The position numbers and the translations under genes were made by a program. 40,856 nucleotides of DNA, taken from Pseudomonadota bacterium. Its GTDB lineage: Bacteria > Pseudomonadota > Alphaproteobacteria > GCA-2731375. This document shows, in pieces, positions 1-40,856 of the stretch; the first letter of the stretch is position 1, and every line of letters begins with the position of its first letter. The notes beneath the pieces are model-generated. The model did no database searches. It was not told where the DNA came from and saw nothing but the letters and a program-made list of their open reading frames with translations. The stretch covers positions 1-40,856 of the forward strand of contig JAQBYC010000034.1 in assembly GCA_027623205.1 (NCBI GenBank), in the 5' to 3' direction.

Positions 1-119
1 ACGACCTTGGCTCCGATCTTCACCAGCTTCTCTCTCAGTGTCGTCAGCGACCAATGCTCGACCTCTTCATCATCGGCGGTTTCGATAGTTGGCAATTTAA
101 GCGCAATGGGGCCTGACAT
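1..119 (-). mobile_element. IS1380-type transposase, C-terminal fragment (runs off the window)
   Basis: The minus strand reads from an ATG at 119 to the window edge without a stop (39 codons). The stretch EHWSLTTLREKLVKIGAKVV matches the conserved region close to the C-terminus of IS1380-family DDE transposases as I remember them. The residues before it (MSGPIALKLPTIETAD) do not look like that family, so the transposase part seems joined to unrelated sequence here. The true 3' end lies outside the window. This is either an IS fragment or the tail of a rearranged copy. Family assignment is from memory of the motif, without a search. Confidence 0.55.
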
Positions 120-136
120 TGCGGCTTGATAAAACT

Positions 137-460
137 TCACATTGCAGACCATCTCCCTGTTTTTACTCCGGCGTTGACAAAACGCGTGCGCACCTCATGA
201 TAGGGCACGGGGCAATTGTATTTCTGGAGCAGGCTGCGAACCTGCTTTTCGTCGACCGGCGGAATCCTTGGCTTCTTCACACTGGGCAGACCTCGGCTAG
301 CGGAACCATGTACCGGTCGGCAAGATTGCCTGCATCATGACACCTTGGATGTCGGCGTCTACCTGCCGTCGAACACCGGCCTCATCTGCTCCTCCCAAGA
401 CAGGTAGGACACCTCAATAAGGTCGTTTACCGACACCGACGGCGGATCGAGCGAGATCAC
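137..460 (-). pseudogene. Decayed coding remnants downstream of the conserved unknown gene
   Basis: No long reading frame is open here, but short protein-like stretches follow one another in different frames on the minus strand. The first is a 33-codon piece from a GTG at 460 (VISLDPPSVSVNDLIEVSYL...) ending at a TAG at 361-359. It is followed by a piece containing DADIQGVMMQA, then a piece containing NLADRYMVPLAEVCPV that ends in a TGA at 279-277. That TGA overlaps a GTG (280-278) opening a 47-codon piece (IPPVDEKQVRSLLQKYNCPV, then PYHEVRTRF). The CPVPYHEVRTRF part reminds me of the UPF0149 family. Frame changes within what reads like continuous protein suggest frameshift decay next to the IS fragment. 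The alternative is two very small coupled genes. Weak evidence. Confidence 0.3.
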
Positions 461-487
461 CGGGCGCTCGCCCGGTGATGGACAACG

Positions 488-1570
488 TCAATAATCCCAA
501 GAGCCTTCGCTGCGAACGGGGCGTGGAGCATTTGGGCTTGGCCCCAAGCGTACCGGATTACCGGTCTCAACATCTTGCGAGTTTGGCAGTGTCGCGCCAG
601 TCATCTTCTCGAACAGGTTCGCGACCGATTTTACGCCGCCAAACCTGGCGCCTCCGGGAAGTGCAGCCTGATCCTTTCCGTAGTACTCGAACCAGGGCAG
701 TCCAGCTTCGCTGTATTCCTTCGCCGTCGGCGGCTCATTAGGCGCTGCTTCGCCCGTGATCGCCTTCCAGTCCTTGGCGTGCAGCAAGGTGATGAAGACC
801 CGCTCGGCGGCCGCGATGTCCCAGTCCTCGATGTTGAACGGATCCGGGTGAATGACCTGCCGCATCCGTCCGCCGGCAGCGAGACCCATTGGCAATGCCT
901 TTTTTTTGTGTGAAAACTCCATGTATTCGGCACCGTCGTCGATTGGCGTAGCAGCATCTCGGCGTTTCTGCTGTTCATCCCATTCGCAGCGTTTTGCCTT
1001 CCAAACCTTGGCCCTGAGCGGGAAGACAGAGATTTGAAGCCCACCCCACTCGGCATCGCCCGTCAGTTGTTCCTCCACCGAATAGCCGTCACCGAGCGGC
1101 ATGGCAACGAACTGCCGGATGACGCCCTTTTCGACTGCGAAGCCGTCGAGCCAAGGCTGCTCGGGCGCAACCAGGTAGTCTTGGGGGTCGCGATGGAGGC
1201 CTGTACGCCAGCTCTCTCCCGTCACCGCATTGATCTTGCCGGCTGCAACCTTGATCGCCACCGGAAAATCGAGACCCCAGTTTTCGGGGCCGTTATTGGA
1301 GAAGTTCAGCCACATGGCTTCAGACTGCCACATCGGCAGGATGACGCCGCCCCGAGCGGTCGTCGGCAATGGTAGCTTTTGGGGATGGTCTTCGACATGT
1401 CTCAAAGGAAAGGAGCCCAGCCCTGGCGGCAGGGAATAGGTCTTGTCGGAATCTGGAATCCGTAGCGTGCGCTGGAAGTCTATGGAGAAGACGGCGTCTT
1501 CTTCGATTTGCGGAAACCGAAAGACGAGACAATCCTCCTCTGTGACGGTGCTATGTTCGAGTGTGGGCAT
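488..1570 (-). CDS. Conserved protein of unknown function (360 aa)
   Basis: Function unknown. The protein has a well-conserved core that I recognise from many actinobacterial, cyanobacterial and proteobacterial proteins, often labelled only hypothetical or misnamed integral membrane protein. Landmarks are LPMWQSEAMWLNF (about residues 78-90), IKVAAGKINAVTGESW (106-121), the stretch around QPWLDGFAVEKGVIRQFVAM, and a C-terminal YSEAGLPWFEYY. No signal peptide or membrane segment is visible, so it is probably cytosolic. The start ATG at 1570 lies 14 bases after the stop of the XRE regulator gene, so the two are almost certainly one transcript. The regulator plus this protein looks like a self-regulated accessory module carried with the neighbouring recombinase. 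Confidence 0.75.
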   Translation of the reverse strand: MPTLEHSTVTEEDCLVFRFPQIEEDAVFSIDFQRTLRIPDSDKTYSLPPGLGSFPLRHVEDHPQKLPLPTTARGGVILPMWQSEAMWLNFSNNGPENWGLDFPVAIKVAAGKINAVTGESWRTGLHRDPQDYLVAPEQPWLDGFAVEKGVIRQFVAMPLGDGYSVEEQLTGDAEWGGLQISVFPLRAKVWKAKRCEWDEQQKRRDAATPIDDGAEYMEFSHKKKALPMGLAAGGRMRQVIHPDPFNIEDWDIAAAERVFITLLHAKDWKAITGEAAPNEPPTAKEYSEAGLPWFEYYGKDQAALPGGARFGGVKSVANLFEKMTGATLPNSQDVETGNPVRLGPSPNAPRPVRSEGSWDY

Positions 1571-1584
1571 AAGCGATGTTTCTC

Positions 1585-1965
1585 CTACCAGTTGCCGTCA
1601 TGGACATCCCGAACGATGCGCAAGACCGCATTGTCGGGCATGGTCTTGATCGCCCGGATGAGCTCGGCAAAGAGCTGGGGACGGGCAAGAATAGCGGAAC
1701 GCAGGTCGGCCGATATTTTGCCGGCCTGAGCGAGCATAACGTCGGGATCCTCCCCGAGCTCGTGGGCGAGCTTGATGAGGGTCTCCTCTCCGGGCGGAGC
1801 AACTTCGCCGCGTTCGACGCGTGAGAGGTAAGCAGGCGTGACGCCGCAGCGGGTGGCTACCTGCCGCAGCGAAAACGCCGGGTCATTCTCCATCCGCCGC
1901 TCGCGCAGCTTTCGGATATTCTCCCCAAAGACCTCGCCGTGAGTACGTTGTGATGGACGTTGCAT
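1585..1965 (-). CDS. XRE-family helix-turn-helix regulator
   Basis: A 126-residue DNA-binding protein, first gene of a two-gene unit with the unknown 360-residue protein. The HTH_XRE domain spans roughly residues 12-70: the helix-turn-helix reads FSLRQVATRCGVTPAYLSRVERGE, with the usual turn and recognition helix, followed by LIKLAHELGEDPDVML, the last helices of the fold. The C-terminal third (RSAILARPQLFAELIRAI) is probably a dimerisation or effector part. The ATG directly follows a perfect palindrome that covers the -10 box, so autorepression and a leaderless mRNA are likely. No metal site or ligand domain is seen. Confidence 0.88.
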   Translation of the reverse strand: MQRPSQRTHGEVFGENIRKLRERRMENDPAFSLRQVATRCGVTPAYLSRVERGEVAPPGEETLIKLAHELGEDPDVMLAQAGKISADLRSAILARPQLFAELIRAIKTMPDNAVLRIVRDVHDGNW

Positions 1966-2000
1966 GTTGCCTATATAGGCAACGCTTAATCATTCGTCAA
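1966..2000 (-). promoter_or_regulatory. Promoter and 18-bp palindromic operator of the XRE gene
   Basis: On the minus strand TTGACG (plus 2000-1995) and TATATA (1977-1972) are separated by exactly 17 bases, a near-consensus sigma-70 promoter. The -10 box sits in a perfect 18-bp palindrome, GTTGCCTATATAGGCAAC (1966-1983). The ATG of the regulator (1965-1963) follows the palindrome immediately, only six bases after the -10 box. Transcription should therefore begin at or within a base or two of the start codon, giving a leaderless mRNA. The palindrome is the obvious binding site for the XRE dimer. Confidence 0.7.
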
Positions 2001-2072
2001 GACTGAGAACGCCGGAGGGTGCTGTCAGTCTAATGCGAACATGTCTCTGGTTTACCACGAAGCTCCAGAATT

Positions 2073-2504
2073 ATGCAGCAAGCTGACGCCATTCAGCCAA
2101 CGCGAGCCGTGATTGTCGCCGCCGCGAGGCAAAAGCTGGCCGCCGAAGTGGAATCAAAACGGTTACGGAACCTGAGCGCACGCTGCGACGACCGTGTCGC
2201 GGCGGCGGAAGGTGTCGAGGAAGCCGCCAAGGCTTTATCAATGGCGCTCGGCGTGTACGAAGCGACCGGAGTTGATGCCCTGCGGTACATCGACCCGCAC
2301 GATGACAACACGACCCGCCGCCTCGATGGTGAGGGCCGGTTAAGGGTCTATCTCGGCGGCACGCTGGGCCGGCAAGTCGATGGCTTGCCGATCAACCATC
2401 TGGACCCGCGACATGGCAAGGGACTGGCGGATCTTGAACGCGAGTACCTGTCACCGTTGCTCCTTACGGGCGCCGGGGCGGATAAAAAGGCCGGGAAAAT
2501 GTAG
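2073..2504 (+). CDS. Hypothetical protein upstream of the recombinase
   Basis: A 143-residue reading frame with no family I recognise. The N-terminal half is alanine-rich and probably helical (TRAVIVAAARQKLAAEVESK); the C-terminal half contains LRVYLGGTLGRQVDGLPINH. No signal peptide, membrane helix or metal motif is visible. The ribosome-binding site before the ATG is poor. It sits 72 bases before the serine recombinase on the same strand and is probably part of the same mobile element. Coding status is supported by length, absence of a better frame and position, but not by homology. Confidence 0.5.
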   Translation: MQQADAIQPTRAVIVAAARQKLAAEVESKRLRNLSARCDDRVAAAEGVEEAAKALSMALGVYEATGVDALRYIDPHDDNTTRRLDGEGRLRVYLGGTLGRQVDGLPINHLDPRHGKGLADLEREYLSPLLLTGAGADKKAGKM

Positions 2505-2515
2505 TTGGAAGCGGC

Positions 2516-2544
2516 TTTACGACAACCCGTATATAAAGTATAAT
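2516..2544 (+). promoter_or_regulatory. Promoter of the serine recombinase gene
   Basis: TTTACG (2516-2521), a 17-base spacer and a perfect TATAAT (2539-2544) stand in a strikingly AT-rich patch just after the small hypothetical gene. A 12-bp palindrome ATAATTAATTAT (2543-2554) overlaps the -10 box and could be an operator. A good ribosome-binding site (AGGAG, 2565-2569) leads to the ATG at 2577. Confidence 0.55.
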
Positions 2545-2576
2545 AATTAATTATCACGTTCTTTAGGAGCATAGCC

Positions 2577-4285
<1,709 letters not shown>

Positions 4286-4379
4286 AACGCGGCGACATCC
4301 GGCGGTGGTGTTATTCTTACGGTAGTTCTGGTGACGGCACAGGTCGCCTTTGTCCTTGCCGCGAACAGCGCACACGCCG

Positions 4380-4958
4380 TCACGCCTGGCCGGTTATGAA
4401 TGCGTGGAATTCATAGATCTCATGGCTATCGAGATCGCGAAAGCCGGCGCCGGTCAGGTGGGCGCGGATGGTGGCTTCGGGTACGCGACGGCCCTTGGCG
4501 GGACTTTTGCCGTTCTCCTCGTCCTTCCAATCGACGATGGCGACGGTGCCGCCGGGGGCCAGCAGGCGGTGGCATTCGGCCATGAGGGGCTCCGGCGCAT
4601 CCAGTTCGTGGTGCACTTGCGCCATGATGACGATGTCGGCGCAGCCATCCGGCAGGTCAATGGCGTTCGGCCGCATCAGGCTGGCGGCGAGATTATCCAG
4701 GCCCTGGGCGGCGGCGTCCTCGGCCAGCAAACCGACCATGCCTTCGAGAATATCGCAGCCATAGACCTTGGCGCCGGGATAGGCTTTTGCAAACGGCAGG
4801 GTGATAAAGCCGACCCCGGCGCCGATATCGATCAGGGTGCAATCGGGGGCGGGCCGCAAAACTTCCCAAATCCTGGCCGGGTCGAAATACGCCAACCGCT
4901 CCGGGCTGCGCAACCGCCCGATCCGGTCTGGATCCATGCCCAACAAGTCCGCCATCAT
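4380..4958 (-). CDS. Class I SAM-dependent methyltransferase
   Basis: 192 residues. The Rossmann-fold SAM site is clear: LIDIGAGVGFITLPFA (motif I), YGCDILEGM (motif II, acidic residue binding the ribose), the N-A-I-D-L-P stretch and DIVIMAQVHHEL (motif IV), then the LLAPGGTVAIVDW strand. It belongs to the Methyltransf_11/25 type; the substrate cannot be told. The ATG at 4958 is chosen because GGGGAG stands a few bases upstream; a TTG at 4982 would add eight residues but lacks such a site. It converges on the recombinase gene and diverges from the dihydropyrimidinase gene, so it stands alone. Confidence 0.85.
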   Translation of the reverse strand: MMADLLGMDPDRIGRLRSPERLAYFDPARIWEVLRPAPDCTLIDIGAGVGFITLPFAKAYPGAKVYGCDILEGMVGLLAEDAAAQGLDNLAASLMRPNAIDLPDGCADIVIMAQVHHELDAPEPLMAECHRLLAPGGTVAIVDWKDEENGKSPAKGRRVPEATIRAHLTGAGFRDLDSHEIYEFHAFITGQA

Positions 4959-5073
4959 CTTCGCTCCCCACTGATTCCCCAAGCAGGACTATATACCAAG
5001 CCGCGCCCGTTATAGTATTGCTTTGCCCTGGCTTTCGCGGGGAAAATACGGCTAACCAAGGGGAGGCAACCGC

Positions 5074-6543
5074 ATGTCCTATTTCGATCTGTTGATCCGC
5101 AACGGCACCGTGGCCACGGCGGCGGACACCTTTCAGGCGGACGTGGCCGTAAAGGATGGCCGCGTGGTGGCCCTGGGGGAAAATCTGGGCACCGCCGATC
5201 ACGAGATCGATGCCTCGGGCAAGCTGGTGCTGCCCGGCGGGGTCGAGGGCCATTGCCATATTGAACAGATCTCCTCGTCCGGGATCATGACGGCGGATGA
5301 TTTTTATTCCGGCACGGTGTCCGCGGTGTTCGGCGGCACCACCACGGTGATCCCGTTCGCGGCCCAGCAAAAGGGCGCGTCGCTGCGCCAGACGGTGGAG
5401 GATTATCACGCCTGCGCCGGCCCCAAGGCGGTGATCGATTACGGTTTTCACCTGATTATTTCAGACCCCTCGGATCAGGTCATCGGCCAGGAGCTGCCGG
5501 CCCTGATCAGGGACGGCTTCACCTCGTTCAAGGTCTATATGACCTATGACGATCTGCGCCTGGATGACTACCAGATGCTGGAGGTGCTTTCCGCCGCGCG
5601 GCGTAACGGCGCCATGGTCATGGTGCATGCGGAAAACCATGACATGATCCGCTGGCTCAGCCAGAAGCTGTTGGATGCGAACCATTGGCAGCCCCAGTAT
5701 CACGCGGTCAGCCATTCCCGCGCCGGCGAGGGCGAGGCGGCGCACCGGGCCATCGCCCTGTCCCGGCTGATGGATCAGCCGATCCTGGTGGTGCATGTAT
5801 CCTCGGAAGAGGCGATGGACGAGATCCGTCTGGCCCAGAACAAGGGTCTGAAAATATTCGCCGAGACCTGTCCGCAATATCTGTTTCTGACGGCGGAGGA
5901 TCTGCACCGCGACGGCATGGATGGAGCCATGTTCTGCTGCAGTCCCCCGCCCCGCGGCGCCGCCGATCAGGCGGCCATGTGGCGCGGCCTGGCCAACGGC
6001 ACCTTCTCGATATTCTCGTCCGATCACGCGCCCTACCGGTTTGACGACAGCGGCAAGTTAAAGGCGGGGCCGGAGCCCACGTTTAAACAGATCGCCAACG
6101 GCGTGCCGGGGATCGAGCTGCGCCTGCCCCTGCTGTTTTCCGAAGGCGTGGGCAAGGGCCGCATCGACCTCAACCGATTTGTCGCCCTGACCGCCACGAA
6201 CGTGGCCAAGCTTTATGGCCTGTCGCCCCGCAAAGGCACCATCGCGGTGGGCTCGGACGCCGACATCGCGATCTGGGACCCGGATCTGGAACAGACCATC
6301 GATCATGCCATGCTGCATGACGACGTGGGCTACACCCCCTATGCCGGAATAAAAATCAAGGGCTGGCCCACGACGGTCCTCAGCCGGGGCCGGGTGGTGG
6401 TGGCCGACGGCGCCCTGCATGGGTCACGGGGCGACGGCCAGTTCCTCGCCCGGGCCGTTTCCGAGGCGGCGGCGCCCTTGGGCCGCCTGGAGCCGGAGAT
6501 GGACCCCGCGCGCAATTTCGGCGCGGATCTGCTGGGCCGATGA
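5074..6543 (+). CDS. Dihydropyrimidinase/hydantoinase-type cyclic amidohydrolase
   Basis: 489 residues, normal length for the family. It hydrolyses cyclic imides or amides such as dihydropyrimidines or hydantoins with a binuclear metal centre in the cytosol. Metal ligands are visible in order: His60 and His62 (GHCHIEQ), the carbamylated Lys153 (SFKVYMTY), His185 (MVHAEN), His241 (VVHVSS) and Asp317 (SSDHAPY). DDFYSGT and the PQYLFLT segment are typical of dihydropyrimidinases rather than allantoinases. AGGGGAGG precedes the ATG. An alpha/beta hydrolase follows on the same strand, but no pyrimidine-catabolism partner (dehydrogenase, beta-ureidopropionase) is present, so the physiological substrate is open. 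Confidence 0.88.
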   Translation: MSYFDLLIRNGTVATAADTFQADVAVKDGRVVALGENLGTADHEIDASGKLVLPGGVEGHCHIEQISSSGIMTADDFYSGTVSAVFGGTTTVIPFAAQQKGASLRQTVEDYHACAGPKAVIDYGFHLIISDPSDQVIGQELPALIRDGFTSFKVYMTYDDLRLDDYQMLEVLSAARRNGAMVMVHAENHDMIRWLSQKLLDANHWQPQYHAVSHSRAGEGEAAHRAIALSRLMDQPILVVHVSSEEAMDEIRLAQNKGLKIFAETCPQYLFLTAEDLHRDGMDGAMFCCSPPPRGAADQAAMWRGLANGTFSIFSSDHAPYRFDDSGKLKAGPEPTFKQIANGVPGIELRLPLLFSEGVGKGRIDLNRFVALTATNVAKLYGLSPRKGTIAVGSDADIAIWDPDLEQTIDHAMLHDDVGYTPYAGIKIKGWPTTVLSRGRVVVADGALHGSRGDGQFLARAVSEAAAPLGRLEPEMDPARNFGADLLGR

Positions 6544-6740
6544 GTACCCCGATACGGGACGGCGCGTGCCCCTGTTGATGAACCGCGCATCGGACCTGGC
6601 GGACGACTATCCTCTGCGCTATTTTGACGCCTTCGATCCGGCCCTGAACCACGCGGTCTAGAGTCCGGGTTCATCGAAAGAGCGCCAGCATCATGGCGGA
6701 AACATCGCCGGGCCTTTGAAACCGGGAAAGGATTTCTCAA

Positions 6741-7499
6741 ATGCCGCATTTAGACCGGGATGGCGTCCGTCTTTACTTCGAGGATAGCGGCGGCAATGGA
6801 ATGCCGGTTCTGCTCACCCACGGCTTCGGCGCGTCAACCGCGATGTGGCGGGGGCAGGTGGAGGCCTTCCGCGACCGCTATCGTTTCATCACCTGGGACA
6901 TGCGCGGCCATGGCGCCACCGAATGCCCCGACGATCGGGGCCTTTACAGCCAGCGCCATACGGCAGAGGACATGCGGGCGCTGCTGGATCACCTGGAGGT
7001 GGAAGATGCCGTGATCGCGGGCCATTCATTGGGCGGCTTCATGTCCCTGGCGTTCAATGTGCGTTACCCCGAACGGGTCCGGGCCATGGTGCTGCAAGGC
7101 TGCGGCCCCGGCTACCGCAACGATGCCGCGCGGGAAACCTGGAACCAGCGCGCCGAAAGCCGGGCCCGCGCCCTGGATGACGGCGGCCTCGCCGCGCTGG
7201 GCGGCAATTCCGAGGTCACGGTCAGCATCCAGAATTCCGCCGCCGGGCTGGCGCTGGCCGCGCGGGGCATATTGAGCCAGGTCGACGCGCGGGTGATCGA
7301 CAGCCTGTCCGGCATCGCCGTTCCCGTATTGATCGTCGTCGGGGACGGCGATACGCCCTATCTTGTCGGCTCCGACTATATGGCGAGCCACATTCCCGGC
7401 GCCGTTTACGTGTTGGTTGCCGATGCCGGACATGGCGTCAACGTGGACCAGCCGGAAGTCGTCAACAAGGCACTGGGCGATTTCCTGGGCGCCTTGTGA
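6741..7499 (+). CDS. Alpha/beta-fold hydrolase
   Basis: 252 residues, single Abhydrolase_1 domain without signal peptide. Catalytic triad candidates: Ser96 in the nucleophile elbow GHSLGG, Asp202 or Asp204 in GDGDTPY and His231 in DAGHGVN. The oxyanion segment is LTHGFGAS near residue 26, and the DMRGHG strand follows as in esterases and C-C hydrolases. Substrate unknown. It lies 197 bases after the dihydropyrimidinase stop; AAAGGA upstream of the ATG is an acceptable ribosome-binding site. It may act on the same kind of compound as the amidohydrolase, but the gap means a separate promoter is possible. Confidence 0.88.
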   Translation: MPHLDRDGVRLYFEDSGGNGMPVLLTHGFGASTAMWRGQVEAFRDRYRFITWDMRGHGATECPDDRGLYSQRHTAEDMRALLDHLEVEDAVIAGHSLGGFMSLAFNVRYPERVRAMVLQGCGPGYRNDAARETWNQRAESRARALDDGGLAALGGNSEVTVSIQNSAAGLALAARGILSQVDARVIDSLSGIAVPVLIVVGDGDTPYLVGSDYMASHIPGAVYVLVADAGHGVNVDQPEVVNKALGDFLGAL

Positions 7500-7522
7500 G
7501 AGCGTCGGCGGTTGCCTTTTGG

Positions 7523-8575
7523 TTATCCCGCGTCCGCGAAACGGGCCAGTCTTCTGTTGTCCTCGTCCCACAGGGCAAGGGGCGCGCATTTGAGGCTTTC
7601 GAGAAAGCGTATTTTTTTAGGAAACGCCGCCAGCTCCGGGCTGGCGTCGAGACATTCCTGTAGCCGGTAATTGGGAATGCGGCTGTTGAGATGGTGCACA
7701 TGATGCAGTCCAATACTGCCCGTCAGCCATTGTATCGCTTTCGGCAGAACGTAGTACGAGCTGCCCAACAGCCCCGCGAGATAAAAGCTCCATTCACCAT
7801 CCCGCTCCCAGTAGACCTCTTCAAATTGGTGCTGAACAAAGAACATCCAGCCGCCAACGATCGAGGCCGTGGCTAAAACGGGCAGATAGACCAACAGGAA
7901 TGTCCCCGCGCCGATCAGGTACATCATTCCACCGAGGACGATAACGAGGGCAAGGTCGAGCCCCAGTATGCTGCGCCAGATTTGACGCGCCGGCAGCGGC
8001 TGGCCAAAAGGCAGACGTTGAAGAATGGCAAAGTGAAAGGGAACAGAGATCAGAAACAGAACCACCGGGTTTCTGTAGAGACGGTACATCAGCCGGGACA
8101 GCAGGGGCAGCGCCCTGTATTCCTTGACAGTGCAGGTCGAGATATCGCCAACACCGCGTTTTTCGAGATTTCCGCATCCGGCGTGATGGGTCGCGTGGGC
8201 CCGCTTCCAAAAATGATACGGTGTAACGGTAAAAAGACTGAGGCCACGCCCCAGCCAGTCATTGGCCGCGGCCGATTTAAAAAAGGAACCATGGCCGCAA
8301 TCGTGCTGCACGATAAACAGGCGCACAATCAGCCCGCCCGTGGGGATGGCAAGCGCCAGGGTTAGCAGGTAGGACACATCCAGGCTCCAGCAGGTGAGTG
8401 CGAAAGCGCCTAGAAATAGACCCAGCGTGACAAAAAGCTGGGTCAGGCTGCGTCTTAGACTGGCGTCACGGTAATTTCTGCAATGTGCGGCGAGTTTTTG
8501 GCCAAGCGCCTTAAACTCTTCCAATGACATGTTTTGCGCCTCGGGAAGCGCAACGTCGCTATTAGAAATTTTCAT
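7523..8575 (-). CDS. Membrane fatty-acid desaturase
   Basis: 350 residues. The three histidine boxes that bind the di-iron centre are intact: HDCGH (91-95), HATHH (127-131) and HHVHH (291-295). Hydrophobic segments near 48-90 and around 170-245 form the two membrane hairpins. The pattern HHxHHLNSRIPNY is typical of acyl-lipid delta-12/omega-6-type desaturases, so it probably introduces a second double bond into membrane acyl chains or acts on a related lipid. Electron donor partners are not encoded nearby. It is convergent with the alpha/beta hydrolase (23-base gap). Regiospecificity cannot be told from sequence. Confidence 0.9.
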   Translation of the reverse strand: MKISNSDVALPEAQNMSLEEFKALGQKLAAHCRNYRDASLRRSLTQLFVTLGLFLGAFALTCWSLDVSYLLTLALAIPTGGLIVRLFIVQHDCGHGSFFKSAAANDWLGRGLSLFTVTPYHFWKRAHATHHAGCGNLEKRGVGDISTCTVKEYRALPLLSRLMYRLYRNPVVLFLISVPFHFAILQRLPFGQPLPARQIWRSILGLDLALVIVLGGMMYLIGAGTFLLVYLPVLATASIVGGWMFFVQHQFEEVYWERDGEWSFYLAGLLGSSYYVLPKAIQWLTGSIGLHHVHHLNSRIPNYRLQECLDASPELAAFPKKIRFLESLKCAPLALWDEDNRRLARFADAG

Positions 8576-8950
8576 ACAATCCGATATTTTTCAGTTTCGA
8601 TAATATTTGCGACAACGCGTTTAGCACATTTTGCCACATACCGGGTAAAACAATTATGAAGGCCGCTAAATGCCCGGCGGGATCGGCCGGTTTTCCGCCA
8701 AAATCAGCGGCAAACGACGAATAGGCCCGCCATGACGGCAGCCGGACCCGCACGGCGTTCACCGCGCCGGCGACGGCAACCCGCGCTCGGGGCCCCGGCG
8801 GCCCCCTACGCCGTGGCGCCTCGATGGCTTTGCTCTCTTTGCCATGGGGCATGGTCCGCGTGGCGCGGATTGACTGGGACCAGCCGCGCTGAATAAGATG
8901 GCATGCCCGTCCAAGACAGCGGAAAGACGCCGAAGTCCGGAGGAGATTGC
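8576..8950. other. Intergenic region between divergent desaturase and M23-like genes
   Basis: About 65 bases next to the desaturase start are AT-rich and probably carry its promoter, but I cannot assign boxes with confidence. The rest is very GC-rich with no convincing coding sequence, tRNA or strong hairpin. A ribosome-binding site (AGGAG, 8941-8945 region) at the right end belongs to the M23-like gene. Confidence 0.4.
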
Positions 8951-9805
8951 ATGCGCGGAAAACTTTTTCTGCCAGCCGGCCTGACGCTGGTCATCGGGGG
9001 ACTGTTGGCATCGGCAGGCCATGGGCAACGGCCGTCGGCATGCGAGGCATGCGAAAAACTCGCCGGTTACGTCATGCCCAGCGAGATCAGTGACGAGATC
9101 CGCAAAATGGTCGGCAAATATAAAGGCGGCGGCGGCCCGGAAAATGTGGCCATCCAAAAAGCCCGCGGCGTCATCGAAACACAGCTTTATCCGGCGTTTG
9201 CCGGCGGCGCCGCTTGCCCGGAAATCGACAGTGAAAAATGGGCCATCGATTATTCCCACAAACGCCGGCAAGCGGCTTTGCACAAAGGCATCGACATCCC
9301 GCAGCCAAGGGGTACGCCGATACGGGCTATTGCCGAAGGGGTCGTGGTTGGACGTTTCATGAACCAGGGCAACAAGAAGGGCATAGAGGTCATGTTGCGG
9401 CACACGCCGCAGCAGACCGGCCTGCCGTTCTGGACCTATTCCCAATACACCCATCTAGCCGAGATGTCGCCACTGCCCATTGGCGCGCGGGTCGAAATTG
9501 GCGCGGAAATTGGCAAGACCAGCAACACCGGCAAAATGGGCCGGCGCATCCGCCGCGACGCCCTGCATTTCGCCATTCTTTACAGCGCCCATCCCGAATG
9601 GTCCAACGACGGCGCGGTCGTGACGCCAAAAGACGGCTATTTCATGGACCCGAACGCATTCTACCGGCTGCAGCCGCCCCATGACTCCCAATCCCTGTCG
9701 CGCCTGCCCGAAGGTCAAAAAGCCATCGCCGTGCCATACATGAAGACCGACGGCAGCCTGGAGCCAGCCAGCACAAAGCGGATCTGGCCTTACGTCTGCA
9801 ATTGA
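8951..9805 (+). CDS. Exported M23 (LytM-like) peptidase-family protein, possibly degenerate
   Basis: 284 residues from the ATG at 8951, which has AGGAG seven bases upstream and is followed by a signal peptide (MRGKLFLPAGLTLVIGGLLA, then cleavage near AGHGQ). The C-terminal part is an M23 fold: HKGIDIP (His111, Asp115), a GTPI/AIAEGVV strand, YTHL (His168), GKTSNTG and DALHFAIL (His206). In active LytM enzymes the last motif is H-x-H; here the first histidine is replaced (A-L-H). The zinc ligands His, Asp and His remain, but the usual catalytic base is missing. It may be a weak endopeptidase or an envelope regulator that no longer cuts peptidoglycan. It stands alone between divergent and codirectional neighbours. 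Confidence 0.75.
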   Translation: MRGKLFLPAGLTLVIGGLLASAGHGQRPSACEACEKLAGYVMPSEISDEIRKMVGKYKGGGGPENVAIQKARGVIETQLYPAFAGGAACPEIDSEKWAIDYSHKRRQAALHKGIDIPQPRGTPIRAIAEGVVVGRFMNQGNKKGIEVMLRHTPQQTGLPFWTYSQYTHLAEMSPLPIGARVEIGAEIGKTSNTGKMGRRIRRDALHFAILYSAHPEWSNDGAVVTPKDGYFMDPNAFYRLQPPHDSQSLSRLPEGQKAIAVPYMKTDGSLEPASTKRIWPYVCN

Positions 9806-9952
9806 TGCAGAGCCGCGTCCAACTCTTATTGGTTGCTGTATAATTCTAGAATTACACACTTGTAGAGAATATGTTTTTATATCAATATTATTGTTAGAAA
9901 TTATAACGCTCTATTGATCTCTATGCGGTCGTTCGAATGGGAGACTTAAGTC
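9806..9952. other. AT-rich intergenic region with a 14-bp palindrome
   Basis: Markedly AT-rich compared with the rest of the window. It contains TATAAT (9839-9844) overlapping a perfect 14-bp palindrome TAATTCTAGAATTA (9841-9854) and ends with GGGAG before the DUF2059 gene. It is probably the promoter and operator region of that gene, but no convincing -35 box is seen. Confidence 0.35.
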
Positions 9953-10447
9953 ATGCGCTATGGAGCCGTATTAATATTTATTCTGCACATTTTTGGCGCC
10001 TCCGCGCCAGCCCTGGCGGAGCAGCCCATAGAGCCGGAAACCCGTGCGCTCGCAATGAAACTCATGGAACTTACCGATGCTACGGGTAATGCGCATAAAG
10101 CTGCCGAAATCATGTCGACACAATTACTAGTAGGTCTCCAGACGGCAATTCCGGAGCTTACGAAACAATTGGCGTCTATGATGCGCGAAGAGATAATGGC
10201 TATGCTTGAAGACCAGATAGAAACTATGACGGAGGACTTTATCCCTATTTATGCGCGACATTTCACAAAATCCGAACTGCGTGACCTCATTGCATTTTAT
10301 TCGACTGCAACAGGGCAAAAGACGATTTCGGTGATGCCGCTCATTTTGCAGGATAGCTTGTCGGCAACCCTAACTAGAATGAACTTCCTTATCCCAAAAA
10401 TGAAGCGTCAAATTCGGGCGCGGCTAAAAGAAGCCGGCTATGAATAG
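9953..10447 (+). CDS. DUF2059 domain protein, exported
   Basis: 164 residues with a signal peptide (hydrophobic residues 4-20, cleavage after ALA at about 22). The C-terminal half carries the DUF2059 signature: IYARHFTKSELRDLIAFYST, then ATGQK. Members are small periplasmic helical proteins of unknown role, common in alphaproteobacteria. GGGAG before the ATG is a good ribosome-binding site. Base composition is lower in GC than the neighbours, with codons such as TTA, ATA and AGA, which fits either a recent arrival or a relaxed position. It is convergent with the DUF1499 gene. Confidence 0.82.
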   Translation: MRYGAVLIFILHIFGASAPALAEQPIEPETRALAMKLMELTDATGNAHKAAEIMSTQLLVGLQTAIPELTKQLASMMREEIMAMLEDQIETMTEDFIPIYARHFTKSELRDLIAFYSTATGQKTISVMPLILQDSLSATLTRMNFLIPKMKRQIRARLKEAGYE

Positions 10448-10473
10448 AGCCATTGAACCAATTACTTAAGCCG
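10446..10473 (+). repeat. 28-bp dispersed repeat, copy 1
   Basis: A 28-base sequence with core ATTGAACCAAT-N-ACTTAA overlaps the DUF2059 stop and the DUF1499 3' end. It recurs at 17426-17453 with 25 of 28 positions identical. Confidence 0.6.
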
Positions 10474-10978
10474 GTCGACCCAACAGGTCGAGCCAGGCGC
10501 GGATGCGGGCTTCGTTGACGCCGAAATCGTTGCCTCCGTAGTGGGAGCGGCTGTAGATGGCCAGGGTGGCGCTGTCCGCGGTAACGGGGATGAAACGGAC
10601 GGTAATGCTGTCGGGATAGCGCATCCATTCCGTACGCTGAATAAAATCGTACTGCATGCCGCCCTCGTCCACCGCACCCGCTTCGATACGGGGTTGGGCC
10701 GAAAGTATCTTTATCCAGCGTTGCCGCAGTTCCTCCACCGAAGCGGCAAATGCCGGGCCCAACAGGTGCGGCTTGGCACGGCAATAGCCCGGCGGGCAGA
10801 CCAGAAACTGGTTCGGTTTCGGGCTCAGCGCCAGGGTTGGGAAGTCCACCGGCTGAACCTCGATGGCGCCAAGAACCACTTCCAGGGATTTTTCCCGCCC
10901 CATGACCGCGGCCAGCAGCGCCAGCAAACATAGCAGCGCAAGCAAAGCCCTGATCGTCGTGGCGCGGCGTCTACCCAT
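10466..10978 (-). CDS. DUF1499 domain protein, membrane-anchored
   Basis: 170 residues. An N-terminal basic stretch plus hydrophobic helix (ALLALLCLLALLAAVM) anchors or exports it. The DUF1499 domain follows: NQFLVCPPGYC (about 56-66), TEWMRYPDSITVRFIP and the STLAIYSRS-type strand here read as ATLAIYSRSHYGGNDFGVN, and a final ARIRAWLDLL. Function unknown. Its ATG lies inside the end of the DUF917 gene (8-base overlap), making it the last gene of the uvrA-led run. Confidence 0.85.
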   Translation of the reverse strand: MGRRRATTIRALLALLCLLALLAAVMGREKSLEVVLGAIEVQPVDFPTLALSPKPNQFLVCPPGYCRAKPHLLGPAFAASVEELRQRWIKILSAQPRIEAGAVDEGGMQYDFIQRTEWMRYPDSITVRFIPVTADSATLAIYSRSHYGGNDFGVNEARIRAWLDLLGRPA

Positions 10979-12098
10979 GGCGCATTTCTTCCTCGTCTAA
11001 CGCTTCAACGGGCACGAAGGCTTCCGGCAAGCCGAAAGCCGACGGACCGAATACCGCCAGGGCCTTGTCCGTGCGCATGATCGGCGGGGCGGACACGGCC
11101 ATGACCGTCACCCGCTGACCATAACGCAGGCGTTCCGTGGTGATCGGCTGGGCCATTTCGCTATCCAGTATACAGATCAGGTCGGGGACGATGGCGCGCA
11201 GGGCGCTGCCCTGCCGCGCCGCCAGAAACTCGTTCTGAAACTGGATTTCCAGCGGTGGCCCATCGGTCCTTTGCCTATCGCCTGTTTGCGCCGCGATGGT
11301 CACCTGGCCAACGGCGTAACCTTGGCGGGTTTCACGCACCAGGTCCGTGACCTTACCCGTATACAAAACCCTGGCATGGCCGTAGTGGGTGCCGGCCAGC
11401 ATTTTTATCAGCGCCGCGAAGGGGTCGCGGTTTTGCGCCCGCGACTGGGCGAGGTCGGCGCCGATGGCCTGACACAGGGATGTGGTGCCGGGAATGGCCA
11501 CCCGGCGCGCGGTCTTGCCGTCCATGGGATAGGCGGCCATGGCCGATCGCGCGCCCATGCGGATAGCGATGCCCCGGGCGATGTATTCGGCGCGGGCGTC
11601 GTCGCCGATATCCAGAATGGTGGTATCGCCGTGTTCCGAGGCCAGGGCCATTGGCGCGCTGGGGGCGCCATAAACCGAAAAGGTGACCATCTGCAATTCG
11701 GGAAAGGCGCGGCCCATGCCATCGGCATCGACCATCGTCCGGCCCAGCATGGCGGCGATATAGATCGGCATCATGGAATTCGAGCCCCCGGCCTCGAACG
11801 CCATCAGGGCATCCGCCGGGCGGCCCAGGTGTTTTTCCAGGGCCAGAACCGCATTGGGCGGCTGATCGGCGCCCATGATCTTTTCAATGGCCACCGTTGG
11901 CGCGCCCAGGTTGCCGCAGGACATCACCAGGGCATCATCGGCCAACTCGTCCAGGGACAGCATGGTAACGGGGCCGTTGGCGGCGATGGCGCGCCGGGTC
12001 ATCAATGTCGCGATATAGGGATCACCACCGCCGCCCGTGCCCAGAAAGGTCGCGCCCAGGGCGATATCATCCAGATCATCAAGGGTAATCCTGATCAT
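10971..12098 (-). CDS. DUF917 family protein (hydantoinase-associated)
   Basis: 375 residues of the DUF917 (S-Me-THD-like) family. The N-terminal signature is complete: LDDLDDIALGATFLGTGGGG followed by DPYIATLM. Further landmarks are the FEAGGSNSM segment near residue 105, DADGMGRAFPELQM and a C-terminal LRYGQRVTVMAVSAPPIMRT. DUF917 proteins are commonly encoded next to hydantoinase/oxoprolinase genes and are thought to act with them, although the chemistry is not settled. Here its ATG overlaps the stop of the hydantoinase-type gene by four bases (ATGA), strong evidence of translational coupling. No signal peptide. Confidence 0.88.
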   Translation of the reverse strand: MIRITLDDLDDIALGATFLGTGGGGDPYIATLMTRRAIAANGPVTMLSLDELADDALVMSCGNLGAPTVAIEKIMGADQPPNAVLALEKHLGRPADALMAFEAGGSNSMMPIYIAAMLGRTMVDADGMGRAFPELQMVTFSVYGAPSAPMALASEHGDTTILDIGDDARAEYIARGIAIRMGARSAMAAYPMDGKTARRVAIPGTTSLCQAIGADLAQSRAQNRDPFAALIKMLAGTHYGHARVLYTGKVTDLVRETRQGYAVGQVTIAAQTGDRQRTDGPPLEIQFQNEFLAARQGSALRAIVPDLICILDSEMAQPITTERLRYGQRVTVMAVSAPPIMRTDKALAVFGPSAFGLPEAFVPVEALDEEEMRHG

Positions 12099-13672
12099 GT
12101 TCTGCCGCCCGCTAGATCACCAACCGCCTTGACCCGCAGGCGGGTGGCGTTGCCGGGCATGTAACTCAGGGGGATCTCGTCCATTTCAACGATCCTGATG
12201 GTGGCGGCATCGGCACCCGCCGCCGCCGCCCGGGCCTTGGCCTCGTCCGTCGCCGCCGTCACGGCTTCGGCGCGGCTAAGATCGTCCAGGGAAAAGATCC
12301 GGTCACATTCGCCCCCCACCATGGCGATGGAGGCGCCGATGGCGTTGGCCACCTGGCCATGGCTGGGCCGCACAATCTCGCCACCGCCAATGCTTTCGCC
12401 GTGCAGCAGGGGCGCACCACCGCCCACCAGGATCACCGGCAGCCGGGCCGCACTGGGACGCACCCGTTCCAAGGCGCCCTCGATCATCGCCGCGGCCCGG
12501 GCCAGGGCCACTTCCACGCCGTCCAGCCGCGCCACCCTGGCCCGGTCGCCCAATGTCATGTTTCCGGCCGCCACCGCCATATCGCTTAGGGTCAAAGTAT
12601 CACCGCCAAACACCAGGGCGCGCTGCCGCAATTCAAAGCCCACCGAATCCGGGCCAATACTGGCGCCGCCATCCCGCACCAGACTGCCCCCGCCCAGGCC
12701 CAGAGCCAACAGATCGGGCATGCGGAAATTGGTCCGCACGCCGCCCAACTCCACGGTCATGGCGGCTTCGCGGGGAAAACCATCCAGCAACAGACCGATA
12801 TCCGTGGTGGTGCCACCGATATCGACCACCAGGGCATCACCAAGGCCCGACAACACCGCCGCGCCGCGCATGGAGTTGGTGGGACCGGAGGCAAAGGTCA
12901 GGACCGGGTATTGGGCGGCATGCGCGACCGTCATCAAGGTGCCGTCGTTTTGAGAGATATACAGCGGCGCGCTCAGACCCAGATCATCAATCGCCCGGTT
13001 GAAGGCCTCCAGCACCTGTGCCGCCAGGCCGGACAGGGCGGCATTCAGGATCGCCGCATTCTCCCGTTCCAGCAGACCGATGCGGCCAATACGGTGGGAC
13101 AGGGTGATGGCGGCATCGGGTAACTCTTGCCGCAGGACGGCCTCGGCGCGGAGCTCCATATCCGCATCCAGGGGCGAGAACACCGAGGTAATGGCCACGG
13201 CAGTCAATCCAAGACCGCGAATTTCCCTGGCGATGGCGCCTATCTCGGCCTCGTTAAGAGCGGAGATGGGCCGGCCGTCGAATTCCAGCCCGCCGTGGGC
13301 CAGGTAGGTATGCGAGCCCACCACGGCTGCTAGATCCGCGGGCCAGTCCGACATCGGCGGCACGGCGGTGGTGGCGGGCGCCGCCAGACGCAGCACCGCG
13401 ACCGGGTTCAGGCGGCGGCGCTCGATCACCGCATTGGTGAACTGGGTGGTCCCCAGCATCACCGCGTGGATCTGCGCCGGGGCCACGCCGCCCTGTTGCA
13501 GCACGGCGCCCGCCGCGGCGACAATGGCGTCGGTGATATGGCGGCCGGTCGTGGCCTTGTGCCAGGCGACCACCACATCGCCGTCCATCAACACCGCATC
13601 GGTATTGGTGCCGCCAACATCGATGCCCAAACGCAAGCGGCCGGGTTTTTTGGATGCAGCGGCCCGGTTCAT
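12095..13672 (-). CDS. Hydantoinase/oxoprolinase family protein (HyuA-type)
   Basis: 525 residues. The ASKHA-type ATPase core is clear: [17 protein letters not shown] (phosphate-1 loop, about 15-31), the Hydant_A_N region with [16 protein letters not shown], the central [16 protein letters not shown], then [14 protein letters not shown] (phosphate-2) and [10 protein letters not shown] near the C-terminus. Such proteins use ATP to open cyclic amides like hydantoins or 5-oxoproline. No HyuB-type partner is present; DUF917 follows instead, a known pairing. The ATG at 13672 overlaps the uvrA stop as ATGA; a longer frame upstream (to 13906) merely runs antiframe through uvrA and is not used. Confidence 0.9.
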
Positions 13673-16602
13673 GCCTCTGCGGCTTGCCCGCGCCGCACCG
13701 CCTTCGTTTGTGCTTTTGCTTTCACTTTTGCTTTCGCTTTTGCCTTCGCCTTGGCGGGCGCAGGCAGGGCGGGGCGGCGACGCAACAATGGCTGCAAATA
13801 GCGGCCGGTATAGCTTTCCGCGACCTCGGCCACCGCCTCGGGCGTGCCTTCGGCGACGATCCGGCCACCGCCATCGCCCCCTTCCGGGCCCAGATCGATC
13901 ACCCAATCGGCGGTCTTGATAACCTCCAGGTTATGCTCGATCACCACCATGGTATTGCCCGCCTCGACCAGGGCATGCAGGACTTCCAGCAATTTGCGCA
14001 CGTCATCGAAATGCAGGCCCGTGGTCGGCTCGTCCAGGATATACAGGGTCCGCCCCGTGGCCCGCCGCGCCAGTTCCTTGGCCAGCTTGACCCGCTGCGC
14101 CTCGCCCCCCGACAGGGTGGTGGCCTGCTGACCCACATGGATATAGCCCAGGCCCACCCGTTGCAGGGTTACCAGCTTGTCCCGCACCAGGGGCACCGCC
14201 TTGAAGAAATCCGCGCCCTCGTCCACGGTCATGTCCAGCACGTCGGCGATGGACTTGCCGCGGAACTGGATCTCCAGGGTTTCCCGGTTGTAACGCCGGC
14301 CCTGGCAGACATCGCATTGCACATAGACGTCGGGCAGAAAGTGCATTTCGATCTTGACCAGACCGTCGCCCTGACAGGCCTCGCATCGCCCGCCCTTGAC
14401 GTTGAAGGAAAAGCGCCCCGGTTTGTAACCCCGCACCACCGCTTCAGGCAGGGCGGCGAACCATTCCCGGATCGGCGTGAAGGCGCCGGTGTAGGTGGCC
14501 GGGTTCGAGCGCGGGGTGCGCCCGATCGGGGATTGGTCGATGTCCACCACCTTGTCCAGATAATGCAGTCCCTCGATCTTGCGGAAGGCGCCGGGATGAT
14601 CCCTGGCGCCGTTCAGAAACTTGGCCAGGGCCTTGTATAAGGTCTCGATCAGCAGGGTGGATTTGCCGCTGCCGGAGACGCCGGTAAAACAGGTGAAAGT
14701 GCCCAGGGGAATATGGGCGTCGACATTGGCCAGATTGTTCGACGTCGCACCCAGCACGGCCAACTGCTGGCCCGGATGGCCCTTGCGCCGCTGCTTCGGT
14801 ACCGGGATCTGTTTTAAACCCACCAGATACTGCCCGGTCAGACTGTCGGGGGACTGCATGATCTGTTCCGGCGTGCCCTGCGCCACCATATAGCCGCCAT
14901 GTTCCCCCGCCGCCGGGCCCAGATCGAAAACGTAGTCGGCGGCACGGATGGCCTCTTCATCATGCTCGACCACGATCACGGAATTGCCCAAGTCGCGCAG
15001 GTTCATCAGGGTCTGCAACAGGCGTTCGTTATCGCGCTGATGCAGCCCGATCGAAGGCTCGTCCAGCACGTAGAGCACGCCGGTCAGCCCGGAACCGATT
15101 TGCGACGCGAGCCGGATCCGCTGGCTTTCCCCGCCGGACAGCGTACCCGAACCCCGCGACAAGGTCAGATATTCCAGTCCCACGTTGACCAGAAAGCCCA
15201 GGCGGTCGTTGATCTCTTTCAGGATCCGGCCGCCGATTTCCAACTGCCGGTCGCTCAACACCCTGTCCAGGCCGGCGAACCAGTCCCGCGCGGCCAGGAT
15301 CGACAGTTCCGTCGCCGCGCCGATGTGGCGATCGGCGACCCTCACCGACAGCGCCTCGGCCTTCAGGCGGTGGCCGCCGCAGGCCTCGCAGGTGGTGACG
15401 TTTTGAAAACGCTCCAACTCCTCCCGCACCCAGGCGGAGTCCGTTTCGCGGTAGCGCCGCTCCATATTCGGGATGACGCCTTCAAACGGCTTTTTGGTCT
15501 TGTAGCTGCGCAGACCGTCGTCATAGTGCATTTCGACTGGCGTCCGGCCCGTGCCGTACAGGATCGCCTCTCGCGCCTTTTCCGGCAATTCATGCCAGGG
15601 ATAGGTGGTGGAGATTTTGAAATGCCGGGCCAGGCTGTCCAGGGTCTGGGTGTAATAGGGCGAGGTGGAGCGGGACCAGGGCGCGACGGCGCCATCCCGC
15701 AAACTCAAATTCTCGTCCGGCACGCTCAAGGCCGGGTCGAAATAAAGCTGGTTGCCCAGGCCGTCGCAGGACGGACAGGCGCCAAAAGGATTGTTGAAGG
15801 AGAACAGGCGCGGTTCGATCTCGGCAATGGTAAAGCCCGAGACCGGACAGGCGAAGCGGGCGGAAAACGTCGTAACCGCGCCGCCATCGGCCGTCTCCAC
15901 CTCGGCCAGGCCATCGCCCAGATCCAGGGCGATTTCCAGGCTGTCCGCCAGACGGGTTTGCAGATCGTCCCGCAGCACGACCCGGTCCACCACCACGGCG
16001 ATGTTGTGCTTTATGTTCTTTTCCAGGGCGGGAACCTGGTCAAGTTCATACAGTTCGCCGTCTACCTTGACCCTCTGGAAGCCCCGCTTCATCAGATCGG
16101 CGAACTCCTTGCGGTATTCCCCCTTGCGGCCCCGGGCGATGGGCGCCAGCAGATACAGGCGCGTGCCCGCCTCCATGGCCATGATGCGGTCGACCATCTG
16201 GCTCACGGTCTGGCTTTCAATCGGCAGGCCGGTGGCGGGGGAATAGGGGATGCCGACGCGGGCCCACAGCAGGCGCATGTAGTCGTAAATCTCGGTCACC
16301 GTGCCCACGGTGGAACGGGGGTTGCGCGAGGTGGTTTTCTGCTCGATGGAAATCGCCGGGGACAGGCCATCGATATGGTCCATGTCCGGCTTTTGCATCA
16401 ATTGCAGGAACTGCCGGGCATAGGCCGACAGACTTTCCACATAGCGGCGCTGCCCCTCGGCGTAGATGGTATCAAAGGCCAGGGAAGATTTACCGCTGCC
16501 CGACAGGCCGGTAATCACCACCAACTGGTCGCGCGGGATATCGACATCGATATTCTTCAGATTATGTTCACGGGCGCCGCGAACGGAAATAAATTTCTGC
16601 AT
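13669..16602 (-). CDS. uvrA: Excinuclease ABC subunit A
   Basis: 977 residues; damage-recognition ATPase of nucleotide excision repair. Both ABC ATPase modules are intact: Walker [10 protein letters not shown] (about 32-40) with [15 protein letters not shown] signature, and second Walker [11 protein letters not shown] with [15 protein letters not shown]. Zinc-binding modules include [14 protein letters not shown] and [16 protein letters not shown] ... [10 protein letters not shown]. The ATG at 16602 gives the usual start [20 protein letters not shown]; an ATG 45 bases upstream is rejected because it lies inside the SOS box. The C-terminus has an unusual Lys/Ala tail ([16 protein letters not shown]) coded by a simple-sequence tract at about 13707-13752. 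Expected to be LexA-regulated. Confidence 0.97.
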
Positions 16603-16636
16603 AATTTGACTTTGCTTTTTGAATCTGTAAATATAG

Positions 16637-16651
16637 GAACATATCATGAAC
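16637..16651 (-). promoter_or_regulatory. SOS (LexA) box of uvrA, alphaproteobacterial type
   Basis: GAAC-ATATCAT-GAAC on plus (GTTC-ATGATAT-GTTC on minus), 35 bases upstream of the uvrA ATG. GTTC-N7-GTTC is the established LexA target of alphaproteobacteria, and uvrA and ssb are classic SOS genes. TATATT just downstream on the minus strand (plus 16631-16636 region) is a likely -10 box, so LexA would block the promoter. It lies between divergent uvrA and ssb and could act on both. Confidence 0.85.
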
Positions 16652-16800
16652 GCAGGTTGTTCAGGAAATGCAAACAGGCCCGCCGAACGAAATAGTATGC
16701 GCCATTAACCGGTATCGGGAACAGGGGTGGCGGGAGCAGGGGCGATGTGGCTATAGTCACGCCTGGATTCGGATGTAGTTGCGAAGGGTTGGATATAACC

Positions 16801-17280
16801 ATGGCAGGCAGTGTCAACAAGGTCATTTTGATTGGAAATCTGGGCCGCGACCCGGAAGTTCGGAATACGCAAAGCGGCGATCCCATTGTTCATCTCAACA
16901 TTGCCACCTCCGAATCGTGGAAGGATAAGAACAGTGGCGAACGGCGGGAAAAGACCGAATGGCACCGGGTCGTCATTTTCAACGAGAATCTGGGCCGAAT
17001 CGCCCAGCAATATCTGCGCAAAGGCGCCAAGGTCTATATCGAAGGCCAATTGCAAACCCGCAAATGGCAGGATCAAAGCGGCGTGGAAAAATACACCACT
17101 GAAATCGTGCTGCAACGCTATCGCGGCGAACTGACCATGCTGGATAGCCGTTCCGGCGGCGGTGGCAGTGGCTTTGGGGATAGCGGTGATGCCGGCGGCG
17201 GTGATTTTGGCGGCGGCGGCGGTGGGAGTTTTGGCGGCGGCGGTGGCGGCGGCGATCTGGACGACGAAATTCCGTTCTAG
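16801..17280 (+). CDS. ssb: Single-stranded DNA-binding protein
   Basis: 159 residues. The N-terminal OB fold is typical: [20 protein letters not shown], then the [20 protein letters not shown] and [17 protein letters not shown] strands. A glycine-rich linker (about residues 118-150) leads to the acidic C-terminal tip DDEIPF, which binds partner repair and replication proteins. The ATG at 16801 starts [12 protein letters not shown]; an in-frame upstream ATG at 16747 would add 18 residues unlike the family. Divergent from uvrA across an SOS box, the arrangement found in many proteobacteria. Confidence 0.96.
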
Positions 17281-17384
17281 GCCCCTATTCCATAGCCCTG
17301 TTCCATGGCCCGCTTCCGTGACGCCTGTTGCACGGTCGCCTCTCCCAAGGCGTTGCCAAAAACGCCGTCCTCCATGGTTCAGAC

Positions 17385-17420
17385 CAGAGCACAGTTGATC
17401 CAAATGTGCTCTGACTCTTT
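17385..17420 (+). terminator. Likely terminator after ssb
   Basis: CAGAGCACA (17385-17393) and TGTGCTCTG (17405-17413) form a perfect 9-bp stem with an 11-base loop, followed by ACTCTTT. A second small inverted repeat CTCTTT-AAA-AAAGAG follows directly. The T run is short, so termination may be partial. Confidence 0.45.
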
Positions 17421-17425
17421 AAAAA

Positions 17426-17453
17426 AGAGCAATTGAACCAATGACTTAAACCG
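17426..17453 (+). repeat. 28-bp dispersed repeat, copy 2
   Basis: Matches the copy at 10446-10473 at 25 of 28 positions (core ATTGAACCAAT-N-ACTTAA). Here it lies upstream of the small conserved gene at 17501 rather than at a 3' end. Possibly a protein-binding site or a small repetitive element. Confidence 0.6.
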
Positions 17454-17500
17454 CATTGGCGACTCCGATTCATTGAAAATTCTTTAGGATGACTTGAGCC

Positions 17501-17755
17501 ATGGCCGTCCGGCATTTGGTTATCGAAGCCACGGAAACCCCCGAGGGTGACCGTTGTGTCGATGTCTTTTGTCGCGCCGACGGTACTTTCGGCTTTGCGG
17601 AATACCGCCGCGATGTGGAGGATCTCCGCGGCTGGTTTGCCATTGGCCGACATGGCGGAAGGCTCATAAGGCCGGTCAAAACAGTCCTTGCCAATACGAC
17701 ACGGCAACACCCATCATTCGGCGCTGGCAACCAACCTGAAGCATGCAAAAAATAG
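17501..17755 (+). CDS. Small conserved hypothetical protein
   Basis: 84 residues. The segment GDRCVDVFCRADGTFGFAEYRRDVEDLRGWFAIG resembles small uncharacterised alphaproteobacterial proteins (I recall a GFEEYRRD...GWFPIG pattern), but the C-terminal 30 residues (from RLIRPVKTV) do not look like that family, which normally ends in an alanine-rich helix. A frameshift near codon 55 is possible. It is followed after 12 bases by the molybdopterin hydroxylase gene, and both start codons share the 12-base context TTGAGCCATGGC, so they are probably cotranscribed. Function unknown. Confidence 0.6.
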   Translation: MAVRHLVIEATETPEGDRCVDVFCRADGTFGFAEYRRDVEDLRGWFAIGRHGGRLIRPVKTVLANTTRQHPSFGAGNQPEACKK

Positions 17756-17767
17756 AGTGATTGAGCC

Positions 17768-20125
17768 ATGGCAGTACATGAAACCGGCAGTGGCGCGGCG
17801 ATGCCGCGCAAGACCGGCATCGGCGCGGCGATGCCGCGCAAGGAAGATCATCGGTTCCTGACCGGAAGCGGCCAATTCACCGATGACATCCAGCCCGCCG
17901 ACGCATTGGCGGCGGTGGTCCTGCGCGCCCCGCTGCCGCACGCCGAGATTGGCGGCATCGATGTGGCGGCGGCGCAGGCGGCGCCAGGGGTCCGGCTGGT
18001 ACTGACGGCGGCGGATCTGGAAGGCGAAATCGCCGGGCCGATTCCTTCATTTTCCACGGTGCCGCCCTTCGACGTCGGCCGCCTGGATGGCGGCGACGCC
18101 GCGGTTGCGGCGCAATATCCCCTGGCGCGGGAGCGGGTGCGTTATCTGGGCGAACCAGTCGCCCTTGTCGTCGCTGACAGCCTCGAGCAGGCGCAGGATG
18201 CCGCCGAACTGATCGTGGTCGCTTACGCGCCGTTGGGGGCGGTGATGGAGATCGAGGATGCCGTTGATCCGTCGGCGGCGCAGATCTGGCCGGACGCGCC
18301 AGGCAATATCTCCTTCGACTGGGCGACGGGCGACGCGGCGGCGACGGATGCTGCCTTTGCCGCCGCTCAACACGTCAGCCGTCTGACCCTGGTCAACAAT
18401 CGGGTGGTCATCAATTTCATGGAACCACGCGCCGCCGTGGCCGGTTATGACCATTCCACGGGGCGTCTGACACTGCGGCTGGGCTGCCAGTCCGCGCACG
18501 GCATGCGCGCCGGGCTGGCCGGTGTGCTGGGTATCGAGGAAGAGCGCCTGCATGTGGTGGTGCCGGACACCGGCGGCGGCTTCGGCGCGCGCGGTGGGGT
18601 TTATCCCGAGTTCGTACTGGCCCTGATCGCGGCCCGTCGGCTGCGGCGGCCCGTCAAGTGGGCAGCGAGCCGCGGCGAAGCCTTTCTGAGCGATCATCAA
18701 GCCCGCGATCATGTTTTCCGAGGCGAACTGGCGCTGGATGCCGACGGCCATTTCACAGGTCTGCGGGTAAACGGCGATTGGCGCCACGGGGCCTATTTGA
18801 CGGGCCGCAGCCTATGGATCATGACCCATTATCTCAGCCAGGTTCTGGGCGGAAGCTACCGCATTCCGCACGGACATCTCAGCCTGCGGGGCATCGTCAG
18901 CAACACCACGCCGCAAGCGGCCTATCGCGGCATTGGCCGGCTGGAAGCCAACTACGTCCTGGAACGGCTGGTTGATCAGGCGGCACGGGAAACCGGCATC
19001 GATCCCGTTTCCCTGCGCCGGCGCAATCTGATCGATGCCGGTGATCTGCCGTGGCGCATGGCGGGCGGCGCGCTCGTCACATCCGGTGCCTTCACGGCCA
19101 ATCTCGACCGCGCGGTTGAACTGGCCGGCTGGCACGGCGCGCCGGCCCGCCGCCGCCAGGCGGAGGCGCAAGGCCGTCTGCACGGTATTGGCCTGGGCCT
19201 GTACGCGGAAAACGACGGCAGCACGCCGACGGAGTTCGCGGAAATCGCCATGGGCGGCGACGGCCGGGTCACGGCCCTGCTTGGCACCCAGGACTTTGGC
19301 ATGGGCCATGCCACCATGTATTCGCAGATCCTGTCGGAGAAGCTTGGCGTGCCGTTCGAGGATATCGACGTCGTCTTCGGTGACAGCGACCGGGTGCGGC
19401 GCGGCGCCGGCTCCCATGGCTCGCGTTCCGCCCGTATGGGCGGCACGGCGGCGGTGATGGGCGCCGACAAGGTAATTGCCCGCGCCCGCGACACAGCGGC
19501 CGAAATGCTGGAAGCGGCCAGCGGTGATATCGACTTCACCGACGGCCGCTTCGTCATCGCCGGCACTGACCGAGGCGTCACGCTGGCCGAGGTCGCGGCC
19601 AGCGTCGAGGCGACCGGCGGCCGTTTGGCGGAAGCGGCCGACTTCAACGCCGGGCAGGAGGTTATTTCAAACGGGGTGCATGTTTGCGAACTGACCGTCG
19701 ACCCGGCGGATGGCAGCGTGCGCCTTGAAAATTATAGCGTCGTCGCCGACGTCGGGCGGATTGTCAATCCGATCATTGTACGCGGCCAGATGCATGGCGG
19801 CATCGCCCAGGGTATCGGCCAGGCGCTGCTGGAACAGGTCGTCTATGACCCCGACAGCGGACAGACCGTGAGCGGCAGCCTGCTGGACTATTGCCTGCCC
19901 AGGGCTGACGACCTGCCGAATTTTACCATTGACTTCAACGAAGTGGTCGAGGCCGACAACCCCATCGGCGCCAAGGGCGCCGGCGAAAGCGCCACCACCG
20001 GGGCGCCGGCGGCCGTCATGAACGCGCTTGCCGATGCCCTGCGGAGCGCCGGCGCGGACCCCATCGACATGCCGGCGACCACGGAGAAGGTCTGGCGCGC
20101 CCTGCATGCCGTTGCCTCCGTCTGA
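17768..20125 (+). CDS. Xanthine dehydrogenase family molybdopterin-binding subunit
   Basis: 785 residues, the large catalytic subunit type of molybdenum hydroxylases (Ald_Xan_dh_C domain about 25-135, then the two-part Mo-binding domain). Seen: the GGGFGARGGVYPE molybdopterin loop, AYRGIGRLEANY, the LGTQDFGMGHATM segment, and the base Glu740 in GAKGAGES. The AYRGIGR motif differs from the AYRCSFR of true aerobic CO dehydrogenases, so it is a form-II-like or other substrate enzyme. No FAD or 2Fe-2S subunit gene is adjacent, so partners are encoded elsewhere or absent. The N-terminus carries a 30-bp tandem duplication ahead of the family start GIGAAMPRKEDHRFLTG. Confidence 0.9.
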   Translation: MAVHETGSGAAMPRKTGIGAAMPRKEDHRFLTGSGQFTDDIQPADALAAVVLRAPLPHAEIGGIDVAAAQAAPGVRLVLTAADLEGEIAGPIPSFSTVPPFDVGRLDGGDAAVAAQYPLARERVRYLGEPVALVVADSLEQAQDAAELIVVAYAPLGAVMEIEDAVDPSAAQIWPDAPGNISFDWATGDAAATDAAFAAAQHVSRLTLVNNRVVINFMEPRAAVAGYDHSTGRLTLRLGCQSAHGMRAGLAGVLGIEEERLHVVVPDTGGGFGARGGVYPEFVLALIAARRLRRPVKWAASRGEAFLSDHQARDHVFRGELALDADGHFTGLRVNGDWRHGAYLTGRSLWIMTHYLSQVLGGSYRIPHGHLSLRGIVSNTTPQAAYRGIGRLEANYVLERLVDQAARETGIDPVSLRRRNLIDAGDLPWRMAGGALVTSGAFTANLDRAVELAGWHGAPARRRQAEAQGRLHGIGLGLYAENDGSTPTEFAEIAMGGDGRVTALLGTQDFGMGHATMYSQILSEKLGVPFEDIDVVFGDSDRVRRGAGSHGSRSARMGGTAAVMGADKVIARARDTAAEMLEAASGDIDFTDGRFVIAGTDRGVTLAEVAASVEATGGRLAEAADFNAGQEVISNGVHVCELTVDPADGSVRLENYSVVADVGRIVNPIIVRGQMHGGIAQGIGQALLEQVVYDPDSGQTVSGSLLDYCLPRADDLPNFTIDFNEVVEADNPIGAKGAGESATTGAPAAVMNALADALRSAGADPIDMPATTEKVWRALHAVASV
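17783..17842 (+). repeat. 30-bp tandem duplication at the start of the hydroxylase gene
   Basis: Two 30-base units (17783-17812 and 17813-17842) are identical except for two bases and encode TGSGAAMPRK followed by TGIGAAMPRK. The second unit matches the normal family N-terminus; the first is an added in-frame copy. Confidence 0.9.
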
Positions 20126-20288
20126 GTGCCTGGCTGGAGCAAGCGGTCATTTTGCGGATTTGAGCGTGTCGCGCTCTAAGTTGCGGTTGCGCTGGGGCCT
20201 GATAGCCGCTTACCCTGGTTGGCCATGGACGCAGGGCCGCACAGGGGGTGCGAACCGGCCTCTTGCGCTTCCGTAAGGCCCCAGGATC

Positions 20289-21785
20289 ATGCGTTTTTTC
20301 ACACTCCGGCAATGGTTGACCCTGCTTACGGTGCAGTTCGCAACCCTGTTGTTCGGGGCCACCATGACCTCTGTCGCGGTGATCCTGCCGCAAATGAAAG
20401 GGGCGCTGTCGGCCACCCAGGATCAGGTCTCGTGGATCATCACGTTCAATCTGGTGGCAACCGCCATCGCCACGCCCTTGACCGGCTGGTTGGCCACGAA
20501 ATTTGGCTGGCGCAATTTGATGATGGGCGCCATCGCCGGCTTTACCTCGTTTTCCGTGCTGGCTGGTACATCGGACTCCCTCGAGGCCATGCTGGTGACC
20601 CGGGTCTTTCAGGGCCTGTTCGGCGCGCCGATTTTCCCCCTGGGCCAGGCCATCCTGCTGGCCAGTTTTTCCCGGGCGCAGCATCCCTTCATCCTGATGG
20701 CCTGGGGCGTCGGCGGTGTCATGGGGCCGATCCTCGGACCGATGTTCGGCGGCCTGGTCGCAGAACTGCTGAACTGGCGCTGGGCCTTTTACATGATCCT
20801 GCCCCTTGGCGTCATCGCCAGCCTGCTCGCCTTCGCCGCCCTGTCCAACCAGGAAAAAGGCAACGTCCAAAAATTCGATTATCTGGGTTTTATCCTGATT
20901 GCCGTTGCCATTGGCGCGACCCAATTGATGTTTGATCGGGGGCAACGGCTGGATTGGCTGGACTCCTATGAAATCCAGCTCGAACTGACCCTCGCAATCG
21001 TGTTCTTCTATCTTTTCATGGTGCATGTTCTGACCGCGCGGGACGCCCTGTTCAACCCGGAGACCTTCGCCGACCGAAATTTTCGCATTGGCATCATTCT
21101 GGCGATGATCATGGGGATGCTACAATTCACGCCCATGGTGCTGTTTCCACCCCTGTTGCAGGAACTGCGCGGCTATCCCGATTCCATTGTCGGTTATCTG
21201 ATCGCCGCGCGGGGCATGGGTAATTTCCTCAGCTTCTTTACCGTGGTCCAACTCACCCGCTTCAACCCCCGGCTCTGTCTGTTCATCGGTCTGGCCGTGC
21301 AGTCGGTGGCGGGCCTGTGGATGTCCTCGCTGGACATGAATATGACGTCGGCGGATGTTTTCTGGAGCAATATCCTGCATGGCTGGGGCTTTGGCACCGC
21401 CTATACGCCCATGGCGGTGTTGACCTTTTCCACCCTTTCCATGCGCCTTTTGACCCAGGGCAACGCCATATTCTCTCTGCTGCGTCTGCTGGGCAGCAGC
21501 ATCTTTATTGCCCTCACCCTGGTGGTGTTCATTCGCACCAGCGCCGAAGCCAGCGTAAATCTAGCCAGTCTGATCGATGCCTTTGACCTGCGCAATCTGA
21601 GCGCCTGGATCACCATCCTGGGCGAACCGGGGCAGTCTCCCCTGCATATACGCCTGGCCACGGAAGTCCGCCAGCAGGCTGCCATGATCGGGTATATCAA
21701 CGCCTTCCATCTGCTGACCCTGGCCTCTGCCCTGGCCGCGCCCCTGGCGTTCCTGTTCGTCATCCGCAAGGGCGCCGAGGCATGA
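20289..21785 (+). CDS. MFS transporter, DHA2 (EmrB/QacA) type
   Basis: 498 residues, about 14 hydrophobic segments as usual for drug:H+ antiporter-2 proteins. Landmarks are the motif A-like GWLATKFGWRNLM between helices 2 and 3, VTRVFQGLFGAPIFPLGQAI, and motif C-like GVGGVMGPILGPMFGGLV in helix 5. It should export a hydrophobic compound from the cytosol using the proton gradient; the substrate is unknown and no HlyD/EmrA-type adaptor is next to it. It lies 163 bases after the hydroxylase gene and ends 112 bases before the phosphotransferase gene. Confidence 0.9.
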   Translation: MRFFTLRQWLTLLTVQFATLLFGATMTSVAVILPQMKGALSATQDQVSWIITFNLVATAIATPLTGWLATKFGWRNLMMGAIAGFTSFSVLAGTSDSLEAMLVTRVFQGLFGAPIFPLGQAILLASFSRAQHPFILMAWGVGGVMGPILGPMFGGLVAELLNWRWAFYMILPLGVIASLLAFAALSNQEKGNVQKFDYLGFILIAVAIGATQLMFDRGQRLDWLDSYEIQLELTLAIVFFYLFMVHVLTARDALFNPETFADRNFRIGIILAMIMGMLQFTPMVLFPPLLQELRGYPDSIVGYLIAARGMGNFLSFFTVVQLTRFNPRLCLFIGLAVQSVAGLWMSSLDMNMTSADVFWSNILHGWGFGTAYTPMAVLTFSTLSMRLLTQGNAIFSLLRLLGSSIFIALTLVVFIRTSAEASVNLASLIDAFDLRNLSAWITILGEPGQSPLHIRLATEVRQQAAMIGYINAFHLLTLASALAAPLAFLFVIRKGAEA

Positions 21786-21897
21786 CCATGCGGTTGCCGA
21801 GCTATTGCCGCTTTGCCAAGATACGGGGGCGATTTCCAGCAGCCTGCCGGTTTTTACGGGTAATAGCAATGGTCCTCGATACAAGGCGCGGCTCGTG

Positions 21898-23355
21898 GTG
21901 ACAGAGGCTTTTCAGGCCAAACTGGAAGCCGTCCTGACGCGGCGGATACCTGGATTCCTGGGACTGCTGTCGGCTGAACGGTTGTCCGGCGGCGCCAGCC
22001 AGGAAACCTATCGCCTGAGCATTGCCGTCGAGGATGGGGGCGAGCGTCTGCTGGCCCTGCGCCGGGCGCCCGGCGGCGCGGCAGCCGACCGGGATGGTAG
22101 CAGGGATGGTGGCCCGGTCTCGTACCATCCGGGCCTGGCGGCTGAGGCATTGCTGATGCAATCGGCCCAGGCAGTGGGCGTCCCGGAACCGGATGTGCAT
22201 TATGTCCTCACGGACGATGACGGCCTGGGCGACGGTTTCATCATGACCTGGCTGGCGGGGGAATGCCTGGGCGCGCGGATCGTCCGCGCGCCCGAACTGG
22301 CCGACATCCGGCCCAAGCTGGCCTATCAATGCGGCCAGATCCTGGCCCGCATTCACGCCATTGACCTCGCCGCGACGGGCTTGGACAAGCGCCTTGACCG
22401 ATTGACCCCGGAACAATATGTGCGAGGCACCTGGGACCGCTACAAAGGCTTCAAGACGCCGCAACCGATGATCGATTATACGGCGCGCTGGTTGCTCGGC
22501 CATCTGCCCGGCGAGGTCGAGATGGCTCTGGTGCATAATGATTTCCGCAACGGCAATCTGATGATCTCGCCGGCGGGCGTGGTCGCGGTGCTGGACTGGG
22601 AAGTGGCTCACATTGGCGATCCCATGCGTGATCTGGGCTGGATCTGCACCAATTCGTGGCGCTTTGGCCGCAGCGATCTTCCCGTCGGCGGTTTCGGTCG
22701 CTATGACGACCTGTTCGCCGGTTATCAATCGGTCTCCGGCCGGGCCGTGGATCCGGAACGGGTGAAGTTCTGGGAGGTCTTCGGCTCCTTCTGGTGGGCC
22801 ATCGGCTGTCTCGGCATGGCGGAACACTACCGCACCGGTCCGGACAAGACCGTCGAGCGCCCCGCCATCGGACGGCGCACCTCGGAATGCCAGGTGGATT
22901 GCGTCAACCACCTGATACCGGGACCGGTCGCCCTGGCCCAAGGAGTGGATCCGTCAACGGGCCAGGAAATGCCCCGGATTGACGAGTTGCTGACCAGCGT
23001 GCGTGACTTCCTGCACGGCGGGGTCATGGCCGAAACGAGCGGCCGGACCAATTTCATGGCCCGCGTGGCGGGCAACTCCCTGGATATCGTGCTGCGGGAT
23101 CAGACCCTGGGCCCCGCGCAGCGCCGCCTGGAGCGGGAACGCCTGGCGGCTCTGTTCAGCTCCGATGACAGCCTGGAAAATCTGCGCTGGCGTCTGGTCA
23201 ACGGCCTGCGGACGGGGGAAATCCCCCTGGATCATCCCGGCCTGGACCTACATTTGCGCCATACGGTGGTCAACCAAGTGGCCATCGACCAGCCAAAGTA
23301 TGCTGGTTTCCAGACCGCAATCCAGAGCAGATTCCGCCCTCTCAAGTCCCTGTAA
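21898..23355 (+). CDS. Phosphotransferase (APH family) fused to a DUF6285 domain
   Basis: 485 residues from the GTG at 21898 (a TTG at 21805 and a GTG at 21895 are alternatives; no ATG fits). The N-terminal 330 residues are an APH/choline-kinase-like phosphotransferase: SGGASQETYRLSI (nucleotide loop), FIMTWLAGECLG (hinge), catalytic LVHNDFRNGNLM and metal-binding VLDWEVAHIGDP. This subgroup often sits with acyl-CoA dehydrogenase genes. The last 130 residues, from RIDELLTSVRDFLHGG to VAIDQPKYAGF, look like DUF6285, in my memory usually a separate neighbouring gene. The 3' end overlaps the convergent crotonase gene by 14 bases. Confidence 0.85.
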   Translation: MTEAFQAKLEAVLTRRIPGFLGLLSAERLSGGASQETYRLSIAVEDGGERLLALRRAPGGAAADRDGSRDGGPVSYHPGLAAEALLMQSAQAVGVPEPDVHYVLTDDDGLGDGFIMTWLAGECLGARIVRAPELADIRPKLAYQCGQILARIHAIDLAATGLDKRLDRLTPEQYVRGTWDRYKGFKTPQPMIDYTARWLLGHLPGEVEMALVHNDFRNGNLMISPAGVVAVLDWEVAHIGDPMRDLGWICTNSWRFGRSDLPVGGFGRYDDLFAGYQSVSGRAVDPERVKFWEVFGSFWWAIGCLGMAEHYRTGPDKTVERPAIGRRTSECQVDCVNHLIPGPVALAQGVDPSTGQEMPRIDELLTSVRDFLHGGVMAETSGRTNFMARVAGNSLDIVLRDQTLGPAQRRLERERLAALFSSDDSLENLRWRLVNGLRTGEIPLDHPGLDLHLRHTVVNQVAIDQPKYAGFQTAIQSRFRPLKSL

Positions 23356-24142
23356 AATTCGCCGGCCGCTTTTCGACGAAGGCGGCCAGGCCCTCCTTGG
23401 CATCGTTGGTCTTGCCCAAGTTCACATTGACGGTGGCGAAATCCGCCACCGCGGCAGCAAAACCCTGTTCAATGAATTTCTGTGCATTGGCAATGGTCGC
23501 GCGCACCGCCAGGGGGGCCTGGGCGCAGATCTTTTCGGCCAGTTCGATGGCCCGGTCCAGTTGCCGCCCCGTGGGCACCACTTCCTGGATATAGTTGAAA
23601 CGCAGGGCTGTCGCCGCATCGAATTCGTCATCGGTCAGCAGATAGCGCATGGCATTGCCATAGCCGGCCCTTTGCACCATGCGGATGGTCGCCCCGCCCG
23701 TGGCCATCAGGTTGCGCTGTACCTCCAGTTGGCAGAAGCGGCAGTCGTCGGCCGCGATTACGATGTCGCAGGCCAGCATCAGTTCGATACCAATGGTGTA
23801 GGTGATGCCCTGCACCGCCGCCACCATGGGCTTGGTGCGGTGCGGACCCGCCAGGCCGAAGCAGTCGATATTGCCCTCGCCATACAATGGCGCTCCCGAC
23901 TCCCGGTGGGGTGCCATCTTGGGCATATCCAGGCCGGCGGTGGTGTGCGGGCCAACCGCATGCAGCACGCCGCAGCGCAACGCGTCATCGCGCTCCAAAA
24001 GGGTGTAGGCGTCCCCCAACTCGCGGGTCATTTTTGGCGTGAAACCGTTGAATTTATGGGGCCGGTCAATGCCGATCAGCAATAATTGCCCACGCCGCTC
24101 GGTATTGATACGGCCATCGGGATTGGTGGGATCGTCTGCCAT
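23342..24142 (-). CDS. Enoyl-CoA hydratase/isomerase family protein (crotonase)
   Basis: 266 residues, crotonase fold. Seen: LIGIDRPHKFNGFTPKM near the N-terminus, the acyl-CoA-binding oxyanion segments TTAGLDMPKM and KPMVAAVQGITYTIGIELMLACD, and a C-terminal ATIANAQKFIEQGFAAA. The usual first catalytic glutamate region reads CRFCQLEVQRNLMATGGATIR, unlike a standard hydratase, so the reaction may be an isomerisation, hydrolysis or C-C cleavage. It follows the Abhydrolase_10 gene after 31 bases and is the last gene of the selenoprotein cluster. Confidence 0.88.
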   Translation of the reverse strand: MADDPTNPDGRINTERRGQLLLIGIDRPHKFNGFTPKMTRELGDAYTLLERDDALRCGVLHAVGPHTTAGLDMPKMAPHRESGAPLYGEGNIDCFGLAGPHRTKPMVAAVQGITYTIGIELMLACDIVIAADDCRFCQLEVQRNLMATGGATIRMVQRAGYGNAMRYLLTDDEFDAATALRFNYIQEVVPTGRQLDRAIELAEKICAQAPLAVRATIANAQKFIEQGFAAAVADFATVNVNLGKTNDAKEGLAAFVEKRPANFTGT

Positions 24143-24173
24143 GGCTATGCACTCCAAACCGGTTGAGGGAATT

Positions 24174-26156
24174 CTATTGCCCCATGCAGGCATCGTAGCG
24201 GGCCGCGGCAAGATCAACGCACAACGCCACATCCTGGGCCAGCAGATATCGCTGCCCGACCAGATCCGCCGCCACCGCGCGCACCCGTTCCAGATAGACT
24301 GCGCGGCTAGGGTAACGTTCCGGCAACGAGGGGCGCGGGTCGCCGGCCGCCTCGCGGCTGGCCTTGTCCCTGGCAAAGGGAATGGTGGAACCGACGTATT
24401 CCAGCAACTGCCCCGCCCCGCCGGTATCGGGGTGACGGGGGTTGAAGCCCGTATGGGTGGCAACCGGCACGGCCACGTCGGGCATGGCAAGACCGGCGGC
24501 CTCGTTGCCATTCTCGTCCACCTTGGAGACCCAATCGGGATAGGCGACCGGCCCAATCTTTGCCGGCATGGCGCCGATCCCGCGTTCGGCGTCAGGACCA
24601 AGATCCAGAGGATAAACCCAGGTCATGACCGCAGCATCGGGCAAGGCCAGGCCGGGTATGGTCGATAGCCTGTCCATGACCTCGCTACGCGTGCCGCGGT
24701 TATTGTTGGCGGCGGTGGGAAAGGCGCTCTCGGGCGGCGCGGTATCTTCCTTGACCCAGGCCAGCAGGTTCATCAGGGCGGCCCGGTACAGCGGGCGATA
24801 GTCAATGATGTTGAGGTAATTTTGACCATGACTGCCGAACATGGTGCGTTTCACCAGGACGGCGGCGCCAGGACCATGCTGGGTCGAGGCGAACAGATAA
24901 CGCCGCACGCCAGAGGGCAATTCGGCATCGCCGCCGGTTTCCAGGTTGCCGTGGCTCAGACCCGCGTCACCGCGCCAGTATTCCGACGAGGTATCCGTAT
25001 AAATAATCTTGGGCATGGCGCCCGCCGCCGTCTGCCGCAGCAACAGACCATCGGTGGTTCCGGTCAAAGGATCGATCTGGCGACCGTCGGCGAAGGGAAA
25101 CAGGTGGCCGAACGAAGGTGTTGGCTGCACCGAGGGTTGGGCATAGCGGTGATTGAATTCCCCGCGCCGGCCCCCGGCGATATGGGCCAACACGCCGTCC
25201 AGGGCGGGGCGGCCCGCTTCGTCCCGGTTCAGGCCCAAATAAAGATAGGTGCGCAGAAAGCGGCCGCATTGGGACTGCCCCTCGCCAATCACATGGTCGA
25301 TGGCGCCGGCAGTGGGCGCAGCCGCATCATAGCGCAGATACGACGCCAGTTCCCTGGTCGCGAGCAGGCCCGCACCCACGACGGGGCAGTCCATGGGGGT
25401 GTAGAGCAGATCGTAAATCCGCCCTGCTTCGAAGCCGCCGTCCAGCCAGACATGCCCGTCATCGCCCACCACACTGCCGTCATTAACCCGGGCAAAACGC
25501 CATTGCGTCCGTGGCATGAGTTCCGGTTCGCCATAGGGGCCATGGCGCACCCATAATTTGGCGCCAGGCTCGTCAATGTCGCCCACCCGCACCAGGCTAT
25601 GGCGGCCCAGGTCACCTACATGCTGATCCGTCAGGGGCAGACAATCGCGGGCTTGGTCCGGTTGAATACGAAGCTGCATCTGTCCGGGCGGCCTCCGCGC
25701 GGCGACCGGTACACCGGGCGGCACCAGGCCAATGCGCGGGCGCTCCGCCGTGCGCGGCACATCCCATTGCCAACCGGCCCAGGCAATGGTCCAGCCCTGC
25801 GCGAACAGGAAGCCGTCGCCGGGGGCGATTTCCGCGGTATCCTCGGTGCCCATGGGGGATTGGTTAAAGCGAGCCAGCACGCGTTTGCCCCGGTTTGGCA
25901 CCTGCATCAATAATGCGCGGTTGCCGGCGCCCGTCTGCACAGGCTGCAACAGCGTCACATCGCCCTGAAAGTGCACCAGGCCATCCGCCTCACGCGCCGC
26001 CAGGGACAAATCCACCACGCTCTGGTTGGCCGCATGCAGGGGGTCAACCACATAATGGGCAACCGCCTCGATGCGCTCATAAGGTCCGACATCGCCAAAG
26101 CCGCGGCCGTTTTCGTATAGCCCCCGTTGCAGAATGTCCAGCTGGGTAAGGGCCAT
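24174..26156 (-). CDS. Alpha/beta hydrolase domain protein (Abhydrolase_10 type)
   Basis: 660 residues. The sequence fits the large Abhydrolase_10 family: N-terminal YENGRGFGDVGPYERIEAVAHY, a mid-region HVIGEGQSQCGRFLRTYLYLGLNRDE with the nucleophile elbow GQSQCG, and C-terminal VPVATHTGFNPRHPDTG. No convincing signal peptide. Family members are poorly characterised; some lie in catabolic clusters. The ATG starts one base after the stop of the upstream paralogue gene, so translation is coupled. Substrate unknown, but the context suggests hydrolysis of an ester or amide intermediate in the cluster's pathway. Confidence 0.85.
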   Translation of the reverse strand: MALTQLDILQRGLYENGRGFGDVGPYERIEAVAHYVVDPLHAANQSVVDLSLAAREADGLVHFQGDVTLLQPVQTGAGNRALLMQVPNRGKRVLARFNQSPMGTEDTAEIAPGDGFLFAQGWTIAWAGWQWDVPRTAERPRIGLVPPGVPVAARRPPGQMQLRIQPDQARDCLPLTDQHVGDLGRHSLVRVGDIDEPGAKLWVRHGPYGEPELMPRTQWRFARVNDGSVVGDDGHVWLDGGFEAGRIYDLLYTPMDCPVVGAGLLATRELASYLRYDAAAPTAGAIDHVIGEGQSQCGRFLRTYLYLGLNRDEAGRPALDGVLAHIAGGRRGEFNHRYAQPSVQPTPSFGHLFPFADGRQIDPLTGTTDGLLLRQTAAGAMPKIIYTDTSSEYWRGDAGLSHGNLETGGDAELPSGVRRYLFASTQHGPGAAVLVKRTMFGSHGQNYLNIIDYRPLYRAALMNLLAWVKEDTAPPESAFPTAANNNRGTRSEVMDRLSTIPGLALPDAAVMTWVYPLDLGPDAERGIGAMPAKIGPVAYPDWVSKVDENGNEAAGLAMPDVAVPVATHTGFNPRHPDTGGAGQLLEYVGSTIPFARDKASREAAGDPRPSLPERYPSRAVYLERVRAVAADLVGQRYLLAQDVALCVDLAAARYDACMGQ

Positions 26157-26157
26157 G

Positions 26158-27198
26158 TCAACGAACGCCCCTGATCGCGTTTGTTTTTATATCCCAAAGG
26201 CGTCGGGTTACCGAACGGCTGCCCCCGGCCCACAGGGGCAGGTGGGTCATCTTCACCCCCGCCCCGCCGGTGATGATGGGGTGAATATCCCCTGCGCCGG
26301 CGGCGATGGGACGCATTGCGGTAATGCTGGCGATTTCAGGCAGGGTAACCGTGCCCGCGGTAAGCAGATAATCCTGCACACGGGCCAGATCCCAGCCATG
26401 CTTGACGACCAGTCGGGCCAGTTCGGGAGGGAACAGGAAGAACTGCTCACCAAGGTCCCGCCGCCGCCCGGCGCTGGCAACCGCCCCCGCGGCGGTCATG
26501 GCGGCGGCCATGGGCGCCAATATGGCCTCCGGCGTATCGCCGCCGCCGCTCGGCAAAACCTCCGCCGTGCCGGAAACGCCAAGCACCGTTACCGCGCTCG
26601 TCGCCCCATCAAGCCCACGCCGCGCCGTCAGGGACGGGAAGATCGCTTCATCGCCCTCGGGAAAGCAAAAGGTATACTTGCCCGGCTGGCCCATGGTTGC
26701 CATATCGCCTATGCCGGCCCGCGCACCGCCGATATTGCGCATCACCAGAGCGATGGCCCGGCCCAAAGACGCATTGGCGCGGTTGCCGGGGCCAAGGCAG
26801 TTGGTTCCGGCGTTCATGCCCAGGGTACGGACAATGGGACCATGCACGATTGTCACCACGGCCGGGGTGCCCGTAGTGGTCAGTATACCCAGCAGGTTAA
26901 ACCGCGGCTCCAGACAGGCCGCGGCGGCGGTCAGCACAATTGGCAACGCCGCCCGCTGGCAGCCGGCCAAAACGCAATTGTAAGCCACGGCGGCGGCCGT
27001 CAGGTCGCCGAACAGCGGCAGCACCTGACCATGGGATTTATTCGGCGCGGCAACGCCGGCCAGCATGGCCTGCAATCTCTGCATGGTCGGCGGCACCAAA
27101 GGCAGACCATCGCCCAACTCAGCCTCTTCCAGGACGGCCTGGGCCTCTTCCCAGGGCACTGTTTCCTCGAAGATCGGCAGATCGGCCCACAATTCCAT
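26158..27198 (-). CDS. Conserved protein of unknown function, paralogue B of the selenoprotein cluster
   Basis: 346 residues, same length as its neighbour at 27216-28256, and clearly homologous to it. Shared blocks: DGLPLVPPT (30-38), LAGC (Cys80), GPIVRTLGMN, NCLGPGNRANASLGRA (Cys134), NIGGA and GQPGKYTFCFPE (Cys178). Three cysteines are kept in both copies. I recall this family beside UGSC selenoproteins, without a known function. The ATG at 27198 gives MELWADLPIFEETV; a longer frame to 27525 is only a shadow through the upstream gene. It begins 17 bases after the paralogue A stop and ends one base before the hydrolase gene. Two equal-length paralogues in a row suggest a heteromeric complex. 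Confidence 0.8.
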   Translation of the reverse strand: MELWADLPIFEETVPWEEAQAVLEEAELGDGLPLVPPTMQRLQAMLAGVAAPNKSHGQVLPLFGDLTAAAVAYNCVLAGCQRAALPIVLTAAAACLEPRFNLLGILTTTGTPAVVTIVHGPIVRTLGMNAGTNCLGPGNRANASLGRAIALVMRNIGGARAGIGDMATMGQPGKYTFCFPEGDEAIFPSLTARRGLDGATSAVTVLGVSGTAEVLPSGGGDTPEAILAPMAAAMTAAGAVASAGRRRDLGEQFFLFPPELARLVVKHGWDLARVQDYLLTAGTVTLPEIASITAMRPIAAGAGDIHPIITGGAGVKMTHLPLWAGGSRSVTRRLWDIKTNAIRGVR

Positions 27199-27215
27199 GG
27201 CAGGGACGTCGGCCG

Positions 27216-28256
27216 TCAGACGTGCGACAGCCGCACGGAGCAGGCGGAGGTAAACCCGAAGGGGGGAATATAGGCGGAATGCTTGCCGGGCCCGCCGGCC
27301 ACCAGCATGAGGATATCCTCGGGGCTGGGCGTCATGTGGTAATGGTCTTTGGCCATGGGCCGGTCCATGCTCGCGTAGCTTTCCTGATTTTCCGCGGAAA
27401 CGCGGGAGATATGCACGGCTGAACGATCGTATAGATCCTGCTGCATATCTGGAATGGTCCAACCGTCCCGGTGCAGGGTCCGGGCGTGTTCCGGGCCCAG
27501 CACGATGAAAATGGGCGCGTTGCAATAGATCGTATTGGCGCCAACCTGGGAAATCGTGCCCGCGATGGTGGTCAGAATACCGATACCCGTATTCGAACCA
27601 TGATCATTGATATTGTGCGGCGCCTCGCCCGGCATGGCGGTGACCACGCTGTCTTCCGCCGCGAAGCGCCGGCGCACATGGAAAGGCTCCCACGGACTTT
27701 CCTCCTCGTTCTCACCGAAACAAAAAGCATATTTCGCCGGCGATCCCTGGGTGGAGCGATCCATCACCCCTGGTTTGGCGCCGCCCACGTTCAGCAGGAT
27801 CAATTGCAGCGCCCGGCCAATCGTGGCGTTGGCCTGCCGGCCCTGGCCAAAACAGTTGGAGGAACAGTTGATATCCAAGGTCTTGCGGATCGGTCCGTTG
27901 AACAACAGCATGGGCGCACAGGAATGCGTCGTCGCCAGACTGCCGTGCAGATTGTATTCCGGCGTCAGCACCGCCCGCACCGCCGCCAGGACGGCGGGGA
28001 AATATTCCGGCCGGCAACCAGCCATGACCGCATTGGCGGCCATGGCCTGCAGGGTCGGGATCACCCGGCGCGGTGACATGGCCGGGATCGGCTCGTTATC
28101 CCCGTGACAGGTCGCAACAAAGCGCTCCACCACCGCCTCCGTCGGCATCACCAGGGGGAAGCCGTCGCTCCAGCCCTGGGCGCGGGCATATTCATCCCAT
28201 TCGGCCTGGTCCAGGTCACCAATATCCAGCAGTTCAGTATCCGGTGCCGCTTCCAT
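27216..28256 (-). CDS. Conserved protein of unknown function, paralogue A of the selenoprotein cluster
   Basis: 346 residues, paralogue of the following gene. Blocks in order: DGFPLVMPT (31-39), NAVMAGCRPEYFPAVLAA (Cys81), YNLHGSLATTHSCAP, GPIRKTLDIN, NCFGQGRQANATIGRA (Cys135), NVGGAKPG and GSPAKYAFCFGENEEESPWEP (Cys179). It also has a Cys131 and Cys113 not kept in paralogue B. No signal peptide or membrane helix. It starts 87 bases after the true stop of the selenoprotein gene. The conserved cysteines and the selenoprotein neighbour make a redox or thiol-transfer role possible, which is inference. Confidence 0.8.
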   Translation of the reverse strand: MEAAPDTELLDIGDLDQAEWDEYARAQGWSDGFPLVMPTEAVVERFVATCHGDNEPIPAMSPRRVIPTLQAMAANAVMAGCRPEYFPAVLAAVRAVLTPEYNLHGSLATTHSCAPMLLFNGPIRKTLDINCSSNCFGQGRQANATIGRALQLILLNVGGAKPGVMDRSTQGSPAKYAFCFGENEEESPWEPFHVRRRFAAEDSVVTAMPGEAPHNINDHGSNTGIGILTTIAGTISQVGANTIYCNAPIFIVLGPEHARTLHRDGWTIPDMQQDLYDRSAVHISRVSAENQESYASMDRPMAKDHYHMTPSPEDILMLVAGGPGKHSAYIPPFGFTSACSVRLSHV

Positions 28257-28343
28257 GTTCTTGCTCTTCGCTCTCTTTTGCCGCCCACACTCAACCCGGG
28301 CTGAACCAGCCCGGCCTGCCCGCGCCACCACGCACGCCGTCCG

Positions 28344-28862
28344 TTAAACTGCGATCGCCGCCTGCAAGCCACTGGCCGCTGTTTCTATCCGTTCCACCAG
28401 TTCCTCGGCATTCAGACCGCCAATGGGGTGTTTGATAACGATCACCTGGGCCTTGACCTTGCGCGCCTTGGCCTGGGCCTGCACCAGGGGCAGGAAGGTA
28501 TCGGTGGTCAGGATGAAGTTGGTAACGCCGCGTTTTTCAAGCTCGATGCTGTCATGGAAACTCCACGACGAACATGCGCCTCAATCCGCTATAGCGAGTA
28601 ACGCCGCCCGGTATTTCGTGGCCAACGCGTCATACATCCCATCCGGCGCCCCTTGGGCCGCGGTGTCCTTGGCGATGTAGTCGATGTTGTCCGTGGCGCG
28701 ATAGGCGCCCATCTTGTCGCGGACACCTTCCAACAGCTCTTTCGCATTGGGTTTGGAATTGGAAAACAGGATGATCGGATCATGTTTCCAATCGACCGCG
28801 TTGGCCCCGACCCGTTCGGTACTGGGCGCCTCATGGCCAAAGGCTGGATTGACAATTCGCAT
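28344..28862 (-). CDS. UGSC-family selenoprotein with in-frame UGA (Sec94)
   Basis: Read with UGA at 28583-28581 as selenocysteine, this gene gives 172 residues. Before the UGA: MRIVNPAFGHEAPSTERVGA, then DPIILFSNSKPNAKELLEGV and a helix ending ALLAIAD. After it: U-GACSSWSFHDSIELEKRG, VTNFILTTDTFLPLVQAQA, then VIVIKHPIGGLNAEELVERI and a TAA at 28346-28344. The motif U-G-A-C with a following helix fits the UGSC (seleno)protein family, where Sec or Cys stands at that spot. The frame stays open and protein-like for 79 codons past the UGA, and a SECIS hairpin follows at the right distance. GGGAGAG precedes the ATG. An ordinary gene call would stop at the UGA and lose the C-terminal half. Function of the family is not established to my knowledge. 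Confidence 0.85.
28551..28569 (-). promoter_or_regulatory. Bacterial SECIS element
   Basis: The minus strand reads GTCGTGG-AGTTT-CCATGAC: a 7-bp stem (one G-U pair) with a five-base apical loop. The loop begins 18 bases after the UGA, and a G is the second loop base. This fits the usual bacterial SECIS pattern (short upper stem, small loop with G among its first two bases, loop 16-37 bases from the UGA), which SelB reads to insert selenocysteine. Confidence 0.75.
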
Positions 28863-28939
28863 GCTGGCTCTCCCTTCATGCAGTTGGATCATGCAGCGGT
28901 AAGCTTAAGCCACTGAAGCGGGCGGTGGCAAGGTGGCCT

Positions 28940-31231
28940 CTAATCTGCACCGGGCGGCGGGGAAAACGGCGTGGGCTCCAGGAACCGGCGCAAGACGTTG
29001 CCGGTAATCTGGGCGACATTGTTGGCGTAACCCTCATGGGCCAGGCTGCTGATCCAGGCGATGGAACCGGTGGCGAAAACCGCGCCGCCCCGGGGGCATT
29101 CGAAAAACACCATATCGGCCCGCACATTGGGGTCGTCGAATTGCGGCATGGTGGAGAGGAAATCTTCCTTGGTGCGCAACATATCGCCGCCGAAGTCATT
29201 GGCCCGGGCCAGCACCAAGGCATGGATGGGGGTGCCGTCGCGGGTATCCCAACGGTCGATCTCTTCGCCGGCCGCCCCGCCGCCAATGCTGCCGAAATCA
29301 CCGATCGGGCCGGTCCCCACCCCGGCAAAGGCAAAGGCCGCGCGTGGATCGTCAGCGCCGCTCTGGCGTTCATAGTGGCCGCTCTTCTCGAACCCCTGGG
29401 CGGCAAAGCCGATGCCGACCAGCTGGTTCGGCGGGCGGCCGTTGCGGCGCCACAAACCGCCGTATTCGCCGTCAAAGGACTGGTAATATTCCCCCACCGG
29501 CGACATCCAGGCACGGGTCCCATCCTCGGCCCGGCGCACCTCGATTACGCCCGGCTTGTCGTCGCGAAAGGCGATGCGCCAGTAAAAGCCATTGCCGCCC
29601 AGATACATCAGACGGCCGCCCTGGTCTAAAAACGCGGCGATCCCATCCAACATGGCGGTGGAGTGGTATTCCGGATGGCTGCCAGTCAGGATGCAGCGGT
29701 AGGGCTGCAACAGTGCAGCGCCCTCCCGGTGCAGTTCCTCGTCGGTAATGACATCGAAAGTCTGGCCGATCCGGGTCAGCCAGGCCACAATGTTCAGGTC
29801 GGCGGGCAGGCCCCAGGGCCGGTTGTCGCCCGGCTTCATATTCATCACCGGACGCAGGCGCGAGGAATAATGAATGCCGCTGCGGTCGTCGTGCAAATCA
29901 TAGAGAGAGCCGCCAACTTCCGGATGGCCGGCCAGAAAGCCGTCATTGACCCATTCCGGATGGCCATCGCCAAAAATCAGATTGGGTTTCAGACGCTGCC
30001 GTGTATTGGCATAGGCCATGTATGAGGCCGTGGGCACCAGCAATGCCACATCCGTCCTGGCCCGGCTGCCTGCAGGAACCCGTGGCGGCAACACGAAAAA
30101 TGGCATCCGATCCACATCGCTGCCATGACGCAGGCGGGCGGCGTATACCCCGCTGGGCAGATCGTCGGGCACGGTATAGCTGAAATCGGTCTGCCAGGCG
30201 GCATCGTACAAATCATCCTGATGAAAATGGATGGCGCCATATTGCTCCCGGGCATGGCGCCAGCTGTGTTCACCGCCGTCCCAGTTATGGCCGGTGACCC
30301 CGCGGGTGGGCAGATTGACAACCCGGCCGTGCCGGCCATGGCGGGTTAAATCGCGGATCCGGTCGCTGGAAATATCGGCGGCGAAATCCCAACAACCACG
30401 CACACAATCGATTAGACCGCCGGGCAACGCCGGGCCGGATAACGCCGCCATTTCGGCATCGTTTAGCGCCCGGTCGGCGAGCCGGGGCCGGTCGATCTTG
30501 CCGTTGAAATGCCTGGTAAATTCAGCCGCTTCCGAGCTGCCGCCCCCGGCTGCGAACAGAAACAGCGCCGCCGCCGCACCCGGCATCAGATCTTTCGCCA
30601 GAACGTCCGTGCGCTCCGTGGCCGGCGAGACCAGGCTGTCTCCCGGCCCGCTGGGCACGGGCCGTTGCACCAACCGCGCCCGGCCGCTGGCCCCATCATA
30701 GCTGGCCGCGACAAATGCCCACTGCCCCCGGCGCATGGGTACGCCGGTACTTAGGAACCCCCGGCGCCCAGCGCCGTCCTCGTCTTCGCCAATGGCCAGT
30801 GCCAGGGCGCCGTCATCATCCAGCAACAGGGCAAAACCGGCCCCGCCGGCACCAATTTCATCAGCCCGCCAGCGCCCCATAACCACCTGTTGTTGCCGCC
30901 CCGGCAAGGTGGGCTGGATCATCGCCTGCAAAGTAAAACTGTGCAGCCCGGCCAAATCCTTCCCCTCGTCGACGATGCCGTGGGAGCCCGTGTGGATGGC
31001 CTGATAGCGGCCGGGGTGGGGCCCAGCAAAGGGCGCCGCCAGCACCTCTTCGATCACGCCGATGCCACCCGGCGTATTGTCGCCACCGGTCACATGGACC
31101 AGATCGGCCTCATAAATTCGAGGGGAGGCGCCGCCTTCATAACAGCAGACCTTGAAATCCAGGGACTGCCCCGGACGGACGGAAATGGGTTCGCAATAGC
31201 CGGTAATGGTCTTGCGGCGCAGTTCAGGCAT
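28940..31231 (-). CDS. N,N-dimethylformamidase large-subunit-like amidohydrolase
   Basis: 763 residues, equal to the large (beta) subunit of N,N-dimethylformamidase, whose sequence it follows throughout. A LamG-like beta sandwich spans about 95-270; the catalytic part carries ASYMAYANT (Tyr404), LYDLHDDRSG (Tyr444) and TGSHPEY (Glu521), matching the two tyrosines and one glutamate that bind the mononuclear iron in the known enzyme. Other matches: NWDGGEHSWRHAREQYGAIHFH and ELPADL-like GLPADLNIVAWL. The known enzyme splits DMF to dimethylamine and formate and needs a small subunit; none is encoded here, so the substrate is probably another amide. First gene of the selenoprotein cluster; 77 bases before that gene. 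Confidence 0.85.
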   Translation of the reverse strand: MPELRRKTITGYCEPISVRPGQSLDFKVCCYEGGASPRIYEADLVHVTGGDNTPGGIGVIEEVLAAPFAGPHPGRYQAIHTGSHGIVDEGKDLAGLHSFTLQAMIQPTLPGRQQQVVMGRWRADEIGAGGAGFALLLDDDGALALAIGEDEDGAGRRGFLSTGVPMRRGQWAFVAASYDGASGRARLVQRPVPSGPGDSLVSPATERTDVLAKDLMPGAAAALFLFAAGGGSSEAAEFTRHFNGKIDRPRLADRALNDAEMAALSGPALPGGLIDCVRGCWDFAADISSDRIRDLTRHGRHGRVVNLPTRGVTGHNWDGGEHSWRHAREQYGAIHFHQDDLYDAAWQTDFSYTVPDDLPSGVYAARLRHGSDVDRMPFFVLPPRVPAGSRARTDVALLVPTASYMAYANTRQRLKPNLIFGDGHPEWVNDGFLAGHPEVGGSLYDLHDDRSGIHYSSRLRPVMNMKPGDNRPWGLPADLNIVAWLTRIGQTFDVITDEELHREGAALLQPYRCILTGSHPEYHSTAMLDGIAAFLDQGGRLMYLGGNGFYWRIAFRDDKPGVIEVRRAEDGTRAWMSPVGEYYQSFDGEYGGLWRRNGRPPNQLVGIGFAAQGFEKSGHYERQSGADDPRAAFAFAGVGTGPIGDFGSIGGGAAGEEIDRWDTRDGTPIHALVLARANDFGGDMLRTKEDFLSTMPQFDDPNVRADMVFFECPRGGAVFATGSIAWISSLAHEGYANNVAQITGNVLRRFLEPTPFSPPPGAD

Positions 31232-31275
31232 GCGGCGGGGTCCCCTCTCGGCGGCGGTTCCTTGGCTCCAACGTG

Positions 31276-31305
31276 ATTATAACCGCCCGTCACCACCGTG
31301 CGCAA
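31276..31305 (-). promoter_or_regulatory. Putative promoter of the selenoprotein cluster
   Basis: On the minus strand TTGCGC (31305-31300), 18 bases of spacer and a perfect TATAAT (31281-31276). Transcription would start about 35 bases before the amidohydrolase ATG at 31231. The -35 match is modest. Confidence 0.45.
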
Positions 31306-31491
31306 AGAAATGGGGAATTGGTTTCATATGTGAACGGCCCTGTACATCACGGCCAACACCAAGTAAAAGGCGCCATCGTAATTTGTTTCGCCGCGCGTTT
31401 GGTGGTGGCGAGATGTGTGCCGCAAATCGGATGTTCCTTGGCGACAACCCGGAACCCGGCGCACGCAACCCGTATTCCGGAAGACTGAAGC

Positions 31492-33645
31492 ATGACCGAA
31501 TTTCAAGGCGTCGTACCGGCGCTGGCCCAGGCGTTGAGCGAGCGCGGCTATACCCTGCTGACCCCGGTGCAAGAAGCTGTTTTGGCGCCCGAGCTGAGCG
31601 CCGCCGATGTTCTGGTCTCGGCCCAGACCGGATCGGGCAAGACCGTGGCCTTTGGCCTGACCCTGGCGCCCACCCTGCTGGGGGGCGCCGACCGCTTTGC
31701 GCCCGCCAAAACGCCCGCCGATCCCCCTGTTGCGCTGGTCGTCGCCCCGACGCGGGAACTGGCCTTGCAGGTCAAGCGCGAATTGGAATGGCTGTACCAG
31801 AAGACAGGCGCATCCATCGCGTCCTGCGTCGGCGGCATGGACATGCGCACCGAACGCCGAGCCCTGCAGCGGGGCGCGCAGATCGTGGTCGGCACACCGG
31901 GCCGCCTGCGCGATCATATCGAGCGTGGTTCTTTGGAGATGACGAGTCTGCGTGCCGTGGTGCTGGACGAAGCGGACGAAATGCTCGACCTCGGCTTCCG
32001 TGACGACCTGGAATATATCCTGGGCGCGGCACCGAAAGAACGGCGCACCATGATGTTTTCCGCCACCGTGCCGCGCACCATCGCGGCCCTGGCCAAACGT
32101 TTTCAGCGCGATGCCGTGCGCATCTCAACCCAGGCCGAACAAAGCCAGCATCTGGACATAGAATACCGCGCCCTGATGGTTGCACCCAATGACCGGGAAA
32201 ACGCCATCATCAACGTGCTGCGCTATTTCGAGGCGCAAAACGCCCTGGTCTTTTGCGGCACCCGCGTCGCCGTTAACCACATGACCGCGCGTTTTTCCAA
32301 CCGTGGCTTTGCCGTGGTGGCGCTGTCGGGGGAATTAAGCCAGCACGAGCGCACCCACGCCTTGCAAGCCATGCGTGACGGCCGGGCGCGGGTCTGTATC
32401 GCCACGGACGTGGCGGCGCGGGGCATAGATCTACCGCGTTTAGACTTGGTGATCCATGCAGATTTGCCCAGAAACCGCGAAGGTCTGCTGCATCGAAGCG
32501 GGCGTACCGGGCGCGCCGGGCGCAAGGGGGTCAGCGTCCTGGTGGTGCCGCACAATTGGCGCAAGCGCACGGAACGGCTATTGCAAAGCGCCAATGTGGA
32601 GGCGACCTGGGCCCGACCGCCGTCGGTCCTGGAAATCATGCAGCGCGATGACGAACGCATCCTGGACGATCCCGACCTGAGCGAACCCATAAGCGAGGAC
32701 GAACAGGCCTTCGCGCAACAGCTGTTGGAACGTCACGGCCCGGAACAGGTCGCCGCCGCCCTGGTGCGCCGCTTTCGCGCCGGTCGCTCCGCGCCCGAAG
32801 AACTGCTGGATGCGGCGCCGGCGGAAGAAAAAGGCAAGCGGCGCGACGATTTCAAGGATGGCGTCTGGTTTTCTCTGTCCGTCGGGCATCAGCAGAACGC
32901 AGAGCCGCGCTGGCTGTTACCCATGCTGTGCCGCTTTGGCAATATCACCAAACGCGACATAGGCGCCATCAAGATTAATCAAGCAGACACCTATGTGGAA
33001 CTGGCGCCGGGCTGCATCGAACGCTTCCTGGAAGGCGTTGGCCCCAGCCTGACATTGGAAAAGACCATTGCGGTGACCCGCCTGGCCGGCATCCCCGACG
33101 GCATCAGGCAAAGCGGCGACAAGCCCTACGGCAAGAAGAAGGCCTACGCCGCCCGGCATGATGGGCACGACAGGCACACATCGTCGGCGCCCAGACGCAT
33201 TATCGAGTTGGAACCCGACAAAGCCCCAGCGGGCAAAGGGCCGCAAAACGAGATATCCTGGGCGGACAGGCCTAGGGCGGAGAATGCCAGAGCGGACCAG
33301 ACTATAGACATTGCCGAGACGCAAAAGCCCCAATACGAAAAATCCAGACACCAACATCCCAAAGACGAGAAAACCCGGGCCGAAAAGTCCCGGGAGGAAA
33401 AGCCGAGACACCCAAAAACCAGAGACCAGACACCCTGGGCGGAAAAATCCGGGGACAGTAAACCTCATGGCACAAAGCCCTGGGAGAAGACCGCGAAAAA
33501 AGCCAAGGGCAAGAAACTCAACAAAAAAGCCAAACTCGCCAAGCTGGTCCTGAAGGCCAGTACGAAGAAAGGCCCGAAAGGCCGTGCCCCAGCCAAACCC
33601 GGCTCCGGCCCGGTGAAACGGGTCAGGCCTCAAACAGCTGATTAA
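31492..33645 (+). CDS. DEAD-box RNA helicase with long basic tail
   Basis: 717 residues. The RecA-like core has the Q motif (LLTPVQEAVL), Walker A AQTGSGKT (44-51), PTREL, GGMDMRT, TPGRLRD, DEAD (159-162), SAT (190-192), and in domain 2 VFCGTR, ARVCIATDVAARGID and HRSGRTGRAG. About 475-560 is a DbpA-type RNA-binding domain (GVWFSLSVGHQQNAEPRWLL, IGAIKINQADTYVEL). The last 150 residues are a low-complexity Lys/Glu/Arg/Pro tail with EKSR-, EKTR- and EKPR-like repeats, probably disordered RNA-binding sequence. Such CsdA/DeaD-like helicases remodel ribosomal and cold-stress RNAs. Divergent from the selenoprotein cluster, with 260 bases between. Confidence 0.94.
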   Translation: MTEFQGVVPALAQALSERGYTLLTPVQEAVLAPELSAADVLVSAQTGSGKTVAFGLTLAPTLLGGADRFAPAKTPADPPVALVVAPTRELALQVKRELEWLYQKTGASIASCVGGMDMRTERRALQRGAQIVVGTPGRLRDHIERGSLEMTSLRAVVLDEADEMLDLGFRDDLEYILGAAPKERRTMMFSATVPRTIAALAKRFQRDAVRISTQAEQSQHLDIEYRALMVAPNDRENAIINVLRYFEAQNALVFCGTRVAVNHMTARFSNRGFAVVALSGELSQHERTHALQAMRDGRARVCIATDVAARGIDLPRLDLVIHADLPRNREGLLHRSGRTGRAGRKGVSVLVVPHNWRKRTERLLQSANVEATWARPPSVLEIMQRDDERILDDPDLSEPISEDEQAFAQQLLERHGPEQVAAALVRRFRAGRSAPEELLDAAPAEEKGKRRDDFKDGVWFSLSVGHQQNAEPRWLLPMLCRFGNITKRDIGAIKINQADTYVELAPGCIERFLEGVGPSLTLEKTIAVTRLAGIPDGIRQSGDKPYGKKKAYAARHDGHDRHTSSAPRRIIELEPDKAPAGKGPQNEISWADRPRAENARADQTIDIAETQKPQYEKSRHQHPKDEKTRAEKSREEKPRHPKTRDQTPWAEKSGDSKPHGTKPWEKTAKKAKGKKLNKKAKLAKLVLKASTKKGPKGRAPAKPGSGPVKRVRPQTAD

Positions 33646-33685
33646 TACAATTAGTCCTTGATTATATGCCGTCTCTATACCGGCA

Positions 33686-34063
33686 TCACGAGCGGCAATG
33701 GCGCCAGACCTGAAGCGCGAACATGGCCATGGCAATGATCAGAATGGTGGAACCGATGCCGGCAATGGGGCCGCCTGTCTCGGGACCGACCGAGTATATG
33801 ACGGTCACACCAGTCATCTGAATAATGATACCTATATTGAACAGAATGAATTGCCAAAGAGATAGCTTGCCCGCCGCCGCCGCTGGCCATGCCTTGTAGA
33901 TCAGGCCAAACAATGCCAGCGTCACCCAGCCCAGCAGGTTGATGTGGGCATGCACGGGTTGCAACGTGTGATCCCCCGAGGCGCCCATGAATTCGCCCAG
34001 GGCCATGCCAGCCAGAGCATACAGGACCGCCAAACGGACGCACCAACCCGGTAAATTAATCAT
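33686..34063 (-). CDS. Small heme-copper-oxidase-like membrane protein
   Basis: 125 residues with about four transmembrane segments (LAVLYALAGMALGEFMGA; a helix with VHAHINLLGWVTLALFGLIY; FILFNIGIIIQMTGVTVIYS; STILIIAMAMFALQVW). The PVHAHINLLGW motif resembles the helix-2 heme ligand region of oxidase subunit I, and such short proteins are often labelled cytochrome-c oxidase, although they lack the other metal ligands. Probable inner-membrane heme or quinone-related protein; the role is not clear. AAGGAG precedes the ATG. Convergent with the helicase; a 6-bp inverted repeat (33666-33686) sits between. Confidence 0.75.
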   Translation of the reverse strand: MINLPGWCVRLAVLYALAGMALGEFMGASGDHTLQPVHAHINLLGWVTLALFGLIYKAWPAAAAGKLSLWQFILFNIGIIIQMTGVTVIYSVGPETGGPIAGIGSTILIIAMAMFALQVWRHCRS

Positions 34064-34125
34064 TTTTTGCTTTCTCCTTAGCTATTTTTAAGCAACTGGG
34101 CTCGGCAGCCCAGCGGCTTAAAGTA

Positions 34126-34914
34126 TCAATATCCTAGATACTCGCCATCACGTTTCTCGCGGAATGCCTTGATCGCCTCGGCATGATCGGGGCCGGCGTG
34201 GGCAATGGCAATGTGCGAGCTGACCAGATCAAGCGCGGTCGCCATGTCGGTTTCCAGGCTTTGATTGACCGTGCGTTTGATCAGACGAATGGAAAGCGGC
34301 GGCATGGCAGCGATCCGCGTCGCCAGCTTGGTCGCTTCCGCCAGCAGTTCGTCATCGGGAAAGACGTGATTGACCAAACCAATTTTCAGCGCCGCTTCCG
34401 CATCGAGAAAATCAGCTGTCCACAGCAGTTCCAATGCCCGCGCCTTGCCCACCAAGCGGGGCAGAAAATATGCCCCGCCCCCGCCGGGCAGCAGACCGAT
34501 CTTGGCGTAGGTCTCGGCGAAACGCGCACTCGCCCCCGCAACTCTGATGTCGCAGGCCAGGGCAAGATCCATACCGCCGCCGATCGCGGCGCCGTTGACC
34601 GCCGCGATGAGGGGTTTCTCAAACCTGGCGGCGCGTTTTGGAAAGGCCTGAATATCCCGCCAAATGCGGGATTTCGTGACGTGGGGTCGGCTATCCGCCG
34701 CTTCACCCATGCCGCCAATATCGCCGCCCGAGCAAAAGCCACGGCCGGCGCCCGTCAGGATCACGGCACGAACGTCCTCGCGGGCATCGCATTCATCCAA
34801 TGCCGCGACCAGCCCGTGGAGCATTTCGCCGGTGAACGCGTTCAGTTTCTCCGGCCGGTTCATTGTCAAAGTAGCGATCGCGTTCTCAATCTTGAAAATC
34901 AGGTAGTCCGTCAT
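34126..34914 (-). CDS. Enoyl-CoA hydratase/isomerase family protein
   Basis: 262 residues, standard crotonase. Seen: LTMNRPEKLNAFTGEM, oxyanion-hole segments GRGFCSGGDIGGM and KPLIAAVNGAAIGGGMDLALACD, then ARFAETYAKIGLLPGGGGAYFLPRLVG. The PGGGG loop is present, but the first catalytic glutamate of rat mitochondrial hydratase aligns with tyrosine (my alignment by eye), so it may be an isomerase or another crotonase rather than a plain hydratase. GGAGAG lies upstream of the ATG. It is followed by the oxidase-like gene after 62 bases. Confidence 0.9.
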   Translation of the reverse strand: MTDYLIFKIENAIATLTMNRPEKLNAFTGEMLHGLVAALDECDAREDVRAVILTGAGRGFCSGGDIGGMGEAADSRPHVTKSRIWRDIQAFPKRAARFEKPLIAAVNGAAIGGGMDLALACDIRVAGASARFAETYAKIGLLPGGGGAYFLPRLVGKARALELLWTADFLDAEAALKIGLVNHVFPDDELLAEATKLATRIAAMPPLSIRLIKRTVNQSLETDMATALDLVSSHIAIAHAGPDHAEAIKAFREKRDGEYLGY

Positions 34915-34994
34915 TTTTGCTCGCTCTCCCTATCCCGTGGCGCCGTTGTCGCCGCCGCCGCTGCCGTCCAGACTACGCCTGGATTTTTCAATTG

Positions 34995-35582
34995 TCATTG
35001 CGGTCCAATGGTCTCCATTAGCCGCCATAGCGCCAGTGCCGACAATGCCAGAAACAGGCCGCCCGAGACACGGTGTAACCAGATTATCGGCAGGCGGCGC
35101 AACACGGTCTTACCCAACAAGACGCCGGCGGCGGAGGTCAGGACCAAGGCCAACGTGGCGCCCAACCAGACCCCTGTTGGCGCATAGATGCCCGCAAGGC
35201 CCGCCACGGCGAACTGGGTTTTGTCTCCCAACTCGGCAACGAAGAGCATCAGAAATGCGGTAAGGAACAGTCCGTGCCCACTGATCTCGGCTGTCGCCTG
35301 GTCCGCATCCGCTGCCCTTTGCCATAATGCGTGGATGCCGAAGGCGGCAAATAGCGCCGCCATTGCAGCCAGCACCCAGGCCTGCGGCAGCCATTTCGCG
35401 AGGCTAGAGCCGAACAACACCGCCATCCCATTGAGCAAACCAAACGCCACCACTGCGCCGAACAGCACGGGGCGCGCCCGTCCATGGCGGGCTGCCAAGG
35501 CCATGCAGACGAATTGGCTTTTATCCCCCATCTCCGCAAGGACGATGAGGGCCAGCGAGACGCCCGCCGGTTCCCACCACAT
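34995..35582 (-). CDS. TMEM165/GDT1 family cation (Mn2+/Ca2+) transporter
   Basis: 195 residues with six membrane helices in two homologous halves. Each half has the family signature E-x-G-D-K-[ST]: EMGDKS (17-22) and ELGDKT (117-122), whose acidic residues bind the metal. Bacterial members export manganese. The two-domain form is complete. It starts 22 bases after the stop of the broken EamA gene and is probably read with it. No Mn-sensing riboswitch is visible upstream. Confidence 0.9.
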   Translation of the reverse strand: MWWEPAGVSLALIVLAEMGDKSQFVCMALAARHGRARPVLFGAVVAFGLLNGMAVLFGSSLAKWLPQAWVLAAMAALFAAFGIHALWQRAADADQATAEISGHGLFLTAFLMLFVAELGDKTQFAVAGLAGIYAPTGVWLGATLALVLTSAAGVLLGKTVLRRLPIIWLHRVSGGLFLALSALALWRLMETIGPQ

Positions 35583-35604
35583 CTCTATTCCCTTTCCCTT
35601 TCGT

Positions 35605-36543
35605 CTAGCACGGTTTCGCGAGGCCCGAAAGCGCGGCTTGCCGCCGTCTCAACTGGGCCTCGCGGAAGGCAATGTAGGTGGTGGAGACAAATATCAGGCT
35701 GCCGCCGATCCAGGTCCAGATTTCTGGAATTTCCCCGAAGATGACGAAGCCGATGCAAGAGGCCCAGATTAGGCGCACGAAATCGTAGGGCAGGATTGCC
35801 GTAGCCTCGGCCAGTTTCAAAGATTCCGCCATGGCGACATGAGCCATGCTGCCGAAGATTCCCATCACGGCGAACAGGACCAGCAAAGTCCAACCGGGCC
35901 AGCTCCAGAAAAAATACGCGGCAAACAAGGTAAAGGGAATGAGGAATATATTCTGATATGTGGTGATGGTGAGGCTGGATTCGGTTCGAGCCAGTGACTT
36001 GATGATCAGGATGGCGCAAGCCCAAATCGATGACGAGGCCATGACCAGGATAGCGCCCAGATCCATTTCGATGAAACCGGGTCGAACAATGATCATGGCG
36101 CCCAAGAAACCCAGCGCCAGCGCGATCATACGGCGCATGCGGATAGTTTCACGCAGGAATATGACAGCGCCCAGGGTGGCGAACAACGGCGCGGTGAAGC
36201 TGACGGCCGATACTTTCGCCAGGGGCGTGATGGACAGGGCATAGAAGAACATCAGCATGGCGAAGACCTACATGGTGCCGCGCACCGCGTGCAGTTTCAG
36301 GCGTTTGGTGCGGAACGCCGCGGCCCGGCCGCGCAAGGCGAATGGCAACACCGCCAACAGGCCAAAAACATTGCGGAAAAAGGCCACCTCGAACGGATGG
36401 ATCTGACCCTCGGTCGCGGCATAGCGGATTACCGTATGCATCGACGTGAAGCATAAAGTGGAAAACAGGATCAACACGATGGCGCGGATATGCGGTGGCA
36501 AGCGCCCCAACGTGCCGTCGATGGTGGCGCTTAAGGATATCAT
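35605..36543 (-). pseudogene. EamA/DMT transporter interrupted by one in-frame amber codon
   Basis: The reading frame starting at 36543 runs through the first two or three helices (IRAIVLILFSTLCFTSMHTV; VAFFRNVFGLLAVLPFAL) to a TAG at 36270-36268 after RGTM, then continues in the same frame with VFAMLMFFYALSITPLAKVS and seven more helices to the stop at 35605. Joined, the protein would be about 312 codons, normal for a ten-helix EamA exporter. A single CAG to TAG change would explain it (RGTMQVFAMLMFFYAL is a natural family sequence). A restart at the ATG at 36258 would give a 217-residue protein lacking the first helices. It is most likely a recent nonsense pseudogene, or a sequencing error. 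Confidence 0.8.
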
Positions 36544-36663
36544 GATCGCCGGAACCTAACCATTGACGAGGCCCTGGACAAGCATTGATGGTGCATGGCA
36601 CCTATACGCAGTCAATGGTGTTCAAAGAATACCGTGGTTCATCGCAAAGGATTAGGAGAGACC

Positions 36664-37116
36664 ATGAGCAGCTTTCGCGTACTTGCCACCAACCACACAT
36701 CCTTCACTGTCTCGGATCTGGACCGCAGTATAGCCTTTTTCACCGAGGCTCTGGGGTTTGAACTGTTGAACCGCGCCCCGCGCGATCCGAAATTGATCGA
36801 GGTCATTGTTGGCGTACCGGGCGCCGATATCGAAGTGGCCTATATTCAGGGGCCCGGCCATCGCCTGGAACTGATCCAATATCATGCGCCCGCCCAACGC
36901 CGCCAGGTGGAAAGCCGTCCCTGCGATACCGGTTTCGCCCACGTCGCCTATGACGTGGACGATGTGGAAGCGGCCGTCGCCGCTTCCGCCCCGCATGAGG
37001 TTTTACCCCTGGGGCCGATCACGACGATCGACAAAGGCCCTAATGCGGGCGGCCAGGTAGTCTACCTGCGCGATCCCGACGGCATTACCATCGAATACAT
37101 CCAGAAGCCGGCCTGA
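36664..37116 (+). CDS. VOC (glyoxalase/dioxygenase-fold) family protein
   Basis: 150 residues, two beta-alpha-beta-beta-beta units. Likely metal ligands in family order: His in NHTSFTV, Glu in RLELIQYHAP, His in GFAHVAYDV and Glu in GITIEYIQKP. The DLDRSIAFFTEALGFEL and VVYLRDPDGITIEYI segments are typical of methylmalonyl-CoA epimerase- or glyoxalase-like members. AGGAG precedes the ATG at 36664; an in-frame upstream start at 36595 is discarded. It converges on the TRAP operon (14-base gap). Reaction unknown. Confidence 0.88.
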   Translation: MSSFRVLATNHTSFTVSDLDRSIAFFTEALGFELLNRAPRDPKLIEVIVGVPGADIEVAYIQGPGHRLELIQYHAPAQRRQVESRPCDTGFAHVAYDVDDVEAAVAASAPHEVLPLGPITTIDKGPNAGGQVVYLRDPDGITIEYIQKPA

Positions 37117-37130
37117 CCATCGCGCGAACC

Positions 37131-38711
37131 TTATCCATAGATCACCTTGGGCAGCCAGGTTGCCAGCCCCGGGAAGAAGGACAATAGAACCAGTGCCAGG
37201 ACCTGGATGGTGACGAAGGGCACCACGCCTTTGTAAATCTGCATGGTGGTCACCGAGTCCGGGGCGACGCCGCGCAAATAGAACAGTGCGAAGCCAAACG
37301 GCGGCGTCAGGAACGAGGTCTGCAGATTGACGGCGATCATGATGCCCAGCCAGACCGGGTTGATGTCCATCTGCAGCAGGATCGGCGCCACGATAGGCAC
37401 GACAACAAAGGTGATTTCGATAAAGTCCAGGAAAAAGCCCATGACGAACATGATGGCCATGACCACCACCATGGCGCCAATGACGCCGCCGGGCAGTGAA
37501 ACCAGGAAGCCATGCACCAGATCATCGCCGCCAAAGCCACGGAACACCAAGGAGAACAATTGCGCCCCGATGACAATGCCGAAGACCATGGCCGAGATCT
37601 TGGAGGTGCCTTGGACCACCTCGCGCAAGGCGCCGCCGTTATAAACCCGCCATAGGCTGACCAGGATGCCCCAGGCCAGGAACAGGCAGCTGATGGCGCC
37701 GATAATCATGGCCAACGTATCGCCCGCTGAGACGATATCACGGCCTTGCCGCAAATCAAAAAAGCCGACCAGCAGCAAAAGCACCAACAGAGAAATGGTT
37801 GCGGCATAGATGGGCCGGCCGGAACCTTCCCCCATGCGCAGCCCCCCCAACAAGGTCGCACCGATGGCGCCCATGGCCGCCGCCTCCGTCGGTGTGGCGA
37901 TGCCGGCCAGGATGGAGCCCAGGACCGAGATGATCAAAACGATTGGCGCGATCAGGGCCTGGCTGATCTTCAGCCCAATTTCACGATTTGAAAGGCCTTT
38001 GGTCAATTCCTCGCGGGGAATGGGGGGCGATGATTCCGGCCGGATGATGGCAATGGCGACTTGGTAAAGAATATACATGCCGACCAGACAGAAGCCCGGG
38101 ATCAACGCGCCGGCGAACAGATCGCCGACGGAAACCGGATCCGGGGCATAGTTGCCCAGGATCCTTTGCGCCTCCTGATAGGCATTGGAAATCTGGTCGC
38201 CCAGCACAACCAAGACGATGGAGGGCGGAATAATCTGGCCCAGGGTGCCCGAGGCGCAGATCGAGCCACAGGCCAGGGACGGATCATAGCCCCGGCGCAA
38301 CATGGTGGGCAGCGACAGCAAGCCCATGGTCACCACGGTGGCGCCGACGATGCCGGTGGAAGCCGCCAATAGGGCGCCCACGACGCAAACCGAAATGCCC
38401 AGGCCGCCCGGCAGCGAGCCGAACGCCATGCCCAGGGTATCCAGCAGTTCCTCGGCCACCTTGGAGCGTTCCAGCATGACCCCCATGAAGACGAACAAAG
38501 GCACGGCAATCAGCACCTCGTTGGTCATGATGCCGAAGATGCGGTTCGGAAAAAACCCGAGATAAGAGATGTCGAAGGCGCCGAGCAGAGACCCCAGACC
38601 GGCAAAAATAAGGGCCACGCCGGCCAGGGAAAAGGCCACGGGGAAGCCGCCCATCAACATGATGGAGACCCCGAAAAACATCAGGATGACAAGAATTTCG
38701 TTGCCGCTCAT
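37131..38711 (-). CDS. dctM: TRAP transporter large permease subunit
   Basis: 526 residues, rich in hydrophobic segments, larger than the usual 430 as in the TakM-type subgroup with extra helices around 290-350. Family marks: MGGFPVAFSLAGVALIFAGL, VPLFVFMGVMLERSKVAEEL, GGLGISVCVVGALLAASTGIVGATVVTMGLLSLPTML, ICASGTLGQIIPPSIVLVVLGD and FLDFIEITFVVVPIVAPIL. It forms the sodium-coupled path for an organic acid. The ATG overlaps the stop of the small permease gene (ATGA). Confidence 0.93.
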   Translation of the reverse strand: MSGNEILVILMFFGVSIMLMGGFPVAFSLAGVALIFAGLGSLLGAFDISYLGFFPNRIFGIMTNEVLIAVPLFVFMGVMLERSKVAEELLDTLGMAFGSLPGGLGISVCVVGALLAASTGIVGATVVTMGLLSLPTMLRRGYDPSLACGSICASGTLGQIIPPSIVLVVLGDQISNAYQEAQRILGNYAPDPVSVGDLFAGALIPGFCLVGMYILYQVAIAIIRPESSPPIPREELTKGLSNREIGLKISQALIAPIVLIISVLGSILAGIATPTEAAAMGAIGATLLGGLRMGEGSGRPIYAATISLLVLLLLVGFFDLRQGRDIVSAGDTLAMIIGAISCLFLAWGILVSLWRVYNGGALREVVQGTSKISAMVFGIVIGAQLFSLVFRGFGGDDLVHGFLVSLPGGVIGAMVVVMAIMFVMGFFLDFIEITFVVVPIVAPILLQMDINPVWLGIMIAVNLQTSFLTPPFGFALFYLRGVAPDSVTTMQIYKGVVPFVTIQVLALVLLSFFPGLATWLPKVIYG

Positions 38712-39280
38712 AAGCCGCCCCCCTCTGTCTCGCCGCCGCCGCCGCTAACCGCCGCAGCGTGATCGTAATCCGCCTTGATCCCGCGCATTACCGCCCAGGA
38801 GTTCACCAACAGGGAATACCCCTGCAGGATCAACAATCCGGCAAAGATCCAGATGGTTGTCTTCAACAGGTAAACAGCCTGAATGCCGCTGCCTTCCGGC
38901 GAGCCTTCCCTGACGGCCCAGGCGTCGGTGACGAATTCGGCCGAGACGGTAATAATCAGCACACAGACCGGCCACAGGAAAACCAGAACGCCGATAAAAT
39001 TGATCAGCGCCTTGCGCTTGATGGTCGCCGAGCCATAGAAAATATCCACCCGCACATGGCCGTCATGCAACAGGGTGTAACCCGCCGCGATCATAAAGAT
39101 CAGGGCATGCATGTAGACAATGGATTCCTGGATCATGATGGAACCCAGTCCAAAGATATAGCGCATTACCACAACGATGAACTGCACCAGGATCATGAAC
39201 AAGGCCAGCCAGGAAATGGTGCGGCCAATCTTTTCATTCATCAGATCAATGATGCCCGCGACTGCTAGTAATCGATCCAC
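38708..39280 (-). CDS. dctQ: TRAP transporter small permease subunit
   Basis: 190 residues with four membrane helices (ISWLALFMILVQFIVVVMRY; IVYMHALIFMIAAGYTLL; ALINFIGVLVFLWPVCVLII; TIWIFAGLLILQGYSLLVN) and the DctQ signature LHDGHVRVDIFYG. It pairs with the large permease. The start is a GTG at 39280 with GGGGAGG about nine bases upstream. The C-terminus ends in a glycine-rich tail overlapping the next gene. Confidence 0.92.
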   Translation of the reverse strand: MDRLLAVAGIIDLMNEKIGRTISWLALFMILVQFIVVVMRYIFGLGSIMIQESIVYMHALIFMIAAGYTLLHDGHVRVDIFYGSATIKRKALINFIGVLVFLWPVCVLIITVSAEFVTDAWAVREGSPEGSGIQAVYLLKTTIWIFAGLLILQGYSLLVNSWAVMRGIKADYDHAAAVSGGGGETEGGGL

Positions 39281-39329
39281 CGGCGCCTCCCCAGGCTATT
39301 TCGACCGGTTCGTTCATCGTCACGGCCGT

Positions 39330-39358
39330 CGCAGCATAGTCTTTTCGAATATGCTGCG
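39330..39358 (-). promoter_or_regulatory. Hairpin in the dctP-dctQ spacer, near dctQ
   Basis: CGCAGCATA (39330-39338) and TATGCTGCG (39350-39358) form a perfect 9-bp stem with an 11-base loop, about 50 bases before the dctQ start. No T run follows, so it is more likely an RNA-stabilising or attenuating element than a terminator. Confidence 0.45.
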
Positions 39359-39370
39359 GTTCTCAAATGT

Positions 39371-39431
39371 GGAGCAATCGGACCGTCCGCTTGAAATCGC
39401 GAACCGGTTTCAAGTGAGCGAAAATTGCTCC
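39371..39431 (-). promoter_or_regulatory. Nested double hairpin in the dctP-dctQ spacer
   Basis: Outer stem GGAGCAAT (39371-39378) with ATTGCTCC (39424-39431); inside it CTTGAAA (39390-39396) with TTTCAAG (39408-39414). A coaxial two-stem structure on the minus-strand transcript. No family recognised. Confidence 0.45.
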
Positions 39432-39465
39432 GGCGGATATTATGGCTGGCCCTCCGCCTGAAGGG

Positions 39466-39494
39466 AAGCCCGCGTCAAATGGTGACGCGGGCTT
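39466..39494 (-). terminator. Strong hairpin just downstream of dctP
   Basis: AAGCCCGCGTCA (39466-39477) and TGACGCGGGCTT (39483-39494) form a perfect 12-bp stem with a five-base loop, 40 bases after the dctP stop. The transcript then runs into CCCTTCAGG rather than a U run, so it is probably a partial terminator or 3'-end stabiliser letting dctP be made in excess over the permeases. Confidence 0.6.
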
Positions 39495-39534
39495 CATGAT
39501 AGAGTGACGGCGCCGGGGGCGCCAAACCAACCTT

Positions 39535-40635
39535 TTAGGCATATTTGAACGGTAGCGACCGCGCGTTCATATAACCCTGTTCGCTGAGATTGCCCCAGCT
39601 AATCGATTGCTTGCGGAAGGCCACATAACTTTCATAGATTGCTTTCGAGGTGGCATCCGTGTTGCCGATATCCGCCACGACCTGGCCGGAAAGGGTGCCA
39701 ATCTTCGTCAGCATCTCGTCGGAATAGCGGCGCAGCTTAATACCGTGTTTTTTGGTTAGAACATCCAGGGACGTTACATTGCGGGCGTTGAACTCCGCGC
39801 CCTGAATCATCGATTCAGCCTGGATCACCGCCTCGATAAGCAGCTGTTCGGTCTTGGTCAGACCGTCCCACAGGCCTTTGTTGATGACAAAGCTGCCAGT
39901 CGTACCAGGCTCGTGGAAACCGGGGTGATAGTAATATTTGGCGACCTTGTGAAAGCCCAGCATCATGTCAAACCACGGTCCCACCCATTCGGTGCCATCA
40001 ATGGTGCCGGCCTGCAGGGCCGGGAACACTTCCGCGCCAGGCAGGTTGATAACAGCGGTGCCCAGCGCGCGCAACACTTCGCCGCCAATGCCGGGCATGC
40101 GGAATTTCAGGCCCTTGAAGTCATCCAGGGAATTGATTTCCTTGCGGTACCAACCGCCCATCTGTACGCCGGTACTGGCGGCCAGAAACCCTTTCAGGTT
40201 AAATTGCGCCGACAGGGCGTCCCACAATTCCTGGCCGCCGCCATAGCGCATCCAGGAATAGGTTTCGGCGCCGGTCAGGCCATAGGGCACGGCGGTGAAG
40301 AAATTGAACGCCTTGTGCTTGCCCTGAAAATAATATTCCGCCGAATAGTACATTTCGGCATCGCCCTTGGAAACAGCGTCGAACACCTGAAATGCGGGAA
40401 CCAATTCGCCGGCGCCAAAGACCTTGATCTTGATCTTGCCCTCGGAAAGCTGGTCAATGCGGCGGGCCACCCGTTGGCCGGAGGTGCCAAGGCCTGGCAG
40501 ATTTAGCGGCCATGACATGACCATCTTCCATTCCTTTACCCCTGCCGCGATGGCCGGTTTGGGAAAATTTGATGCGACGGCGGCGGTCGCGATACCTGCC
40601 GCTGTCGCGCCCTTGATAAAAGCACGGCGTTTCAT
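39535..40635 (-). CDS. dctP: TRAP transporter substrate-binding protein, TakP-like, Tat-exported
   Basis: 366 residues from the ATG at 40635, preceded by GGGAGG. The N-terminus is a Tat signal: KRRAFIKGATAAGIATAAVA then a cleavage region near AIAAG. The mature part follows the alpha-keto-acid-binding (TakP) subgroup: KMVMSWPLNLPGLGTSGQRV, IKVFGAGELVPAFQVFDAVS, MYYSAEYYFQGKHKAFNFF, the ligand-contact FRMPGIGGEVLRALG and EVFPALQAGTIDGTEWVGPW. It would capture a keto acid or similar carboxylate in the periplasm for DctQM. It heads the dctPQM operon; the spacer to dctQ is 254 bases with hairpins. Confidence 0.93.
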   Translation of the reverse strand: MKRRAFIKGATAAGIATAAVASNFPKPAIAAGVKEWKMVMSWPLNLPGLGTSGQRVARRIDQLSEGKIKIKVFGAGELVPAFQVFDAVSKGDAEMYYSAEYYFQGKHKAFNFFTAVPYGLTGAETYSWMRYGGGQELWDALSAQFNLKGFLAASTGVQMGGWYRKEINSLDDFKGLKFRMPGIGGEVLRALGTAVINLPGAEVFPALQAGTIDGTEWVGPWFDMMLGFHKVAKYYYHPGFHEPGTTGSFVINKGLWDGLTKTEQLLIEAVIQAESMIQGAEFNARNVTSLDVLTKKHGIKLRRYSDEMLTKIGTLSGQVVADIGNTDATSKAIYESYVAFRKQSISWGNLSEQGYMNARSLPFKYA

Positions 40636-40806
40636 AGGATTAGCCTCCCTATCCCATTGCAATTGTTGAGGCGCAGCCCCTTGCCACCCCCCCAACGGGC
40701 CAGCGTTAGGATGTATGGTCACCCCTGCACCAACCCGCGTTGGCGGAAAGCTTAGCCGTCCCGTCTTGCCTATGCAATGGCTCATGCGCGCGTGTCAGTA
40801 GCGAAT

Positions 40807-40842
40807 GATATGTCCGGATTTTGTAGCAGACGATATGTCCGG
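40807..40842. repeat. Direct repeat at the right edge, possible IS end
   Basis: GATATGTCCGG occurs at 40807-40817 and again at 40832-40842, 25 bases apart. Repeats of this kind near ATGTCCGG remind me of the ends of integrase-type insertion sequences, but the window stops too soon to see a transposase. The region 40636-40806 holds the dctP leader, with TTGCAT, 17 bases and TAAGCT as a weak promoter candidate. Confidence 0.35.
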
Positions 40843-40856
40843 TCTTTGGAAGCGTT

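Follow-up and report, generated by a model that had tools for sequence, protein, structure and literature searches.

A UGSC-family selenoprotein gene with an in-frame TGA and a dedicated partner gene: a probable selenium-dependent enzyme

The UGSC selenoproteins are known from 2008 at the latest, when 255 selenocysteine (Sec) and 21 cysteine forms of UGSC-containing (seleno)proteins were reported from GOS, among the most abundant marine selenoprotein families (PMC2398784). The same paper places UGSC with likely thioredoxin-fold proteins and describes a fusion of UGSC with a domain called "Unknown_1". UAG-decoded UGSC selenoproteins were later published for Geodermatophilaceae (PMC5330540). The gene described here is a further member of the family, with the motif UGAC. 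It shares the family, the active column and the hairpin with the genes from Geodermatophilaceae, but the codon differs: theirs is TAG with a tRNA-Sec(CUA), while ours is TGA with a tRNA-Sec(UCA).

The gene lies on the minus strand of the window (the whole stretch of 40,856 nucleotides that we analysed; Table 1). Its frame begins with ATG, runs for 93 codons to the TGA, and continues for 78 more codons to a TAA (28346-28344). Translated with TGA as U, it gives 172 amino acids with U at position 94, in the context ALLAIAD-U-G-A-C. Under translation table 11, only 93 residues are open (or 103 if the upstream ATG at 28892 is used), so the standard code reduces this gene to a fragment of 93-103 residues. 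The original prediction had said as much: that the frame runs on past the TGA as protein-like sequence, that a gene caller would report just the first 93 residues or take the gene for broken, and that the UGSC family has Sec or Cys at this place. The observation and its interpretation were borne out. When we looked for homologues with Cys or Sec aligned to the TGA, the column was Sec or Cys in 67 of 67 aligned relatives, and a natural Cys form was found (L054).

Pfam PF24696 (UGSC) recognises the read-through protein both before and after the TGA (108.7 bits, E = 4.5e-31), and the match passes the gathering cut-off of 25 bits along its whole length (residues 3-169 of 172 against model positions 2-169 of 172). 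Like other members (PF24696/NF041046), it has a UxxC motif with the Sec/Cys column, a SECIS element and a partner gene. Unlike them, it reads UGAC, it falls below the NCBIfam equivalog cut-off, and it is a separate gene that is followed by two partner paralogues. Its score against NF041046 is 106.4 bits and the curated cut-off is 125, so we do not claim it as an equivalog of that family; several other members with the UGSC motif also score below 125 bits. Membership of the family calls for Sec or Cys in the active column followed by G-x-C, and our protein has this sequence (U94-G-A-C). Across the 67 aligned sequences, the third place of the motif is S in 56, A (as here) in 6, G in 4 and T in 1.

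Table 1. Features of the UGSC locus, with window coordinates.
Feature	Position	Strand	Evidence or remark
UGSC-family selenoprotein gene, 172 aa, Sec at 94	28344..28862	-	translation with TGA=U; PF24696, 108.7 bits (cut-off 25)
In-frame TGA, predicted to be read as selenocysteine	28581..28583	-	TGA conserved in orthologues; Sec/Cys in 67/67 homologues; TAG with CUA tRNA-Sec in Blastococcus (L096)
Putative Shine-Dalgarno-like AAGGGAGAG, just 5' of the ATG at 28862	28868..28876	-	read from sequence
Bacterial SECIS hairpin GTCGTGG-AGTTT-CCATGAC	28551..28569	-	RNA fold; bSECIS rules (PMC13188914); synonymous constraint
Partner gene 1, 346 aa from ATG 28256 (open frame from GTG 28331)	27216..28256	-	other loci have the same family beside UGSC or fused to it
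Partner gene 2, paralogue of partner 1	26158..27198	-	32% identity over 315 aligned positions
LamG + N,N-dimethylformamidase beta-subunit-like domain protein, upstream	28940..31231	-	PF20254, PF13385
Abhydrolase_10 protein, downstream	24174..26156	-	PF20091

The AlphaFold2 model of the window protein (pLDDT 93.6) has five strands that alternate with helices, with Sec94 right before the helix at 95-110, and its fold is predicted to be Rossmann-like rather than a thioredoxin fold. The best rows of a comparison with PDB structures showed a generic Rossmann/flavodoxin-like arrangement. Beyond this generic fold, the search gave no clear PDB relative of this model or of a model of a fused UGSC-partner relative, and searching PDB sequences with UGSC or partner profiles gave nothing significant. 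These results bear on the reading in PMC2398784, which would make UGSC a thiol/selenol redox protein of the thioredoxin-like kind, acting as a reductase of disulfides or peroxides. The UxxC motif fits that reading, as does the grouping in that paper with likely thioredoxin-fold proteins, but the predicted alternation of strands and helices would speak against it. Also, 3 of the 67 sequences have Ser in place of the second Cys, whereas the Sec or Cys at 94 never varies, and a constant partner of 350 residues would be unusual for a thioredoxin-like protein. We consider a thioredoxin-like role unlikely, but it deserves to be taken seriously. Cys97 is present in the other 64 sequences. Copies that have Ser at this position but retain Sec occur in L149, L159 and L167, so the Sec may not depend on that Cys.

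Insertion at a Sec UGA codon usually has to compete with termination, so one might suppose that the 93-residue product ending at the TGA is functional by itself and that read-through is incidental. However, among the most conserved parts of UGSC are the Sec column and the helix that follows, F123 (which is invariant) and an HP motif (residues 145-146), and all of these are at or after the TGA. A functional short product seems very improbable to us.

Orthologues of the gene in two other genomes from the same genus (L058 and L059) have TGA at the same codon. After the TGA, most of their differences from our gene fall on the third position of the codon (9/4/35 and 12/2/22 for positions 1/2/3), so, judging from this pattern, the downstream part is under protein-level (purifying) selection. 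An in-frame stop within a draft assembly might have reflected a UGSC pseudogene with a nonsense mutation or a sequencing error, but more than 100 homologues, drawn from many phyla, share the TGA at this codon, the hairpin that follows is conserved as well as the protein sequence, and the conserved TGA and synteny in independent genomes refute this explanation, to which we give almost no weight. From the sequence comparisons, we conclude that this is an intact, genuine UGSC-family selenoprotein gene and not a broken one. Just as negligible is the idea that TGA is a sense codon (such as Trp) in this organism, which would also keep the frame open past a TGA: it is refuted by the TGA stops on ordinary genes (7 of 12 checked genes in the window), the homologues show Cys, not Trp, at this column, and a tRNA-Sec with UCA is present.

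With the partner protein as bait, we gathered 80 named loci. A UGSC-like gene is carried by 72 of these; 65 have TGA, 5 have Cys, one has TAG and one has neither. selB was over the cut-off in 8 of 9 sampled genomes with a Sec-form UGSC and was not found over the cut-off in the five genomes with a Cys form. The TAG is at the Sec codon of a UGSC gene from Blastococcus (L096:6750-6752, + strand) and has an intact hairpin after it, and the same genome encodes a tRNA-Sec with the matching CUA anticodon (L187); UAG decoding of this kind is already known from Geodermatophilaceae, the actinobacterial family in question. The codon thus follows the anticodon of tRNA-Sec, so the column is marked as Sec independently of the window. 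One UGSC homologue (L154, about 5011-5556, + strand) lacks both Sec and Cys in this column and reads GEGGNPTAKTARD; its genome has six other UGSC matches, with TGA.

It had been predicted that the organism reads UGA as selenocysteine, and a search of the genome for selA, selB, selC (tRNA-Sec) and selD had been proposed. All four of these genes, which are expected for a bacterial selenoprotein, were found in this genome (5.0 Mb and 97% complete, in 228 contigs). The tRNA-Sec has the anticodon UCA, selB (399.5 bits) directly adjoins selA (582 bits), and selD scores 390.8 bits. Together with the Sec/Cys column, this supports the prediction. The best selD match (L018) has one in-frame TGA itself and is likely a Sec-type SelD. 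The genome contains eight UGSC genes (ours and seven paralogues), each with exactly one in-frame TGA, and one of the paralogues is 1.2 kb from the tRNA-Sec gene. Eight copies in one genome suggest a family of substrate-specific versions. Across the class (Alphaproteobacteria), UGSC is present in 28 of 289 genomes, and 75 of the 76 matches have one TGA; the sole exception is the natural Cys form mentioned above. selB was over the cut-off in 27 of the 28 genomes with UGSC as compared to 14 of the 261 others (Fisher p = 1e-26), and the single UGSC genome without selB over the cut-off is just 77% complete.

The SECIS hairpin, like the seven paralogues and the partner genes, goes beyond the original prediction. 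It has a stem of 7 bp and the loop AGUUU, which is separated from the UGA by 18 nt and has its GU at nt 23-24 (counting from the T of the TGA). Its folding energy is -16.2 kcal/mol (z = -2.26), and nt 10-42 fold at -12.9 kcal/mol. The published rules for bacterial SECIS elements ask for a stem of 4-16 bp, a loop of 3-9 nt with G in its first two positions, a distance of 16-37 nt from the UGA and a minimum free energy of at most -7.5 (PMC13188914), and the hairpin agrees with all of them. Of 104 Sec genes, 99 have GT at nt 23-24, as against none of the 5 Cys genes, but these sequences are related and not independent, so p-values overstate the certainty. Residue 101 is mostly Ser, and its codon is AGT in 81 of 81 Ser cases and TGT in 17 of 17 Cys cases. 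UGSC hairpins are also more stable than synonymous recodings (median z = -2.2 for n = 103 related, non-independent sequences). Another strong GC-rich hairpin, CCGGGCTGGTTCAGCCCGG, lies between the UGSC gene and partner 1 (28258-28346, minus strand); its z is only -1.4 against shuffles.

In profile searches, partner genes 1 and 2 matched no Pfam or NCBIfam family. All 18 long loci that were picked by UGSC have a gene of the partner family beside UGSC or fused to it, as do 27 of 28 short loci, and in the named loci about 20 of the UGSC genes form one reading frame with the partner that includes the in-frame TGA. Within the window's genus, as well as in relatives that belong to several other families of the class, UGSC is followed by partner 1 and then by partner 2. 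We infer that "Unknown_1" of PMC2398784 is the same domain as this partner. Such a dedicated partner makes it probable that the two proteins form a single enzyme that depends on selenium. The fused relative was modelled with a pLDDT of 94.2 and a pTM of 0.94, and this predicts a defined packing of the UGSC domain against the partner domain; the partner part had no match among those listed, which does not indicate a new fold. As far as the genomic evidence goes, we put the probability of selenocysteine recoding and of the UGSC-partner partnership, taken together, at about 90%.

The closest functional parallel may be selenoprotein B of glycine/betaine/sarcosine reductase and PrdB of D-proline reductase (GrdB/PrdB; PF07355, TIGR01917 and TIGR04483). 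Both families have Sec in UxxC after a strand and a second subunit, and both have "LE..GIPT" and then a [HF]PLG-like stretch, in register. On the other hand, UGSC is shorter and is below every family cut-off. UGSC members hit TIGR01917 (glycine reductase selenoprotein B; E = 1.1e-5) and TIGR04483 (PrdB; E = 4.6e-5) over the Sec region, far below the family cut-offs, and the window protein (P0001) matched only PF24696 and NF041046 and was below the cut-off for PF07355. When we aligned UGSC with GRDB-like selenoproteins of the same class using hhalign, Sec fell on Sec, in register, with a score of 39.4 (probability 67%), or 39.6 with the motif masked; the maxima for the controls were 15.5 (reversed), 21.7 (column-shuffled) and 33.2 (block-shuffled). 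Masking UGxC in a plain HMM test took away most hits, leaving a score for only 3 of the 67 members. The window's own genome encodes one of the GRDB-like selenoproteins in the compared set (L085:1090-1947, minus strand; motif UPVC). A profile comparison gave no relation of the partner to the GRDB-like profile, and genes for CoA-type catabolism lie nearby. The pyruvoyl pro-protein subunit (PF09338) had no match over the cut-off in the window's genome (G000) or in the class, so this is not a glycine/proline reductase system. A remote kinship of UGSC with selenoprotein B is likely on these alignments, but not proven, and we do not assign UGSC to that family.

We propose the following mechanism. 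Given the gene's anatomy and the machinery in the genome, SelB carrying Sec-tRNA(UCA) would bind the hairpin just 3' of the UGA, and selenocysteine would be inserted at position 94. In the confident predicted model, the protein folds into a small Rossmann-like domain, in which the helix after the third strand opens with Sec94 and has Cys97 one turn on. UGSC would then act with the adjacent partner proteins as one enzyme, presumably a complex here and a single polypeptide in many bacteria. By analogy with selenoprotein B, the Sec selenolate might attack and reductively cleave a small organic substrate, and the partner might form the rest of the active site. This chemistry is a tentative suggestion. 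With similar reserve, we suggest that UGSC and its partner could be the two components of a widespread and so far undescribed selenoenzyme. It would be related to reductase selenoprotein B but shortened, would have exchanged the pyruvoyl subunit for a new partner, and would have spread (with up to 8 copies per genome) through bacteria without a pyruvoyl-type glycine/proline reductase. With a partner that is nearly always there, a predicted fold and a weak link to reductase selenoprotein B, the function of the family can be put as a testable hypothesis of a two-subunit enzyme.

The other gene neighbours do not indicate any single substrate across the loci. Past the partner, they vary and include CoA-transferase III, enoyl-CoA hydratase, AMP-binding ligase, TctC, MmgE/PrpD and molybdenum hydroxylase. 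Both genes that flank the window's cluster (LamG/dimethylformamidase-like and Abhydrolase_10) are linked to it only within the same genus, with synteny in L058 and L059. A cluster of neighbours at 40 loci was rejected, as its members are shadow ORFs antisense to the partner. Elsewhere in the window (2577-4304), a serine recombinase with Resolvase and Recombinase domains ends beside a tRNA gene (4231-4304, minus strand), an arrangement that resembles the edge of an integrated element.

Follow-up and report, generated by a model that had tools for sequence, protein, structure and literature searches.

In bacteria, SelB recognises a hairpin just after a UGA codon and delivers Sec-tRNA. The question raised by this locus, which lies in a window of 40,856 nucleotides (the whole stretch of DNA that was analysed), is whether the hairpin found behind an in-frame UGA of a UGSC-family gene is such a bacterial SECIS element, or whether a hairpin at that place says little about how the UGA is read. 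The features concerned are listed in Table 1.

Table 1. Coordinates of the hairpin, of the gene that contains it and of the neighbouring partner genes in the window.
Feature	Position	Strand	Basis or remark
Predicted bacterial SECIS upper hairpin, GUCGUGG-AGUUU-CCAUGAC	28551..28569	-	Folding and homolog conservation
Apical loop, A-G-U-U-U	28558..28562	-	Sequence; Ser AGT in 127/127 Sec genes
In-frame UGA, predicted to be read as selenocysteine, residue 104 of P0001	28581..28583	-	Same place in 80/80 GTDB relatives
Predicted UGSC-family selenoprotein gene, motif U-G-A-C	28344..28862	-	Pfam PF24696, E=5.5e-31; NCBIfam NF041046, E=1.5e-30, below cut-off
Partner gene	27216..28331	-	No Pfam/NCBIfam model; likely start ~28256; next gene to UGSC
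Second partner-family gene, paralog of the first	26158..27525	-	32% identical over 315 aa

On the minus strand, the UGA (28583-28581) is followed by GGCGCATGTTC GTCGTGG AGTTT CCATGAC AGC, where nucleotides 28569-28563 pair with 28557-28551 and leave 28562-28558 as the loop. The first-pass annotation had claimed this hairpin with the loop starting 18 bases downstream of the UGA, a G as the second loop base and a stem with one G-U pair and no other defect. Its letters, coordinates and strand all matched, the spacing was counted as 18 nt, the second base of the loop was G, and the stem consisted of 7 bp including the single G-U. An extra inner A-U pair is possible, with which the hairpin would have a 3-nt loop on 8 bp and a spacing of 19 nt. 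When the 19-mer was folded, a minimum free energy (MFE) of -9.3 kcal/mol was obtained, with the additional A-U pair formed at the loop base, and the 49-mer that includes the flanks gave -19.4 kcal/mol (z -3.07).

The published bSECIS model (PMC13188914) sets limits of 3-9 nt for the loop, 4-16 bp for the stem, 16-37 nt for the UGA-loop spacing and an MFE of -7.5 kcal/mol or lower, and requires a G within the first two loop bases, usually as N-G-[G/U]. As the first-pass annotation had proposed, every numerical constraint of the model was satisfied, by the 5-nt loop on 7 bp as well as by the 3-nt loop on 8 bp, by either spacing and by the energy of the 19-mer, and the loop G rule was obeyed both here (AGUUU) and across homologs (xGU). 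Compared to the bSECIS consensus (E. coli fdhF; bSECISearch model, PMC13188914), the hairpin has the same place, 18-19 nt spacing, small loop, N-G-U loop start, stem length and energy, and none of its features falls outside the model. The variants found in relatives, such as a 4-nt 5' bulge below the upper stem or the different stem of the TPAV paralogs, are also within its range. An Rfam search of the hairpin region with E values up to 10 returned no match, which shows just that no listed model fits.

A match of this kind in a lone sequence is weak evidence, because 7-9% of chance or recoded sequences give such stems. When a minimum stem of 7 bp and the loop G rule were added to the published limits, 7.6% of the 1035 TGA triplets of the window passed, and 8.5% of the synonymous recodings of the same peptide produced a stem of this length with the loop G in place. 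Only the comparison of homologs sets the hairpin far apart from chance, and its function as a SECIS is strongly supported because those homologs conserve it, as a single sequence proves little.

Homologous UGA genes without a hairpin at this spot had been named by the first-pass annotation as the finding that would speak against it. With conservation defined as a stem of at least 5 bp and the loop G at the same spot, the G-loop hairpin was detected in 105 of 110 distinct UGA homologs, compared to 9.9% expected when the genes were recoded synonymously at their own codon frequencies. The alignment of the region was ungapped. When UGSC genes were sought in 289 genomes of the class, all matches but one had the UGA at the same codon. 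Within the S-W-S-F clade (92 genes), mean synonymous diversity was 0.157 in the hairpin vs 0.455 elsewhere (p=0.002), and codons +5 (TCG), +7 (AGT), +8 (TTC) and +10 (GAC) were each invariant in 92/92. The loop GU, at positions 2-3 and a putative contact for SelB, is supplied by a serine AGT codon, which was used by all the genes with serine there, AGT making up 5-6% of serine codons. The dual constraint, coding and structural, that had been proposed for this stretch is borne out by a hairpin conserved at the same distance in nearly all UGA homologs and by the frozen silent sites within it.

The stems were also compared for compensatory silent changes. Among 36 aligned sequences the loop-closing pair changed from G-C (10 sequences) to C-G (26 sequences) between W-type and C-type genes, and 0 of 500 shuffles gave as many cells with both sides altered. 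This exchange is covariation, but it is not silent, since it accompanies the replacement of Trp/Phe by Cys/Leu or Met. The two basal pairs (12-30 and 13-29) are variable, and about 30% of the 36 homologs lack them. Separately, the wobble bases of codons +4 and +9 counted from the UGA (28569 and 28554 in the window) read G..T or A..C in 90/92 S-W-S-F genes, a suggestive pattern, as if the total stability of the stem were held level. As a case of compensation this coupling was rejected, with just 3-4 changes on the tree and no significance. The TPAV group (U-G-S-C-T-P-A-V) has a hairpin at the same spot, GCCCGC-CGUGUU-GCGGGC, whose stem bears no relation to the one described here and whose CGUGUU loop takes its GU from another reading frame; this is the best evidence that the structure and its loop, and not the peptide, are maintained.

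Six homologs with Cys in place of the UGA (L134, L140 and L183-L186) served as a control. In all six, neither of the first two loop bases at the place of the hairpin was a G, and four had weak stems, so that a structure conserved in UGA homologs is absent or relaxed in Cys homologs, as expected of a bacterial SECIS. L183 and L185 retained a 6-bp stem with the loop UCGAC, and part of the stem therefore follows from the amino acids alone. As SelA was found in 4/6 of the genomes with Cys homologs, loss of the hairpin follows the loss of the UGA and not that of the pathway. These genes bear directly on the explanation that the hairpin is a coding by-product of the peptide C-S-S-W-S-F-H-D and of codon usage, with the UGA recoded by other signals. 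The stems kept by L183 and L185, and the proportion of recodings that reach at least 7 bp (8.5%), are what such a by-product would yield, but a hairpin at the right place arises in only about 10% of recodings against the 95% observed, the rare AGT is fixed, the silent sites are frozen and the loop G is out of place in all Cys genes, which makes this explanation very improbable.

The genome that contains the locus, alphaproteobacterial to judge from its relatives, encodes a tRNA-Sec with a TCA anticodon, SelB, SelA beside SelB, and a SelD that carries an in-frame TGA of its own. With the hairpin kept in UGA homologs, the loop G missing in 6/6 Cys homologs and this complete machinery present, the SECIS identity claimed in the first-pass annotation was upheld: the hairpin is almost certainly a bacterial SECIS, through which the UGA of the UGSC-family mRNA would be decoded as selenocysteine via SelB. 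The gene family and the hairpin type were both already known, and this is a well-supported, ordinary case. Eight UGSC paralogs are present in the same genome, each with exactly one in-frame TGA, and since their stems differ they are a natural set for probing how far SelB tolerates variation in the SECIS.

Two SelD genes were found, on contigs C63 (L026) and C163 (L027); one of them is a selenoprotein gene with an in-frame TGA and the other lies within a 794-aa open frame, possibly as a fusion. The tRNA-Sec gene was located just upstream of a partner and UGSC pair in this genome (L017, contig C209), and in six relatives (L064, L069, L070, L076, L086 and L094) it was in the same fetched locus as such a pair.

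Hairpins after stop codons can promote read-through in other systems, and the present one might likewise stimulate ordinary read-through, with Trp or Cys for instance inserted at the UGA, or ribosome pausing, without SelB. Against this stand the complete Sec machinery of the genome, the fit of every published bSECIS parameter and the occupation of the site by a UGA codon or Cys only, so that such a role is less credible still than the coding by-product. Equally hard to credit is a truncated or broken gene, with the UGA as a genuine stop codon or a mistake of assembly, since, even if standard gene calling ends the gene there, the homologous UGA is found in independent assemblies of all 80 GTDB relatives, residues D114, F133 and P156 downstream of it are invariant in 45 aligned homologs and six homologs have Cys at the site. 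The standard annotation, with the gene ending at residue 103 (from the ATG at 28892), is therefore wrong, and reading through the UGA is supported by comparison and not by pattern matching alone.

With the UGA read as selenocysteine, the gene likely starts at the ATG at 28862 (MRIVNP..., 172 residues), the ATG at 28892 (182 residues) being the alternative, and it ends at the TAA at 28346-28344. Its product matched PF24696 over residues 13-179 with 108.4 bits, compared to a gathering score of 25, and belongs to that family. With U entered as C and the motif UGAC, it reached 106.2 bits with NF041046, under the curated cut-off of 125 for equivalog membership, and the gene was therefore filed under the Pfam family and not under the equivalog model. 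In the GOS survey (PMC2398784), a UGSC-containing selenoprotein family is described from ocean metagenomes, with 255 Sec forms vs 21 Cys forms. The sequence match, the Sec position, the UxxC motif and the prevalence of Sec forms are common to that family (PMC2398784; PF24696; NF041046) and to the genes studied here, whereas the motif of the present sub-clade is U-G-A-C, not U-G-S-C, and the score is below the NCBIfam cut-off.

From what is known of SelB and SECIS elements, SelB-GTP with Sec-tRNA(Sec) would bind the hairpin when a ribosome meets the UGA of the UGSC mRNA, mainly through the GU-containing apical loop, and selenocysteine would be delivered to the A site in place of termination. 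The expected product is a UGSC-family selenoprotein of 172-182 aa whose U-G-A-C redox motif opens a helix. In the structural model of the protein (pLDDT 90), Sec is predicted at the end of a strand just before a helix. This is where redox-active UxxC motifs usually lie. The best fold matches of the model were generic three-layer alpha/beta proteins (Foldseek E 3.6e-4, TM ~0.4; Z up to 10.4), and a Trx-like fold is suggested for the family in the GOS paper (PMC2398784). Searches for sequence relatives in the PDB returned none for P0001 or for the partner-family profile, and a best E of 0.084 for the UGSC profile.

The function of the UGSC protein may be approached through the partner family, an obligate companion that provides a concrete route to it. 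No model of Pfam or NCBIfam matched this family, and the partner protein had no convincing counterpart in fold searches (Foldseek best E 4.8e-3, TM ~0.2; VIA Z <= 5.9). The second partner ORF, as listed, overlaps the first partner gene, and its true start is likely near 27225. Of the loci fetched for UGSC, 158 had a relative of the partner family next to the UGSC gene, and a genome-wide profile search placed both families in one identical set of 28 genomes out of 289 (Fisher p ~1e-39, with the genomes treated without regard to kinship). The GOS paper reports UGSC fused to a domain called 'Unknown_1' (PMC2398784), which is probably the partner family. Such constant pairing suggests, as the simplest reading, a two-subunit selenoenzyme. 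On balance, we slightly favour UGSC as the Sec-bearing subunit of an uncharacterised class of two-subunit enzymes with the partner as second subunit, expanded in this genome to eight Sec copies, possibly one per substrate.

The UGSC unit is flanked on the minus strand by Abhydrolase_10 and dimethylformamidase-like (DMFA2_C) genes (24174-26156 and 28940-31231), which are kept in the closest relatives only and hint at the breakdown of a small organic substrate. Elsewhere in the window, an Rfam tRNA match at 4231-4304 (minus strand) was not called by ARAGORN. Its 3' half is like an initiator-Met tRNA, with a CAT anticodon and a CCA end, and its 5' half is divergent; it is possibly the remnant of an integration site.
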